This document shows positions 1 through 64,000 of a DNA stretch of 64,000 nt, in pieces. The stretch is taken from positions 248,001-312,000 of the forward strand of contig NZ_JABEQE010000003.1 in NCBI RefSeq assembly GCF_014174375.1, written 5' to 3'. Within the stretch, counting starts at the first letter, position 1; the number at the start of each line of letters is the position of its first letter. The translations under genes were made by a program, and so were the position numbers. A model generated the notes under the pieces. It had not been told where the DNA came from. It saw only the letters and a list, made by a program, of their open reading frames with translations, and did not search any database. This stretch comes from Gluconacetobacter asukensis (GTDB lineage: Bacteria > Pseudomonadota > Alphaproteobacteria > Acetobacterales > Acetobacteraceae).

Positions 1-48
1 GAAGGCATCGATATAGCAGGGCACGAACAGGCCTATTTTCATTCGCAT
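1..48 (-). CDS. lutA: LutA/LldE-type (Fe-S)-binding lactate oxidation subunit, N-terminus only
   Basis: Only the first 16 codons lie in the window; the gene runs off the left edge. The reading from 48 downwards gives MRMKIGLFVPCYIDAF, which matches the conserved amino terminus of LutA/YkgE proteins (the CCG-domain subunit of the LutABC L-lactate dehydrogenase complex). A purine-rich GAGGGGG box lies just upstream of the ATG at 48; the ATG at 42 is an alternative start. The call rests on this short but characteristic stretch, so the family is likely and the exact substrate is not settled. Confidence 0.6.
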   Translation of the reverse strand, partial: MRMKIGLFVPCYIDAF

Positions 49-131
49 CGGGCTTTCCCCCCTCGGCACCGCCGCCCGTGCGGGCCGTCATGATGGGCCG
101 TTCCCGGCCTTCTCGGTTCTTGGATCGGCGA

Positions 132-143
132 TTGTTATAACAA
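132..143. promoter_or_regulatory. Perfect 12-bp palindrome upstream of the lutA-like gene, possible GntR-type operator
   Basis: TTGTTATAACAA is a perfect inverted repeat about 85 bp upstream of the lutA-like start. Its shape (TTGT-TATA-ACAA) resembles operators of FadR/LldR-type GntR regulators, which often control lactate genes. No regulator gene is visible, so the function is inference. Confidence 0.35.
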
Positions 144-207
144 GATGCGGGGGTGACTCAACCGGGCGTTTTGGGGGGATTTCGCGCCCGGTGGTCAGTC
201 CCTGTGA

Positions 208-570
208 TCAGTCACTGTCGGGCCGGTCGCCGGCTGCGTTGCCGGTGATGCGTATCCAGGCGCCCTGGCTTTCCATGCAGACGGCGTATTGGGTCTTCAG
301 GCGCTTGAACTGGTTGCCGCCGCCGCCGCCACCGCCGCTCATCACCGTCGTGGTGCCGCTGGTGGCCGCGTTGACGGAGGCATTGGTCTGGCAGAAGGCG
401 TCGGCGGAGTGATAGGCGTCGCTGTTGCGGTCCATGATCGCGCGATAGCCGGAAACGGAACCGTAGATCGAATGTTCCTTGTGCGGGTGCGCCTGTGCCG
501 GGCCGGCGAGGCTCATGCCCGTTCCGGCCAGCAGCAGAAGCAGGCGGCTTGCGTCGATGCGGAGGGTCAT
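208..570 (-). CDS. Small secreted protein of unknown function
   Basis: 120 residues. The start at 570 (MTLRIDASRLLLLLAGTG) gives a clear Sec signal peptide ending near residue 27 (AQA). The mature part is polar, has two cysteines and an eight-glycine run near residues 79-86, and no family I recognise. A much longer frame continues upstream, but it is a shadow of the cbpA gene on the other strand; the signal peptide fixes the real start. The gene diverges from cbpA. Confidence 0.7.
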   Translation of the reverse strand: MTLRIDASRLLLLLAGTGMSLAGPAQAHPHKEHSIYGSVSGYRAIMDRNSDAYHSADAFCQTNASVNAATSGTTTVMSGGGGGGGNQFKRLKTQYAVCMESQGAWIRITGNAAGDRPDSD

Positions 571-777
571 GGTCGAAATCCTTGTTTTTGCGGCCTCCGC
601 CGGGAGGGCGCGCACGCAGGATAGCAGCCCTGCGCGCCGGCTTACATTGACCGTCCGGCGGGGGCTCCCCATTATTTCGGGTAAGGGGCGTGCCTGCATG
701 ACGGGGCGCCGGGGCGCAGCCGGGCGGCGCGCCCGTTTGTTCGACATCGCGTCCAGCCAGGGAGAAGACGCAGAACC

Positions 778-1695
778 GTGAGTACCGATCCGTACGAGAT
801 CCTGGGCCTGTCGCGCACGGCCAGCCAGGACGACATCCGCAAGGCCTATCGCAAGCTGGCCAAGAAATATCATCCCGACCTCAACCCGGGTGACAAGGTG
901 GCCGAGGAGAAATTCAAGGCGATCGGCTCGGCCCATGCGTTGCTGTCGGATGCCGATCAGCGTGCGCGTTTCGACCGTGGTGAGATCGATGCCGCGGGCC
1001 AGGAGCGTGGCTGGCCCGGCGGAGGGGGCGGTGGCTATCGCGACCATGCCGAGGGGGCACAGGGGTTCCGCTATTCCGCCGGCGGGTTCTCCGAGGATGA
1101 TCTGGGCGATGTTTTCGGGTCGATGTTCGGACAGCGGGGGTTTCGCCGCCGGCCGCAGGGGCCGGCGCGGGGCGACGACCGGAATTTCTCGCTGACCGTC
1201 AGTTTCGAGGATGCGGTCAATGGCGGCACGTCGCGCGTGACCCTGCCGGGCGGCGGGACGCTGGATGTGAAGATCCCGCCCGGGATCGAGGACGGGCAGG
1301 TGATGCGCCTGCGCGGCAAGGGGGGCGAGGGCCATCAGGGCGGGCCGGCCGGTGATGCGCTGATCACCATCGGCATTGCCCCCAGCACGACCTATACCCG
1401 TGACGGCAATGATGTGCGCATGACCCTGCCCGTGGGGGTGAAGACGGCCGTGCTGGGCGGGCCGATCAAGGTGCCGACGCCGAGCGGGTCGGTATCGATG
1501 AACGTTCCGGCCCATTCCGACAGCGGCAGCGTGCTGCGCCTGCGCGGCAAGGGCGTGAAGGCCCATGGCGGGCAGGAGGCCGGGAATCTGTACGTGACGT
1601 TGCAGGTCACGATCGGCCCCACGGACGCGGCGTTGGAGAACTTCCTGAAATCCTGGACCCCACCGGGCGAGGCGAAGGGGGGAGGTGCCGCATGA
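778..1695 (+). CDS. cbpA: DnaJ-class co-chaperone CbpA
   Basis: 305 residues with GTG start. The J domain occupies residues 1-70 with the HPD motif (YHPDLNPGD) that stimulates DnaK ATPase. A Gly/Phe-rich linker follows (residues 75-135), then the two C-terminal beta-sandwich substrate-binding domains of type II DnaJ proteins (roughly 138-290). There is no CxxCxGxG zinc finger, which separates it from DnaJ. The last codons overlap cbpM by 4 bp, so the two are translationally coupled. The protein is expected to recruit client proteins to DnaK under stress or in stationary phase. Confidence 0.9.
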
Positions 1696-2024
1696 TCACG
1701 ATCGAGACCCTGTGCGTGCAGGTGGGCAATGTCAGCGCGGTCGATGTCCAGCACTGGATCGACAGCGCGTGGCTGCGGCCGGAAGGCGAACCCGGGGCCT
1801 ATGTCTTTCATGATATCGACGTGGCCCGGGCGCGGCTGATTGCCGAACTGACCGGGGATCTGGGAATCGGCGACGAGGGGATGCCGGTGGTGCTGTCCCT
1901 GCTGGACCAGCTTTATGACGCGCGGCGCCAGATGCTGCATCTGCGCGCGGTGCTGGACCGCCCCCAGGCGGGCGACCTGCGCACGCGCCTGGCCGCCCTG
2001 TTGGGCGTGCCGGAGGAAGGGTAG
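1692..2024 (+). CDS. cbpM: Chaperone modulator CbpM
   Basis: 110 residues, ATG overlapping the cbpA stop by 4 bp. The sequence has the MerR-like CbpM layout: a short N-terminal strand ([11 protein letters not shown]), then helices with a conserved Trp ([10 protein letters not shown]) and a C-terminal helical region. In E. coli CbpM binds the J domain of CbpA and blocks its action on DnaK. Family length is about 100 residues. The assignment rests on sequence character and the coupling with cbpA. Confidence 0.85.
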
Positions 2025-2062
2025 CAGGCCCAGCCCGGCAGCGATGCTTCAAGGTCGGCCGA

Positions 2063-2228
2063 GAGAGCGTGGCCGGAAATGTGGGCTGGTGAGCGAGAGT
2101 GCCGCGAAGCGGCACGGCCGGCGTGTGTCCGCGAGCACCGGAGCGGAGCGGCCTTGATGGCCGTGAGCACCGGCGCACAGCGGACGCGCGCCGGATCGCC
2201 ACCAGCGCGCATTTACGGCCACGCTCTC
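2063..2228 (-). repeat. Structured 3'-end repeat, copy A
   Basis: Read on the minus strand, this 166-nt element starts inside the TGA stop of the secreted protein gene at 2227. Outer arms 2063-2081 and 2210-2228 pair (13 bp, one mismatch, 5 bp), continuing after a small internal loop into GCTGGTG/CACCAGC. Inside lie stem GTCCGC/GCGGAC, a GGCC-ATCAA-GGCC hairpin and a GTGCCGC-TTC-GCGGCAC hairpin. The same core recurs at five other places in the window. Compared with copies D-F this copy carries compensatory changes in two stems. It lies between convergent genes, so it could terminate transcription from both sides. Confidence 0.88.
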
Positions 2229-2574
2229 AGTCGTTGCGGCTGAGGGGGAGGTTGGCGACCTGACCGGGCTTGGTGCCCTTGATGGTCAGGTTGGCGCTGT
2301 TGGCCGAGACCAGGCGGAATGTCACCAGCGGGTCATGGCCGAGCGATTGCAGTTCGTCCTTGCCGTGGGGGGCCAATGTGACCTGATGCGGCGCGTAGGT
2401 GTGCAGCTCGTCGGGCAGGGTGACCTGGACCTGATGGTGTGCGTCGGGCGCGCCGACCACGACCGGGGAGAGGCCCATGGCGGCCCACTGGCCCGTGAGC
2501 GGGCTGGCGGCGGCATGGGCCTGTGTCGCGGACAGGGCCAGCAGCGCGGCGGCAAGGGCGTGAAGGCGGGGCAT
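2227..2574 (-). CDS. Small secreted protein, last gene of the efflux operon
   Basis: 115 residues with a signal peptide (MPRLHALAAALLALSATQAHA, cleavage near residue 21). The mature domain looks like a small beta-sandwich (VQVTLPDELHTYAPHQVTLAPHG). No family recognised. It lies 54 bp downstream of the HlyD-like gene on the same strand, so it is probably co-transcribed with the AaeXAB-like operon and would act in the periplasm. Its stop codon overlaps repeat copy A. Confidence 0.7.
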   Translation of the reverse strand: MPRLHALAAALLALSATQAHAAASPLTGQWAAMGLSPVVVGAPDAHHQVQVTLPDELHTYAPHQVTLAPHGKDELQSLGHDPLVTFRLVSANSANLTIKGTKPGQVANLPLSRND

Positions 2575-2628
2575 GGCGTACTCTCCGGGTTTGGCTGTCT
2601 TGTTGTCTGTCTTGTCTTTTGCCGGACC

Positions 2629-3636
2629 TTACTGTGTCTGGTCCGTGTCCGACAGGGGGGCGGCCGCGGTGGTGGTGTGCAGCGTGGCGTTGGGCGGTTT
2701 GGGGTGGGCCACCAGCCGTTTCAGCCCGTCGAACAGGGTGGTCCATGACAGGCGGGGCCGGCGGCCGTCGGGCAGGACCATCGAGACGCTGGCCGTCATG
2801 CCCGCCGAGAGCGTCAGCCCCGCGGGCAGCGTGTCGATATGGACGCGCACCGGGATGCGCTGGGCCAGCCTGACCCAGGTATAGACCGGATTGACCGAGG
2901 GCAGGCCCTGGGTCGAGCGCTCGGCATTGGTCGAGGAAATGCCGCGCGTGATGCTTTCCACATGGCCCCATAACGGGGTCGGCACGCCCATCAGGTCGAT
3001 GCGCATCAGGGCGCCGCGATAGAGGCCGCGCAGCCGCGTTTCCTCGAAATACCCGTCGACCCAGAAGGAATCGGCGTCGATCACCTGGATGTCGGACACG
3101 CCGGCGGTCGCGAAATCGCCGACCCGCATCGTCAGGTTGGTGACGTAGCCGTTGACGGTGCTGTGGACCTGGGTGCGTTCCAGGTTGATGCGTGTCTGCG
3201 ACAGGGCGGCCAGGGCTTCGGCATACTGGGCCTTGGCCTGTTCGGCCACGGCTTCGAACTGCTGCTTTTCCTCGGCCGAGGCGGAGGCCGAGGAGAGTTG
3301 CTGGCGGCGCTGATGCTGTGCCAGGCGCAGGGTCATGTCGGCCTGCCGTTCGTTGACGCGGGCTGTGGCCTGGGCGACCGCGACGCGGAAATCGAACGGG
3401 TCGATGGTGTACAGCACGTCGCCACGGTGGACGTACTGGTTGTCGGTGGCGTGGATCTCCACGATCTGGCCCGATACGCGCGGGGCGATGTTGGCGACCT
3501 GGACACGGACCTGGCCGTTCCGGGTCCAGGGGGCGGCGGTGTAGTATTGCCACAGCCCGAGCAGGACGATTGTGGCGACGGCCAGGATAGCCAGCGTGGT
3601 GGTCATCCGCATGACCATGCGGGCGCGTTCGAACAC
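2629..3636 (-). CDS. HlyD/EmrA/AaeA-family membrane fusion protein
   Basis: 335 residues, GTG start at 3636. One N-terminal membrane anchor (residues 10-30, ILAVATIVLLGLW) is followed by a biotinyl-lipoyl strand (VSGQIVEIHATDNQYVHRGD), a helical hairpin and the second lipoyl half (INLERTQVHSTVNGYV), then a beta-barrel. It bridges inner-membrane pump and outer-membrane channel. Its neighbours are a DUF1656 peptide and a FUSC pump, the AaeXAB/fusaric-acid-resistance arrangement, so the operon likely exports aromatic or weak-acid compounds. An ATG seven codons in is an alternative start. Confidence 0.88.
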   Translation of the reverse strand: MFERARMVMRMTTTLAILAVATIVLLGLWQYYTAAPWTRNGQVRVQVANIAPRVSGQIVEIHATDNQYVHRGDVLYTIDPFDFRVAVAQATARVNERQADMTLRLAQHQRRQQLSSASASAEEKQQFEAVAEQAKAQYAEALAALSQTRINLERTQVHSTVNGYVTNLTMRVGDFATAGVSDIQVIDADSFWVDGYFEETRLRGLYRGALMRIDLMGVPTPLWGHVESITRGISSTNAERSTQGLPSVNPVYTWVRLAQRIPVRVHIDTLPAGLTLSAGMTASVSMVLPDGRRPRLSWTTLFDGLKRLVAHPKPPNATLHTTTAAAPLSDTDQTQ

Positions 3637-3648
3637 TATCGGACCCTT

Positions 3649-3843
3649 TTACAGAAGAAACACATACAGCCCGACCAGGCAGATCAGGATGCCGAATTCG
3701 ACCAGCGGCACGTTCCACACCCGTTTCTGCACCATCCGGCTGGCCAGAAGCGGGCGCAGCAGCAGCAGGGTCAGGACCGCCAGCCCGGCATCGATCAGGA
3801 AGGAGGCGACCTCCACCCCCGCTATCGAGATAGTGGGTGTCAT
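3649..3843 (-). CDS. DUF1656 (AaeX-like) small membrane protein
   Basis: 64 residues with two transmembrane helices (ASFLIDAGLAVLTLLLLRPL and FGILICLVGLYVFLL). Family members lie almost always between a FUSC pump and an HlyD-type adaptor, as here. The start overlaps the FUSC stop by 4 bp and the next gene begins 12 bp downstream. The role of AaeX-type proteins is not known; they are assumed to be an accessory membrane component. Confidence 0.88.
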   Translation of the reverse strand: MTPTISIAGVEVASFLIDAGLAVLTLLLLRPLLASRMVQKRVWNVPLVEFGILICLVGLYVFLL

Positions 3844-5915
3844 CGCGATGCCTCCGGCACGGGCAGGATGCCGTAATGGCGCAGGGCCCGGGCGTTGCGG
3901 TCCAGCAGGCGGGCCGCGCCGAACAGGCCGGATACGGCGCCGATCAGCGTTTCGCGGTCGGCCGGGGGCAGGGTGTCGGACGCTGCCAGCAGGTGGGCGG
4001 CCTGGCCCAGGATGGGGGCGCCGGCCTCGGCCAGGTTGAGGGTGCGCAGCATGTCCTGGGTCCGGGCGACCGGCTGGGCCACCGCCGGGATGGTGGCGGC
4101 GCGCATCAGGTGGCGGCGGGCCCGTGCCAGCGCGCCGTTGAGGTCGCCCAGCGATACGATGCGGTCGAACACGCGCAGGGTGATGGGTTTCTGCGGCAGG
4201 TGGCCGGTCCAGGTGCGGGCCTGGAGCAGGCGGTCATATTGCCGGCTGATCAGGGCGGGGCTGGCGATGTCGCCCTGGCCGGTGAATTGGCGCCGCAGCG
4301 TCATGCACACCGCCATGGCGATGCGGAACCGCCGCCGCCGGGCCGACGGGGGGGCCAGCGTGAGCGCGAAGAACAGGATCACCGAAGAGAGCATGTAATA
4401 GAGATTGCGGTCGACGAACTGGGTCGGGTCGTAATTATGAAAATTGTCCAAGCCCAGCACGATGAAGAAGAAGACCCCGAAATTCAGTCCTATCGGCATC
4501 AGGCGCGGATGGATCAGCAGCAGGCAGCTGGCGAAGATGACCGGAGCCAGCATCAGCGAAAAGAAGATCATGCCCGAGCCATAGGGCAGGATGCGGGTAT
4601 CGAGCACCAGGGCGCAGACGGTGGATAGCGGCACGCCGATCAGGGCCCCCATGCCGAAGGCGCGCGTGTCGAAGGTGGTGATCGACAAGGTGAGGATAGT
4701 GGCGACCTGGATCAGGGTCGTCGTCGTTCCCGGCAGGCCGCTGAGGATGCAGATCAGGGCGGCGACGGTGAAGCCGACCATGACCCGCGTGCCGTTCAGC
4801 AGGGCCAGCACCGGGTCCTGCTGGCGGGCGATGTGCACGTCCTGGGCGATGCGGGGGGCGGCGCGGCCTTCTTCCAGCGTGCGGATGCCGTCCCGGACCC
4901 AGCGCCCGTAGGAGAGCAGGGCCATCGTGCGTTCGATCAGATAGGCTTCGGCCGGGGTCAGGGGCGGGGCGCCGGGTTCGAGGAGCAGCAGGTCTTCCAG
5001 TGCGCGGCTGGCTTCGTCCTCGTCGGCGAAAGGGGTGCCGTCGCCGAAGCGCCGGCGCACGCGGGCGAGGATGGTGGGCCGGACTTCCTGATCCATGCGC
5101 AGGACGCCGCTGATGGCGCGGCTGCACGAGATCATGTCCAGCATCGCGACCATGGCCGAGCGTGCGCCGGTCATGCGCAGGGCGCTGTCGGCCAGTTCGG
5201 TGCGGGCGAAGGAGACCTGGCTGGTCAGGGCCATGATGCGCCCCGCCAGCGACACCCAGGTGACGTCGTCGGGCGAATCCTGCCCGTTGACGGCGTCGCG
5301 GGCGATCCGCTGCACCTCGGCGGCGCCGTGGCGCAGGCCGGCGGCCAGCCGGTGCCATGCGGTGGGCGAGCCCGTCACGTCATTGACGACCGCCACCGAG
5401 ACGATGCCGATCATGATGGCCGAGACGCGGAAGATGGCGACGTTGAAGACGTCCTCGGGGCGGTCGATGCAGCCGATGCCGATGATGGCGACCGTGTAGC
5501 CGGCCAGCAGCGCGCCATAGGCCCGGAAATCGCGCAGCAGCGTGCCCACCACCACGCACAGGCCCAGCCACAGGGCGGCGCCGCCCAGGAACATCACCCG
5601 GTCCTGCCCGAAGAGTGCGATCAGCCCGATGGCCACCGTGGCACCCGTCAGGGTGCCGGCCATGCGGTAGAGCGCCTTGGACAGGATCTGCCCGCGCAGG
5701 GGCTGGGTCAGGATCATGACCGTGACGCCCGCGCTGGCGGGGGAGTCGATCTGCAGCCAGAAGGCCACGCCCAGTGCCAGCATGACGGCGGCCCAGCTGC
5801 GCAGGCAGAAGGCGATGCTGCCCGGCGGCAGCCAGGCCGGGCGTGCGGTAGGCAGCCAGATCCAGCGCGCGAGGGCCGTCGCCATGCCCGTTCCGCCCTG
5901 TTTCATCGCCTTCAT
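3840..5915 (-). CDS. FUSC-family (AaeB-like) efflux pump
   Basis: 691 residues. Two sets of membrane helices, one at residues 30-190 and one at about 375-520, are separated and followed by long cytoplasmic regions, the two-half FUSC layout. It is the inner-membrane permease of an aromatic-acid/fusaric-acid type exporter, working with the DUF1656 and HlyD-like proteins encoded just downstream. A GGAGGA box precedes the ATG at 5915. The exact substrate cannot be read from sequence. No regulator gene is adjacent; the divergent gene at 6170 is a nuclease subunit. Confidence 0.88.
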   Translation of the reverse strand: MKAMKQGGTGMATALARWIWLPTARPAWLPPGSIAFCLRSWAAVMLALGVAFWLQIDSPASAGVTVMILTQPLRGQILSKALYRMAGTLTGATVAIGLIALFGQDRVMFLGGAALWLGLCVVVGTLLRDFRAYGALLAGYTVAIIGIGCIDRPEDVFNVAIFRVSAIMIGIVSVAVVNDVTGSPTAWHRLAAGLRHGAAEVQRIARDAVNGQDSPDDVTWVSLAGRIMALTSQVSFARTELADSALRMTGARSAMVAMLDMISCSRAISGVLRMDQEVRPTILARVRRRFGDGTPFADEDEASRALEDLLLLEPGAPPLTPAEAYLIERTMALLSYGRWVRDGIRTLEEGRAAPRIAQDVHIARQQDPVLALLNGTRVMVGFTVAALICILSGLPGTTTTLIQVATILTLSITTFDTRAFGMGALIGVPLSTVCALVLDTRILPYGSGMIFFSLMLAPVIFASCLLLIHPRLMPIGLNFGVFFFIVLGLDNFHNYDPTQFVDRNLYYMLSSVILFFALTLAPPSARRRRFRIAMAVCMTLRRQFTGQGDIASPALISRQYDRLLQARTWTGHLPQKPITLRVFDRIVSLGDLNGALARARRHLMRAATIPAVAQPVARTQDMLRTLNLAEAGAPILGQAAHLLAASDTLPPADRETLIGAVSGLFGAARLLDRNARALRHYGILPVPEASR

Positions 5916-6169
5916 GGTCCTCCGTCAGCTCGCACGGCGCGGACTATGGCGGTTGCGGACGAGCCATATATGTCCAGGTCGCGACAAACCGTATCAGAGG
6001 CTGGGTGCTGCGGGGATCGGAAAGACGTGAATGTGAAAAATACGTGATTGGTGAATGAAAAATCTCGTTATCGCATGCGCCGGTTCTTGCTTTGGGTGGT
6101 AGCGATGGCTGGTATGCGCCGGTGGCATGTCCCTCTGGCCGTCCCTGCCGGATCGGGCGATAAGGGGGG

Positions 6170-7312
6170 ATGCGCCTGCTTCACACGTCCGACTGGCAGA
6201 TCGGCAAGGTCTTCCGCTTCGCCGACGACGATATCCTGCCCGTCCTGCAACAGGAGCGGCTGGAAGCGATTGGCCGGATCGGCCGTCTGGCCCGCGCCCA
6301 GGGGGCGGAATGCGTCGTGGTGGCGGGGGATATCTACGACCATCTGCGCCCCTCGGAGCGCACGCTGCGCCAGCCGGTGGAGCGGATGCGCCAGTTTCCC
6401 GACCTGCGCTGGCACCTGATTCCCGGCAACCATGATTTCAACGAGCGGGACGGGCTGTGGGAGCGGCTGGCACGGACCGGCCTGCCGGATCATATCGTGC
6501 CGCATCTGGCCCACGCGCCGGCGCCGCTGGATGCGGCGGGCACGGCGTGGGTGCTGCCGGCTGGGCTTGGGCATCGGCATGTCATCGGCGACCCGACTGC
6601 CTGGATGGATGGAACCGCCACGCCCGAGGGGGCGATCCGCGTCGGGCTGGCGCATGGCTCGGTGCGGAGTTTCGGGGAGGAGGCGCCGGGGCATAATCTG
6701 CTGGCCATCGATCGGGCGCGGCAGGCGGGATTGTCCTATCTTGCGCTTGGCGACTGGCATGGCGCCCAGAAGATCGATGCCCGCACCTGGTATTCGGGCA
6801 CGCCGGAGGTCGATGGGTTCGACCTCGGCGGTGCGGGCGGGGGGCAGGCGCTGCTGGTGTCGCTGGATGGGCCTCGGGCCGAACCGGTGGTCGAATCCCA
6901 TGCGGTCGGGCGTTTTCGCTGGGCGCGGGCGCAGGCGGTGCTGACCTGTGCCGACGATATCGTGGCGCTGGAGGGGCGGCTGCGCGCAATTGATCCGGAT
7001 GACCCCAGTCGGGTGCTGGTGTGGCTGGCCGTGAGCGGGGCGCTGGGGCTGTCGGACCTGGAAGGCTGGCAGGCGCGGATTGTGGACGGGCTGGGCTCGG
7101 CATTGCGGTTACTGCGAATCGATGGCGCGCCTGGGCTGGCGCCATCCTCGGACGATCTGGACGCGTTCGGGCCGGGGGGTGCCGTGCGGGCCGCCGCCGA
7201 GACGCTGGCGCGGCAGGCCGGCGAGGGCGACGAGGCGGCGCGGGCGATCGCGGCGGCGGCGCTGCAACGGCTGTATCTGCTGGCGCGCGACGGGGCCGGG
7301 GGGTTGGCATGA
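6170..7312 (+). CDS. DNA double-strand-break exonuclease subunit, SbcD/YhaO-type metallophosphoesterase
   Basis: 380 residues. Calcineurin-type metal-binding motifs appear in order: DWQIG near the N-terminus, GDIYDH at about residue 54, GNHDFNE at about 86, and LGDWHG further on. This is the Mre11/SbcD nuclease fold. The gene ends in ATGA, overlapping the start of the SMC-like ATPase gene, so the two subunits are coupled. The partner is of the YhaN type, so this is better named YhaO-like than SbcD. Confidence 0.88.
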   Translation: MRLLHTSDWQIGKVFRFADDDILPVLQQERLEAIGRIGRLARAQGAECVVVAGDIYDHLRPSERTLRQPVERMRQFPDLRWHLIPGNHDFNERDGLWERLARTGLPDHIVPHLAHAPAPLDAAGTAWVLPAGLGHRHVIGDPTAWMDGTATPEGAIRVGLAHGSVRSFGEEAPGHNLLAIDRARQAGLSYLALGDWHGAQKIDARTWYSGTPEVDGFDLGGAGGGQALLVSLDGPRAEPVVESHAVGRFRWARAQAVLTCADDIVALEGRLRAIDPDDPSRVLVWLAVSGALGLSDLEGWQARIVDGLGSALRLLRIDGAPGLAPSSDDLDAFGPGGAVRAAAETLARQAGEGDEAARAIAAAALQRLYLLARDGAGGLA

Positions 7313-9993
7313 CCGGTGGCATGATTCTGCGGGGGCTGGAAGTCGAGCAGGTTCGCCGGTTCGGTGATGCCGTGCGGCTGACGGGGCTGGGGCCGGGCAT
7401 CAACCTGCTGGGGGCACCGAACGAATTCGGCAAATCGACGCTGCTGGCGGCGTTGCGTGCGGTGTTTCTGCTGCCGCACGGGTCGAAGGCGCGGCCGATC
7501 GCGGACCTGCAACCTTATGGCGGGCGGGGGGCGCCGCGTATCGTGGTCGATTTCACGCTCGACGGGGGCGACTGGCGGCTGGAGAAGCGCTTCATGCGGC
7601 GGGCTTTTGCCCGGCTGGAAGGGGGCGGCGAACGGCTGGATGGCGACGCGGCCGAGGCGCGGTTGCAGGATCTGCTGGGCGTGGAGGCGGGCAAGCGCGG
7701 CGCCGAGGCGATGGGGCTGCTGAATGCGCTGTGGGTGACGCAGGGGCAGAGCCTGGTGCAGCCCGACCTGTCGGACCCGGCGCGGGCCACCATCCGGTCC
7801 TGTCTGGAAGCCGATCTGGATGCCATGACCGGCGGGGATGCGGCTGGCCGGGTGTTGTCGCGGGTGACGGCCGATCTGGCCGTGCTGCTGGATGGGCGTG
7901 GAAATCCGCGCGGTCGCTTTCGGGCCGCGAAGGAGGGCGAACAGGAGGCGGCGGCCGAACTGGCGCGGCTGGAGACGCGCCGACAGGGGCTGGAAGATGA
8001 TCTGAACGCCATGGCGGATCTGCGCCGCCGGCTGGCGCATGAGGACGATGCCGACCGGCGGGAAAAGGAGCGGGCCAATCTGGCCGAGGCGGGCCGGGTG
8101 CGGGATCGCTTACGGGATTATGATGCCCGGTATCGGGCCGCGCGGGCGGTGCGCGACCATGCGGCGGCGCAACTGGCTGCCGTGCGGCAGGATCTGGCCG
8201 GGCGGGCGGCGTGGGAACGCGATCTGGCGGCGGGGACGGCGCGGGTGGCGGAGCTGGAAGCGGCATTACAGGCGGCGCAGGGCGCGCATGATGCGGCGGG
8301 GGCGGCGCATGCCGCGCGGCTGGAGGCGGTGCGGGTGGCCGATGCCGGGCGCCAGGCGGCGCGCCGGGCGCTGGACCTGGCGGCGGGCCGGGTGGAGCGG
8401 GCGCGGCTGGTGCGTGAGCGGCGCGAGGCGGCGGCGGCGCTGGACCGGCTGGACGAGGCGGCGCGGGCTGTGACGCAGGCGGCGGCGGAGCTGGATGCCT
8501 GTACGATCGACGATGCGCGGATGGGGGCGATCCGCAAGGCCGAGCGCGCGCTGGATGCGGCGCGCGCCGCCAGCCGGGCGCAGGCGACGACGCTGGATGT
8601 GACATTGGCCGATGGCGCGCGCGGGCGGCTGGTGCTGGATGGGCAGGCGCTGGAGAGCGGCCGCATTGTGGTGACGGATAATGCCGTGCTGCGGATCGAG
8701 GGGATCGGCACCATCCGCATCGAACCGGCCAGCCATGGGCGCGACGCGTTGCGCGCGGACCTGGCGGGGGCGGAAGAGGTGCTGCGCCGGGCGCTGGCGG
8801 TGGCTGGTTGTGCCGATATTGCCGGTGCCGAGGCGGCGCTGGCCGCGCGGCGGCAGGCCGAATTGGCCTTTCAGGCTGCGCGGACGGTGCTGGGCGGCCT
8901 GTTGGCCGGTGCCGATCAGGTGCCGGCGACGGCGATGGAAGCGGCCCGGCGGCGGTTGGCGGATCTGGATGTGCGCATCGCGCGGATCGGTGAGGCCGAC
9001 GATGGGACGGATGACCCGCTGGCGGTGCTGGAGGCGGCCCGGAAGGCGATGGAGGCGGCCGAGGCGCGGTATGATGCCGCGCATCGGGCGCTGCTTGCCC
9101 CTGACGAGACGATGCGTCGGGCGGCGGAGGATCTGGCGCGGCTGCGGGCCGAATGGCAGGTGGCGCGGGATGGCGCGGCCCAGTTGGCGCGCGATCTGGA
9201 GGCTGCGCGGGCGGTGGAGGCGGATGAGGCGCTGTCTGCCCGGCTGGCGGCCGGCCATGAAGCCGCCGAGAGGGCGGAGCAGGCGCTGGTGCGTATCGAG
9301 GAGACGCGGCCCGAGGGGACCGAGGCGCTGGCCGATGCGGCGATCCAGCGGCTGGAGCGCACGATTCAGGACGGTCATGCGCGCCTGGCGGCGCTGCGGC
9401 AGGAGATGGCGGCGCGCGAGGCCCGCATTCGCGCGGCGGAGGGCGACGGGCTGGACGAGCGGATTGCGGCGCAGGAGCGGCTGCGGGCGGCCCATGCAGC
9501 GGAGGATGCGGCCTGCGTGCGGGAGGTTGCGATCCTGCAATGCCTGCGCGATGCGGTGGCGGCGGCGGAGCGGGCGGCGACCGAGCGTTATCTGGCGCCG
9601 CTGGCCCGTGCGATCCAGCCGGCGTTGGGGGCGCTGTTTCCGCGCGCCGTGGCGACCGTGGAGGCGGATTTCAGTATTTCGGCGCTGTCGCGGCGGATCG
9701 ACGAGCCGTTCGTGAATCTGTCGGATGGCACGCGCGAGCAGATTGCGGTGCTGGCGCGGCTGGGGCTGGCGGACCTGATGCAGGCGCGGGGGCGGCCGGC
9801 GATGCTGGTGCTGGACGATGCCCTGACCTATGCCGATTCGGGGCGGCTGGACCGGATGTTCGACATTCTGACTGAGGCGGCCGGCCGGTTGCAGATCCTG
9901 ATCCTGACCTGCCGGACGGAGCTGTTTACCGGGCTGGGGGCAAGGCGGCTGGCGGTCGAGCCGGTCGGTGGGGAGGCCGCGGAAGGCCATTGA
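7309..9993 (+). CDS. YhaN/SbcC-like SMC-type ATPase
   Basis: 894 residues from the ATG overlapping the upstream stop. Walker A is [10 protein letters not shown] near residue 31; the C-terminal half has the ABC signature region ([15 protein letters not shown]) and Walker B LVLDDAL near residue 840, typical of the AAA_27/YhaN family. Between them lie about 600 residues of Ala/Arg/Glu-rich coiled coil. I see no CxxC zinc hook, unlike SbcC/Rad50. Together with the nuclease encoded upstream it should process DNA ends. The reading frame is open further upstream, but that part shadows the nuclease gene. Confidence 0.87.
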
Positions 9994-10025
9994 CGCCGTT
10001 TCCGGCGATGGAGGAACATGCTGCC

Positions 10026-10574
10026 ATGTCAAAGCTGGATCTTACCCGCCCCTTCCTGCCTGTCCGCATTGCGGTGATGACCGTATCGGACACGCGTACC
10101 CTGGAAACCGATACGTCCGGCACGTTGCTGGCCGAGCGGATTGTTGCCGCCGGGCATCATCTGGCGGCGCGCAGCATCGAGCCGGATGATGTGGACCATA
10201 TCACCGGCTGCCTGAAGGAATGGATCGCCGATCCCGAGATCGACGTAATCATCTCGACCGGTGGCACCGGCGTGACCGGTCGCGATGTGACGCCCGAGGC
10301 CTATGAGCAGGTGCTGGAAAAGCGCATCGAGGGGTTCGGCGAGCTGTTCCGCATGCTGTCGTACCAGAAGATCGGGACTTCCACGATCCAGTCGCGGGCG
10401 CTGGCCGGGGTGGCTAGGGGGACCTATCTGTTCGCGCTGCCGGGGTCGAGCGGTGCCGTGAAGGATGGCTGGGACGATATTCTGGTCTGGCAGCTCGACA
10501 GCCGGCATCGGCCCTGCAATTTCGTGGAGCTGATGCCGCGCCTGCGCGAGCATCTGCCGGCTTCGCACGACTGA
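10026..10574 (+). CDS. moaB: Molybdenum cofactor biosynthesis protein MoaB
   Basis: 182 residues. The ATG at 10026 is preceded by a GGAGG box; an ATG 12 codons upstream lacks one. The MPT-binding motif [16 protein letters not shown] and the C-terminal [12 protein letters not shown] region are intact. MoaB/MogA-type proteins adenylylate molybdopterin before metal insertion. No other moa/moe gene is nearby. The downstream DJ-1 gene follows after 30 bp and may share the transcript. Confidence 0.92.
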
Positions 10575-10604
10575 ACGACGACCACGGAAAAGGGAACGCG
10601 ATCC

Positions 10605-11180
10605 ATGAGCGCGAAGAAATTGCTGCTGCTGGCGGGCGACTATGTCGAGGATTACGAGATCATGGTCCCGTATCAGGCGCTGTCGATGCTGGGGTTTACC
10701 GTCGATGCGGTCTGTCCGGGCAAGAAGGCGGGCGAGCATGTGCTGACGGCGATTCACGATTTCGAAGGGGCGCAGACCTATAGCGAGAAGCCGGGGCATC
10801 GTTTCGCTCTGACGGCGGATTTCGAGGAGGTGAACGCGGCAGATTATGCCGGGCTGGTGATTCCGGGTGGCCGGGCGCCGGAATATCTGCGGCTGGACCA
10901 GCGGGTGATTGATCTGGTGCGCGCCTTTGCCGGCCGGCCGGTTGCTGCCGTGTGCCATGGGGCCCAGTTGCTGGCCGCCGCCCGGGTGATCGAAGGGCGT
11001 ACCGTGTCGGCCTATCCGGCCTGCCGTCCGGAGGTTGAACTGGCGGGCGGGATTTATGCCGATATCGCGGTCGATGACGCGGTGACCGATGGATGGCTGG
11101 TCACGGCGCCGGCCTGGCCGGCGCATCCGCGCTGGCTGGCGCAGTTTATTGCCGTGCTGGGGGTGGGCGTCACGATCTGA
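10605..11180 (+). CDS. DJ-1/PfpI-family protein
   Basis: 191 residues, one full class I glutamine-amidotransferase-like domain. The nucleophile elbow [10 protein letters not shown] carries the reactive cysteine, and an acidic residue in the YVEDYE segment matches the conserved Glu that lowers its pKa. Members act as glyoxalase III, aldehyde/peptide deglycase-like enzymes or stress chaperones; sequence alone does not separate these. The closest subgroup by eye is the DJ-1D/YhbO-like branch. Confidence 0.85.
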
Positions 11181-11295
11181 TCGGCTGAGGGCCGTCCATG
11201 TCGGCTGGCGGCATTGGCATGGGCGGATAGCTGTGCATCATGGACAGGCAAGGGCGGCGTTCCGGCCGCCTGATCATGTCTGGGAGAATTCCGTC

Positions 11296-11907
11296 TTGCG
11301 CACCCGTCATCTTCTGGCCCGCTCGGCGCTGGCCGTTGCGATCGCCACCGGCTTTGCCTCCGCCTCGTTCTCCGGCCCGCAGGCGTTCGCGGCCTCCCCG
11401 CCATCGGCCACCACGCCGCTGAAGCTGAAATCGCTCGTCATTACCGGGAACAAGCAGGTTTCGACGGACGAGATCCTGGCCGCCCTGCCGTTCCATCAGG
11501 GTGATACCGTGACCCGGGACCAGATCGCCGCCGGCGCGCAGGACGTGATGGGCGTGTATCAGAAGAAGAATGTGGGCCTGAAATTCGGCCAGAAGATGAA
11601 ATTCGCCGGTGCCGCCGTCTATGTCGAATGGGCGATCGAGGAGCAGGCGCCGGAGGTGGTGCAGACCGCGCTGGTGGTCGACAAGATCGTCTTCGAGGGG
11701 AATAAGAAACTGTCTGCCGCCGACCTGACGGCCGCGACGAAGCTGCGTCCCGGCTCGACGATCGATCAGGCGGCGATGGCGGCCGATCAGCAGGCGGTGC
11801 AGAAGGCTTATCAGGACCATGGTGTCGGCGCGGCGATCCAGGTGGTGCCGTCGCAGCCGGCTGGGGATAACCATGTGGTGCTGACGTATCAGATTACCGA
11901 GAAATAA
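11296..11907 (+). CDS. Periplasmic protein with two POTRA-like domains and no barrel
   Basis: 203 residues from a TTG start at 11296, chosen because a GGGAG box lies 9 nt upstream and a signal peptide begins there (RHLLARSALAVAIATGFASA). The mature protein has two repeats of the POTRA pattern: LKLKSLVITGNKQVSTDEI (about residue 45 onward) and VVDKIVFEGNKKLSAADL (about 122 onward). BamA, TamA and FtsQ carry such domains, but here the chain stops after the second one. It may be a free partner of the BAM or TAM machinery. A terminator follows directly. Confidence 0.75.
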   Translation: MRTRHLLARSALAVAIATGFASASFSGPQAFAASPPSATTPLKLKSLVITGNKQVSTDEILAALPFHQGDTVTRDQIAAGAQDVMGVYQKKNVGLKFGQKMKFAGAAVYVEWAIEEQAPEVVQTALVVDKIVFEGNKKLSAADLTAATKLRPGSTIDQAAMAADQQAVQKAYQDHGVGAAIQVVPSQPAGDNHVVLTYQITEK

Positions 11908-11915
11908 GGGTGATG

Positions 11916-11956
11916 GACGCGGGGCGGGGCTGTTGGCTGCGCTCCGCGTCTTTTTT
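11916..11956 (+). terminator. Rho-independent terminator after the POTRA gene
   Basis: Stem GACGCGGGGC (11916-11925) pairs with GCTCCGCGTC (11941-11950) with one G-U pair, followed by six T residues. It lies 9 bp after the stop codon. Confidence 0.85.
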
Positions 11957-12173
11957 GGATAGAGCCGTGGCTTGGGCGGGCGGTTGCTCGGTCCTCATTT
12001 ATGACGCTGTGCGTCCATAAGACGTTCCGATAACTATATGGAATGCGCCTGAACGCTCTGGTTTGAGGGCCGTTCTATGAATCCTTTATGACATTGACTG
12101 TCTGCTGCTTCGTTCCGTGCGCGGGAATGCGAAACTGTCGAGATCGTTCATCCGGGCCCGGAGCATCTCTTTC

Positions 12174-13115
12174 ATGTTTCAGATCAACCGACGTTCCTTT
12201 CTTTCCCTGACGGGTGGGTTCGCGTTGGCCAGTGCCGCCAGCGCGCGGGCGGCGGTGCCGAGCCGGCCGCCGATGCGCGCGCATGAGCCATTTACCTTTC
12301 TGTTCATCACCGACACGCATCTTCAGCCGGAGCTGAACGCGCAGGTTGGATGTCATGCGGCCTTCGTCAAAGCGCGTGGTGTTCCAGCGGATTTCGCCAT
12401 TCAGGGCGGTGATCATGTTTTCGACGCGCTTGGCGTCAATGCCTCGCGCGCCACGATGCTGCTGGACCTTTACAAACGCACGGCCGACGATCTGATGCTG
12501 CCGGTTCATCATACGATCGGCAATCACGATTGCTTTGGCGTCTATACGAAGAGCGGCGCCGAACCGACCGACCCGATGTATGGCAAGAAGTATTTCGAGG
12601 ATAATTTCGGCCGTCTTTATTATTCATTCGACCATAAGGGCGTGCATGTCGTCGTGCTCGATTCCATCGGGATCACGGCGGATCGCTCATATGAGGGGCG
12701 GATCGACGCCCCGCAGATTGCGTGGCTGGCCAATGATCTCGCCGCGCAGCCTGAAGGCACGCCGATTATCGTGGTGACGCATATTCCGCTCGTTACCGCC
12801 GTCGAGGACTATGCGGCCCCGCCTGCGACGCCTGCGAAGCATCACGCGCTGAGCGTCGTCAACGCTTACGAGGTTCTTCCCCTGTTCGACCGCTATAATG
12901 TCATCGGTGTATTTCAGGGGCATACGCATATTCTGGAGCGTATCGACTGGCACGGCGTGCCCTACATTACCGGCGGTGCCGTCTCCGGCAACTGGTGGCA
13001 TGGCACGCGTTACGGGACCCCGGAGGGCTTCATGGTGGTGGACGTCGCGAATGGGGCTGTGAAGACACGGTATGAGACTTATGGTTTTCGGAGTGTCGAT
13101 CCGCAGAATACGTGA
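12174..13115 (+). CDS. Tat-exported calcineurin-like phosphoesterase
   Basis: 313 residues. The start at 12174 gives MFQINRRSFLSLTGG, a twin-arginine signal, so the enzyme is exported folded. Metal-ligand motifs appear in order: FITDTHLQ, GGDHVFD, GNHDC, VTHIPL and GHTH, a complete metallophosphoesterase active site (CpdA/GpdQ type). The substrate cannot be told; cyclic nucleotides, glycerophosphodiesters or phosphomonoesters are possible. It stands alone between a terminator and a gene-poor stretch. Confidence 0.85.
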   Translation: MFQINRRSFLSLTGGFALASAASARAAVPSRPPMRAHEPFTFLFITDTHLQPELNAQVGCHAAFVKARGVPADFAIQGGDHVFDALGVNASRATMLLDLYKRTADDLMLPVHHTIGNHDCFGVYTKSGAEPTDPMYGKKYFEDNFGRLYYSFDHKGVHVVVLDSIGITADRSYEGRIDAPQIAWLANDLAAQPEGTPIIVVTHIPLVTAVEDYAAPPATPAKHHALSVVNAYEVLPLFDRYNVIGVFQGHTHILERIDWHGVPYITGGAVSGNWWHGTRYGTPEGFMVVDVANGAVKTRYETYGFRSVDPQNT

Positions 13116-13299
13116 GGAAAGTGGGGGTATGGACCCAGAGTCGGGCGTCGGAACGGCTGATTGAGTTGCGTTTGGAGCGGATTGTTTGCGTTGCGAGCGT
13201 GTCCGCTTACGCCCTCATACTAGTCATCAAAGACGCTCGATGTCTTTTCTCTGAGCGGGCATAGTGCTCCGTGTTAACTCCAGCAACCGGAGCGGTCTC

Positions 13300-13422
13300 T
13301 TGCTCATCGTTTTCAGCGGTCGGCCCGGCTCGGGCAAGTCGACCATTGCACAGTTGTTCGCGAAGATGTTGCCCGCATTTTACCTTCGGATCGATGAGAT
13401 TGAGCCGGCAATCAAAACCTGA
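13300..13422 (+). pseudogene. N-terminal remnant of a P-loop kinase/ATPase
   Basis: From a TTG at 13300 the frame encodes about 40 residues with a perfect Walker A loop, FSGRPGSGKSTIAQLF, then a DEIEPAI segment typical of small AAA_33/zeta-toxin-like kinases, and stops at 13422. Complete proteins of this kind are 160-200 residues, so the rest is missing. The GC content and codon use are lower than in the flanking genes. Confidence 0.6.
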
Positions 13423-13516
13423 CCTTTCGAAAGGTTACGTCGACTGCCGCCTCATATGCGTCGTTCTTAGATGCGGCGAGAGGCGCTACAAGCGGGCGCT
13501 CTTTTCGGAGGCAAGA

Positions 13517-13651
13517 ATGGAGAACGAAGCTCTGGGCACCTTCGATGTGAAGGTCTCGCCGATCGGCGATGATGACGAACCAATTGGCGGGATGTCGATC
13601 AACAGAACATTCCACGGCGACCTGAAGCGCTTAACTGCCAAGCGAATTTGA
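13517..13651 (+). pseudogene. Truncated DUF3224-like protein
   Basis: About 44 residues from the ATG at 13517. The segments ALGTFDVKVSPIGDDD and GGMSINRTFHGDL match the opening beta-strands of DUF3224 proteins (about 130 residues). After GDLK the sequence no longer follows the family and stops, so this looks like a 3'-truncated remnant. Together with the kinase fragment just upstream it marks a degraded patch. Confidence 0.55.
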
Positions 13652-13785
13652 GCAGATAGGCGGCAGTCGCCTTTGTCCTCCACACGAGTTCTCGTAAATA
13701 AACCATGCGAGGCCTGCTGGACGAGCTCGAAAGCGAGACGTTTGAAGGTAAGGACATGGTTTTGACACGAGGAGGGAAATTACCC

Positions 13786-14283
13786 ATGCGACCTATTATT
13801 CACGCCGCGACTGCGCTGGTTTTATGGACTGCGTTTCAGCTTCACGCAGCCGGCGCGCAGGAGACACACGCCTTATCTTTACCCCAACTTGAGGGTTCCT
13901 GGTCGTGTGAGGGATACTTCATCCGAAATAAACGCCCGATCGCTTCAAATATTTCCGTTACGCGTGATGTTGGTAACGGCGCATTGCTTCTCCATCATGA
14001 CGATAAGCCGCCTGCCTTATACCATTCCCTGGAAGTCTGGAGTGTCAGCAAGGATGGCTCTCTGAAATCCTCAATCAGTGATGTCTATGGCATGCGCTGG
14101 TTCACTGCACAGGGCTGGGACGGAAACGGTTTGAAACTGAATCGAACCGAAGGTGGTTCAGTGGTCGAGCAATTCACCTACGCATTCAGAAACGCGAACA
14201 CACTCGAACTCGACTGGGCTATTAGTCGCAGTGGACGGCCGTTGACGATTGGCGATACGCTTACCTGCCATCGAACCGGTTAA
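13786..14283 (+). CDS. Secreted protein of unknown function (lipocalin-like)
   Basis: 165 residues. The ATG at 13786 has a GGAGGG box 10 nt upstream and begins a signal peptide (RPIIHAATALVLWTAF) cleaved near AGAQ. The mature part has alternating beta-strands starting with LEGSWSCEGYF and ending in LTCHR; the two cysteines at the ends could form a disulfide. The pattern resembles small lipocalin-like barrels, but I recognise no named family. Base composition is lower in GC than the surrounding genome, consistent with transfer. Confidence 0.65.
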   Translation: MRPIIHAATALVLWTAFQLHAAGAQETHALSLPQLEGSWSCEGYFIRNKRPIASNISVTRDVGNGALLLHHDDKPPALYHSLEVWSVSKDGSLKSSISDVYGMRWFTAQGWDGNGLKLNRTEGGSVVEQFTYAFRNANTLELDWAISRSGRPLTIGDTLTCHRTG

Positions 14284-14336
14284 CCGTTCTCAGCAGGTAG
14301 AAGGTTGGCTCCCATTGTCGAAGGAACCCCGACCTA

Positions 14337-15236
14337 ATGTACGGGCCGCGAACACACGTCTTTGCAGGACGCTTACAGCTTGGTACGCAGGGCGTGCTAG
14401 GTGCTGGACCTTGGCTAACGCTGCGAGCGGCAGCGTGGACAGCCGTCTTGGCATTTGCAGTCGAAGGACCAGCCCTCGCCCCTGCTGCTGTTGCGCATAT
14501 CACTCATCGACACATTGCCTTGTCGCCAATTCTGCTCACCGGCATCTTATTGCTCAGCTACGGCGGCTATGGGCTTTTGGTGCGTTGGGGTGAGCGTCGG
14601 CCAGTTTCTGAGTTGGCACTTTGGCGCGCGCCGTTTGAGTTGGGGGCTGGAGCGCTGACGGGCGCGGTCCTTATGATAATGATATATGTCTCGTTGCTCG
14701 CGACTGGCCTTTATCAAGAACATCAAAGCGGGGCTCCAGAATGGCTCTTTCAAGCTCTGGCATGTTTTGCCACGGCTTCTCTCGAGGAACTTCTTTTTCG
14801 TGGTATAGCTTTTCGCATCTTGGCGCGGCTGCTCGGCTCGGTCCCAGCCCTGGGTATATCCGCTTTATTGTTTGGCATGGCTCACCTTATCGCCCCGGAT
14901 GCGAGCATACTGGCCGCCGTAGGAATTGCTGTTGAGGCGGGACTTCTCCTGGCAGCCTGTCTTATGCTCACTGGGCGCATATGGTGCGCCGTGGGCCTGC
15001 ATGCCGCCTGGAATTACATGGAAGGCCCGATTTTCGGAGCTACCGTCTCCGGTCATGTGCGGCCAAACGCCTTGCTAAGCAGCAGTCCGGCAGACGGTGC
15101 TTCGCCTCTATGGAGCGGCGGAAATTTTGGTCCCGAGGCGTCTCCTGTTACCATGCTGATCGGTCTGGTCGCTTTTGCGGCGGTCATGGCTGTGATCATT
15201 CAGCGCGGGCGCAGGGAAACGGGCAAGCTCGCGTGA
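14337..15236 (+). CDS. CPBP-family intramembrane metalloprotease
   Basis: 299 residues with about eight membrane helices. The three conserved Rce1/CPBP motifs are present: EELLFRG, FGMAHL and HAAWN, giving the glutamates, histidine and asparagine of the membrane-embedded active site. Members include Rce1-type CAAX proteases and bacteriocin-immunity proteins. The gene lies 53 bp after the secreted protein gene, on the same strand and in the same lower-GC patch, so they may form a transferred pair. An AAGGAAC box precedes the ATG. Confidence 0.83.
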   Translation: MYGPRTHVFAGRLQLGTQGVLGAGPWLTLRAAAWTAVLAFAVEGPALAPAAVAHITHRHIALSPILLTGILLLSYGGYGLLVRWGERRPVSELALWRAPFELGAGALTGAVLMIMIYVSLLATGLYQEHQSGAPEWLFQALACFATASLEELLFRGIAFRILARLLGSVPALGISALLFGMAHLIAPDASILAAVGIAVEAGLLLAACLMLTGRIWCAVGLHAAWNYMEGPIFGATVSGHVRPNALLSSSPADGASPLWSGGNFGPEASPVTMLIGLVAFAAVMAVIIQRGRRETGKLA

Positions 15237-15650
15237 CAGCAGCCAAACGGCGAGATCGACGCTTTTGCCTACTCCATGCCAAACCAAAATGTTATCTCTT
15301 GAAAACTATTTAAAAAACTCCCACGCGATTATGCCCGTATAAGATAGACTGTTTAGAAAGTTTCTCGGCAGTAAGGCATCGAACGGTGATCTCCATGCGT
15401 CGACAAGCACACGAGAGATGAATTTCAAATCACCTGTCGTTGCGCGGCGTATCGAAACCTTTTCGGCCATCGTCGGTCACTCTCCTGTATTGGCCGTTTC
15501 CATGTCTGCTTATCTAAGATTTCTATCTACAGCAGACATTCCGCTCCTTCCGCAGTCCGGACGTGGGGCGTTCTGGTGAGGTGATTTGATCGCCCGTTAA
15601 GGATGGTCGTGCGGCTGTAATGCTGCCTGCGATATAGAGGAGCATGGTGG
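15237..15650. other. Non-coding stretch between the CPBP protease gene and dcp
   Basis: About 410 bp of moderate GC with no frame that has coding character and no recognisable insertion-sequence end. AT-rich runs occur near 15290-15360. I see nothing further in it apart from the dcp terminator hairpin at its right end. Confidence 0.5.
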
Positions 15651-15679
15651 ACGCACGCCGGATTGTTTCCGGCGTGCGT
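15651..15679 (-). terminator. Hairpin downstream of dcp
   Basis: ACGCACGCCGGA (15651-15662) pairs perfectly with TCCGGCGTGCGT (15668-15679) across a 5-nt loop, 15 bp beyond the dcp stop. There is no clear T-run on the minus strand, so it could be a weak terminator or an mRNA-stabilising hairpin. Confidence 0.6.
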
Positions 15680-15693
15680 TTGTAAGGCTGGTG

Positions 15694-17817
15694 TCAGTTC
15701 GGGTCTGTGCCCAGGATGCGGTGGTTCAGCATGGGGGTGATGTCGGGGTCCTTGCCGTAGAAGGCGCGGAATAGGGGGGCGTAGTCCTGCGTGTGGCCTT
15801 GGGAGAGGACCATGTCGCGGAAATGCTGGCCGTTTTCACGGGTGAGGCCGCCATGGTCGCGGAACCAGGCGAAGGAATCGTCGGCGAGCATCTGGGTCCA
15901 CAGATAGGCGTAGTAGCCGGCGGAGTAGCCGTTGGACCAGATGTGCAGGAAGTAGCTGGACCGGTAGCGGGTGGGGACGAGGGCGGTGTTGAGGCCGGTC
16001 TTGTCCAGGGCCGCCTTTTCGAAAGCGTCGACATCCTGCTGGGACGCGTTGGCGGGCAGGCTGTGCCAGGCCATGTCCAGCTGGGCCGCCGCGATCAGTT
16101 CGCCCATGGCGTAGCCGCGATTGAATGTCGCCGCCTTCTTGATCTTGTCGACCAGTTCCTTCGGCATTGCGGCACCCGTCTGGTAGTGGCGCGCGTAATG
16201 GGCGAAGACGGTCGGATCGAGCGCCCAGTGTTCGTTGAACTGCGAGGGGAATTCGACGAAGTCGCGGGCAACCTGGGTGCCTGACACGAGCGGGTAGGTC
16301 TGGTTCGCGAACAGCCCGTGCAGCGCGTGACCGAATTCGTGGAACATCGTGACCACGTCTTCGAACGTGATCAGGTCGGGCTGGCCGGCCGCCGGCTTGG
16401 CGATGTTGGCGACGTTATAGACGACCGGCTTCGTGCCCAGCAGTTTGGACTGGCCGACGAAATTCGACATCCACGCGCCGCCATTCTTGTTGTCGCGCTT
16501 GAAATAATCGAAATACATCAGCCCGAGGGTGGAGCCATCCTTGTCGAGGACCTCGAACACCATCATGTCGGGATTGTAGACGGGAATGTCCTTGCGCTGC
16601 TTGAAGGTGATGCCATAGAGCTGCGTCGCCGCGAAGAACACGCCGTCGCGCAGGACCGTGTTGAGCTCGAAATACGGCTTCACCTGATTTTGGTCGAGCG
16701 CGTAATCCTGTTTGCGCACCTGCTCGGCGTAATGCGTCCAGTCCCAGGGTTGCAATGCGAAGGACTGGCCGTCCTTGCGGATCGTTTCCTGGATGCGGGC
16801 GGCTTCGTGATCCTGCTGCGTGCGGGTCGCCGGCGCCAGCTGGGCGATAAAGCGCTGTACGGCGGCGGGTGTGCCGGCCATCTGGTCATACAGCACATAG
16901 GATGCGAAATCGGGGTAGCCGAACAGGGCCGCTTTCTGCGCCCGTGCGTGGGCCAGGATCGAGATCGTGGCGCGGGTGTCGTTGGCATCGCCCTTTTCGG
17001 CGCGGGTCCAGCTCTGCTGGAACAGGGCCTCGCGCGTGGCGCGGTCGGTCATGCTTTCCAGATCGGGTTGCTGCGTCGTGTTCTGTAGCGGGATCAGCCA
17101 TTTTCCGGACAGCTTGCGGTCGCCGGCATCCTTGGCGAATGCGGTGATCGTGCCGTCATCGAGGCCGGTGAGGGCGGCCTTGCTGTCGACCGTCAGCGCG
17201 CCGTCACGGGTGGCGGCCAGGAGCTTCTGCTGGAACGCTGTTTCCAGTGTGGAAATCTGCGTGTTCAGGGCACGCAGTTTCGTCTGGTCGGCGGGTGAGA
17301 GCTTCGCGCCGGCATGGACGAACTGCTGGTAGTAGAGTGTGAGCACCTGCGTCTGCTCGGGTGTGAGATTCAGGTGGGCCCGGTCATTGTACAGGGTCTC
17401 GACGCGCTTGAAGAGTTTCGCATCGAGATAGATCGAATCCTGATGTTGCGAGAGCAGCGGGGCGACGATGCTCTGTGTCTTGTCCAGCGTGTCGTTGGTG
17501 TTGGCCTGATAGACGCCGTAGAAGGTCAGGCCCACGCGGTCGAGCATGCGGCCCGAGCGTTCCATCGCGACGATCGTGTTGTCGAAGGTCGGCGCGGCGC
17601 GATTGTCGGCGATGCGGCGGATTTCGGCCTTCTGGATCGCCATGGCCTGGAGGAAGGCCGGCTTGTAGTCGCCGTCATGGATGATGTCGAAACGCGGCGC
17701 CTGGAGCGGAAGCGTGCTCGGGACGGCGAATGGGTTGGAGGAAGCCATTGCGCTAGCGGAAAGACTGGCGAGCGCGGTCGTGGCGATCAGCGTGCTGATG
17801 CGGAACAATCGTGTCAT
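15694..17817 (-). CDS. dcp: M3-family peptidyl-dipeptidase Dcp, exported
   Basis: 707 residues, the usual length for Dcp. A Sec signal peptide (LFRISTLIATTALASLSASA) places it in the periplasm. The zinc-binding motif HEFGHALH lies near residue 500, followed by the conserved glutamate region. Dcp removes C-terminal dipeptides from oligopeptides. It stands alone, with about 330 bp before the next gene. E. coli Dcp lacks a clear signal peptide, whereas this one has a convincing one. Confidence 0.9.
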   Translation of the reverse strand: MTRLFRISTLIATTALASLSASAMASSNPFAVPSTLPLQAPRFDIIHDGDYKPAFLQAMAIQKAEIRRIADNRAAPTFDNTIVAMERSGRMLDRVGLTFYGVYQANTNDTLDKTQSIVAPLLSQHQDSIYLDAKLFKRVETLYNDRAHLNLTPEQTQVLTLYYQQFVHAGAKLSPADQTKLRALNTQISTLETAFQQKLLAATRDGALTVDSKAALTGLDDGTITAFAKDAGDRKLSGKWLIPLQNTTQQPDLESMTDRATREALFQQSWTRAEKGDANDTRATISILAHARAQKAALFGYPDFASYVLYDQMAGTPAAVQRFIAQLAPATRTQQDHEAARIQETIRKDGQSFALQPWDWTHYAEQVRKQDYALDQNQVKPYFELNTVLRDGVFFAATQLYGITFKQRKDIPVYNPDMMVFEVLDKDGSTLGLMYFDYFKRDNKNGGAWMSNFVGQSKLLGTKPVVYNVANIAKPAAGQPDLITFEDVVTMFHEFGHALHGLFANQTYPLVSGTQVARDFVEFPSQFNEHWALDPTVFAHYARHYQTGAAMPKELVDKIKKAATFNRGYAMGELIAAAQLDMAWHSLPANASQQDVDAFEKAALDKTGLNTALVPTRYRSSYFLHIWSNGYSAGYYAYLWTQMLADDSFAWFRDHGGLTRENGQHFRDMVLSQGHTQDYAPLFRAFYGKDPDITPMLNHRILGTDPN

Positions 17818-18143
17818 TCAGTGAACCCTCGGAACCCAGGCGGCGCCGCGTGGCGCCGCTGGCGAAGCCGGATGATCCGGCCGATGGTCATTTATAGGCA
17901 GCCATGGCCGGTGTGGGAACCGGGTCACCCTGTCCGCAGCCGATTTTGTGGGGGAACGTCGCCGGCGCACTGATCCCGCGGGGGAGGCGGTCGGGCGGAG
18001 GGATCGGGAATGATCCGCTTGCAGGCTGGGTCTATTGGAAACGGGTGATGAGCCGGATGATCGCGATGCGCCTGGTCGAGTGCTTCAATAATTCGGCATC
18101 TCTCGATCTGTTCGCAGATATACGGAACAGGTCTGCGATGTGG
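17818..18143. other. Non-coding gap upstream of dcp
   Basis: No gene seen. It contains a short hairpin, GCGGCGCC (17840-17847) with GGCGCCGC (17852-17859), just upstream of the dcp start, and an AT-richer stretch near 18080-18120 after the dapA-like stop codon. Promoters for dcp are expected here but I could not identify one with confidence. Confidence 0.4.
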
Positions 18144-19043
18144 TCACACCTGTTCTTCGGTGCATGCGCGCAGGGCGTCGGCGACTTTTTTCTGCTCGTG
18201 GTCGGGCAAGGGCAGCACTGGCCTGGGCGGTCTGGCCTCGGACAATCCGAGATGATGGATGGCCGCGTAGGCGACGCGGAGGCTGCCATGGGCGCGGAAG
18301 AGTGCCCACATCGGCTGGAGCCGGTCGTTGCAGTGCCGCACGGTGGCATCGTCACCCGTGCGGGCGGCGGTGACCAGGGTGCGGGCCAGTTTCGGCAGGA
18401 AGCCACCAAGGACGCTGAACCAGCCGTCGCAGCCTGCCAGCAGGGCCTCGGCGGCGATCCAGTCGCCGCTATAGCCGATGGCCAGTCTGCCCACCGGGCC
18501 GGCGCGGAGGCGGGCGAGTTCGTCGGCGACGGCGCCTTCGGGCGGGGGCGGCATCTTGACGGCGGCGATGTTGGGGACGTCCGCCAGCCGTTCGAGCAGT
18601 TCCGCGCCGAAGTTGAAATGGGTGGTGCTGGGATTGTTGTAGATGCACAGTGGCAATTGCGTGGCGCCGGCGACTGCCACGTAATGCTGGTACGCCTCTT
18701 CCTGTGTCAGCGGGGTGTAGGAGACCGGGGCCATGAGCAGCCCGTCTGCGCCTTCGGCTTCGGCATCGCGCGCGAGGGTCTGGGCGTCGTCCGTGCGCAG
18801 GGTCCCCACGCCGACGATCAGGGGTGTGCGGCCGCCCACGCTCTTGGCCGCGGCGCTTATGGCCCGGCGTCGTTCGGCGCTGGTGAGGTAGGCATAGGTT
18901 CCGGTGCTGCCCAGCAGGCCGATGGAATCGACGCCGGCCGCCGAGAGGTGCGCCGTCAGGCGCGTGACGCCGTCGGCATCCACGACGCCGTGTTCGTCGG
19001 CCGGGGTGATCGGGAAGGCGGACAGGCCGTGGAAGATCGACAT
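18144..19043 (-). CDS. Dihydrodipicolinate synthase-family aldolase/lyase
   Basis: 299 residues, a single DapA-type (beta/alpha)8 barrel. The Schiff-base lysine is in NIAAVKMPPP, and the catalytic tyrosine is in CIYNNPSTT. The G-S-T-G motif near residue 46 (LLGSTGTYAYLT) binds the pyruvate carboxylate. Members include DapA, N-acetylneuraminate lyase and various sugar-acid aldolases. The position at the end of a metZ-apaG-folE run does not reveal the substrate, and a housekeeping dapA may lie elsewhere, so I leave the symbol empty. Confidence 0.82.
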   Translation of the reverse strand: MSIFHGLSAFPITPADEHGVVDADGVTRLTAHLSAAGVDSIGLLGSTGTYAYLTSAERRRAISAAAKSVGGRTPLIVGVGTLRTDDAQTLARDAEAEGADGLLMAPVSYTPLTQEEAYQHYVAVAGATQLPLCIYNNPSTTHFNFGAELLERLADVPNIAAVKMPPPPEGAVADELARLRAGPVGRLAIGYSGDWIAAEALLAGCDGWFSVLGGFLPKLARTLVTAARTGDDATVRHCNDRLQPMWALFRAHGSLRVAYAAIHHLGLSEARPPRPVLPLPDHEQKKVADALRACTEEQV

Positions 19044-19064
19044 GCTATCTCTTATCTCTTGGTA

Positions 19065-19682
19065 TCAGAGATGGGCGGTGGCGACCGAGGGGCGGTTGAG
19101 CATGGACATCAGCTCGCGCCTTGTGTCGGAATTGGTGCGGAAGACGCCCAGCATGCGGCTGGTGACCATCGATACGCCGGGGCGGTGGACGCCGCGCGTG
19201 GTCATGCACTGATGCCCGGCTTCCAGGATCACGGCGACGCCGTGGGGTTGCAGCACGTCGTTGATCGTGTTGGCGATCTGTGCCGTCAGGCGTTCCTGGA
19301 TCTGCAGGCGGCGCGAAAAGGCGTCGACCACGCGGGCCAGTTTGGAAATGCCCACCACGCGTTTGCTGGGCAGGTAGGCCACATGGGCGACGCCGATGAT
19401 CGGCACCATGTGATGTTCGCAATGGCTTTCGAAGCGGATGTCGCGCAGGAGCACGATCTCGTCGTAATCATCGACCTCGGAGAAGGTGCGCGACAGGATG
19501 GAGGACGGGTCTTCGCCATAGCCCGCGAAGAATTCCTCGTAGGAGCGCACGACCCGGCCGGGCGTGTCCAGCAGGCCCTCGCGCGACGGGTCCTCGCCCG
19601 CCCAGCGCAGCAGGGTGCGGATCGCGTCTTCCGCCTCCTCGCGAGAGGGGCGGAGAAGGGGGGGCTGGGAGATCTCGGTCAT
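19065..19682 (-). CDS. folE: GTP cyclohydrolase I
   Basis: 205 residues. The ATG at 19682 is chosen; the open frame upstream has low-complexity sequence unlike the family. Zinc ligands lie in SHCEHHMVP and [10 protein letters not shown], and the GTP-binding C-terminal stretch is intact. It makes 7,8-dihydroneopterin triphosphate, first step of folate synthesis. It lies 34 bp after apaG and 21 bp before the dapA-like gene on the same strand. Confidence 0.94.
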
Positions 19683-19716
19683 GAATCCTGTCTTCGGGAA
19701 CGAGCGTGCGCGGGCG

Positions 19717-20193
19717 CTAGTGGATGATGGTGGGGTGGTAGGGACAATCCAGGCTGAAGGGCGGGACCTGGACGTCGAACGGCCGGTGCGAACGGGCATC
19801 GATCATGTGATAGAGGCCGCGCATGAAGCCGGTCGGTGTCTGCAACCCGGTGCCGGATGTGTATTCGAAGACCTGGCCGGGCTCCAGCACCGGCTGTTCG
19901 CCCACCACGCCGTCGCCGTGGACATGTTCGACCCGCCCGACGGCATCCATGATCTCCCACGTCCGGCGCAGGAGCTGGACCGTCTCGCGGCCCAGATTCT
20001 CGATCCGGATGCGGTAGGCCCAGGCGAAGCGGTGTTCCTCGGGCATGGACTGGTCGTCCAGCCAGAAGGTCTGCACGATCACGCGGATCGATTCCGTGGT
20101 CGCCTCGTAGCAGGGGGCGCCTTCCATGGCCTCCGCCAGAGCGGCGTCCGGGTCGGGGGGCATTCCCGGCGGCGGCGGTCTGTCAATGGCCAT
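19717..20193 (-). CDS. apaG: ApaG-domain protein
   Basis: 158 residues. After a Pro-rich N-terminal extension of about 30 residues comes a full ApaG domain with the segments [24 protein letters not shown] and [12 protein letters not shown]. ApaG is a small Fn3-like fold implicated in Co2+/Mg2+ homeostasis; its biochemical role is not settled. It lies 18 bp after metZ and is probably co-transcribed with metZ and folE. Confidence 0.92.
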
Positions 20194-20211
20194 GGCGTGG
20201 TCCCCGTCGGC

Positions 20212-21411
20212 TCAGCGCGACCGCAGGGCCGCGAGGCCGCGATCCAGATCGTCTTTCAGGTCGGCGATATCTTCCAGCCCGACCGAGAAGCGGATCGCGC
20301 CGTCGCTGATGCCCAGGCGTGCGCGTTCTTCGGCGCCGATCTTCATGTGCGTGGTGGTGGCCGGATGGGTGACCATGGAGCGCGCGTCGCCCAGATTGTT
20401 GGAGATCGCGATCAGCCGCAGCGCGTTCATGAAGGCGAACGCGCCCTCCTTGCCGCCTGCGACCTCGAACGCCACCAGGGTGGAGGCGTCGCTCATCTGG
20501 CGTTTGGCCAGTTCGTATTGCGGATGGTCGGTGCGGCCGGGGTAGAAGACTCGGGTGACGCAATCGGCGGCGGCCAGATGGTCGGCGACGGCGGCGGCGT
20601 TTTCGGTCATTGCGCGCACGCGCAGCGACAGTGTTTCCAGCCCCTTCAGCATCACCCACGCATTGAAGGGCGAAAGGGCGTTGCCGGTGTTGCGGGTGAA
20701 GGGTTGCAGCGTATCGGTGATCCAGTCGCGGCGGCCCAGCACCGCGCCGCCCAGCACGCGGCCCTGGCCGTCGATATGCTTGGTGCAGGAATAGACGACC
20801 ACGTCGGCGCCCAGTTCCAGCGGCTTCTGGTACAGCGGGGTGGCGAAGACGTTATCGACCACCACCAGCGCGCCGGCCGCGTGGGCGAGGTCGGAGATCG
20901 CGCGGAGGTCCAGGATATCGAGCATCGGGTTCGACGGGCTTTCCAGCAGCACCGCCGCCGTGGGGCGGGAGAGGGCGGCGGCCCAGGCGTCCAGGTCGCG
21001 CCCGTCGACGAATTCGGTCTCGACACCGTAGCGGGGCAGCAGGTTGGCGACGATCCAGTGGCAGGAGCCGAACAATGCGCGCGATGCCACGACCCGGTCG
21101 CCGGCCTTGACGTGCGACAGCAGGGCCGAGGAGACGGCGCCCATGCCCGTGGAGGTCGCGATACAGGCCTCGGCCCCTTCCAGGTCGGCCAGGCGGGATT
21201 CCAGCGCCGCGACGGTGGGGTTGCCGAAACGGCTGTACTGGTAATGGACCACGTCGCCGGTGAAGGTGGCCTCGGCCTGTTCGGCATTGTCGTAGACGAA
21301 GCCGGAGGTGAGGAACATCGCCTCGCTCGTCTCGCCGAAGGGCGTGCGCTCGATGCCCGCATGGAGCAGGCGGGTGGCGGGGCGGTAGGTGCTGGTGGAG
21401 TCGTTGCTCAT
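20212..21411 (-). CDS. metZ: O-succinylhomoserine sulfhydrylase
   Basis: 399 residues from the ATG at 21411 (an ATG six codons upstream is possible). It belongs to the Cys/Met-metabolism PLP family: YSRFGNPT near the N-terminus, the substrate/PLP residues in SSTGMG-like segment TSTGMGAV, the NVFATP motif, and the PLP lysine in SCTKHIDGQG. The CTKHIDGQGR form is typical of MetZ rather than MetB. It makes homocysteine directly from sulfide. A SAM-II-like riboswitch and a terminator-like hairpin lie in its leader, so SAM should repress it. Confidence 0.9.
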   Translation of the reverse strand: MSNDSTSTYRPATRLLHAGIERTPFGETSEAMFLTSGFVYDNAEQAEATFTGDVVHYQYSRFGNPTVAALESRLADLEGAEACIATSTGMGAVSSALLSHVKAGDRVVASRALFGSCHWIVANLLPRYGVETEFVDGRDLDAWAAALSRPTAAVLLESPSNPMLDILDLRAISDLAHAAGALVVVDNVFATPLYQKPLELGADVVVYSCTKHIDGQGRVLGGAVLGRRDWITDTLQPFTRNTGNALSPFNAWVMLKGLETLSLRVRAMTENAAAVADHLAAADCVTRVFYPGRTDHPQYELAKRQMSDASTLVAFEVAGGKEGAFAFMNALRLIAISNNLGDARSMVTHPATTTHMKIGAEERARLGISDGAIRFSVGLEDIADLKDDLDRGLAALRSR

Positions 21412-21426
21412 CGTCAGTTCCCGGAA

Positions 21427-21497
21427 CAAAACCGTCAGGAGGCCGAGGCTGGGAGCATCCGGGTGGCGAACCGGTTCTGCGGCCCCGCGTCCTGACG
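21427..21497 (-). terminator. Probable riboswitch-controlled terminator in the metZ leader
   Basis: On the minus strand CGTCAGGA (plus 21490-21497) pairs with TCCTGACG (plus 21433-21440), with GGCC/GGCC pairing further in, followed by GTTTTGTT. The CCTGAC directly 3' of the riboswitch (plus 21544-21549) could instead pair with the GTCAGG of the 5' terminator arm, forming an antiterminator. This fits SAM-dependent attenuation of metZ. The fold was worked out by eye. Confidence 0.55.
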
Positions 21498-21548
21498 CGG
21501 AAATCCGACCGTGGAAACCGTGACGCCCGCGGAGTCTGGCGGTGTCAG

Positions 21549-21606
21549 GCCTCTTTAGCGCGTCTGTTTAACCTCGTCGCAAGCCGGCCGATCCAAATCA
21601 CGAGGG
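21549..21606 (-). ncRNA. SAM-II (SAM-alpha) riboswitch upstream of metZ
   Basis: On the minus strand a 5-bp P1 (CCTCG at plus 21601-21605 with CGAGG at 21572-21576) encloses TGATTTG and GCTTGC; it is followed by TTAAAC and then GCGCTAAAGAGG. The order TGATTTG, GCTTGC, P1 3' strand, TTAAA, GCTAAAGAGG is the SAM-II signature known from alphaproteobacterial metA/metZ/metX leaders. It lies about 140 nt ahead of metZ on the same strand. No other riboswitch class fits these conserved blocks. Confidence 0.8.
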
Positions 21607-21735
21607 CCCCGCGGCCCCCTTGGGGCCATTGGACGTCAGGGTTATTGCGGATCGCGGGGCTGCTCGTCAACCATGTGGGGTGGGTGGGGGTGGATTGCAT
21701 CGGGCCGGCCGGTGCGGTATAGGGCTAGCCGCGAC

Positions 21736-21809
21736 GCGGGTGTAGTTCAATGGTAGAACGGCAGCTTCCCAAGCTACATACGAGGGTTCGATTCCCTTCA
21801 CCCGCTCCA
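21736..21809 (+). tRNA. tRNA-Gly (anticodon CCC)
   Basis: 74 nt with an encoded CCA end. Acceptor stem GCGGGTG/CACCCGC, D-arm GTTC/GAAC with loop AATGGTA, anticodon loop TTCCCAA and T-arm with loop TTCGATT. The anticodon is CCC. Position 28-42 of the anticodon stem is C-A in this copy; the other four pairs are intact. Confidence 0.93.
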
Positions 21810-21821
21810 GACTTGCTGATA

Positions 21822-21933
21822 AATTCCGGTTGGTGGCGATCCGACGTGCGTTTTCTGCGCCTCGGTGCCCGGAAGCATGCGATGGCGTGGCCCTGTGCGG
21901 CACTCTCGCTCATCAGGCCGCATTTCTCAGTTG
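21822..21933 (+). repeat. Structured 3'-end repeat, decayed copy B
   Basis: Starts about 13 nt after the tRNA-Gly CCA, in the same direction. The core blocks GGCGATCCGACG and GGCACTCTCGCTCATCAGG are recognisable, but the central GGCC-GGCC hairpin and the paired flanks are lost by an internal deletion of roughly 45 nt. The outer arms no longer pair well. It looks like a relic of the family represented by copies A and C-F. Confidence 0.65.
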
Positions 21934-21960
21934 GCCGTCTGGCCGGGTAGCGGCGGGCCG

Positions 21961-21985
21961 CCCAATGCCTTCTGGCGGCATTGGG
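21961..21985. terminator. Hairpin between tRNA-Gly and the isoaspartyl peptidase gene
   Basis: CCCAATGCC (21961-21969) pairs perfectly with GGCATTGGG (21977-21985). It sits between convergent transcription units and could serve both strands. No long T-run follows. Confidence 0.5.
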
Positions 21986-22019
21986 ACGGGAGCGGTTTCC
22001 GGGCAATTGGGCTTGAGTT

Positions 22020-22961
22020 TCAGTCCTTGTGAGTGGCGACAAAGAGTTCGCCATTTGCGTCGATCCAGCCGCGAAACATGCCTTCTGTGTTGAATTCCGC
22101 CGTGACCGTGCCGGCGTGGTCGATGGCGATGACGCCGCCGCCGATCCCCTGCGGCGTGAAGGTCTCCGCCAGGATCATGCGAATCGCCTCCCCGACCGAG
22201 TGTCCGGCATAGCGCACGCGTGCAGCGATCTCGTGGCCGATCACGTGGCGGATGAACTGTTCGCCCTGTCCCGTGCAGGAAACCGCGCAGATGCCGTTCT
22301 GCGCATAGGTGCCGGCACCGATGATGGCACTGTCGCCCACGCGGCCCACCGCCTTGTTGGTGAAGCCCCCGGTGGAGGTGGCGGCCGCGAGGTTGCCGTC
22401 GCAATCCAGTGCCACCGCGCCGACCGTGCCGTGCTTCTCGCTCTCGCTGGCGAAGGTGCCCAGCCGGTCGTGCGCGCGCATCGCCTGCAGCGCCTCTGCC
22501 CGACGCGGGGTGGTGAAATAGGATTGCGGCATCGTCTCCAGCCCATGGGCGGCGGCGTATTCGTCGGCTGCCGGGCCGGCCAGCATCATGGGGATATCCT
22601 GTTCCATGAGCCGTCGGGCCAACCGCACCGGGTTGCGCACGGCCCGTGCGCCCGCGACGGCACCCGCCAGCGCGGTCGCGCCGTCCATGATCGAGGCGTC
22701 CAGTTCATGCCCTCCCGCGGCGTTCAGTGCGGCGCCATGCCCGGCGTTGAAATGCGGGGAATCCTCCAGGGCCATCACGCAGGCTTCGACGGCCGCGACG
22801 GATGGGCCGCCTTCGGACAGGATCGCGTATCCGGCTTCCAGCGCCTTGCGGATGTCGGCTCGCGCGTCGGCCCATTCCTCCTCGGACAGAAGGGAACGGG
22901 ACATGACACCGCAGCCGCCATGCAGGGCGATGACGGGGCGGCGGGTCGGCGCGGGGCTCAT
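22020..22961 (-). CDS. Isoaspartyl peptidase / plant-type L-asparaginase
   Basis: 313 residues from the ATG at 22961, which overlaps the upstream stop (ATGA) and has an AGGGAG box. It is an Ntn-hydrolase precursor: autoproteolysis before Thr179 in HGTVGAVALD would give alpha and beta subunits. GGCG near the N-terminus, FNAGHGAALN and the downstream GGF segment agree with the family. These enzymes hydrolyse beta-aspartyl dipeptides and, more weakly, asparagine. It is the last gene of the TonB-receptor/POT operon, pointing to breakdown of an imported peptide. Confidence 0.88.
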   Translation of the reverse strand: MSPAPTRRPVIALHGGCGVMSRSLLSEEEWADARADIRKALEAGYAILSEGGPSVAAVEACVMALEDSPHFNAGHGAALNAAGGHELDASIMDGATALAGAVAGARAVRNPVRLARRLMEQDIPMMLAGPAADEYAAAHGLETMPQSYFTTPRRAEALQAMRAHDRLGTFASESEKHGTVGAVALDCDGNLAAATSTGGFTNKAVGRVGDSAIIGAGTYAQNGICAVSCTGQGEQFIRHVIGHEIAARVRYAGHSVGEAIRMILAETFTPQGIGGGVIAIDHAGTVTAEFNTEGMFRGWIDANGELFVATHKD

Positions 22962-23875
22962 GGCGTATCTCCCTGGGGGTGGGCCATGCACCAGGCCGCG
23001 ACCTGCTCGTGTGTGGCGAACCAGACATCCCCCTTCTGCCGGGCGGCTTCGAGCAGGGCGGCGATCACGCCGATCCGGCTGCGATGGCCGCTGATATGCG
23101 GATGCAGCGTCAGCAGAAACAGCCCGCCTTCGTCATGGGCGCCCTGGAATTCTGCCAGGAAGATATCCAGTACGTCGCGCGGGGGCGTGTAGGGGCGGAG
23201 CGCCGAAAAGCGGTCGAAATTGAAATAGACGGCGTCGTCCCGGATCCATTCGGGCGGCAGTTCGACGATACCGGTGGGGGCCCCGTCCTGTACCAGTTCG
23301 TACGGATCATCGTCGGCCATCAGGCTGCTGTCGTATAGCAGGCCCATCTCGCGGATGATGGACAGCGTGTTGAGCGAGAAATCCCAGCTTGCCGTGCGGA
23401 TGCCGACGACCGGCTTGCGGCTGATATCCTGTAGCACCTCCCGCGCGCGGGAGGTCAGGTCCCTTTCGGTTTCTGCGTCCAGATGGGTGTTGCGCTCGTG
23501 GATCCACGAATGGATGCCGATTTCATGCCCGTCGGCGACGATGCCGCGCACTTCCTCGGGATAGAGGAGAGCGGACACGGCGGGGTAGAAGAAGGTTGCG
23601 GGCACGCCATGGCGTTGCAGCAGCGCGCGGATACGCGGCACGCCGCGACGGTTGCCGTAATGGCCCTGGCTGATCCGCATCGGGCTTTCATCGCCGTCAC
23701 GCAGCGGGATCGTGTCGTGGTCGGCGTCGAACGAAATGGCGAAGGCGCAGCGTGCGCCGTCCGGCCACGCAGCGGGATGCAGCGAGCGCCCGGCCCTGGC
23801 GCGTCCGACGGCTGCGCGCCAGCGGCTCTCGGGCCATTGCCAGGGAGGGAGAGGGGCGTCGGGAGGCGTCGTCAT
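22958..23875 (-). CDS. NodB-fold amidohydrolase (polysaccharide deacetylase family, HpPgdA-like)
   Basis: 305 residues, coupled on both sides by 4-bp ATGA overlaps. NodB motifs: SFDADHDT in place of TFDDG, HSWIHERN for the metal histidines, and a late TLHPH with the catalytic histidine. No signal peptide is seen, so it acts in the cytoplasm. This subclade (Helicobacter PgdA, PuuE allantoinase and related cyclic-amide hydrolases) often acts on small amides rather than polysaccharides. Its place between a peptide transporter and an isoaspartyl peptidase supports that reading. Confidence 0.8.
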   Translation of the reverse strand: MTTPPDAPLPPWQWPESRWRAAVGRARAGRSLHPAAWPDGARCAFAISFDADHDTIPLRDGDESPMRISQGHYGNRRGVPRIRALLQRHGVPATFFYPAVSALLYPEEVRGIVADGHEIGIHSWIHERNTHLDAETERDLTSRAREVLQDISRKPVVGIRTASWDFSLNTLSIIREMGLLYDSSLMADDDPYELVQDGAPTGIVELPPEWIRDDAVYFNFDRFSALRPYTPPRDVLDIFLAEFQGAHDEGGLFLLTLHPHISGHRSRIGVIAALLEAARQKGDVWFATHEQVAAWCMAHPQGDTP

Positions 23876-25347
23876 GGCAGGGTTTCCAGGATTGGTTCGT
23901 TGGCGGCCGGCGGTGGCGGAAGCGCGCGGCGCCAGTGTGCGTCCATCTTGCGGGCGAAGGGGATGAACAGGGCGGAAGCGAGGGCGACGAATGCCGCCAG
24001 CGCGGCCAGGTTGCCGAACAGATGCGCATATCCGGCGATGGAGGCCGCGCTGAGACCTCCTGCCGGCCCGTGCGTGGCATCGGTGGCGATGAGGCTGCCG
24101 AGATAGCTGGCAAGCCCGCCGAGGACGGAGAAACACCCCATCAGGCGGCCGACGCCGTCGGGCGGTGCGTAGCGCGCGATGACGGCGAGCCCGAGGGCCG
24201 CGATCAGCAGTTCGCCCAGTGAGAACAGCGCATATCCCGCGACCATCCACCAGGGCGAGACCGGCCCGGCCGCGCCAGCCAGTGCTGCCGCGCGCCACAG
24301 GACGAAGGAGCCGGTCAGCAGTACGAAACCGGACAGGAAGCGGATTGGAACGGAAATCGGGCGCCCCTTCCGTTCGGCGCGGTGATAGAGTGCGGCGAGG
24401 CAGGGGGCGAACGCGACGATCCACAGATTGTTCAGCGACTGGAACTGGCCGGGTTGCAGCGCCCAGTCCATGCCCGCGAGGCGGATCGCGCCCGCGACGT
24501 GGTCGCGCGCGAAGCCGGTCAGTGAGGTCGCGATCTGCTGGTTGAACAGGAAGAACAGGATCGCTTCGGACTGGAGGGCGAAGGATAGTTTCAGGCCCGC
24601 GCGCCAGGCGGGTTTCGCACGCCGGTAGAGCATGATCCAGATCAGCAGGATGGCGGTGGCCGCGACCCAGATGCAGGTCCTTGCGAGCGCCGGATAGTGA
24701 AGCAGTGTAAAGGCCGCGCCGATACCGGCACCGAGCAGCAGCCACAGGCGGCGATCGGGCGCGCCGGCCGGCGGGGGCGCCGTGGCCGGCAGCGTCAGCG
24801 AGACCGCGAAACCGGCCCACAGCACGGCGGCGGCGATACCGAAGCTTGCCTGCCAGCCGATATGCACGGCGAGGAAGGGAATGGCGAGGGCCGCGATTGT
24901 CGCCCCGATATTGATGGACATGTAATAGATGGTGAAAACGATATCGAGCCGGTCGTCGGCGCCGCTGAAGGCGTGACGCAGCAGGCTGGTGATGTTGGGC
25001 TTGAAGATGCCGCCGCCGCAGACCAGGACGGCCAGCACCAGCGAGACACCGGTCGCGCCGCTCATGCCGCTGGCCAGGCCGGTATAGCCGATGGCCAGCA
25101 GTGCGAGCGCGACGGCGACCGTCCGCCGGGCGCCCAGAATCCTGTCGCCAAGCCAGCCGCCCAGAACGGGCACGCCGAACATGAGGGCGCTGAATGCGCC
25201 CCACAGCATGATGGCGCCCTGTTCCGACAGACCCATGGTCCTGATGAAATACAGGACCGAGACGCTCTGCAGGCCGTAGAAGCCGAACCGTTCGCACAAT
25301 TCGAGCGTGGCGATCCGCAGGAAGGTGCGTCGGCGGGGCTCCATCAT
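23872..25347 (-). CDS. POT/PTR2-family proton-dependent peptide transporter
   Basis: 491 residues with 12 or more membrane helices. The POT signature appears near the N-terminus as ELCERFGFYG, the ExxER motif used for proton coupling, and GGGIFKPNI matches the second family motif. It should carry di- or tripeptides, or peptide-like compounds, across the inner membrane. It starts 1 bp after the TonB receptor stop and overlaps the deacetylase start by 4 bp, so the four genes form a tight operon. Confidence 0.88.
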   Translation of the reverse strand: MMEPRRRTFLRIATLELCERFGFYGLQSVSVLYFIRTMGLSEQGAIMLWGAFSALMFGVPVLGGWLGDRILGARRTVAVALALLAIGYTGLASGMSGATGVSLVLAVLVCGGGIFKPNITSLLRHAFSGADDRLDIVFTIYYMSINIGATIAALAIPFLAVHIGWQASFGIAAAVLWAGFAVSLTLPATAPPPAGAPDRRLWLLLGAGIGAAFTLLHYPALARTCIWVAATAILLIWIMLYRRAKPAWRAGLKLSFALQSEAILFFLFNQQIATSLTGFARDHVAGAIRLAGMDWALQPGQFQSLNNLWIVAFAPCLAALYHRAERKGRPISVPIRFLSGFVLLTGSFVLWRAAALAGAAGPVSPWWMVAGYALFSLGELLIAALGLAVIARYAPPDGVGRLMGCFSVLGGLASYLGSLIATDATHGPAGGLSAASIAGYAHLFGNLAALAAFVALASALFIPFARKMDAHWRRALPPPPAANEPILETLP

Positions 25348-25348
25348 G

Positions 25349-27688
25349 TCAGAACCTGGCGTTGATGGAGCCGAAGAACTGGCGGGGCGAGCCTGCCAGC
25401 AGGGACTGGCGGTCGCCCACCAGCGGGAAGCCTTGCTCGCCCACCGTCGAGATGTAGGGTGTGTTCAGCAGGTTGTAGACATCGAACGAGACCGAGAGGT
25501 CGCGGAAGATGCTCTGCTGGCCGAAGCTGTATCGCGCACCGACATTCGTCATCCAGAAACCCGGCACGCTGGTATCGTTGGTGTAGCTGAGATAGCGGCG
25601 CGAGATGTAGCTTGCATCGAAATGAGCCGAGAGCCCCTCGTAGCTGTAGGTCAGGCTCGTTTTGTACATGAACTGAGGGTAGGCGGGAACCTTCTTGCCC
25701 TGCAGATAATAGAGCACGCCTGCCGAGGTGATGTTGTTGTCGTATGTCGAGTGATTGTAGCTGATGCTGTTGTCGATCGCGAGATGGCGGATCGGGCGGA
25801 TCACGACGTCGGCATCCACGCCGTTCATGGTCACGCCGCCGAGATTGCCGACGGTCGAGGTCGGATTGACCAGCGAGCCGGAGGCCATGAGCCCGAGGCG
25901 GTTGGTGAAGTTCGAGCGGTAGGCGTCGACGGAAGCCGACACGACCTTGCCGTAATAATGATAGCCGACGACGTAGGTCCAGTTGCGTTCCGGACGCAGT
26001 GTCCGGCGCGCGATATCGAATGCCGCCTGGTTTTTGACGCCCCACAGGGACGGCACGCTGCCCGACTGGTAACCTTCGTAGGTGAAGGCGCGCATGTTCT
26101 CGGCCATGTCGAAATAAAGCTCGTGGTTTTTGAGGAAATGCCAGTCGATATTGACGTGCGGCAGGAACGCGGCCGATGAGGTGACGCTGCCGTTCGGCAA
26201 CTGGTCGACATGGGTGTAGGAAACGTTATTTTCGTTCGCGCCGCCGGCCGTGGTGACGACGAGGGACTTGAAACCGCCGGTGATCGCGAGGCCCGGCAGG
26301 ATGTGGTACGTGTCGGTCAGGTGGTATTGGACCGTGTTGGTGTTGAAGCCCATGCCCCAGACCTGGGCGAACGGGCCGCCATAGGTGTTGAACGGGCCGA
26401 CTGCGCCGATCGGAGCGCCCTGCCCGAGGACGGGTTCGGAATAGTAATATTTTCCGATATCGTAACTATTGTTCTCGAACCACACGCCCGTGCGCAGCAC
26501 GTTGTTTTCGTAGGTGTGGGTCATCTCGGTCGTGAAACCCAGGCGCCGGACCTGCTCGGGGATGACCATGAACGATAGCGGGGCGCCGGTCGGCGATGCG
26601 ACATAGGGGTTCGCCCAGGTCGAGTATTCCTGGCTGCCATGGCCGTAGAACAACGTCTTCCAGCGGATATGGTGGCCCATGTCGAAATCGAGTGTCAGGC
26701 CGCCCAGATAATCGCGTTCGGCCTGTCCGCCATTGTAGTAGGCGGCATCGGCGGGATCGGACAGCGAGGCGAAGGACGAGGGATAAATCCCCTGCGCGGC
26801 GAGGTAGGCGGTGCGGTAGTCGGGCGCGTAGTTGTCCAGGCGCTGGCCTACCTTGTGCAGCAGCTCCAGGGACAGGTCCTGGTATTCGTACTGGGCGAGG
26901 TCGCTCCAGTTGAAAAATGCCTTGATACTGCTGTTGTTTCCGATGGGCTGGACGATCTTGGCATTGACCTGCTGGGTGAACTGGTCACCATAGCCTTTCC
27001 ATTTATCGGCATCGACCCGCATATAGGATACATATGCCTTCGTTCCGAAAGGCGTGAAGGTGCCGGTATCGCCCTTTATGTAGGTGCGATAGCTGTTGTA
27101 GCTGCCGAACATCTGCGAGATCGTGCCGCCTGCCTTGTCGGCCGGATCGGCGGAATAAAATTCCATCGCGCCGCCCAGTTCGCTGGTCGACGGAAGCGTG
27201 ACGTCCCCGCCGCCCTGGCTGAGATTCATCCGGGCGATATTGTCCTGTGTGATCGCCGAATTGACGTCGAGGCCGTTATATTTGTTGTAAGACTGGTCCC
27301 CGAGCGGAATGCCGTCGAGCGTCGCGCCGAGCTGGCTCTGGTTGAAGCCGCGCACATAGAACGATTTCGAATAGATATCGAGGCCAAGGGGATCGTTGGA
27401 CACGAAGTTCGCGCCCGTCAGGCTGCCGAGGATCTTGAGCGGGCTTGTGCCTGCGACGAATTTTTCCATGTCCTTCCTGGACACGTCTGTGATGGCGCTG
27501 TGGGCGGCCCGGAGTGCCGCGGTGACCATGACGTTTTCGTTCTTCGCGCTCGATGCCGCATGTGAACGCTCCGGTTTCGCATGCTGCTTCTGATGGGGCG
27601 TGGCGTTCTGCGGTGTCGCAGCCAGGGCGGTCGAGGACAGCAGCATGAAGGCTGCGGCGCCGAAGGGGTTCATCTTTCTGGTGAACAT
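25349..27688 (-). CDS. TonB-dependent outer-membrane receptor
   Basis: 779 residues. The signal peptide (FGAAAFMLLSSTALAA) is followed by a plug domain (ENVMVTAALRAAHSAITDV ... YVRGFNQSQLGATLDGIPL) and a 22-strand beta barrel ending in a terminal phenylalanine (GSINARF). There is no heavy cysteine or histidine content suggesting metals. It is the first gene of an operon with a peptide transporter and two amide hydrolases, so it likely imports a peptide-like compound rather than a siderophore. The regulator diverges from it across 227 bp. Confidence 0.9.
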   Translation of the reverse strand: MFTRKMNPFGAAAFMLLSSTALAATPQNATPHQKQHAKPERSHAASSAKNENVMVTAALRAAHSAITDVSRKDMEKFVAGTSPLKILGSLTGANFVSNDPLGLDIYSKSFYVRGFNQSQLGATLDGIPLGDQSYNKYNGLDVNSAITQDNIARMNLSQGGGDVTLPSTSELGGAMEFYSADPADKAGGTISQMFGSYNSYRTYIKGDTGTFTPFGTKAYVSYMRVDADKWKGYGDQFTQQVNAKIVQPIGNNSSIKAFFNWSDLAQYEYQDLSLELLHKVGQRLDNYAPDYRTAYLAAQGIYPSSFASLSDPADAAYYNGGQAERDYLGGLTLDFDMGHHIRWKTLFYGHGSQEYSTWANPYVASPTGAPLSFMVIPEQVRRLGFTTEMTHTYENNVLRTGVWFENNSYDIGKYYYSEPVLGQGAPIGAVGPFNTYGGPFAQVWGMGFNTNTVQYHLTDTYHILPGLAITGGFKSLVVTTAGGANENNVSYTHVDQLPNGSVTSSAAFLPHVNIDWHFLKNHELYFDMAENMRAFTYEGYQSGSVPSLWGVKNQAAFDIARRTLRPERNWTYVVGYHYYGKVVSASVDAYRSNFTNRLGLMASGSLVNPTSTVGNLGGVTMNGVDADVVIRPIRHLAIDNSISYNHSTYDNNITSAGVLYYLQGKKVPAYPQFMYKTSLTYSYEGLSAHFDASYISRRYLSYTNDTSVPGFWMTNVGARYSFGQQSIFRDLSVSFDVYNLLNTPYISTVGEQGFPLVGDRQSLLAGSPRQFFGSINARF

Positions 27689-27915
27689 ATGCGTGCCTGC
27701 GTCTCCGTTGCGTCATGTCGGGTCGTCGGGTCCGCCGGCAGGTCATTCATCGACCGGAACGAACCGTTATCGGATTAAGCACACAAAATGTTACTCTGCA
27801 ATGATACAAGATGGATGATATGGCAAATTTTAGCATCCTTGTGTGTAACAAGTTTCCGTCCTAATATGAGCAGGCACGTTGCGCCGTTCCCGAATGTTGT
27901 CGAACAGGTCCGGCG
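27689..27915. promoter_or_regulatory. Divergent control region between the TonB receptor and GntR regulator genes
   Basis: The middle (27770-27870) is AT-rich compared with the flanking genes. It contains loose inverted sequences, ATACAAG near 27803 against CTTGTGT near 27838, and GTTAC/GTAAC at matching outer positions, which could be a GntR operator. Both transcription units must start here. Confidence 0.4.
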
Positions 27916-28953
27916 ATGGAGGAGGAGGATCTCATTCGACAGGACAGCGCCAACCCGGAGGTGGTGGAACAGGATGGGGGCGAGCGCCTGGACGTGACCC
28001 TCTTTCGGATCGACAGGACTCTGGACCTGCCGATCGGAACGCAACTCAAGGGACAGATCGAATATGGGATCGGGCTCGGCGTCATCAGGCCGGGCCAGCG
28101 GCTTCCGCCTGTTCGCGAACTGGCCGAGCGGCTGGGCATTTCCCCGGTCACGGTGGGGCAGGTCTATGCCGAACTCAAGCGCGGCGGCGTACTGCGCGGA
28201 CGGACCGGGGCAGGCACGTTCGTTGCCGACCTGATGGCCGGATGGTCGGCCCGAGGCGCGCGCGGCTCGGAGATCCAATCCGCGATCGATGTGTTGGTCA
28301 CCCGTGCCCGGGCGCTGGGGCTGAGCACGAGCGAGGTCCTGGGCCTGGTCAGCGCGCGGATGGAAGGTGGCGGCCTGGGTGTGCCCCCGCCATCGGTGAT
28401 GGTCGTGGGCAATTTCATGCAGACCACAATTGCCTATTGTCGGCAGATGGAGCGGCTGAGCGAGGGGAAGGTACGGTTTCTGCCGACGACCATCACCCAG
28501 TTGCAGACGAATCCGTCAGAACGGCAGCGTGTTGACTTGTGTCAGATGGCTGTGACATTTGCTCATCGCCGCACCGAGGTCGCGCGTATGTTGCCCGGAC
28601 TGGGCGTGGCGGTCATCACCTTCATTCCGTCGATGGAGACGCGGATGAAACTGGCGCAGATCGATCCGGGCAGCCGCGTCCTGCTCGTCGTCATCAATCC
28701 GGAGTTCGCAGGGTCGATGAAAGCCGGTGTCCAGCAGTTCGCGCCGCATATCGCGGAACCTGTGGTCGTCCTGATCGACGCGCCGGAATGCGAGGTCCTG
28801 ACGAGGAATGCCGATGTGATCGTCTACGCCACCGGCGCGGATGATCTCGGGCTGAAATTCCCTGACGAATCGATCCATTTTGAATATCAGCACACGCCCA
28901 ATCCCCATGACGTCAGCCGCCTGATCGCCGAGCTGACCGCACGGCGGCCGTGA
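27916..28953 (+). CDS. GntR-family transcriptional regulator with an unassigned sensor domain
   Basis: 345 residues, starting in an ATG GAGGAGGAG run. The winged helix-turn-helix spans about residues 35-105 with the GntR hallmark LPPVRELAERLGISPVTVGQ. The C-terminal 230 residues do not look like FadR, UTRA, aminotransferase (MocR) or short YtrA tails; they show alternating strands (SRVLLVVINPEF, EPVVVLIDAPE, ADVIVYATGADD) suggesting an alpha/beta periplasmic-binding-like fold. It most likely senses the compound handled by the adjoining locus and controls the divergent operon. Confidence 0.82.
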   Translation: MEEEDLIRQDSANPEVVEQDGGERLDVTLFRIDRTLDLPIGTQLKGQIEYGIGLGVIRPGQRLPPVRELAERLGISPVTVGQVYAELKRGGVLRGRTGAGTFVADLMAGWSARGARGSEIQSAIDVLVTRARALGLSTSEVLGLVSARMEGGGLGVPPPSVMVVGNFMQTTIAYCRQMERLSEGKVRFLPTTITQLQTNPSERQRVDLCQMAVTFAHRRTEVARMLPGLGVAVITFIPSMETRMKLAQIDPGSRVLLVVINPEFAGSMKAGVQQFAPHIAEPVVVLIDAPECEVLTRNADVIVYATGADDLGLKFPDESIHFEYQHTPNPHDVSRLIAELTARRP

Positions 28954-28977
28954 GGGGCGCATGTCACAGGAAACATC

Positions 28978-29673
28978 ATGAATTTACGCGAGATGAACTG
29001 GATGCAGGTCGAGGCCTATCTGGAGGCGGATGATCGCATCGTTATCCCGCTCGGTTCGACCGAACAACATGCCTATCTGAGCCTGTTCACGGATGCGATC
29101 CTGGCCGAGCGCGTGGCGCTTGAAGCCTGCGGACCGCTGGGGATTCCGGTCTGTCCCGTTGTTCCGTTCGGCATGACGCCGCGTTTTCTTGCCTATCCCG
29201 GCACGATTTCGCTGCGGACGGAAACCTATCTTGCCCTTCTTGAGGACCTCGTGACCAGCCTCCACGGCCAGGGGTTCCGTCGCTTTGTGTTTGTGAACGG
29301 GCACGGTGGCAATTGTCCGATCTGGCCGTCACTCTCACTGTGGTTTGAGAAAAATATCGATTGCAGAGGCGTATTTCATGATTGGTGGCGGGCGCCGGAA
29401 ACCTGGCGTATCGTGACGGCGACCGATCCAGTGGCGATGCATGCGTCGTGGATGGAGAATTTTCCGTGGACGCGTATTGCGGGCATCGCCCAGCCGGAGG
29501 AGGCGAAGCCGGCCATCATGCTGGAACAATTGCATGATGTGACGCCCGAAATGGTCAGGATTCGCCTGGGCGACGGCAATTTCGGCGGACGCTACGCACG
29601 CGCGGATGCGGAGATGCACGCCATATGGGCCATCGCGGTCGAGGAGACGCGGCGGGTCATTGCTGCGGTCTGA
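28978..29673 (+). CDS. Creatininase-family amidohydrolase
   Basis: 231 residues, near the usual family length. Metal ligands are in IPLGSTEQHAYLSLFTDA (Glu, His, Asp) and VNGHGGN (His). The family opens cyclic amides (creatinine), hydrolyses formamide intermediates or trims mycofactocin peptide (MftE). No mycofactocin genes are present here. It lies 24 bp after the GntR regulator and should share its transcript, tying it to the peptide/amide locus. Confidence 0.85.
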   Translation: MNLREMNWMQVEAYLEADDRIVIPLGSTEQHAYLSLFTDAILAERVALEACGPLGIPVCPVVPFGMTPRFLAYPGTISLRTETYLALLEDLVTSLHGQGFRRFVFVNGHGGNCPIWPSLSLWFEKNIDCRGVFHDWWRAPETWRIVTATDPVAMHASWMENFPWTRIAGIAQPEEAKPAIMLEQLHDVTPEMVRIRLGDGNFGGRYARADAEMHAIWAIAVEETRRVIAAV

Positions 29674-29711
29674 TCACGGTCGGTACCCGACGGCGGTGCC
29701 GGCACAACCCG

Positions 29712-30281
29712 TTATTGCGGCGGTTGTTCCGTGTGATGTTGCGCCTGGAATTGTTCGATCGAGCGGCGCAGGCCGGTGTCGGGGGCGGCGGGCATGGTGT
29801 CGCGGTAGGTGGTGCCGTTCCAGACCCAGCGGTCGGTGCTGTCCACGATCAGGTCGCGCATGCCGCCATGGAGGTGGTGTGACAGGGCGATCGGTCCGCT
29901 GACGGAATCCAGCACCTTGACCCAGTCGTGCCGGTCGCGCCGCAGATAGACCGAGGTGGCGCAGCCGGCCGAGCCGCACAGATTGGCCGATTGCAGTTGC
30001 ACGAACAGGGCCGTGTCCCCGGCATGGGTCGAGAGGGGGGCGGAGCCGACCAGGACCACGGGCGTATCGCCCTTGCGCGTGGCCGCCGCCAGGTCGGCTG
30101 CATTGAGCGTGCGGGCTGCCTGGTCCAGCGCGCCGCCGGGTTGCTGGGCCAGGATGACCGGATCGCCGCTGTCGATCGCGGGGGCTGCCGGGTGGCGGGG
30201 TGCGGCCAGGGCGGCAGGGGCGAGCGCCATGGCGGCGGCCAGGGTGGCGAGCAGGCTGGTATGACGGGGCGGGCGAATCAT
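29712..30281 (-). CDS. Secreted protein of unknown function
   Basis: 189 residues. The ATG at 30281 starts a signal peptide (RHTSLLATLAAAMALAPAALA). The mature protein is small and soluble with two cysteines in ANLCGSAGCAT, placed to form a tight disulfide, and a C-terminal Trp-rich strand (DSTDRWVWNGTTYRD). No family recognised. It faces the creatininase gene tail to tail and diverges from DUF1653. Confidence 0.65.
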   Translation of the reverse strand: MIRPPRHTSLLATLAAAMALAPAALAAPRHPAAPAIDSGDPVILAQQPGGALDQAARTLNAADLAAATRKGDTPVVLVGSAPLSTHAGDTALFVQLQSANLCGSAGCATSVYLRRDRHDWVKVLDSVSGPIALSHHLHGGMRDLIVDSTDRWVWNGTTYRDTMPAAPDTGLRRSIEQFQAQHHTEQPPQ

Positions 30282-30378
30282 GCGATGAGGTCCGTCGGTT
30301 CGCGGGCGGTCCTGAGGGCCGCCTTGGGGGAAGGCTGGCTCCGGACCGCGATCCGGAGCCCCGTGAGGGGAGTAACGC

Positions 30379-30597
30379 ATGAACGAGACCGAAAGGACAC
30401 GGCCGGGTCCATACCGTCATTACAAGGGCGGTCTGTACACGCTGATCTGTGTCGGCCGGCATTCCGAGACCGAGGAATGGCTGGTGACCTATCGCAGCGA
30501 GGCGCGCGGTGATTACTGGGTGCGGCCACTGGCCATGTGGGTCGAGGACGTGGACGGCGTGCCCCGTTTCAGCCCCGTGCGCGAGGCGGCGGGCTGA
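30379..30597 (+). CDS. DUF1653 protein
   Basis: 72 residues with the family pattern YRHYKGGLYTLICVGRHSET ... YWVRPLAMWVEDV. DUF1653 proteins are small beta-rich cytoplasmic proteins of unknown role, often found as free single domains. Full length for the family. Confidence 0.85.
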   Translation: MNETERTRPGPYRHYKGGLYTLICVGRHSETEEWLVTYRSEARGDYWVRPLAMWVEDVDGVPRFSPVREAAG

Positions 30598-30644
30598 TCG
30601 GGCGGCCTGTTGCGTTTTTGAATCGATCGCCGCACGATCGGCGG

Positions 30645-32228
30645 ATGTCGCGATTCTCCGTTGTCTGTGCCCTGGCCGCCGGCCTGATCCTGCCGGGGGC
30701 GGCTCTTGCCGCGCCCCAACCCGTATCGTCCGATGCCGCGTCGCGCGCTTTTGCGCTGCTGGGCCGGGATCCGGTGCGGTTGGATATGCTGTTGCGGGCC
30801 ATGCCCAAGGGCGCGGACCTGCATAATCATCTGGCCGGCGCCGTCTATGCCGAGAGCATGCTGGACTGGGCGGCGCAGGATGGGTTGTGCGTCTCGCCCG
30901 CGCACGGGCGCATTCTGGCTGGTGCCTGCGCGGCGGGCGGCGATGGGGTTCGGGCTGCCGACCTGTCGGGGCGGCCGGACATGCGGGCGGACATGATCGA
31001 TGCGCTGTCGATGCGCGATTTCGTGCCGACTGCGTCCGACCGGTCGGGGCATGACCATTTCTTTGCGACCTTTGCGCGCTTCATGCCCGCGCAGGCGGCC
31101 CATGGCGGCGACATGCTGGCGGAGGCAGTGACGCATGCGGCCGGCGACCATGTCCTGTATCTGGAACTGATGATTTCGCCCCAGCTTGGCGCGGTGGCGG
31201 GGCTGGGGGCGCGGCATCCTCTGCATGACGAGGCGTTTGCCGAGGCCGACCGGGCGATTACTCCCGACCTGCCGGTGCTGGTTGGGGCGGCGCGGCAGGA
31301 TGTCGACGCCATGGAGGCGCGGATGCGGGCCGTGCTGCGGTGCGGGACGGCGCAGGCCGCGCCGGGATGCGGGGTGACGGTGCGCTATTTGTACCAGACG
31401 ATCCGCACCATGCCGCCTGCCATGGTCTTTCCTCAGCTTGATTTCGGGTATGCGCTCGTCCATGCCGATCCGCGCTTTGTCGGTGTGAATATCGTGGCAC
31501 CCGAGGATGATGCGGTGGCGATGCGCGATTACGGGTTGCATATGCGCATGTTCGGCTGGCTGGCCGAGCGCGATCCGGGGGTGAAGCTGTCGCTGCATGC
31601 GGGGGAGCTGGCGCCCGGCATGGTGCCGCCCGAGGGGTTGCGCGACCATATCCGGCAGGCGGTCGAGGTGGCGGGGGCGCGCCGGATCGGCCATGGGGTC
31701 GATATCCTGCATGAGGACGATCCGGACGCGCTGATGGCGGAGATGGCGCGGCGCCGGGTGATGGTGGAGATCAACCTGACCAGCAACGATGTCATTCTCG
31801 GCATTGCCGGGGCGGGGCATCCGTTCGATGCCTATCGCGCGGCGGGGGTGCCGGTGGCGCTGTCGACCGATGACGAGGGCGTGTCGCGGATCGACCTGAC
31901 GCATGAATATGCGCGCGCGGCGACGGTCTATGCGCTGGATTATGCCGCCTTGCGCGATCTGTCGCGCGCCGGGCTGGAATATGCCTTTGTCCCCGGCGAG
32001 AGCCTGTGGCGCGGGGTGGCGCCTTATCGGATGGTTGCGGCCTGTGCGTCCGTGCCGGCGGGGCCGGTTCCGGCCAGCGGTGCCTGCCATGATTTTCTGG
32101 CCGCGAGTGCCCGGGCGCGCCTGCAATGGGCGCTGGAAGCGCGGCTGCATGATTTCGAAACCACGATGATCCGCGAAGCGGGGCTGGGTGCTGGCTCCGC
32201 GCGGTCGAAAGGACATGGACCGGCATGA
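30645..32228 (+). CDS. Exported adenosine deaminase-like amidohydrolase (ADGF/ADA2 type)
   Basis: 527 residues; the ATG at 30645 begins a signal peptide (RFSVVCALAAGLILPGAALA). Zinc and substrate motifs of adenosine deaminases follow: ADLHNHLAG, LSLHAGE, RIGHGVDI and STDDEGV. It is much longer than cytosolic Add (about 340 residues), with an insert after HNHLAG containing two cysteines, like secreted ADA2/ADGF enzymes. It should deaminate extracellular adenosine or a derivative. Its 3' end overlaps the nucleoside permease gene by 4 bp. Confidence 0.85.
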   Translation: MSRFSVVCALAAGLILPGAALAAPQPVSSDAASRAFALLGRDPVRLDMLLRAMPKGADLHNHLAGAVYAESMLDWAAQDGLCVSPAHGRILAGACAAGGDGVRAADLSGRPDMRADMIDALSMRDFVPTASDRSGHDHFFATFARFMPAQAAHGGDMLAEAVTHAAGDHVLYLELMISPQLGAVAGLGARHPLHDEAFAEADRAITPDLPVLVGAARQDVDAMEARMRAVLRCGTAQAAPGCGVTVRYLYQTIRTMPPAMVFPQLDFGYALVHADPRFVGVNIVAPEDDAVAMRDYGLHMRMFGWLAERDPGVKLSLHAGELAPGMVPPEGLRDHIRQAVEVAGARRIGHGVDILHEDDPDALMAEMARRRVMVEINLTSNDVILGIAGAGHPFDAYRAAGVPVALSTDDEGVSRIDLTHEYARAATVYALDYAALRDLSRAGLEYAFVPGESLWRGVAPYRMVAACASVPAGPVPASGACHDFLAASARARLQWALEARLHDFETTMIREAGLGAGSARSKGHGPA

Positions 32229-33346
32229 TGACGCACGCATCGCGCAAACGATTGGGCCGGCGGCTGGCGGGGGCCTGTCTGCTGGGTGCCATGGCGGCCT
32301 GTGGGAGTGCCGGGGCCCGCGCGGCGCAGATCCCTGTGCGCGTGGTGGTGGTGGTGACGTTCGAGATCGGCAAGGATACCGGTGACGTGCCGGGCGAATT
32401 CCAGACCTGGGTGGAGAAGCTGCCGCTGAAGCAGGAACTGCCGGCGCCGGGCACCTGGCATGGGGTGATGCGCTATAATCCCGACCTTCAGGTGCTGGGC
32501 ATCGCCACTGGTGAGGGACCGGAACATATGGCTTCGGCCATGACCGCGCTGGTGCTGGACCCGCGTTTCGACCTGCGGCGAACCTATTTCGTGCTGGCGG
32601 GCATTGCCGGCATCGACCCTAATTTCTCGTCGATCGGTGGGGCGGCGTGGGCGCCACGCGTCATCAATGGCGGGCTGGCGCATGCGATCGATGCGCGGGA
32701 GATTCCGTCCGACTGGCCGGATGGCTATACGCCGGTGCAGGGCAGCACGCCGACCGACAAGCCGGTGCCGCCTTTGCATTCGCTGTCGGGCGACATGGAA
32801 TATACGCTCAATCCGGCGCTGGTGGGCTGGGCGTATAATCTGACGCGTTCGCTGGCGCTGCCCGACACGCCGGCGCTGAAGGCGATCCGGGCGCGCTATG
32901 TCGGCTATCCGCAGGCGCAGAAGCCGCCTGCCGTGCTGCTGGGCGACACGCTGTCCAGCGAGACGTTCTGGGTCGGCGAGCGGATGAACCGCTGGGCGGA
33001 GCGCTGGGTCGGCTACTGGACCGAGGGCAAGGGCACCTTCGCCACCACGGCCGAGGAAGAAATCGGCCTGATGCAGGCGCTGACGTTGCAGGCGCAGGCC
33101 GGGCGGGTGGACCCCGATCGGGTGCTGGTGCTGCGGACCGGCAGCAATTTCGACATGCCGCCGCCGGGCGAGAGTGCAGCCGAATTGCTGAAATCCGAGG
33201 CCAGCGAAGGCGGGTATTCCGGCTATCTGCCCTCGGTCGCTGCCGCCTATCAGGTCGGCAGCGTCGTGGTGCGCGAACTGGCGCTGCATTGGGACCGGTA
33301 TGCCGACCATGTGCCGGGGGCACCGCCGGCGAGGGCGGGTGAATGA
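32225..33346 (+). CDS. Purine nucleoside permease (PNP_NUP family)
   Basis: 373 residues with an N-terminal export signal ending near ARAAQ (a less canonical lipobox MAAC also occurs). The phosphorylase-superfamily fold shows in VVVVVTFEIGKDTGDVPGEF, GIATGEGPEHMA and VLAGIAGIDP. The family was named for nucleoside transport, but it has no membrane spans and looks like a periplasmic nucleosidase/phosphorylase relative. Coupling to the ADA2-like gene suggests periplasmic purine nucleoside processing (adenosine to inosine to base). Confidence 0.82.
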   Translation: MMTHASRKRLGRRLAGACLLGAMAACGSAGARAAQIPVRVVVVVTFEIGKDTGDVPGEFQTWVEKLPLKQELPAPGTWHGVMRYNPDLQVLGIATGEGPEHMASAMTALVLDPRFDLRRTYFVLAGIAGIDPNFSSIGGAAWAPRVINGGLAHAIDAREIPSDWPDGYTPVQGSTPTDKPVPPLHSLSGDMEYTLNPALVGWAYNLTRSLALPDTPALKAIRARYVGYPQAQKPPAVLLGDTLSSETFWVGERMNRWAERWVGYWTEGKGTFATTAEEEIGLMQALTLQAQAGRVDPDRVLVLRTGSNFDMPPPGESAAELLKSEASEGGYSGYLPSVAAAYQVGSVVVRELALHWDRYADHVPGAPPARAGE

Positions 33347-33449
33347 TCTGACGCGGTGCTGTCCAACTTTCCCCGGATCGTATTGTGCGTGCGTGTCGGA
33401 AAATCGACACTGGCCGACCGCTTCGTTATAGCGGGCGACATTCATCAAC

Positions 33450-33896
33450 GTGATCTTCAGGGAGTGGCGTGTGCAGTGCGAATGGCGTCGATCTTACGAC
33501 AGGCTGGTGCCGATGCTGATCAAGGAGCATTTCGGTGATCCGGGCGGCCTGACGCGGCAGTTTCCTTATATGAAATCGACGTTCCAGTGGAAAGGTGACG
33601 GCTTCATCATCAGTGCGGAGGCCCTCGCCAACCCTCATACCGAGTATCATGGGCTCGAGCGGCTTGCTTTGAAGCATCATCGGGCCGGTTCCTATGCTCT
33701 TGCAGGGGAGCATTGGTTGATCGCGGCTGGTTGGCGTCGTGGCATGATGGATGCCAATGACGAGCGCCATGTGGAGGCGCTACAGTTCGTCTTGCGTCAT
33801 GTGGAATATGACAGGGCGATGGCGGAGTGGAAAAAGAAGAAACTGGGGCGAAGCGCGATGCCTTATCCCGGTCAGTTCGGGCTTGCCGACGATTGA
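33450..33896 (+). CDS. Hypothetical protein
   Basis: 148 residues from a GTG at 33450. No signal peptide or membrane segment. The sequence is rich in Trp, His and Arg (YHGLERLALKHHRAGSYA, EHWLIAAGWRRG), mostly helical, with a Lys-rich stretch (WKKKKLG) near the end. I recognise no family. It lies at the left edge of an AT-rich island and has a lower GC than its left neighbours, so it may be accessory. Confidence 0.5.
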   Translation: MIFREWRVQCEWRRSYDRLVPMLIKEHFGDPGGLTRQFPYMKSTFQWKGDGFIISAEALANPHTEYHGLERLALKHHRAGSYALAGEHWLIAAGWRRGMMDANDERHVEALQFVLRHVEYDRAMAEWKKKKLGRSAMPYPGQFGLADD

Positions 33897-34249
33897 CGGT
33901 CGGAATTTTTGGAATCCACATGAAGTGGAGTGTTCCGGTTTGGCGCATGTTGAAAGTCAATGAGGCAGAAGGGCGACTTAGAGCCATGTCCATTCACACT
34001 GGTTCATGAGGGTGTCTCTAGCACATTGTTTTAACGATTATCTTTATCCAACCAGATGCGTCTATCCGATTGGATAGTGCTCTAGCCGTACGCTTGCATA
34101 TTTTTTATCTGTGATTATTGTAATTTTCTCTCTAATGATAGAAAATATATGATTTTTCCATAATATTGGAAGTATAATATTTGACAACATGAAGATAAAT
34201 GTCTGAAATGTGTGTGGTAGATACGTAATTTTGGGGAGTAGTCGAAACA
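33897..34249. other. AT-rich non-coding stretch upstream of the P-loop ATPase gene
   Basis: Strikingly AT-rich from about 34020 onward. A possible promoter is TTGACA at 34181 with a weak -10; TATAAT also occurs at 34173-34178. The imperfect palindrome around AATATTGGAAGTATAATATT may be an operator. No gene of convincing coding character is seen on either strand; short frames on the minus strand look like noise. Confidence 0.45.
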
Positions 34250-35743
34250 ATGCAACCGCTTGAAGTTTTGCGCCAAGCGACGTTCGGCCGACGGACCGCA
34301 GAGGAAGAAGCTGAGCAGCTTAGGCGTTATTTTGTAGAAACTGAGCAATGGAGTCAGGTTTTTAAAGGTGAAGTAGATGTCGTGTATGGACCGAAGGGAA
34401 GCGGAAAGAGTGCAATTTACAATTTGATCATACAGAGTGCCGACGATCTTTTCGACCGAAATATTTTGCTGGTCCCTGGAGAGAATCCCCAAGGCGCGCC
34501 AGCGTTCAGGGACATCATTGACGACCCGCCATACGATGAATTTCATTTCATAGGCGTTTGGAAGCTCTATGCTTTGACGCTCTGTGTTCACGCGATTCGT
34601 GATTATGGGATAAAGGGACGCCATATTGACCAGCTTTTCACAAAGCTGGAAGAGGCCGACCTTATCCCGGCGCGGTGGTCGCTCAGCCGAGCCCTGCGCT
34701 ATGCGATGGACTATGTGCGCGCGCTATCCAAGCCAGAGTCGATTGAGACAGAACTCTCCCTCGATCCCATTTCTGGAATGCCATCCGGTGTAAAGGGGAA
34801 AATTGTTCTTCGCGAACCAACATCCTCACAAGCCAGAAAAGGCATCGTATCTGTCGATGAGTTATTTGAGCTTACCAGTGAAACATTACTTGAGGCAGGG
34901 TATTCTTTATGGATCGTACTGGATCGTTTAGATGTAGCTTTCGCCAGTAAGCCGGGCCTCGAAGCGGCAGCGCTTCGAGCTCTTTTTAAGTTTTATCTTG
35001 ATACGAAGCGACATAAAAATATTTCTACGAAGATTTTTCTTCGAACCGACATATGGCGTGAAATTACAAAAGATGGTTTCCGCGAAGCAAGCCATATCGA
35101 ACGAGCGCTGATCATCAATTGGAGCGCAGAAGACTTGACAAATTTGGTGGTGAGGCGAGCGTTAGCAAATAATTCTATTTGCGAATATTATAAATTAAAC
35201 CCGAGTGAGGTGCTGGAGGATTTTGTTACGCAAGAAAATTTTCTTAATTCTATGTTTCCCGATCAAGTCGAGACTGGTCCAAATAAACCGAAAACATTTG
35301 GATGGATTCTGGGACGAACAAAAGATGCAATCTCATCTACCGCGCCGAGAGAACTGATCCATTTTCTAAGCGAACTCCGAGATGTGCAGATCAATCGACT
35401 CGAACGCGGTGAAAGACAACTTTCCGGCGGCCGTCTATTCGAACAAAGTTCATTTAAAGAGGCTCTTCCAGAGGTTTCAAAAAGTCGTCTAGAACAAACG
35501 ATTTTTGCAGAATATCCCTCTCTGAGACCCTATATTGAGGCTCTGAAGGAACAGAAGGCGACACAACCGCTGTCGAATTTAAAAACTCTATGGAATACTG
35601 ATGATGCGGCCACGATTATTATTGTTGGTCAACTCGAGGGGATAGGTTTCCTTGAAAAACTCAGCAGTTCGCCACCAGCGTGGCGGGTGCCCTTCCTCTA
35701 TCGACCAGCACTCTCGCTAGTCCAAGGGAGCGCAGAAATCTAG
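34250..35743 (+). CDS. P-loop ATPase of the Sll1717-like type, possible defence gene
   Basis: 497 residues. Walker A is YGPKGSGKSA near residue 47; a Walker B-like strand LWIVLDRLDVAF lies near residue 225, followed by KIFLRTDIW, a sensor-like segment. The C-terminal half is helical with no membrane span. This matches the P-loop ATPase family represented by Synechocystis Sll1717, whose role is unknown. The gene is markedly AT-rich for this genome, stands alone between AT-rich flanks and is probably horizontally acquired. STAND/KAP-like single-gene phage defence is a reasonable guess, not shown. Confidence 0.75.
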   Translation: MQPLEVLRQATFGRRTAEEEAEQLRRYFVETEQWSQVFKGEVDVVYGPKGSGKSAIYNLIIQSADDLFDRNILLVPGENPQGAPAFRDIIDDPPYDEFHFIGVWKLYALTLCVHAIRDYGIKGRHIDQLFTKLEEADLIPARWSLSRALRYAMDYVRALSKPESIETELSLDPISGMPSGVKGKIVLREPTSSQARKGIVSVDELFELTSETLLEAGYSLWIVLDRLDVAFASKPGLEAAALRALFKFYLDTKRHKNISTKIFLRTDIWREITKDGFREASHIERALIINWSAEDLTNLVVRRALANNSICEYYKLNPSEVLEDFVTQENFLNSMFPDQVETGPNKPKTFGWILGRTKDAISSTAPRELIHFLSELRDVQINRLERGERQLSGGRLFEQSSFKEALPEVSKSRLEQTIFAEYPSLRPYIEALKEQKATQPLSNLKTLWNTDDAATIIIVGQLEGIGFLEKLSSSPPAWRVPFLYRPALSLVQGSAEI

Positions 35744-35768
35744 AGCTTTTCCATCGAATGCCGGTTCG

Positions 35769-35789
35769 GCGGATGCAATGTGCATCCGC
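35769..35789 (+). terminator. Hairpin after the P-loop ATPase gene
   Basis: GCGGATGCA (35769-35777) pairs perfectly with TGCATCCGC (35781-35789) with a 3-nt loop, 25 bp beyond the stop. No T-run, so termination is uncertain. Confidence 0.45.
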
Positions 35790-35965
35790 TTCCCAGAGGA
35801 CGAAATGTTCATATCATTGATCGAAAGGCATGTATTGTTGCCGAGAACGTCGGCCATATGATGGTCGTTTTTTTGGTGTTGCCGCCTGACTGCGGACCAT
35901 CCGTTCATCCCGTTAAATCGGAAATTTGCACTAAACATGACCGAATGGACAAAGATGCATCTTTA

Positions 35966-35995
35966 TCTCTTCTCTTTCCCTGGAAAAAGAAGAGA
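35966..35995. terminator. Convergent hairpin ahead of the pqiC stop
   Basis: TCTCTTCTCTTTCC (35966-35979) pairs with GGAAAAAGAAGAGA (35982-35995) with one mismatch, followed by a T-rich stretch on the plus strand. It lies between the convergent ATPase and pqiC genes and may act in both directions. Confidence 0.5.
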
Positions 35996-36009
35996 TTGTT
36001 GATTTGGAT

Positions 36010-36582
36010 TCAATATTTCAGATTCTGAGTGCTTGTGACGATTTGGTCGGCTAAGGCGTCTAGCGCTGACTGGGTCAGGGTGGCGACCTGATCGTCGGTT
36101 GTGGCGGGGCCTTGGCGGGTCAGGGTCGTGCGTTGGTGCAGCAGGGGCTGGCGTTCGTCGCGGGGGATGATCGACCAGTCGGCGGTCAGAGAGGCGGTGC
36201 CGTCATGCGCGATGTCCAGCCGGCTGATGTTGATTGCGAGTCTCCAGGTGGCGGGCAGGATTTGCGGCTGGTCGGTCACGAACAGGTCGGTGCGGCTCTG
36301 TGCCAGGCGCGCGGTGATGAGGTCGGTGGCGCCCAGGGACAGGCGGCTGGCCCAGCGGCCGGTGGCGCTGCGTTCGATGCGGTTGCCGTCGCGGGCGATC
36401 AGGTCCTGGCCATCCAGATAATCGGGCAGGGTGACGCGGGCGACCGCGACGGTCGGCGTTGCCGGCGTGACGCTGCCGACGGGCACCGCACCGGTCGCGA
36501 TGGCCGGCGCCCCCAGCGTATAGAACCGCACCGGCGGCGACGCGCAGGCGGCGAGCAGCGCGGGAAGAACAAGCCCAGCCAC
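36010..36582 (-). CDS. pqiC: PqiC-family lipoprotein of the Mla-like transporter
   Basis: 190 residues from the GTG at 36582. It has a lipobox, LVLPALLAACASPP, then the ABC-transport auxiliary domain (VRFYTLGAP ... VAVARVTLPDYLDGQDLIAR). It should anchor the MCE bridge at the outer membrane. The start is odd: the GTG form lacks a charged n-region, while the residues just before it (LPRRDQRVPAW) look like a normal one. The frame stays open back to an ATG at 36780 that overlaps the mlaD stop, running right through repeat copy C. A 10-bp hairpin (36582-36591 with 36604-36613) covers the GTG. Confidence 0.75.
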   Translation of the reverse strand: MAGLVLPALLAACASPPVRFYTLGAPAIATGAVPVGSVTPATPTVAVARVTLPDYLDGQDLIARDGNRIERSATGRWASRLSLGATDLITARLAQSRTDLFVTDQPQILPATWRLAINISRLDIAHDGTASLTADWSIIPRDERQPLLHQRTTLTRQGPATTDDQVATLTQSALDALADQIVTSTQNLKY

Positions 36583-36612
36583 CCACGCCGGAACGCGTTG
36601 ATCCCGGCGTGG

Positions 36613-36778
36613 GAGAGGCTGTTCTCCCAGCCGGTCTGCCGAGCGAGAGGGTCGCGAAGCACGCCGCCCGGCGTGTGTTTCCGAGCCTCGGCGCGGAGCG
36701 GCCTTGATGGAAGTGAGCACCGGAGCGCAGGAAACGTGCGTCGGATCGCCGGCAGACCGGCTGGGAGAATAGCCTCTC
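36613..36778 (-). repeat. Structured 3'-end repeat, copy C
   Basis: 166 nt, minus orientation, beginning inside the mlaD TGA. The outer arms 36613-36640 and 36751-36778 form a 28-bp stem with a single G-U pair. Their sequence is unrelated to the arms of copies A, D and E, while the core (GCGATCCGACGCACGTTTCC, CTCCGGTGCTCA, GGAAACACACGCCGGG, CCTCTCGCTC) is conserved. The last hairpin of the core has decayed. It lies between mlaD and pqiC in the operon and could reduce or separate pqiC expression. Confidence 0.9.
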
Positions 36779-37751
36779 ATGGGCGGCGTCCCATTAATAG
36801 GAGTTGCGGATTGCGTTCGACGTCGCTGGCGAAGCCGCGTAGGGCGGCGGCGGCGGCGGACAGGTCGCGCAGGGTGGAGTCGATGTTCGCGCGGTCGGCC
36901 GAGCGGGGCGATGTCATGTCGTGCAGGGCGGACAGGCTGTCGCGGGCCTGGATGACCGTGTCGTTGGCGTTGCGCAGCACTTCATGCAGGTCGGCGCCGC
37001 GGGCGTCGAGCTGCTGGGTGCCGGTATTGGCCAGCCGGTCGATGGCGGTCAGCGTCGTGCTCAGCCGCTGTTCCAGATCCTGGATGGCGTGGGTCGCGCT
37101 GTCGACGGCGATGCGCGAATGGTCGGAGGTCTCTTTGATGCTGTCGACCAGCGGAGGCAGGTCCTGATCCAGCCGTTCGCTCAACTGCTTGATGCTGGCG
37201 AGAGCGGCTTGGGCGTTGTCGGCCAGTTCCTTCAGGGGAAGCTGGGTCAGGGTCTCCTGCACCTTCTGGATCGCGGACTGGCGGGTCGGGATCTCGACCT
37301 CCTTGCCGGACACGATGTCGGGGTGCAGGACCGCAGGGGCGGAAGGGTCGAAATCGAGGTCGATCTCGGCCTGGCCGGTGACGAAGCTTTGCAGGTTCAG
37401 CGACGCGCGCAGCCCGTGGTCGATCATGCTCTGCAGGGTCAGGCTGCGGTGGCTGCCTGACTTGCCGGCGATCGAGATGCGGTTGGGCTGGAGTTCGACC
37501 GTCACCGGGATATAGGCGGCGTGGGTTCGGGCATCATAGGTGATCGAGATGGAATCGACCGCGCCGACCCGTACCCCGCGGAAGGTGACCGACGCGCCGA
37601 TGCTGAGGCCGGAAGTCGAGCCCTGGAACACCACGGTGGCCTGCCTTGTGGGCGAGAAGAGGTTGAAATTTCCGAAGAATATCAAGGCCCCCATGCCCAG
37701 GGCCACGCCCCCGACGACAAAGGCGCCAACGATCGTTTCTCGATTTGCCAT
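36777..37751 (-). CDS. mlaD: MlaD-family MCE-domain phospholipid transport protein
   Basis: 324 residues. One N-terminal membrane anchor (ETIVGAFVVGGVALGMGALI), an MCE domain at residues 35-115 (TVVFQGSTSGLSIGASVTFR), then a long helical C-terminal part with coiled-coil character. It is longer than E. coli MlaD (183 residues) and more like the PqiB/LetB-associated or Mce-type forms. It should form a hexameric ring bridging periplasmic lipid traffic. Genes for the ATPase and permease lie upstream with 3-bp and 1-bp gaps. Confidence 0.88.
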   Translation of the reverse strand: MANRETIVGAFVVGGVALGMGALIFFGNFNLFSPTRQATVVFQGSTSGLSIGASVTFRGVRVGAVDSISITYDARTHAAYIPVTVELQPNRISIAGKSGSHRSLTLQSMIDHGLRASLNLQSFVTGQAEIDLDFDPSAPAVLHPDIVSGKEVEIPTRQSAIQKVQETLTQLPLKELADNAQAALASIKQLSERLDQDLPPLVDSIKETSDHSRIAVDSATHAIQDLEQRLSTTLTAIDRLANTGTQQLDARGADLHEVLRNANDTVIQARDSLSALHDMTSPRSADRANIDSTLRDLSAAAAALRGFASDVERNPQLLLMGRRP

Positions 37752-37754
37752 GGG

Positions 37755-38552
37755 TCAGTCGGTCCTCCCGGACTCGGTTTCGCGTTCGCGGTGCATGAAG
37801 GCGTGGACTTGCGGTTCGTCGCAGTGATCGTGGAGCCAGGACGGCGCACCGTGGGCGATCGGGGTCTTGGTCTTGGCGTCGAGGAAGATCCCGTCATCGG
37901 CGATCTTGAACAGGCTGGGCAGTTCGTGGCTGACGATGACGATGGTGGCCCCCAGACCGTCGCGCAGGTTCAGGATCAGATCGTCGAGCCGGGCCGAGGT
38001 GATCGGGTCGAGTCCGGCGGAGGGCTCGTCGAAGAACAATATGTCCGGGTCCAGCGCCATGGCGCGGGCCAGGCCGGCGCGTTTCTTCATGCCGCCGCTG
38101 AGTTCGGACGGGTATTGGTCGATGGCGTGCAGCATGTCGACCAGGCCGAGTTTCAGTTCCACCTGGTTGCGGACGGTGGCGGGGTCCATCTTGGTGAGCA
38201 TCTGCATCGGCAGGGCGACATTTTCGCCGACCGTGAGCGAGCTCCACAGGGCCGCACTCTGGAACAGCACGCCGAAGCGCCGGCTGACCGTCTGGCGGTG
38301 GGCCGGGTCGGCCGTCCAGTAATCCTCGCCATCGACCAGGTAATGGCCGGCGGTGGGGCGCAACAGGCCGATCATGCTCTTGAGGACGGTACTCTTGCCG
38401 CAGCCTGAGCCGCCCATGACGGCGAAGATGCTGCCGCGTTTGATGTCGAAGGAGATGTCCTTCTGGATCACTTTCGGCCCGAAGGCGAGCGTGATGCCCT
38501 GGAGGGACATCAGGGTGTCGCTTGTATCGGTGGCGGGGGTTTGAGGCGCCAT
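37755..38552 (-). CDS. mlaF: MlaF-like ABC transporter ATP-binding protein
   Basis: 265 residues from the ATG at 38552. ABC motifs: Walker A GGSGCGKST, Q-loop FQSAALW, signature LSGGMKKRAG, Walker B ILFFDEPSAGLDP and the H-loop SHE. It energises lipid movement by the MlaE permease encoded immediately upstream. Confidence 0.92.
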   Translation of the reverse strand: MAPQTPATDTSDTLMSLQGITLAFGPKVIQKDISFDIKRGSIFAVMGGSGCGKSTVLKSMIGLLRPTAGHYLVDGEDYWTADPAHRQTVSRRFGVLFQSAALWSSLTVGENVALPMQMLTKMDPATVRNQVELKLGLVDMLHAIDQYPSELSGGMKKRAGLARAMALDPDILFFDEPSAGLDPITSARLDDLILNLRDGLGATIVIVSHELPSLFKIADDGIFLDAKTKTPIAHGAPSWLHDHCDEPQVHAFMHRERETESGRTD

Positions 38553-38553
38553 G

Positions 38554-39690
38554 TCAGATTCCGATCGTCGTCGCGATGACGGCGAAGATTGCGTCCAGCG
38601 CGATGACGCCCACGATCCCGACCACCACCGCGCGGGTGGCGGCCACGCCGACATCGGCGGCGCTGCGGCCGGCCTGCAGGCCGATGCGGCAGCTGGTCAG
38701 GCCGATCAGGATGGCGAAGAAGATGCTCTTGATGAACCCGAACACGAACTGGTTCAGCGCCACGGCATTGAGCGTCTGGTGGAAATAGCCGGCGCCGGTG
38801 ACGGACAGCATGCCGATCGCCACCGTGAAGCCGCCGAGCATCCCGACCAGGCACCCGTACAGATACAGGAAGGGCATGGTGGCGGTCAGGCTGAGGATGG
38901 AGGGCAGGATCAGGTAGCTGGAGACCGGGATGCCGAAGACGGTCAGGGCGTCGATTTCCTCATTGCCCTGCATGGTGGCGATGCGCGCGGCATAGGCGCC
39001 GCCGGTGCGGCCGGCCATGATGATGGCCGTCATGACCGCCGACATCTCGCGCACCATCGCGATGCCGACCAGGCTGGCGACATAGATATCGGCCGCGAAT
39101 TTGCGCAGCTGCACCGCGCCGACGAAGGCCAGGATCGCGCCGACCAGGAAGTTCACGACGCTGACGATCAGCAGCGCCGACGGGCCGGCGTCGCGGATGT
39201 TCGACATCAGGTCGGTCATGCGCATCCGGCCGCGGCCGGTCACGGTGGCGACGCCGCCTTTCGCGGTTTCGATGCCCAGTTCGGTCACGGTCCCGATTTC
39301 GGTCAGGCTGTCGATGGTGACGGTGCCGATGGCCGCCAGGGGGGCGAAGGGACGGCGGGGCAAGGGCGGAGCGGGCGCGGGGCGGTCGGGCAGCAGGTCG
39401 AGCAGCTTACGCGCCGCATCCGGCAGGGTTTCGGCGCGCATGTCGAGATGGGCCTGTGCCGCGCCCTGCTTGAGGGCCCACAGGAAGCCGATCAGCCCGG
39501 TATCCCAGCGCCCCAGCCCGTCGGTGCGGAAGGTCAGGGGCTGGTTCGGCCGGGCCTGGTGCAGCCCGTCGGATGGGAAGTCGGGGACATGACCCTGCTG
39601 CGCGATCCAGTCGCCGGACAGGACGATCACGTTGGCATTGTCGCCGGCTTGCAGGGACCATTCCGGTTGGCCGCGATCGGTACTGTTCAC
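38554..39690 (-). CDS. mlaE: MlaE-like permease with N-terminal STAS-type domain
   Basis: 378 residues. The first 115 residues form a STAS-like domain (VIVLSGDWIAQ, LGRWDTGLIGFLWAL) fused ahead of the five-helix MlaE permease (from about residue 160; TGRTGG-like segment IIMAGRTGGAYAARIATM, EIDAL). The fusion covers the role that separate MlaB plays in E. coli. It heads the operon mlaE-mlaF-mlaD-pqiC. Confidence 0.9.
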   Translation of the reverse strand: MNSTDRGQPEWSLQAGDNANVIVLSGDWIAQQGHVPDFPSDGLHQARPNQPLTFRTDGLGRWDTGLIGFLWALKQGAAQAHLDMRAETLPDAARKLLDLLPDRPAPAPPLPRRPFAPLAAIGTVTIDSLTEIGTVTELGIETAKGGVATVTGRGRMRMTDLMSNIRDAGPSALLIVSVVNFLVGAILAFVGAVQLRKFAADIYVASLVGIAMVREMSAVMTAIIMAGRTGGAYAARIATMQGNEEIDALTVFGIPVSSYLILPSILSLTATMPFLYLYGCLVGMLGGFTVAIGMLSVTGAGYFHQTLNAVALNQFVFGFIKSIFFAILIGLTSCRIGLQAGRSAADVGVAATRAVVVGIVGVIALDAIFAVIATTIGI

Positions 39691-39818
39691 AGCCTCTCCA
39701 TATCGCAGGACATCCCCGTGGCGGGTGGTCTGGGAAAAAGGGTGGGCGGGCGACGGCGTGCCGCGTTGACTGGTCCTGTTTCCTTATCAGATAGGGGCAG
39801 TCGGGCAAGAGGTGGCGC

Positions 39819-40877
39819 TCAGGGATGCGGCGGCACGAGGACCCTGGCTTGCGTGGCGGGCACGTCTCGACCCGTGGCGACGGCGGCCAGGTCGTCCATC
39901 ACCATGTGGGCTACGGCCTGGCGGTAATGGATCGGGTCCCAGAAATTGGCGCGGCTGTCGGCGAGGGGGCCGGGGATTTCGAAGTCGATCGCCAGGGCGT
40001 GTGGGGTGGTGCGGGCGAGGGTGGCGATGGCGGTGCGGCAGGCGGCGCGCGTGGCGGCGACCTGGGTGCCCGGGGCACCCTGCTGTTCGCGCGCCGAGGG
40101 AGGGAACCACAGGATCTTGATGGTTTCCGCCGGAATGGTGTCGAGCAGGCGGGACAGGAAGGGGATTGACGCCGGCGGCGATGCCGGCCCGTTGGCCGGG
40201 GCCGTGTCGAAGGCCCAGGTGCGGAACAATTCGTCCACCCGGCGTGGGTCGTAGAGACTGTCAGGCGGTACGAAGCTGGCATAGCCGTCGGAGCCAAAAC
40301 GCTGTGTCTTGTGCCCGATCAGCCACATGAACTGGTTGGCGGCTTCCTGCACCGCATACATGTTCATCATTTCCAGATAGCCGCGCCAGGGCGAGCCCTC
40401 GTACATCCAGTCGGGCATCGGGCGGTTGGGCCCGGACAGGCCGTGGCGGTCGGCGAAGCACCATTCGGCATCGATATCGATCAGCACCACGCGCGGGGCA
40501 GGATGATGGCGGAGGAACAGGCGCAGGATGCGGTCCTGTTCCCACGGCGTCGCGCTGTTCATGGCCATGTTGACGAAATGGGCGCCGAACGGGGCGTCGA
40601 GGATGGCCGGTTGCAGCAGGCGGCCGGTCGAGGTGCCGACCATTGCGGAATCGAAGCGGGGGCTGACGGCCAGGGCCGGCATGCTGTAGCGGGCGTTGCT
40701 GGAAATCGGAATCCGGTGCCAGGGCGGCGAGAGGGGCAGCATGTCCCATGGATCGACGAGGGCGACGAACAGGTAGACGAACGCCCCGACCCCGGCTGCC
40801 GTGAAGGCGAGCGCGCGGGCGAAGCGGCGCCAGGCCGCGCCCTGGCCGGGGTCAGAACTGGAAATAGATGAAGGCAT
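39819..40877 (-). CDS. SGNH-like partner of the MBOAT acyltransferase
   Basis: 352 residues with one N-terminal membrane helix (ALAFTAAGVGAFVYLFVALV); the rest is periplasmic. SAMVGTSTGRLL matches the first SGNH block with its serine, and FWDPIHYR near the C-terminus matches the Asp-x-x-His block. Its start overlaps the end of the MBOAT gene by 26 bp. Such pairs (AlgJ/AlgX with AlgI, PatB with PatA) pass acyl groups to a surface polymer. I infer a polysaccharide O-acetyltransferase subunit; the target is unknown. Confidence 0.72.
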   Translation of the reverse strand: MPSSISSSDPGQGAAWRRFARALAFTAAGVGAFVYLFVALVDPWDMLPLSPPWHRIPISSNARYSMPALAVSPRFDSAMVGTSTGRLLQPAILDAPFGAHFVNMAMNSATPWEQDRILRLFLRHHPAPRVVLIDIDAEWCFADRHGLSGPNRPMPDWMYEGSPWRGYLEMMNMYAVQEAANQFMWLIGHKTQRFGSDGYASFVPPDSLYDPRRVDELFRTWAFDTAPANGPASPPASIPFLSRLLDTIPAETIKILWFPPSAREQQGAPGTQVAATRAACRTAIATLARTTPHALAIDFEIPGPLADSRANFWDPIHYRQAVAHMVMDDLAAVATGRDVPATQARVLVPPHP

Positions 40878-42228
40878 CGGGAATCCGTCCGCCGATCAGC
40901 AGCAGCAGGAAGACGAAGGCGATCGCGGCGGGCACCGCGACCAGCGGGCTGGGGCGCAGCAGCCGCAGCATGGCGTCCTGCGAGGATGGGCCGACCAGCG
41001 CAACGGCCAGGGCGATCCAGAACACTGCCGCATCGACGATTCTGGTATGGCCCGGCCCGCCCATGCCGGCCATGCCGGCCAGCACCCGGCCGGCGGTCGG
41101 GAAATCGGGCGCGCGGAACAGGACCCAGCCGATGATGACGAACAGCATCGTCACCGCCCACCCCACCAATGCCGGCAGGCGCAGGCCCGCGCGGGTCCAG
41201 GCATGGTTGATCGCCAGCCCCGCGCCATGCAGCGCGCCCCAGGCGACGAAGGTCCAGCCCGCGCCGTGCCACAATCCGCCCAGCATCATGGTCGCCACCA
41301 GATTGACCATCTGGCGCGCCGCGCCGCGCCGGTTGCCGCCGAGCGGGATGTAGACGTAATCGCGCAGGAAGCGCGACAGCGTCATGTGCCAGCGCTGCCA
41401 GAAGGTGCGGATGCTGGTGGCGCGGTAGGGCACGTCGAAATTGAAGGGCAGGCGCAGGCCGAACATCAGCGCCATGCCGATCGCCATGTCGGAATAGCCC
41501 GAGAAATCGAAGAAGATTTCCAGCGTGTAGGTGAGGGCGGCGACCCAGGCTTCGGCGAGATTCGGCGTGGCGCCGCCTGCCGCGTGGGCGAAGAGCGGGT
41601 TGCAGGTCAGGGCCAGCGTGTCGGCCAGGCCGGCCTTCTTCGCCAGCCCCAGCAGCAGCAGCATGGCCCCCCGCGACAGGTTCTCCCACATTGCGGGGCC
41701 GCGCGGGTCGGTGCCGAACTGCGGCACGATTTCCGAATGGCGGACGATGGGGCCGGCGATCAGCTGGGGGAAGAAGGTCACGAATTCCAGGAAATCGAGC
41801 GCGCCGCGCACGGGACGGGCGCCGCGCAGTAGGTCGGCGTGATAGGCGATTTTCTGGAAGGTGAAGAATGAGATGCCCAGCGGCAGGAGGATGGTCCAGG
41901 CCGGCGGGGGGCGGCCTGCCGCCCAGGCCAGGCTATCGGCGAAGAAATGCGCGTATTTGAAGACGAAGAGGATCGTGAGGTTCAGCGCGATCCCCGCGAT
42001 CGGCCAGATGCGGCGCCCGGTGGCCGCCCAGGCGCGGCCCAGCGCCCAGTTGGCCAGCGTCAGCGCCACCAGTGCCGGGACGAAGTGCCAGTTCCACAGC
42101 CCGTAGAACAGCAGCGAGGCCGCGACCAGCACCGCCTGCCGCACCGTGCGGTTGCCGGCGCACAGATAGAACAGCGCGAGCGTCGGCGGCAGGAAGCCGA
42201 GCAGGAAGGCCTGGGTGCTGAACAGCAT
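40852..42228 (-). CDS. MBOAT-family O-acyltransferase (AlgI-like)
   Basis: 458 residues with about 11 membrane helices. AlgI-type features: LLFYGLWNW near the N-terminus, PLGISFFTFQKIAYHAD, FFPQLIAGPIVRH, RFLRDYVYIPLGGNRRG and the catalytic histidine in LWHGAGWTFVAWG. It moves acyl groups from the cytoplasm to a periplasmic acceptor. The SGNH-like protein encoded downstream is the likely transfer partner. Confidence 0.9.
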   Translation of the reverse strand: MLFSTQAFLLGFLPPTLALFYLCAGNRTVRQAVLVAASLLFYGLWNWHFVPALVALTLANWALGRAWAATGRRIWPIAGIALNLTILFVFKYAHFFADSLAWAAGRPPPAWTILLPLGISFFTFQKIAYHADLLRGARPVRGALDFLEFVTFFPQLIAGPIVRHSEIVPQFGTDPRGPAMWENLSRGAMLLLLGLAKKAGLADTLALTCNPLFAHAAGGATPNLAEAWVAALTYTLEIFFDFSGYSDMAIGMALMFGLRLPFNFDVPYRATSIRTFWQRWHMTLSRFLRDYVYIPLGGNRRGAARQMVNLVATMMLGGLWHGAGWTFVAWGALHGAGLAINHAWTRAGLRLPALVGWAVTMLFVIIGWVLFRAPDFPTAGRVLAGMAGMGGPGHTRIVDAAVFWIALAVALVGPSSQDAMLRLLRPSPLVAVPAAIAFVFLLLLIGGRIPDAFIYFQF

Positions 42229-42246
42229 GACGTCGGGGGCGCGGCC

Positions 42247-42984
42247 TTACTGGTGCCGGAAGGTCACGACCAGCACATCGCGCCAGGCGGGGCGCGCGGG
42301 GTCGAGCGGCCGGACGGCGGTGACGCCGTGATAGACGCGGTTATCGTCCACCAGGGCGGCGTCCAGCGGTTCGGTGAGGGTGAAATGGCCGACCGGGCGG
42401 CGATGGAGATCGTGGATCGTCGTCTCGCCGCTGGCCACGTTCTCGCGCTGGACCATCAGGACCAGCACCCAGTCCACGCCGTCGCGATGCAGCCCTTCGG
42501 GTGTCGGCTCGCCGGGTTGTTCTGCGCGGGCCTCGATGCGGAACTGGTGGATTTCGACATGCCAGGCGTCGGGGCGGCGGTCGGGCGGGGTGAGGTCCGT
42601 GACCAGCCGCCGCATCAGGCGCAGCACGGCGATCAGCGCCGGGTGGGTGCCGATGGCGGCCTCCACGGGGCGGAACCAGCGTTCGATGCCGCCATTCAGC
42701 TCGTTGTAATCGCGGCTCTGATAGTGCGGCTGGTGTTTCTTGCGTTCGATCCCGTCTGCCGAAACCGTGTAGGTGGCGTGCCGCCGCCGGCGATAGCGGC
42801 CGCCATCGGCCATGTAGCGGTCCAGCCCCAGCCGGTTCCAGCTGGCGGCGAATCCGTCCCAGTCGGCCAGGCCGCAGGGTGCGAGCAGGGCGTGGGTGGT
42901 GGGGGCGTGCAGGAAGGCGAAGCCGCCCTGCGCCAGGGGGGATTCGACGCCGGCGAGATCGGCCGGCAGGAGCGTGTCAGTCAT
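42247..42984 (-). CDS. 2OG-Fe(II) dioxygenase family protein
   Basis: 245 residues. The iron-binding triad appears as EGLHRDGVDWV (His, Asp) and VYHGVTAVRP (His), with an arginine near the end (LVVTFRHQ). This matches the PF10014-type 2OG-Fe dioxygenases, which include free L-isoleucine/L-leucine hydroxylases. It overlaps the mechanosensitive channel gene by 8 bp and lies 18 bp before the MBOAT gene. A role in amino-acid hydroxylation is possible but not shown. Confidence 0.8.
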   Translation of the reverse strand: MTDTLLPADLAGVESPLAQGGFAFLHAPTTHALLAPCGLADWDGFAASWNRLGLDRYMADGGRYRRRRHATYTVSADGIERKKHQPHYQSRDYNELNGGIERWFRPVEAAIGTHPALIAVLRLMRRLVTDLTPPDRRPDAWHVEIHQFRIEARAEQPGEPTPEGLHRDGVDWVLVLMVQRENVASGETTIHDLHRRPVGHFTLTEPLDAALVDDNRVYHGVTAVRPLDPARPAWRDVLVVTFRHQ

Positions 42985-45466
42985 GCGACGGGTCCGGTTG
43001 GAGAGGCGCCGGCGCGGTGTTGGTGTTGGCAGGCGGTGCCGGCTCGGCCTGTCCGATCATAAGAGGAGTGGGACCGAAATTGGCCATCAGCGAGAGGGAT
43101 GACGGGATCGGGAACTTTACCCCCTCGGCGACCATGCGCAGGCCCAGCCGGCGATAATATTCGCGCGACACTTTCCACTTGCTGCCCGGCGTGGTGCGGA
43201 ACGAGCCGATGAATTTCGCGCCGTTGCCGTCGGCATTGTCGACGCCGAGGAAGGTGAAGTCGCTCAGGATCAGCGGCGCGAACAGGTCATCGGCGCGCAT
43301 GCCGGCGACGACGTCGGCCAGGATGGACGCCACGCGGTCCGGGTTTTCGCTGAGATCGAGCATGAAGCTGACGATGACGACGTTGTAGTCGCGCGAGGTG
43401 TTGGCAATGGAGGTGACGGACGAGAACGGGATGATGTGCACGTCGCCCGACGTGGTGCGCAGGCGCAGCGTGCGGATGGACAGATGTTCGACCGTGCCGG
43501 ACACGCCCCCCGCCGTGACCCAGTCGCCGACCTGCATGGCGTTTTCCACCAGCATGAAGAAGCCGGTGATGAAATCCTTCACCAGGCTTTGCGAGCCGAA
43601 GGCGATCGCGGCACCCATGATGCCGGCGCCGGTGAGCAGCGGGGCGACGTTCAGCCCGATCTGCGACAGGGTGGTGACGGCGACGATGATGACGATGACC
43701 GTCAGCAGCACGGTGCGGATGATCGGCAGGACCGTGCGCAGCCGGATGGCGCGCGAGACCTGCTCGCTGGTCTCGTAGCGGTTGATCTGGTTCTGCAGGG
43801 CGGCGTTCGCGGCCTCCCAGACCACGATGGCGACCGTGAAGGCGATCAGGATCGACAGGATGGCGGCGATGATCCGCGTGCCGAGTTCGCCGTGCAGGAA
43901 GAAGGAGAGGGCGGGAATGCCCCATGCCTGCAGCAGGATGACCATTGTGGCGAAGATCAGCAATGCGGACAGGCAGCGCCGTGCATAGGGATAGTAATAA
44001 TCGGCCCGGGCCCGCAGGCCCGGATAGCGGGATTCGACATCGTCATTGATATGGAACAGCCGGTTCTGTGCACCGAAGAGCAGCAGGGACAGCACGCGCG
44101 AGACGACGATGACGATGATGGTCAGGACCGTGGTGCGCCAGATCCAGGCATAGCCGCCCCGTGTATGGGTTGCCCAGACCAGCCACAGCGCCAGGTCGAA
44201 CACCATGGCCGGCAGCCACCAGAGCTGCGCCAGGCGGCCGAGGAAGAGCCAGAACGAACTTTTCTGGAAACGGGCCGGCGGTTGCAGGGACGCGGCCACC
44301 TGATGGCGGATGCGCCATATGAACACGGCGATCATGAGATGTTCGGCCAGCACCAGGGCGCGGATCAGGGCCTCGGTCCCGCGCGGGGCGAGGTGGAACA
44401 ATCCGCCCAGCGTGGAGAGGCACACGACGATCGAGGGCATGGCGACCAGCACGTTCCACCAGCGCGTGACGATCCGCGCCGTGCGGTCCGAGGCGCGGCA
44501 CAGGCGGATGGTGGGCGATTTCGGCACCAGGACCGTTTCGACCAGCAGGTACATTCCGCGCGCCGCGGCATAGGCGTTGGCCAGCGTCAGCGTGACCAGC
44601 TCCGCCTGATCGTTATCGCCGAAGAGGGTCGCCCCGGCATAGCCGACGCCCAGGAACAGCGCCACGGGCAGCAATTTGGTGAGCAGATGCAGCAGCGAGA
44701 AGGGAATCCGGCGGATGATGCGCAGGGTTTCGACCTGCTTGCGGTCGTCCTGGCGCCTGGTGTCCTCCACCGTGCGTTCGGCCTGGCTTGCGCCGGGCGG
44801 GACGGCAGTGCTGTCTTCGGCCTGGACCTGGGCCGCGCGCTGGTTCAGGCGGCGTTCGGCCTCGACCGCGTGGGCGGTGATGCTGCTCAGGGGGCGGCGC
44901 AGCGCGATCGACAGGCCGCGCTCGGCGACCAGTGCGAGGATGATGATCAGGCCCGCTTGGCCGAATGCATCGAACAGGGCATGTCGCGATGCGGGGTCGG
45001 ACAGTTCGGTGCGGAACCAGTGGCCGACGAAGGCGAGGTCGGCGAACAGGGCGGCGAAGCTGCGCGCCTGGCGGACGATGCCGTTGCGCATGGTCGACAG
45101 TTCGTCCAGCACGTCGCTGCCCACGCTGTCGGGTTCCAGCGCCACATCCGACTTGTCGGACGATGCGGGAGGCGTGGCTGCGGCCGCCGGTGCGGCGGGC
45201 GCCGCCTGGGGCAGGCCGTTCGCGATTGCGGTCAGGGTGCGGGTGAACTCGGCGCGTTTCTGCGGGTCGTTCAGCACGCCCAGGACCTGCTGCGCCTGCT
45301 GGGCGGTCATGGAAGATGGCGGTGAGGAGGGCGCGGCATCGGCGGCGCGGCCGGGCGTTGCAGGCAGGAGGAGCGAGCCGAGAAGCAGCGCCAGGATCGG
45401 CATTGCCCGGCATGGGCGCCATCCGGCGCGGGGGAAGGAAGAACCGCGAACGGGGAAAACCGACAT
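42977..45466 (-). CDS. Large MscS-family mechanosensitive channel (YbiO-like)
   Basis: 829 residues. A signal peptide (ILALLLGSLLLPATPGRAA) precedes a periplasmic segment (TAQQAQQVLGVLNDPQKRA) and about 11 membrane helices. The MscS pore helix and beta domain lie near residues 600-720 (GIMGAAIAFGSQSLVKDFITG, VGDWVTAGGVSGTVEHLSIR). Length and N-terminal layout match the YbiO subgroup rather than short MscS or MscK. It releases solutes on hypo-osmotic shock. Confidence 0.88.
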   Translation of the reverse strand: MSVFPVRGSSFPRAGWRPCRAMPILALLLGSLLLPATPGRAADAAPSSPPSSMTAQQAQQVLGVLNDPQKRAEFTRTLTAIANGLPQAAPAAPAAAATPPASSDKSDVALEPDSVGSDVLDELSTMRNGIVRQARSFAALFADLAFVGHWFRTELSDPASRHALFDAFGQAGLIIILALVAERGLSIALRRPLSSITAHAVEAERRLNQRAAQVQAEDSTAVPPGASQAERTVEDTRRQDDRKQVETLRIIRRIPFSLLHLLTKLLPVALFLGVGYAGATLFGDNDQAELVTLTLANAYAAARGMYLLVETVLVPKSPTIRLCRASDRTARIVTRWWNVLVAMPSIVVCLSTLGGLFHLAPRGTEALIRALVLAEHLMIAVFIWRIRHQVAASLQPPARFQKSSFWLFLGRLAQLWWLPAMVFDLALWLVWATHTRGGYAWIWRTTVLTIIVIVVSRVLSLLLFGAQNRLFHINDDVESRYPGLRARADYYYPYARRCLSALLIFATMVILLQAWGIPALSFFLHGELGTRIIAAILSILIAFTVAIVVWEAANAALQNQINRYETSEQVSRAIRLRTVLPIIRTVLLTVIVIIVAVTTLSQIGLNVAPLLTGAGIMGAAIAFGSQSLVKDFITGFFMLVENAMQVGDWVTAGGVSGTVEHLSIRTLRLRTTSGDVHIIPFSSVTSIANTSRDYNVVIVSFMLDLSENPDRVASILADVVAGMRADDLFAPLILSDFTFLGVDNADGNGAKFIGSFRTTPGSKWKVSREYYRRLGLRMVAEGVKFPIPSSLSLMANFGPTPLMIGQAEPAPPANTNTAPAPLQPDPSHD

Positions 45467-45520
45467 GCCTGGGTATGACCTCCTGGAAGATGGGCCGGGG
45501 CGGGACCGGATCGTCGATCG

Positions 45521-45577
45521 GAGCCTGACTGGACATGCGCGCCGATGGCGATCGGGCGCGCATGTCCAGTCAGGCTC
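45521..45577 (-). terminator. Perfect 23-bp hairpin at the thiM 3' end
   Basis: 45521-45543 pairs without mismatch with 45555-45577 around an 11-nt loop. The right arm overlaps the thiM stop codon and the structure lies just upstream of the mscS-like gene, so it should end or attenuate the thiM transcript. No T-run follows. Its sequence is unrelated to the A-F repeat family, though it also starts at a stop codon. Confidence 0.7.
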
Positions 45578-46415
45578 AGGGAGGCAGGATAGCGATCCGT
45601 GCCTGTCGCGTCACCGTATCGCGATCCAGATGGTACAACATGTCCAGCAGCCGCATTTGCAGGCTGCCCGGTCCGGCGGCCTCGCGCGCCGCGCATTCCC
45701 CCGCCAGGCCGAGCAGGACCATGGCGTGTGCGCAGGCGGCCATGGTGTCGGGTTCCACGGCCAGGCAGGCGCCGGCCAGTGCGGTGGCGGTGCAGCCCAG
45801 CGCGGTGACGCGCGTCATCATCTGGTGTCCGTTCGCCACGGTGGCGACCCGTGTGCCGTCGGTGATGTAGTCGGTGGCGCCGCTGACGGTGACGCAGGCG
45901 CCGGTTGCCTGCGCCAGCCGGCGCGCCGCCGCCAGGGCCTGTTCGGCTGTTTCCAGCGAATCCACGCCGCGCCCGGCGGGCGGTGGCTCGGCGTGGCCGT
46001 CGCGCAGGTGGGCGAGCGCCATGATTTCCGATGCGTTGCCGCGAATCGCCCGCGGGGCGTGGGCCAGGCTGTCCAGCGCGACGCGGGCACGGAAGGGGAG
46101 CGCCCCCACCGCCACCGGATCGAGAATCCATGGTGTGCCGGCATGCTGCGCCGCGCGGGTTGCCCGCGCGATGGCGGCGGCCTGGGGAGCGGTGATGGTG
46201 CCGATATTGACCACCAGAGCGGCCGCCATGGCGGCGAAGGCCTCGACTTCCTCTTCGGCATCGACCATGGCGGGCGAGGCGCCGAGTGCGAGCAGGGCGT
46301 TGGCCGTGCTGTTGGCCGCCACGATATTGGTGATGTTATGGACCAGCGGCGTGGCGGCCCGGACGCGTTCCAGCGTCGTGGCTACGGCGTCGGGCGTGAA
46401 GAGTGCGTTCGACAT
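45576..46415 (-). CDS. thiM: Hydroxyethylthiazole kinase
   Basis: 279 residues from the ATG at 46415. Ribokinase-like fold with TPLVHNITNIVAANSTANAL, ILDPVAVGA, RGNASEI and the ATP/anion-hole segment TALGCTATALAGACLA containing the catalytic cysteine. It phosphorylates the thiazole alcohol for thiamine salvage. No other thi gene and no TPP riboswitch are seen nearby. It follows the RDD gene by 20 bp. Confidence 0.93.
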   Translation of the reverse strand: MSNALFTPDAVATTLERVRAATPLVHNITNIVAANSTANALLALGASPAMVDAEEEVEAFAAMAAALVVNIGTITAPQAAAIARATRAAQHAGTPWILDPVAVGALPFRARVALDSLAHAPRAIRGNASEIMALAHLRDGHAEPPPAGRGVDSLETAEQALAAARRLAQATGACVTVSGATDYITDGTRVATVANGHQMMTRVTALGCTATALAGACLAVEPDTMAACAHAMVLLGLAGECAAREAAGPGSLQMRLLDMLYHLDRDTVTRQARIAILPP

Positions 46416-46435
46416 GGGCGGGGGCTCCCGCCCTC

Positions 46436-47050
46436 TCAGGCCGGAGGGGTGAAGCTGACGAGGGCTTCTTCCTGCCGGCGGATGACGCAGGTGCCGGCCA
46501 GGAGATCGTGCAGGGTCTGCTTGCGCCGGGTCCATACCACCATCAGGAAGCCCAGGCCGAGCGTCAGGACGGACAGGAAATGGCCGAAATAGCGCAGGGT
46601 GGCGCGGCCGATGCCGATTCGCTGGCCGTGGAGATCGGCCACGCGCATGTGGCAGGCCCGCTTGCCCGGCGTGCCCTGCAGGCGCGAGGATTCGAACAGG
46701 ATATAATAGAGCGCCGGCAGGAGAAGCTGCAGGGTCTCGTACAGCCCGTTCCCGTGCCATGTGGGATGGAAACCGCTGTAGGAATAGGAATAATCGACCG
46801 GCACGTCGCGGATCACGTCGCTGATGCGGACGATGTCCGAGATCTGGTATTTGTCCGACGCCGATCCGCCATTCGTCAGCGTGACGGTGAGGCTGGGGGA
46901 GAGCAGCAGCCGCATGATCGCGCCCAGCACGCTGAGGATGAACGCGTCGATGGTCCAGGCCAGCGCCCGGAACCAGAAGCCCGCATAGACCCAGACATGG
47001 CGGGGGTGGAGGCTGCCGAACGGATCGGAAAGCGGGGGCACGTCGGGCAT
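46436..47050 (-). CDS. RDD-family membrane protein
   Basis: 204 residues with three to four membrane helices. The RDD domain shows as FWFRALAWTIDAFILSVLG with its Arg/Asp pair and a late TLHDLLAGTCVI segment; GTPGKRACHMRV is typical. RDD proteins are small inner-membrane proteins, some with ion-antiport activity; this one is unassigned. Between argJ and thiM on the same strand. Confidence 0.85.
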   Translation of the reverse strand: MPDVPPLSDPFGSLHPRHVWVYAGFWFRALAWTIDAFILSVLGAIMRLLLSPSLTVTLTNGGSASDKYQISDIVRISDVIRDVPVDYSYSYSGFHPTWHGNGLYETLQLLLPALYYILFESSRLQGTPGKRACHMRVADLHGQRIGIGRATLRYFGHFLSVLTLGLGFLMVVWTRRKQTLHDLLAGTCVIRRQEEALVSFTPPA

Positions 47051-47085
47051 GGAGCGGTCTCCGCTGGTCGGTCAGCCGGGATCTG

Positions 47086-48318
47086 TCAGCTGCGATAGGA
47101 CCCGTTGATGTCGATATAGCCGTGGGTCAGGTCGCAGCTCCAGGCCGTTCCGGTGCCGTTGCCCAGGCCCAGGTCGATCATGATCTCGATTTCCGGGCCC
47201 TTCATGTGGGCGACGACCGGCGTTTCGTCATAGCCCGGGACGACGGTGCCCTCGCGCGCGATCCAGACGCCGCCGATGGCGACCGACAGCGTGTCGCGGT
47301 TGGCGGGCTCGCCGCTCTTGCCCACGGCCATGACGACGCGGCCCCAGTTTGCGTCCTCGCCGGCGATCGCGGTCTTGACCAGGGGGGAATTGGCCACGGC
47401 CATGGCCACCTTGCTGGCGGATTCGTCGCTGACGGCGCCCTTGACCTGGATCTCGATCAGCTTGGTGGCGCCTTCGCCGTCGCGCACCACCAGCAGGGCC
47501 AGTTCCAGCAGCAATGCGTTCAGCGCCGTGGCGAACGGCGCCAGCGCCGGGTCGGTCGGGGCGGTGACGGGCGGGTTGCCGGCCTGGCCGGTGGCGAACA
47601 GCAGCACCATGTCCGAGGTCGAGGTATCGGAATCGACCGTCGTGCGGTTGAAGCTGCGGTCGGTGCCGGCGGCCAGCAGCGGTTGCAGGATCGAGGGGGG
47701 CAGGGCGGCGTCGGTGGCCACGAAGCACAGCATGGTCGCCATGTCCGGCGCCACCATGCCGCTGCCCTTGGCGATGCCCTGGATGCGGACCGGCACGCCG
47801 CCGATTTCCGTCTCGCGCACCGCGGCCTTGGGGAAGGTGTCGGTGGTCATGATGCCGCGTGCGGCGTCTTCCCAGCCAGTCTCCGACAGGGTGGTATAGA
47901 GGCCCGGCAAGGCGGTGGAGATCTTCTCGTAGGGCAGGACTTCGCCGATTACGCCGGTGGAGGCCAGGAAGACCTCGCTGGCCGCGCAGCCGACCAGGCG
48001 GGCGGCGTCGGCGGCATTGGCCTGGGTGGCTTCATACCCCGCGCGGCCGGTGAAGACGTTGGCATTGCCCGCATTGACCACCAGCGCGCGGGCCGAGCCG
48101 TCGGGCAGGGCGGCGCGGCACCAGTCGACGGGTGCGCCGGGGCATTTGTTGCGGGTGAAGACGCCCGCGACCGTGGTGCCGGGGGCGAAATCCGCCATCA
48201 CCAGATCGGTCCGCCCCACATAGCGGATGCCGGCCGCCGCCGCGCCGAAACGCACCCCGGCCACGGGCGGAAGGTCCGGCAGCGCGCGGGCGAGGGGGGA
48301 TACGGGGAGGGGAGCCAT
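47086..48318 (-). CDS. argJ: Bifunctional ornithine acetyltransferase / N-acetylglutamate synthase
   Basis: 410 residues from the ATG at 48318; an ATG ten codons upstream (48348) is possible but adds a Lys/Pro-rich tail not usual for the family. The autocleavage site is in PDMATMLCF, where the threonine becomes the nucleophile of the beta chain; KGSGM just before it is conserved. It recycles the acetyl group between ornithine and glutamate in arginine synthesis. Confidence 0.93.
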
Positions 48319-48396
48319 CGGTCCGGTCTTCTTTTCTGGGGGCGGCATGGTCCGACCCGCCGGGGGCCGGGGAATGGATATGGGTCTTTGTAGACT

Positions 48397-48436
48397 GGTC
48401 GCACCCCCGGTTTCATGTGAAACCGAGGGTGCGACC
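48397..48436 (-). terminator. Hairpin downstream of the parvulin gene
   Basis: 48397-48415 pairs with 48418-48436 (18 of 19 positions, 2-nt loop). It lies 10 bp after the parvulin stop on the minus strand and before argJ, so it should separate the two transcripts. There is no T-run. Confidence 0.65.
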
Positions 48437-48446
48437 GGATGGGTCG

Positions 48447-49388
48447 TTACTTCTTGGCCGGAGCTGCCGGAGCCGCCGCCGGGGCGGGGGTGTCGGCGAT
48501 CGGCTTGCCGCTGGGATCGAAGCGCACGACCTTGACGGCGGAGACCGCCTTTTCGACCGTGTCGCGGACGCTCTGCTGGATCAGCTTCTGGCGGATTTCG
48601 TCACGCACGGCGTCCAGCTTGGGCACGGCGGCGGTACGGGTTTCCAGCACCTCGATCACGTGCCAGCCGTACTGTGTGTGCACCGGAGTCGGGCTGATCG
48701 TGTGGGGCTTCAGCGTGAAGGCGGCATCGGAGAAGGCCGGCAGCATGTCGCCCTTCTTGAACCAGCCCAGGTCGCCGCCATTCTGCTTGGCCGACGCCTT
48801 GTCGGTCGACAGCTTGGTGGCCAGGGCCGCGAAATCGGCGCCGCCCTTGAGCTGCTTGATCACGTCCTTCGCCTCGGCTTCCGTCGCCACCAGGATATGG
48901 CGGGCGTGGATTTCCTGCTCCGGCTTCTTGTTGGCGTAGTTCTGGTCGTAATAGGCCTGGATCGCGGCGTCGGTCAGCGTCGGCGTGACCTTCTGCGACA
49001 GATAGGCGTTCTGCAGCGCGTTGGCGGCGGCGGTCTGCATCTGCTGCTTGACCTCGGGCTGGCTCTCCAGCCCTTCCTTATGCGCCGCGAGCTGGATCGC
49101 CTTCTGGTCGATCAGCTGGTTCAGCAGCATCGGGAAGATCATGTTCGGCGGCAGCTGGCGCAGCTGCTGCGGCATGCTGGCGGCGGCCTGGCGCACGTCG
49201 TCGAGATGGATGTCTTCACCATTCACGCTGGCGACGACGGGGTTCGGGTTGGCCGGGGGCGCCGGCTGGGCCGTGGCGGCGGCGGGCGCGGGCGCTGCGG
49301 CCGGGGCGGCATGGGCATGAGGAATGGAAAGCGCAGGAACGAGCAGGGCTGCCGCCAGAATGGAGGCTGCCGGGCTGGAAGGCCGCAT
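48447..49388 (-). CDS. Periplasmic parvulin-type peptidyl-prolyl isomerase (foldase)
   Basis: 313 residues. Signal peptide ([19 protein letters not shown]), an Ala/Pro linker, an N-terminal SurA-like helical domain ([17 protein letters not shown]) and one parvulin domain ([19 protein letters not shown] ... [13 protein letters not shown] ... [12 protein letters not shown]). Only one parvulin domain, unlike SurA with two. The C-terminal tail is Ala/Pro-rich. It should help fold outer-membrane or secreted proteins; it diverges from secA across 231 bp. Confidence 0.88.
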
Positions 49389-49619
49389 GTGTTGAGAACC
49401 CTAAGATATAAAGCGTCCGAGGCATCATGGCCGAGGCCGCCCGGTCCTGCAAGGCTGGGCGGGACGGGGCTTTGGAAACAGCCTCTCGGGCCGGCTTCGG
49501 TTGACCGGTGGCGGTGTGGGTCCTATCTCAGATGCCGCGCGCGAGAATGCCCTTGCTCCAGTTTCAGCCCGTCCGGGGGTCCGGCCGGGTGTGGGGCCGC
49601 GCCATTCCGGAAGGTCTAC

Positions 49620-52351
<2,732 letters not shown>

Positions 52352-52352
<1 letters not shown>

Positions 52353-52515
52353 ATGTTGGCCCGGAAACGCGCGCTGGTGGCGATCCGTCGCGCGTTTCCT
52401 GCGCTCCGGTGCTCACGGCCTATCAGGCCGCTCCGCTCCGGTGCTCGGAAGCACGCGACGGGCGCGGCCCTTCGGGCCGCTCTCGCTCACCAGCCCACGT
52501 TTCCGGGCCAACATT
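52352..52515 (+). repeat. Structured 3'-end repeat, copy D
   Basis: 164 nt beginning at the last base of the secA TGA. Arms 52352-52369 and 52498-52515 pair perfectly over 18 bp; after a 3x3 internal loop the stem resumes with GCTGGTG/CACCAGC. Inner stem GTTTCC (52394-52399) with GGAAGC (52447-52452), hairpin GGCC-TATCA-GGCC, and hairpin GCGGCCC-TTC-GGGCCGC. It fills most of the gap between secA and yebC. Confidence 0.92.
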
Positions 52516-52570
52516 GAGTGGGGCGGATCGGCGGTTTTGATGAAGATCTAGAGATTAGAGAAGACGGACG

Positions 52571-53320
52571 ATGGCGGGTCATTCCCAGTTCAAGAACATC
52601 ATGCATCGCAAGGGCGCGCAGGATGCGCGCCGCGCCCGGCAGTTTGCCAAGGTGATCCGCGAGATTACCGTGGCGGCGCGGTCGGGCCTGCCTGACCCGG
52701 CGAGCAATCCGCGCCTGCGGGCCGCGATTTCGGCGGCGCGCGAGGTCAACATGCCGAAAGACACGGTCGAGCGCGCGATCAAGAAGGCGACGGGTGCCGG
52801 TGGCGGCGACGATTACGTGGAAGTGCGCTACGAGGGCTATGGCCCGGCGGGCGTGGCCGTGATCGTCGAGGCCCTGACCGACAACCGCAACCGCACGGCA
52901 TCCGACGTGCGGGCCGCGTTCTCGAAATATGGCGGGTCGCTGGGCGAGACCAATTCGGTGTCGTTCATGTTCACCCGGCTGGGCGTGATCACCTATCCGG
53001 CCAGCGTCGCCAGCGAGGACGAGATGCTGGAGGCGGCGATCGAAGCCGGCGCCGAGAATGTGGAAAGCACCGCCGAGGGGCATGAGGTGACCTGCCCGGT
53101 GGAATCGTTCTTTGCGGTGCGCGATGCGCTGGAGACGCGATTCGGCGAGCCGGCGAGCGCGAAGTTCGACTGGCGGCCCGGGACGGTGGTGACGCTGGAC
53201 GAGGACAAGGCGCGCACCGTGCTGAAGCTGATCGACGTGCTGGACGAAAGCGACGACGTGCAGGCCGTCTATGCCAATTTCGACCTGCCCGACGACGTGG
53301 CCGAGACATTGTCGGCCTGA
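52571..53320 (+). CDS. YebC/PmpR-family protein
   Basis: 249 residues beginning [15 protein letters not shown], the invariant opening of the family, with three domains through PCPVESF-like middle and C-terminal [18 protein letters not shown]. Members act as transcription regulators or, as shown more recently, in relieving ribosome stalling on proline stretches. Encoded directly upstream of ruvC, a common arrangement. Confidence 0.94.
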
Positions 53321-53331
53321 CCGGGTTGTCC

Positions 53332-53838
53332 ATGGTCCGGCTGCTGGGCATCGATCCGGGCCTGCGCTTCACGGGGTGGGGGATCATCGACGTGGCGGGC
53401 AACCGGCTGTGCCATGTCGCCGATGGCGTGATCGCGACCGATGGCGACGTGGCGGTGCCCGAGCGGCTGCGTTGCCTGCATGACGGGTTGATGGAGCTGG
53501 TGCATCGGTTCGCGCCGGCCGAGGCGGCGGTCGAGGAAACCTATGTCAACCGCAACGGGTCCTCGACGCTGAAGCTGGGCTATGCGCGCGGGGTTGCGTT
53601 GCTGGTGCCGGCGCTGGCTGGAATCGCGGTTTCCGAATACGGTGCCATGGCGGTGAAGCGGGCGGTGGTCGGCACCGGTGCCGCCAGCAAGGAGCAGGTG
53701 GAGATGATGGTGCGCCGCCTTCTGCCCGCAGCGACGATCAAGCGGGCCGATGCCTCCGACGCGCTGGCGGTGGCGATCTGCCATGCGCATCATCGCGCCA
53801 GCGCCCTGCGCGTGGCGGGCGGGACGCGCATGGCATGA
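53332..53838 (+). CDS. ruvC: Holliday junction endodeoxyribonuclease RuvC
   Basis: 168 residues from the ATG at 53332 (a TTG two codons upstream is possible). Catalytic acids: Asp in [12 protein letters not shown], Glu in AAVEETYVN, and the [14 protein letters not shown] pair. Resolves Holliday junctions with RuvAB. Overlaps ruvA by 4 bp. Confidence 0.95.
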
Positions 53839-54452
53839 TCGCGCAACTGACCGGACTGGTCGGGCAGGTCGAAGCCGATCGCTGCGTGGTCGATGTCCAT
53901 GGCGTGGGGTATCTGGTCCATGCCTCGACCCGCACCCTTTCCGCCCTGCCCAGCCCGCCGGAAGCGGCGCGGGTGCTGGTTGAGACCGTGGTGCGCGAGG
54001 ATGCTTTCCTGCTCTATGGTTTTGCCGATGCTGCGGAGCGCGACTGGTTCCGGCTGCTGACGACCGTGCAGGGGGTGGGGGCCAAGCTGGCGCTGGCGAT
54101 CCTGTCCGCGCTGTCGCCCGGCGATGTGGCGGCCGTCATCGTGGCGGGGGACAAGGCTGGGCTGACGCGGGTTTCGGGCGTGGGGGCGCGGCTGGCCGAG
54201 CGGATTCTGACGGAATTACGGGACAAGGCGGGCAAGCTGCCGGTCGGCCCCGGTGTGGTGCTGCCGGCCCGGCCGGCTTCGGCCGGGGTCGAGGGCGATG
54301 TGCTGCTGGCGCTGGCGGGGCTGGGCTTTCGCCGGGCCGAGGCGCAGCCGGTGGTGGTGCGGATTCTGGCGCGGCTGAAGGAGGCCGGCGCCGGGCAGGA
54401 GGCCGACCTGGACGTGGTGATCCGTGAAAGCCTGCGGGAACTGGCCCGATGA
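53835..54452 (+). CDS. ruvA: Holliday junction DNA helicase subunit RuvA
   Basis: 205 residues. OB-fold N-terminus ([20 protein letters not shown]), two helix-hairpin-helix segments ([15 protein letters not shown] and [15 protein letters not shown]) and the C-terminal domain that binds RuvB. Overlaps ruvC and ruvB by 4 bp each. Confidence 0.96.
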
Positions 54453-55495
54453 GCGAATTGCCCCCCCGCGCGGTCGATCCTGCGCGCATGGACGAGGATT
54501 CGGCCGAGGCCGGCCTGCGCCCGCAGACGCTTGAGGATTTTACCGGGCAGAAGGCCAGCCGCGAGAATCTGGCGATCTTTATCGCCGCCGCGCGTGCGCG
54601 GGGCGAGGCGATGGACCATGTGCTGCTGCATGGGCCGCCGGGCCTGGGCAAGACCACGCTGGCGCAGATCGTGGCGCGCGAGCTGGGGGTGGGCTTCCGG
54701 GCTACGTCGGGGCCGGTGATCCAGCGTGCGGGTGATCTGGCGGCGATCCTGACCAATCTGCAGCCGCGCGACGTGCTGTTCATCGACGAGATCCATCGCC
54801 TGCAACCGGCGATCGAGGAAGTGCTCTATCCGGCGATGGAGGATTTCCAGCTCGACCTGATCATCGGCGAGGGGCCGGCCGCGCGGTCGGTGCGCATCGA
54901 CCTGTCGCCCTTCACGCTGGTTGCGGCGACCACGCGGGCCGGCCTTCTGGCCACGCCGCTGCGCGACCGGTTCGGCATTCCGCTGCGGCTGGTGTTCTAC
55001 ACGCCTGAGGAATTGCGGCAGATCGTCTCGCGCGGGGCGCGGAAGCTGCAATTCGACCTGACGCCGGAAGGGGCCGAGGAAATCGCCCGCCGGTCACGCG
55101 GGACGCCGCGCATCGCCGGCCGGCTGCTGCGGCGGGTGCGCGACTTTGCCTCGGTCTCGCGCGCCGGCGCGGTGGACCGGGCGATGGCCGATGCCGCGCT
55201 GTCGCGGCTGGAGGTCGATTCGCTGGGGCTGGATGCGATGGACCGGCGCTATCTGCGGCGGATCGCCGAACATCATCATGGCGGGCCGGTGGGGGTGGAG
55301 ACGCTGGCGGCGGCGCTGGCCGAGGCCCGCGACACGCTGGAAGATGTGGTGGAACCCTATCTGATCCAGGAAGGGCTGGTGCTGCGGACGAGCCGCGGAC
55401 GGATGCTGGGCGAGCGGGGATGGCGCCATCTGGGGCTGCAGCCGCCGGCCCGCCAGGCCGACCAGGGCGATCTTTTGCTGGGAGATGACGGATGA
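54449..55495 (+). CDS. ruvB: Holliday junction branch migration ATPase RuvB
   Basis: 348 residues. Walker [10 protein letters not shown], Walker [10 protein letters not shown], sensor 1 region LVAATTRAG, arginine-finger segment LRDRFG, and a C-terminal winged helix ([18 protein letters not shown]). Forms the motor hexamer with RuvA. Its stop overlaps the ybgC start by 4 bp. Confidence 0.96.
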
Positions 55496-55896
55496 AGCAC
55501 AGCATCCCGTTCCGCGTCTATTACGAGGATACCGACGCGGGGGGTGTTGTCTATCATGCCCGCTATCTGGCCTTTGCCGAACGGGCGCGGACCGAGGCGA
55601 TTCGCGGGCTGGGCCGATCGGCGTTTTCGCTGCTGGAAGAATACGGGCTGGCCTTCGTCATCCATCGCGCCGCGATCGACTACAAGCGGCCGCTGCGGCT
55701 TGACGATATCGTGACCGTGACCACCCGGCTGATCGAACAAGGCCCGGCCAGCTGTCGGCTGGAGCAGGAGTTCCTGCTGGGGGACATATGCTGCGCGCGG
55801 CTGGACGTCCGGCTGGCATGTGTGCGTGCCGCCGATGGTCGGGCTGCCCGATTTCCGCCTTTATGGCGTGATCTCCTGACCGGGTTGCTGGACTAG
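55492..55896 (+). CDS. ybgC: Tol-Pal associated acyl-CoA thioesterase YbgC
   Basis: 134 residues, hot-dog fold. The 4HBT-type active-site segment [19 protein letters not shown] is complete. It hydrolyses acyl-CoA or acyl-ACP and regularly precedes tolQ. Coupled to ruvB by ATGA; 192 bp separate it from tolQ, including a small CGGCGGG/CCCGCCG hairpin near 55945. Confidence 0.93.
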
Positions 55897-56088
55897 GGCG
55901 AGGCGTTTTTCCGCGTTTCTGTCCGGGAGGAATTTTTTCCGTGCGGCGGGTGCGTCCCGCCGTGGGGGGTGCTTCTGCTTTCTCCTGGAAGCCTATAAGG
56001 AACAGTTTGGAAAGCAGTGTGGGACTGCCCCGACTCGGCGTCGGGAGCGGGGTGCCGAAGCTGTGTGCGGAAGGTGCAGGAGGCGTTT

Positions 56089-56805
56089 TTGGACCAAGCG
56101 GTTAACGCGGCGAATCTGGGCGCGGCTGCGTCCGACCTGTCGCTGTGGAGTCTGTTTCTGAACGCGGCGATCATCGTCAAGCTGGTGATGATCGGTCTGG
56201 CAGTCAGCAGCGTCGTCGTATGGGGCATCATTTTCGACAAGATCGTGACCCTGCGGCGGGTGAATCGCGAGGCGTCGGCGTTCGAGGACAAATTCTGGTC
56301 GGGCGGCAGCCTGGACGATCTGTACGAATCCGATGGCGCCAAGCCGCTGCACCCGATGGCGGCCGTGTTCGGCGCCGCGATGGGCGAATGGCGCCGTTCG
56401 GCACGCATTGCCGGCATCGACCTGGCGCGCGGCGGGGTGAAGGAGCGCGTCGACCGCGCCATGAACATCACCATCACGCGCGAGATGGAGCGGCTGGGCC
56501 GCTGGATGATCTTCCTGGCCACGATCGGGCCGGTGGCGCCGTTCATCGGCCTGTTCGGCACGGTGTGGGGCATCATGCATGCGTTCGGGTCGATCGCGGC
56601 GATGCACAACACCAACCTGGCCGTGGTGGCCCCCGGTATTTCCGAGGCGCTGTTCGCCACCGCCATCGGCCTTGTGACCGCCATTCCGGCGGTGATCGCC
56701 TATAACGTCATCAGCAACAGTCTGGCACTGTTCGAGGACCGGATGGCGGCGTTCGGCACCGAATTTGCCGCGATCCTGTCCCGCCAGTCCGAAGAAAGGG
56801 GCTGA
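56089..56805 (+). CDS. tolQ: Tol-Pal proton channel subunit TolQ
   Basis: 238 residues from the TTG at 56089, chosen because an AGGAGG box lies just upstream; the GTG at 56017 would add a cysteine-rich leader foreign to the family. Three membrane helices, with the MotA/ExbB core TIGPVAPFIGLFGTVWGIM and the third helix ALFATAIGLVTAIPAVIAYN. It forms the proton-driven motor with TolR. Confidence 0.94.
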   Translation: MDQAVNAANLGAAASDLSLWSLFLNAAIIVKLVMIGLAVSSVVVWGIIFDKIVTLRRVNREASAFEDKFWSGGSLDDLYESDGAKPLHPMAAVFGAAMGEWRRSARIAGIDLARGGVKERVDRAMNITITREMERLGRWMIFLATIGPVAPFIGLFGTVWGIMHAFGSIAAMHNTNLAVVAPGISEALFATAIGLVTAIPAVIAYNVISNSLALFEDRMAAFGTEFAAILSRQSEERG

Positions 56806-56808
56806 ATC

Positions 56809-57252
<444 letters not shown>

Positions 57253-57278
57253 CGCCATCGGGTAGGAGAGCCGCAATC

Positions 57279-58271
57279 GTGGTTCCGCCGCGTCGTTCCG
57301 AACGTAACCTGATGCGGCGGTCGATCGTCGCATCCGGCGTCGCGCATATGGTGCTGCTGGCGGCCGTGCTGCTGGGGCTGCCGGTTTCCGTGCCGCCCGA
57401 GCCGCCGCCGCCGCCGACCATCGAGATGGAGTTCGCTCCCTCGGACAGCGGCGGTACGCCGCACAAGGCCGACAAGCCGGCGCCCAAGCCCGCGCCGGCC
57501 CCGGCCCCCGTGCCGCAGGAGGCGCCGCCGGCCCCGACGCCGCCGGTCAAGGCGCCGAACGAGGAAGCGGCCCCGCCGCCGCCTCCGCCGCCGCCCATGC
57601 CGCCGCCGCCGGAAACCCCGCCGGCGAAGCTGCCCGATACCCCGGTGCCGCCCAAGGTCGAGCAGCCGTCGCCCGATGCCGTGCCGACACCGCCTTCCCT
57701 GCCGTCGCCGCCCGTGCCGTCGCATGAAGCGGCGCCGCCGTCGCCGCAGCCCGAGCCCGCGCCCCTGCCCAAGATGCAGCAATTCTCGCACATCACGCAG
57801 CCGAACGAGGCGAAGAAGGCGGTGCCGGATACCCATTCGCTGCTGGCGACGCTGGATGCGTTCCGTGCCGACCAGAAGCAGACCCATCCGCCGAAGGCGC
57901 GGGCGAACCCGGTGCAGGGCGGGGCGCCCGACGGGGGCGGCGCGCCGGATGGCGACATTACCAATGCGCTGAGCTCGGCCGAGCAGAAGGCGATCGGGAA
58001 CGCCGTCCGCCGCTGCTACACCGAGGATACGGCAGCGAAGGATTATGCGCAGTTCGTGGCCCATCTGGTGGTGACGGTGGATGGCACGGGCATGGCCCGC
58101 ATCGTCCAGTTCGCGCCCGAGACCCAGGCGCGGATGGCGGGCGATTCGTCCTATCGCGCGCTGGCTGAACGGGCGCGCGCGGCGGTGCTGAGCCCGACCT
58201 GCGCGCAACTGCCCATACCCAAGGCGATGCTGGGGCAAACCCAACAGCTCAAATTCGTTTTCCGTCCGTGA
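57279..58271 (+). CDS. tolA: TolA, with a proline-rich TonB-like spacer
   Basis: 330 residues, GTG start with a TAGGAGAG box. One membrane helix ([18 protein letters not shown]), then about 150 residues dominated by Pro, Lys, Ala and Glu (runs of prolines at residues 45-50, 105-115 and beyond), and a C-terminal domain ([17 protein letters not shown] ... LKFVFRP) of TolA domain III type with two cysteines. Enterobacterial TolA has an Ala/Lys/Glu helical domain II instead. Operon position between tolR and tolB supports TolA, not TonB. Confidence 0.88.
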
Positions 58272-58315
58272 GGCAGCCCAGGCGCTGCCCCGTCGGTGCG
58301 TTCGAGGAGAAGACC

Positions 58316-59689
58316 ATGCGTCCGAGTGACCTTCCGCTGATTTCCGATGTCGAGGCCTCGCTGCTGGCGACCCATTTCGGTCGTCGTGCCCTGCTCGGGG
58401 CCGGAGCTGTCGCCGCCGGTGTCCTGGCCATGCCGCTGTCCGCGCTGGCCCAGGCCGCGCCCGGCGCGCCGGGCGATGCCGAGATCACGGTGGACCAGGC
58501 GCGCACGGCGCCGATTCCCATCGTCATTCCGGTGCTGGGCGGCGATGCGGGGCAACTGGTCAGCAGCGTGATTTCCGGCGACCTGGGCAATTGCGGCCTG
58601 TTTGCCCCGATCAACGGCGCGCTGCCTGTCGGCGTGCCGGATTTCGGCACCTACAAATCGCTGGGCGCGCGGGCGCTGGTCAGCGGCACCGCCACCACGG
58701 GCGCCGGTGGACTGCGCGTCGAGTTCCGGCTGTGGGACGTGCTGACCGGGCAGCAGATCCAGGGCACCGCCTACACCGCCGGCGCCGGCGACGCGCGCAA
58801 GATCGCGCATATCATCGCCGATGTGATCTATGAGCGGCTGCTGGGCGAGAAGGGATATTTCAACTCGCGGATCGCCTATATCGCGCGGTCGGGCCCGCGG
58901 GCGCACCAGACCACCCGGCTGGCGATCATGGACCAGGATGGCGCCAACAGCCATTATCTGTCCGGTGGCCAGTGGCTGACCCTGACCCCGCGTTTCAGCC
59001 CGGTCAGCGACCAGCTTGCGTTCATGTCCTACGCCAACAACCGTCCGCGCGTGTATGTGCTGAACCTGGCGACGGGGCGGCAGCAATTGCTCGGCGATTT
59101 CGACGGGATCTCGTTCGCGCCGCGCTTCGCGCCCGACGGGCATACGGTCATCATGTCCGTCACGCGTGGCGGGGGATCGGACATCTATTCGGTCGACCTG
59201 GCCTCGCGCGGCAAGCGGCAGCTCACCAGCTCCGGCGCCATCGATACCAGCCCGTGCTACAGCCCCGACGGATCGCAGATCGTCTTCAATTCCGATCGCG
59301 GGGGTACGCCGCAGCTTTACATCATGAGTGCCGGCGGTGGCGGCGCGAAGCGGATTTCCTACGGCAACGGCATATATGGCTCGCCGGTCTGGTCGCCCCG
59401 CGGCGACCTGATCGCCTTTACCCGCATTGCCAACGGCAGTTTCTCGCTGGGCGTGATGGCGCCCGACGGTACTGGCGAGCGCATCCTGACCCAGGGCTTT
59501 ACCGTGGATACGGCGACCTTCTGCCCCAATGGCCGGGTGCTGGCCTTCTGCCGCCAGACAGCGGCGGGAGCCGGGGGGGCGGGGTTCTCGTCCTCGATCG
59601 GCACGATCGACATCACCGGCTTCCACGAACGCTCGATCCCGGCGGCCGGCATGGCGTCCGACCCGGCCTGGTCGCCGCTGAACGGCTGA
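58316..59689 (+). CDS. tolB: Tol-Pal periplasmic beta-propeller TolB
   Basis: 457 residues from the ATG at 58316 with a GAGGAGA box. The signal region begins after about 25 residues and contains [20 protein letters not shown], which has a twin arginine. The N-terminal domain (residues 50-170) and the WD/PD40 propeller ([50 protein letters not shown]) follow. It links TolA and Pal. Confidence 0.94.
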
Positions 59690-59739
59690 AAACACGTCGG
59701 AAAGGCGCGTGACTGTGCTTTTCAGGCCGATGTGCAAAA

Positions 59740-59771
59740 CAAGATGCCCGGCATGTGTTACGGGCATCTTG
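59740..59771 (+). terminator. Hairpin between tolB and pal
   Basis: CAAGATGCCCG (59740-59750) pairs perfectly with CGGGCATCTTG (59761-59771). No T-run, so it is more likely an mRNA processing/stability hairpin or weak attenuator than a full terminator. The long 246-bp gap suggests that pal also has its own promoter. Confidence 0.5.
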
Positions 59772-59935
59772 ACGGTCTGTCATGTCTGGCGCTAACGGGC
59801 GAGTGGGCTCCACTGTTCGTATAGTTCTGTCGTTGGGTTGTTGACGGAACAAAACGAGTGTCGGAACCAGATAAAGCTTACCGGCAACTTAATCATATGG
59901 TTCCGTGCGGGAACCGATCTCAGGATCTAAAACCA

Positions 59936-60412
59936 ATGAGACTGAAGCTTCTTGGTGCGCTTGGCATGGCCGTTTTTCTCGCGGCGTGCTCGGACGATAC
60001 GAACAAGGGCGCCACGACCGGAACCGGTGCTGCCGCCCAGAGCACCGGCGTGACGCCCGGCAGTGAAGCCGATCTGGTCGCCAATGTCGGCGATCGCGTC
60101 TTCTTCGAGCTGAACAAGAACAACCTGTCCAGCGAAGCCCAGGCGACGCTGGACCGCCAGGCTGCCTGGCTGGCGAAATATCCGCAGGTCACCGTGCAGC
60201 TCGCCGGCAACTGTGACGATCGTGGCACCGAAGAGTACAACATCGCCCTGGGCGAGCGTCGTGCCAACGCGGCGCGCGACTACCTGGTGGCCAAGGGCGT
60301 TGCCGCCTCGCGCATCACGACGATCTCCTACGGCAAGGATCGTCCGACCGCGACGGGTGACAACGAGGAAGCCTGGGCCCAGAACCGCAACAGCATCACG
60401 TCGGTTCGCTGA
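59936..60412 (+). CDS. pal: Peptidoglycan-associated lipoprotein Pal
   Basis: 158 residues from the ATG at 59936. Signal with lipobox MAVFLAACSDD, then the OmpA-like domain (VFFELNKNNLSSEAQ, LAGNCDDRGTEEYNIALGERR, ISYGKDRPTATG) binding diaminopimelate of peptidoglycan. The open frame continues 26 codons upstream, without signal-peptide character. A strong terminator follows. Confidence 0.95.
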   Translation: MRLKLLGALGMAVFLAACSDDTNKGATTGTGAAAQSTGVTPGSEADLVANVGDRVFFELNKNNLSSEAQATLDRQAAWLAKYPQVTVQLAGNCDDRGTEEYNIALGERRANAARDYLVAKGVAASRITTISYGKDRPTATGDNEEAWAQNRNSITSVR

Positions 60413-60445
60413 GCGAACCGGCCGACGCGTTCGTTCGGCTGAAGG

Positions 60446-60480
60446 AAGCCGGCCAGGTGTTTCACCTGGCCGGCTTTTTT
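60446..60480 (+). terminator. Rho-independent terminator after pal
   Basis: AAGCCGGCCAGGTG (60446-60459) and CACCTGGCCGGCTT (60463-60476) form a perfect 14-bp stem with a 3-nt loop and continue into a T-run. It separates pal from cpoB. Confidence 0.95.
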
Positions 60481-60641
60481 ATTTTGTCGTTGCCTCTTCT
60501 TCATGGCTGGATCGTGCGTGATCTCTTCACGCCTTCGGGGAGGGCGTGCATAAGAGGTGGCGTTTATGACCTCGTATCGTCGCGCCCGGCGATCGGCATT
60601 GGTCCGGCCGGCGGCGGTGCGTTCATGGAGACATCCGTATC

Positions 60642-61592
60642 ATGCGGTCTGTTGCCTTCCGCCCTTTTTCGCCGTTTCGACATCGCGGGGGGCTGACCCC
60701 GCGCGCAAGGGGGCTGGCGATCCTGACCCTGCTGGCCGGCCTGTCGCCGCTGGCGGTCCGGGCGCAGGATACCGAGCAGATGACGAGTCGTGAGGGGATC
60801 GCGCTGCAGAACCAGATCATGGATCTGCGCCAGCAGCTTTCGCAGATGCAGTCGGCGGCGCCCTGGGGCCAGGGACAGGGGAACGGGCAGGGCAATGGCA
60901 TCCTTCCGCCACCCGCGCCCGAGGCTGGCGGCAATGGCGGCCCGCCGGCCGGTGGCGACCTGACGGCGCAATTGCTGGACCGGGTGATGACCCTGGAGCA
61001 GCAGGTGCGCGACATGCGCGGGCAGCTCGACCAGCTGACCAACCAGGTGCAGCAGCAGAATGCGACCCTGGCGAAGCAGATCGACGACATGAATTTCGCC
61101 ATGCAGAATGGTGGCCACCCGGCGCCCCGACCGGCGGCCGGGCCGGATGCGATCCCTGCCGAGGCTGCCCCGGCTGCCGCCGGTGCCGGGGAGGCGCCAG
61201 CGGCCAAATCCACGCCCGAAACCGTGCTGCGGGACGGCAATGCGGCCCTGATGCATGGGGATTATGCGGCGGCGCAGGCGGCCGCCAAGCAGGTGCTGGC
61301 CGGCCCGCGTGGCCCGTTGCAGATCGACGCGCAATTCCTGCTGGCGCAGTCGCTGGCCGGGCAGAAGCAGTATCGGCAGTCGGCCGTCGCCTATTACGAT
61401 ACCTATAACCGCTCGCCGCGCTCCGGCCGGGCGCCGGATGCGCTGCTGGGCGTGACGGCGTCGCTGCTGGCGATGGGGGACAAGAATTCGGCATGCCAGG
61501 CCCTGGCCAAGCTGAAGAGCGAGTTCCCGTCGCCGGCGCCGCGCGTCAAGACGGCTGAGGCGGCCTACCGCACCCGCGCCGGATGCCACTGA
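60642..61592 (+). CDS. cpoB: Cell division coordinator CpoB (YbgF)
   Basis: 316 residues. Signal sequence (LAILTLLAGLSPLAVRAQ), a coiled-coil trimerisation segment (LLDRVMTLEQQVRDMRGQL ... NQVQQQNATLAKQ), an Ala/Pro linker and C-terminal TPR-like repeats (LRDGNAALMHGDYAAAQAAA, AQFLLAQSLAGQKQYRQSA, DALLGVTASLLAMGDK). It couples Tol-Pal to peptidoglycan synthesis in other bacteria. Its TGA begins repeat copy E. Confidence 0.9.
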   Translation: MRSVAFRPFSPFRHRGGLTPRARGLAILTLLAGLSPLAVRAQDTEQMTSREGIALQNQIMDLRQQLSQMQSAAPWGQGQGNGQGNGILPPPAPEAGGNGGPPAGGDLTAQLLDRVMTLEQQVRDMRGQLDQLTNQVQQQNATLAKQIDDMNFAMQNGGHPAPRPAAGPDAIPAEAAPAAAGAGEAPAAKSTPETVLRDGNAALMHGDYAAAQAAAKQVLAGPRGPLQIDAQFLLAQSLAGQKQYRQSAVAYYDTYNRSPRSGRAPDALLGVTASLLAMGDKNSACQALAKLKSEFPSPAPRVKTAEAAYRTRAGCH

Positions 61593-61593
61593 G

Positions 61594-61753
61594 AGCGTGA
61601 CCGGAGATGCGCGCTGGCGGCGATCCGACGCGCGTTTCCTGTGCTCCGGTGCTCACGGCCGATAAGGCCGCTCCGCTCCGGTGCTCGGAAACCCACGCCG
61701 GGCGCGGCCCTGCGGGCCGCTCTCGCTCGCCAGCCCACATCTCCGGTCACGCT
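61594..61753 (+). repeat. Structured 3'-end repeat, copy E
   Basis: 160 nt starting within 2 nt of the cpoB TGA. Arms 61594-61609 and 61738-61753 pair perfectly over 16 bp and are followed by TTTT, so this copy has intrinsic-terminator form. Core hairpins GGCC-GATAA-GGCC and GCGGCCC-TGC-GGGCCGC and the inner stem GTTTCC/GGAAAC are intact. It is the cleanest copy in the window. Confidence 0.93.
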
Positions 61754-61800
61754 TTTGAGCCCGGCCTGTCGAAGGGGCTCCGTCGGAGGGGTGAAGAGGT

Positions 61801-61953
61801 GGAGATGCGCGCTGGCGGTGATCCGACGCGCGTTTCCTGTGCTCCGGTGCTCACGGCCATCAAGGCCGCTCCGCGCCGAGGCTCGGAAACGCACACCGGG
61901 CGCGGCCCTGTGGGCCGCTCTCGCTCGCCAGCCCGCATCTCCGGTCACGCTCC
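61801..61953 (+). repeat. Structured 3'-end repeat, copy F (tandem to E)
   Basis: The second member of a direct duplication with a period of about 200 bp: core and right flank (CATCTCCGGTCACGCT-like end, then GAGCCCGGCC) repeat those of copy E. The left arm is shortened to GGAGATG (61801-61807), pairing with CATCTCC (61938-61944). It lies 40 bp before tilS and is the only intact copy that does not start at a stop codon. Confidence 0.88.
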
Positions 61954-61994
61954 TGAGCCCGGCCGTCGAGAGGGACGCCGAGGGGGGCTGGATT

Positions 61995-63260
61995 ATGGAT
62001 GATGGTCGGTTTGCCGCCCTCATGGCGGGGTTGGGGCCCTGGGTGCCGGATGGGGCGGGCATGCCGGAGGTGGGTATTGCGGTGTCGGGCGGGGCGGACA
62101 GCCTCTGCCTGGCCTATCTGGCGGGACGGTGGCGCCGGGCGGTGCGGGCGCTGATCGTCGATCATGGGTTGCGTCCGGCGGCTTCCGCCGAGGCGCGCCT
62201 GACCCGTGACCGTCTGGCGAGGCTGGGCATTCCCGCCGAGATCCTGGTGCTGGAGGGGTTGCGGCATGGCCCCGGCGTGGCCGACCGGGCGCGGCGTGCG
62301 CGCTATGCGGCCCTGTCCGCCGCCTGTCGGCGGGCGGGCATCGTCGACCTGCTGCTGGGCCATCATGCCCGCGATCAGGCGGAGACCGTGCTGATCCGCC
62401 GCCGTGCCGCCAGCGGGCCGGACGGTCTGGCTTGCATGGGCGCCGTGACATTTACCGGGGACCTGCGCCTGGTGCGCCCGTTGCTGGATATTGAGCCGGC
62501 GACCTTGCGCGGCACGCTGCGGCGCGCGGGGCTGGAGTGGGTGGAAGATCCTTCGAATGCCGACCGGCGGGCCGAGCGCGCCCGTCTGCGGGCCACGCTG
62601 TGCGCCGATCCGCCGGCGGTGATGCGGCTGCGGGCGGAGGCGCGGGAGGCGGGAGCCGCGCGCATGGCGCGGGACGCCGAACAGGCGCTGTGGCTGGCGC
62701 GCGGCGTGACGGTTGCCGAGGGCGGCTGGGTGGCGCTGGCGGAAGACCCGGCTTGCCCGCGCGCGCTGGCCTTTCTGCTGCGTGCGGTCTCGGGGCGGGA
62801 TTATCTGCCGCCTGCGCGGGCGGTGGCGGCGCTGTGTGCCGATCCGCGGCCGGCCACGCTGGCCGGTGCCTGCCTGGTGGCGGCGGGCGCACCGCTCCGC
62901 CGCGCCGGGCTGCGCTGGCTGCTGCTGCGCGAGGAGGCGGCGATGCAGGCCCCCATGCCGGCGGCGGAGGGATGTGTGTGGGACGGGCGCTTTGTGCTGT
63001 CCGCGCCGCATGGGGCCGACCTGCGGGGGGTGACGGTCGGGGCGGCGGGGCCGCCGGGGCGGTGGATGCCGCCCCCGGACTGGAAGACGCCGTGGCCGGC
63101 CCGCGCGCTGCGCACCCTGCCGGCCCTGTTTCGCGCCGGGCAGGTGGTCGGGGTGCCGACAATGGGGATCTGTCATGATCCGGCGCTGGCCGGGGTGCGG
63201 CTGACGCTGCGGCCCGGCGCGGTGGCGGCCGAGGCGGGGCGTTTCGCGGGGGGCAATTGA
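61995..63260 (+). CDS. tilS: tRNA(Ile)-lysidine synthase
   Basis: 421 residues from the ATG at 61995 preceded by an AGGGGGG box. The PP-loop is GIAVSGGADSLCLAYL; LIVDHGLRP and LLLGHHARDQAETVLIR complete the N-type ATPase site. It makes lysidine at C34 of tRNA-Ile(CAU). The open frame upstream translates repeats E and F and is not part of the gene. Encoded just ahead of ftsH, the common bacterial order. Confidence 0.93.
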   Translation: MDDGRFAALMAGLGPWVPDGAGMPEVGIAVSGGADSLCLAYLAGRWRRAVRALIVDHGLRPAASAEARLTRDRLARLGIPAEILVLEGLRHGPGVADRARRARYAALSAACRRAGIVDLLLGHHARDQAETVLIRRRAASGPDGLACMGAVTFTGDLRLVRPLLDIEPATLRGTLRRAGLEWVEDPSNADRRAERARLRATLCADPPAVMRLRAEAREAGAARMARDAEQALWLARGVTVAEGGWVALAEDPACPRALAFLLRAVSGRDYLPPARAVAALCADPRPATLAGACLVAAGAPLRRAGLRWLLLREEAAMQAPMPAAEGCVWDGRFVLSAPHGADLRGVTVGAAGPPGRWMPPPDWKTPWPARALRTLPALFRAGQVVGVPTMGICHDPALAGVRLTLRPGAVAAEAGRFAGGN

Positions 63261-63313
63261 CCGGTGGGCAGGCGGATTTTCGCGCCCGGGGGCAATAAAG
63301 ACCCTGTGTGGGG

Positions 63314-63342
63314 GTGTGAATGTCCCTCGAAGGGCCTATGTA
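63314..63342 (+). promoter_or_regulatory. Possible RpoH-type promoter for ftsH
   Basis: GTGTGAA (63314-63320) and CCTATGTA (63335-63342) with a 14-bp spacer resemble a weak alphaproteobacterial heat-shock sigma-32 promoter (CTTGAA / CCCATNT). ftsH is a known RpoH target in many proteobacteria. The -35 match is poor. Confidence 0.3.
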
Positions 63343-63457
63343 TGACTAAATCGAGGTAGAGAAGGCGTCTGGCTGCCGGTCAGAAGGAAGCCTTACCTGC
63401 GTGTTTCGGCACCAGGCGGAATCCGGGTGGCGTCAAGCGTATGGAACAATGGGCAAG

Positions 63458-64000
63458 ATGAACAATTTTGGCCGGAACCTGGCCCTCTGGGTAATCATTA
63501 TCGTGCTGCTGCTGTTGCTGTTCAACGTCTTCCAGCCCGGAAGCACGCAGCACGCCGCGCAGCAACTGGCATATTCCGACTTCATCGGGGACGTGAATAA
63601 CGGGCGCGTGCGCTCGGTCGTCGTGCAGGACCATAATGTCTCCGGCACGCTGACGGACGGCACGTCGTTCGAGACCTATACCCCCCAGGACCCGACTCTG
63701 ATCCCGCGCCTGACCGAGAAGGGCGTGGAGGTGATGGCGAAGCCGCAGGACAGCGATTCCAATCCGTTCCTGCGCTATCTGATCAACTATGCGCCTATCC
63801 TGCTGATGTTCGGCGCCTGGATCTTCATCATGCGCCAGATGCAGGCGGGTGGCGGCCGGGCGATGGGCTTTGGCAAGTCGCGCGCCAAGATGCTGACGGA
63901 AAAGCAGGGGCGCGTGACCTTTGAAGATGTCGCGGGCATCGACGAGGCCAAGGGCGAACTCCAGGAAATCGTGGATTTTCTGCGCGATCCGCAGAAATTC
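63458..64000 (+). CDS. ftsH: ATP-dependent membrane metalloprotease FtsH, N-terminal part
   Basis: 181 codons; the gene continues past the right edge. First membrane helix LALWVIIIVLLLLLFNVF, a periplasmic domain (QLAYSDFIGDVNNGRVRSVV), second helix (LINYAPILLMFGAWIFIM) and the start of the AAA domain (MGFGKSRAKMLTEKQGRVTF, DVAGIDEAKGELQEIV). The ATG at 63458 is in frame with these. The AAA motor and zinc site lie outside the window. Confidence 0.95.
   Translation, partial: MNNFGRNLALWVIIIVLLLLLFNVFQPGSTQHAAQQLAYSDFIGDVNNGRVRSVVVQDHNVSGTLTDGTSFETYTPQDPTLIPRLTEKGVEVMAKPQDSDSNPFLRYLINYAPILLMFGAWIFIMRQMQAGGGRAMGFGKSRAKMLTEKQGRVTFEDVAGIDEAKGELQEIVDFLRDPQKF

Follow-up and report, generated by a model that had tools for sequence, protein, structure and literature searches.

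Structured repeats with IS5-type ends and a conserved core lie mostly in sense direction behind stop codons of Gluconacetobacter genes

Integron attC sites are hairpins with variable arms that lie directly 3' of stop codons in the sense direction, and REP sequences are tied to the Y1 transposases known as RAYTs. As given in the available portions of the respective papers, REPs are 20–40 bp long (PMC3733652), stall ribosomes when situated at most 15 nt from a stop codon (Liang 2015, as cited in PMC5082802 and PMC12306157), and in RepRanger fall within 15 nt of a stop codon in 446 of 4,072 cases (PMC12306157). The available excerpts further describe the CIR elements of Caulobacter and Brucella (Chen and Shapiro 2003, via PMC2229807 and PMC10969869) as intergenic structured repeats of about 110 bp, and ERIC, Correia/NEMIS and YPAL as mobile repeats of about 100–170 nt that form long stem-loops (PMC2229807, PMC2759123). 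The repeat family analyzed here, taken from a 64-kb stretch of the Gluconacetobacter asukensis genome (hereafter the window), combines inverted-repeat ends of IS5-family type with a conserved core whose paired positions covary, and it sits mostly in sense direction behind the stop codons of genes.

A sequence-only reading of this DNA had listed six copies of a dispersed structured family with a conserved core and arms that vary yet remain paired. A covariance model built from 30 copies recovered all six, one of them degenerate, and a short hairpin derivative makes a seventh:

61593–61754, + strand: full element with terminal inverted repeat (TIR) GAGCGTGACCGG..., core, side hairpin and closing TIR, 162 bases edge to edge
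61801–61948, + strand: tandem duplicate of the 61593 copy including its 3' flank, with shortened 5' arm
52353–52514, + strand: full element with divergent TIR ATGTTGGCCCGG
36615–36776, − strand: full element with divergent TIR GAGGCTATTCTCCCAGCC, 3' of the TGA stop of ORF 36777–37751 (−)
2065–2226, − strand: full element with TIR GAGCGTGGCCG, 3' of the TGA stop at 2227–2229 (−)
21822–21933, + strand: degenerate copy with internal deletion, about 15 bases 3' of a tRNA gene at 21736–21806 (+)
45517–45580, + strand: short hairpin derivative almost without core, TIR GAGCCTGACTGGACATGCGCGC plus its complement

The model scored 189.8 bits at 61589–61757 (+), 186.2 at 52349–52517 (+), 177.5 at 2062–2230 (−), 158.4 at 36612–36780 (−), 148.8 at 61787–61951 (+) and 56.8 for the degenerate copy at 21805–21940 (+), values that are partly high by construction because five of the six window copies sat in the training set. 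Folding of two single copies gave stabilities far above those of shuffled sequences (z −8.1 and −10.7). In agreement with the earlier view that this is not a known Rfam family, no relevant match above the gathering score was found in the window and loose family scans returned chance-level matches only. An ordinary SAM_alpha riboswitch lies at 21534–21614 (−), near the tRNA gene and the degenerate copy. The 61593–61754 copy begins directly 3' of the TGA at 61590–61592 that ends ORF 60642–61592 (+), and a second TGA follows at 61756–61758; likewise, the TGA stop at 52350–52352 of ORF 48417–52352 (+) precedes the 52353–52514 copy and the same triplet recurs at 52515–52517. Tandem arrays occur in the window (61593–61948) and elsewhere in the genome (C2:156545–157075, C1:406314–406646 and C33:9696–10006); their repeating unit takes in the 3' flank of the element, and the pairing of the 5' arm is lost in later copies.

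The shape of the element is a single long stem carrying a single side hairpin, which replaces the three nested stems proposed from the letters. In 96 anchored copies the arms, followed outward from the core, are paired over 27 positions including two conserved mismatches and then fall to chance in one step: the Watson-Crick share is at least 0.64 through position 26, except at the conserved mismatches (0.25 and 0.32), and 0.21–0.33 beyond. Thus the outer arms do differ in sequence between copies, as had been claimed, but their length is fixed rather than ranging over 13–28 bp. The last paired base is part of a flanking T-N-A triplet, so that the foot of the arm is the stop codon or target triplet itself. 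Inside this triplet follow about 26 highly variable bases (GAGCCTGNNNGGAAATGCGC...), whose changes are matched on the opposite arm, then an GCGCGCTGG segment, a long stem with interruptions that holds the core motif CTGYGCTYCGGTGCTCA-hairpin-CTCCGCTCCGRTGCTCG, and the side hairpin. The copies of the own genome were narrowed from 137 matches to 122 sequences, 106 with at least 100 bits, 96 that could be anchored (10 failed) and finally 75 after removal of 21 with poorly paired arms; among these 75, which were chosen for pairing at 12 or more of 17 outer positions, 1194 of 1275 outer arm cells are Watson-Crick pairs. Changes on both sides of a pair were seen at 26 of 59 pairs in 30 copies, compared to 11.3 in shuffles and 10–15 in slid controls, which bears out the variable but paired arms of the earlier reading. 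An alignment of 32 cores from seven genera and two families shows both-side changes at 18 of 21 pairs and twelve invariant columns, with conserved bases also at unpaired positions. The ends are more variable than the core (1.07 versus 0.45 bits for 17 TIR positions and the first 45 core positions, respectively), a comparison open to bias because copies were picked up by their similarity to the element or its core.

The family is by no means confined to a few places, the condition under which the sequence-only reading would have failed. With 150 candidates scored, the covariance model finds 137 or more copies in the 4.39-Mb own genome at an E-value of 0.01, the weakest of which are fragments, and copies are present in all 13 Gluconacetobacter congeners. 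The true copy number is probably higher, since assembly contigs stop in or near copies (C13:101, C21:46, C3:327977). Among the matches listed, the long stretches of C7, C9 and C2 beyond 181 kb hold 0–1 copy, compared to 41 in 532 kb on C1. For other genera of the Acetobacteraceae the same search returned matches in 5 of 22 genomes and none in the remaining 17. In other Acetobacteraceae the core is accompanied by different arms (38 matches in G014, seven each in G017 and G020, two in G019 and one in G032), and the same holds for ten core matches in G045, which lies outside this family. A search with a core-only model at E 1e-4 gave matches in 42 of 398 Pseudomonadota genomes, namely the own genome, 20 of the same class whose best E never exceeds 1e-9, and 21 of other classes where the matches are weak (best 2e-8); the matches outside the Alphaproteobacteria need to be taken with care. 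At E 1e-6 the core-only model matched 21 of 385 genomes of the same class. We found no description of this family in the literature on Gluconacetobacter repeats and MITEs, stop-codon MITEs, REP, CIR/RIME/Bru-RS and alphaproteobacterial repeats, in which subscription journals are thinly covered and the sequences of RIME, Bru-RS and CIR lie outside the comparison.

Using a transposase of the own genome that belongs to NF033580 (IS5 family), we located IS5-family relatives with 68% and 48% similarity. In two genomes of G. diazotrophicus type the transposase genes are bounded by GAGCCTGTTTGGAAAG (883 bp) and GAGCCCGATCCGAAAG (930 bp), and the 24 rows of this set, two of which repeat others, correspond to 22 distinct copies. 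Flanking triplets are identical in 19 of these 22, a count that profits from an end-finder favouring duplications and may include copies common to both genomes. The outer 15 bases of the element agree with the better of the two IS5-family TIRs at 10.5 of 15 positions on average, compared to 4.5 after shuffling, and two copies agree at all 15. We take such ends to be of the IS1031 type. By eye, two element copies of G045 begin with AGAACC at the arm, like the ends of an IS5-family locus in that genome, while its other copies differ; among the best inverted repeats of the DUF4096 loci L099–L102 and L104, ends of the element type were absent. Judged by this sequence likeness, the variable arms are IS5-family-type TIRs with a TNA target. 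The element itself lacks a transposase gene, and its copies are dispersed and polymorphic between species.

Comparison of orthologous sites shows that the element has inserted at natural stop codons and duplicated its target there. At the 61594 site, nine of the twelve congeners in which it was recovered (it was not in G013) have an empty form with intact stop codon and short spacer. The insertion is common to the own genome, G004 and G007, the latter two with one full copy plus a remnant, and in G006 this stop codon has another copy, one that is truncated. Orthologous flanks of 20 own sites were searched in five congeners and regions taken from four, giving 78 regions of which 26 were labelled filled; the labels follow a simple BLAST rule that scores remnants as empty, so the junction sequences are the better evidence. 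Four own sites with an empty counterpart display a duplicated TGA or TCA: C27:16388, C19:44908, C3:188171 (TCA) and C12:96153. At C27:16388 the empty form reads CTGA|ATACG and the 5' duplicate is now TGG in the own genome. Many other sites hold shortened hairpins or different arms, and at C3:300349 G004 and G010 have other arms beside near-identical flanks; turnover at element-bearing stop codons looks high. Coreless hairpins of TIR plus complement were observed in the window (45517–45580) and as a mini hairpin in G004 (locus L195, own site C3:176846), where the hairpin is at a stop codon at which the own genome has a full copy; they are probably collapsed or separately moving derivatives. Across the 75 own copies the flanking triplets are identical in 17, compared to 9.7 in shuffles (maximum of 2000: 18), meaning that most duplications have decayed or that some copies are of other origin. 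Two plasmid copies have CTAG at both edges, and two more have TTAG/CTAG; CTAG is presumably an IS5-type target. With its IS5-type TIR arms and target duplications, the element behaves like a MITE. A family of cis-regulatory elements or small RNAs that does not move and is copied along with genes would accommodate the covariation, the conserved core and small RNAs from Thalassospira (see below), yet the empty sites with intact flanks, the duplications and the finding of unlike copies at a single site in closely related species contradict it, and we give it hardly any credence.

The sequence-only reading was silent on the position relative to stop codons, on strand bias, on mobility and on spread beyond the Acetobacteraceae. 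In the own genome, a same-strand gene stop falls at the 5' edge (−12 to +30) in 53 of 75 copies, compared to 5 of 75 on the mirror side, and the flanking triplet itself is the sense stop in 30, with two exact cases on the mirror side. For other Gluconacetobacter species a sense stop is near in 51 of 62 copies and exact in 37, an antisense stop near in 13 and exact in none; this set includes insertions shared between species, 18 places that were badly anchored or unpaired were dropped from it, and places near locus ends were skipped. ORFs for both sets were called by a GC3 rule, not taken from curated annotation. Two further copy sets gave 18 of 30 sense stops versus 5 and 20 of 29 versus 5, whereas later loci of the class, scored with less strict ORF calling and over a wide span, gave 20 of 23 sense and 9 of 23 antisense and are accorded low weight. 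Stop codons make up 44 of the 489 non-coding TNA sites of the window, which puts the share of random insertions expected in sense at a stop at about 4.5%; the exact-stop shares have P values of about 4e-21 and 7e-34, with copies treated as independent despite the shared insertions in the other-Gluconacetobacter set. The same position recurs in other families: from 34 matching plasmid records 14 regions were chosen, one of them without annotation, and in 10 of the 13 annotated copies a sense CDS ends 15–36 bases 5' of the core, which puts its end at the element edge or no more than about 10 bases from it. These ten stem from Sphingobium, Shinella, Novosphingobium, Aminobacter, Allorhizobium and Agrobacterium; the three exceptions are one copy of Sphingobium and the two of Phyllobacterium.

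This position could in principle follow from a neutral MITE whose TNA or YTAG target preference coincides with stop codons and which is purged from genes, core and structure being without function. Empty sites and duplications fit such an element, and targets can indeed coincide with stops, the stop being TAG in six of the ten plasmid copies at a CDS end, and CTAG at both edges of two copies. We regard this account as distinctly unlikely, because so few non-coding TNA sites of the window are stops (44 of 489), because the core occurs in other families with other ends, and because strand biases of 53:5 and 51:13 exist despite a TGA:TCA ratio of 7:6 at non-stop sites. The latter ratio ties the bias to the gene rather than to the triplet, and a TGA over TCA target as its origin was rejected. 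The IS5-family copies with like ends are at a stop codon in 2 of 22 cases by ORF edge, eight having no callable ORF on either side; a preference of the IS itself for stop codons is thus unsupported as far as ORFs are callable, and the transposase alone is insufficient to explain the position.

Alternatively, insertion might be linked to the end of transcription or translation, which would bring the element in at stops in one strand direction. Identical TNA triplets flank 16 own copies, of which eleven lie exactly at a sense stop and one lies at an antisense stop; as the bias is already present in copies with intact duplications, this favours targeting or fast selection, and the different truncated copy at the 61594 stop in G006 also speaks for targeting. 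On the other hand, related IS copies lack a stop preference, again as far as ORFs are callable, and we know of no IS5-family member with termination-coupled insertion. We hold such targeting to be unlikely; the bias for stop codons and strand may come from targeting or from selection.

For Thalassospira lucentensis, Table 5 of PMC6413936 gives two small RNAs of 22 nt that the authors read as miRNAs; both match exactly the sense strand of one core in genome G414, making this genome likely a Thalassospira. On the strength of this sequence identity, we read the 'miRNAs' as putative fragments of the element core. For the arms, mismatches on the sense strand of 141 Gluconacetobacter copies comprise 58 A-C and 22 G-U (P 7e-5), while the core has 9 G-U and 12 A-C; as G-U is rarer than A-C in both, there is no sign of selection for a sense RNA helix, and for the arms the result ran opposite to such selection. 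The A-C excess in the arms is of the kind that would be expected if it were the opposite strand that folds. Within 20 bases 3' of the element, 5 of 75 copies have a run of at least four T (mirror control 1 of 75), and two plasmid copies lie between same-strand, operon-like genes, so that a plain intrinsic terminator is unlikely.

These mismatches bear on a further possibility, in which the element works as folded single-stranded DNA, either for an HUH transposase as with REP/RAYT or as an attC-like recombination substrate. Pairs maintained without G-U preference, A-C mismatches that equal T-G on the bottom strand, conserved bases at unpaired core positions and the place behind genes, as for attC, would all suit it. 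Still, the Y1 transposase domain PF01797 had no match in the own genome, a 64-contig draft, while 5 of 14 control genomes were positive, and mobilisation by HUH/RAYT was rejected for this reason; the motifs RYYYAAC and GTTRRRY were near the edges in 0 and 0 of the 75 own copies, which led us to reject attC identity, and target duplications argue in the same direction. We consider a single-stranded working form improbable.

On balance, the family is rather probably a non-autonomous, MITE-like transposable hairpin made of two separate modules, IS5-type ends and a conserved core. The ends would be moved in trans by IS5-family transposases, the particular enzyme being suggested by likeness of ends, with duplication of a short target that is TNA here and YTAG in some sphingomonad and Shinella copies, and the inner module is a conserved structured core common to Alphaproteobacteria. 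Arm complementarity may be kept by template-switch recopying of the snap-back palindrome, helped by selection on the hairpin. Copies might then survive where the duplicated target preserves the stop codon, and the sense direction could be retained since the transcribed core acts in the mRNA 3' end, as a shield against 3' decay or on ribosomes at the stop, in the manner of REP. Of the options weighed, we tentatively choose such persistence through a kept stop and a sense function of the core at the mRNA 3' end. More speculative, though conceivable, is the wider proposition that lineages keep one structured core for a host-side job, swap the inverted-repeat ends to suit the available IS5-type transposase and let the element enter or survive mainly at natural stops in gene direction, which would make it a mobile, stop-codon-restoring 3' UTR across Alphaproteobacteria. 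Mobile elements are expected to have constant ends, a free interior and no regard for gene direction, whereas in this family the interior varies less than the ends, and stop codon and strand fix the position nearly to the base. If this holds up, a widespread and overlooked kind of element shapes gene ends. Two questions become testable: whether many genes can draw their 3' UTR ready-made from a mobile element, and how gene direction is recognised by insertion or by selection. With the core model the family can be sought in other genomes and RNA data such as the Thalassospira 'miRNAs' re-read.

Compared to the known systems, the element resembles attC in being a hairpin with variable arms in sense direction behind stop codons, and E. 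coli REP/BIME in forming 3' UTR hairpins close behind stop codons, but at about 162 bases with IS5-type ends it differs from the 20–40-nt REP unit. With CIR, compared by description only, it shares the character of structured intergenic repeats of Alphaproteobacteria. According to the available description CIR consists of two arms and a linker, without end-to-end pairing and with GANTC in the loop, while GANTC is present in 2 of 75 own copies and never within the core (anywhere in the stretch, in 11 of 15 stretches of other Acetobacteraceae); identity with CIR looks unlikely on this basis. ERIC, Correia/NEMIS and YPAL have other ends, mostly TA-terminated in the accessible part of PMC2229807, and belong to other lineages. 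The earlier suggestion that no described element has a like design did not survive, as the arms correspond to IS5-type TIRs with target duplications in MITE fashion and the stop-codon position recalls E. coli REP. The element differs from IS5-family MITEs in TIRs that vary more than the core, in its sense position 3' of stops and in a core common to several families, and it is like them in the sequence type of its TIRs, the TNA duplication, the many copies and the non-coding nature, to which mobilisation in trans may be added.
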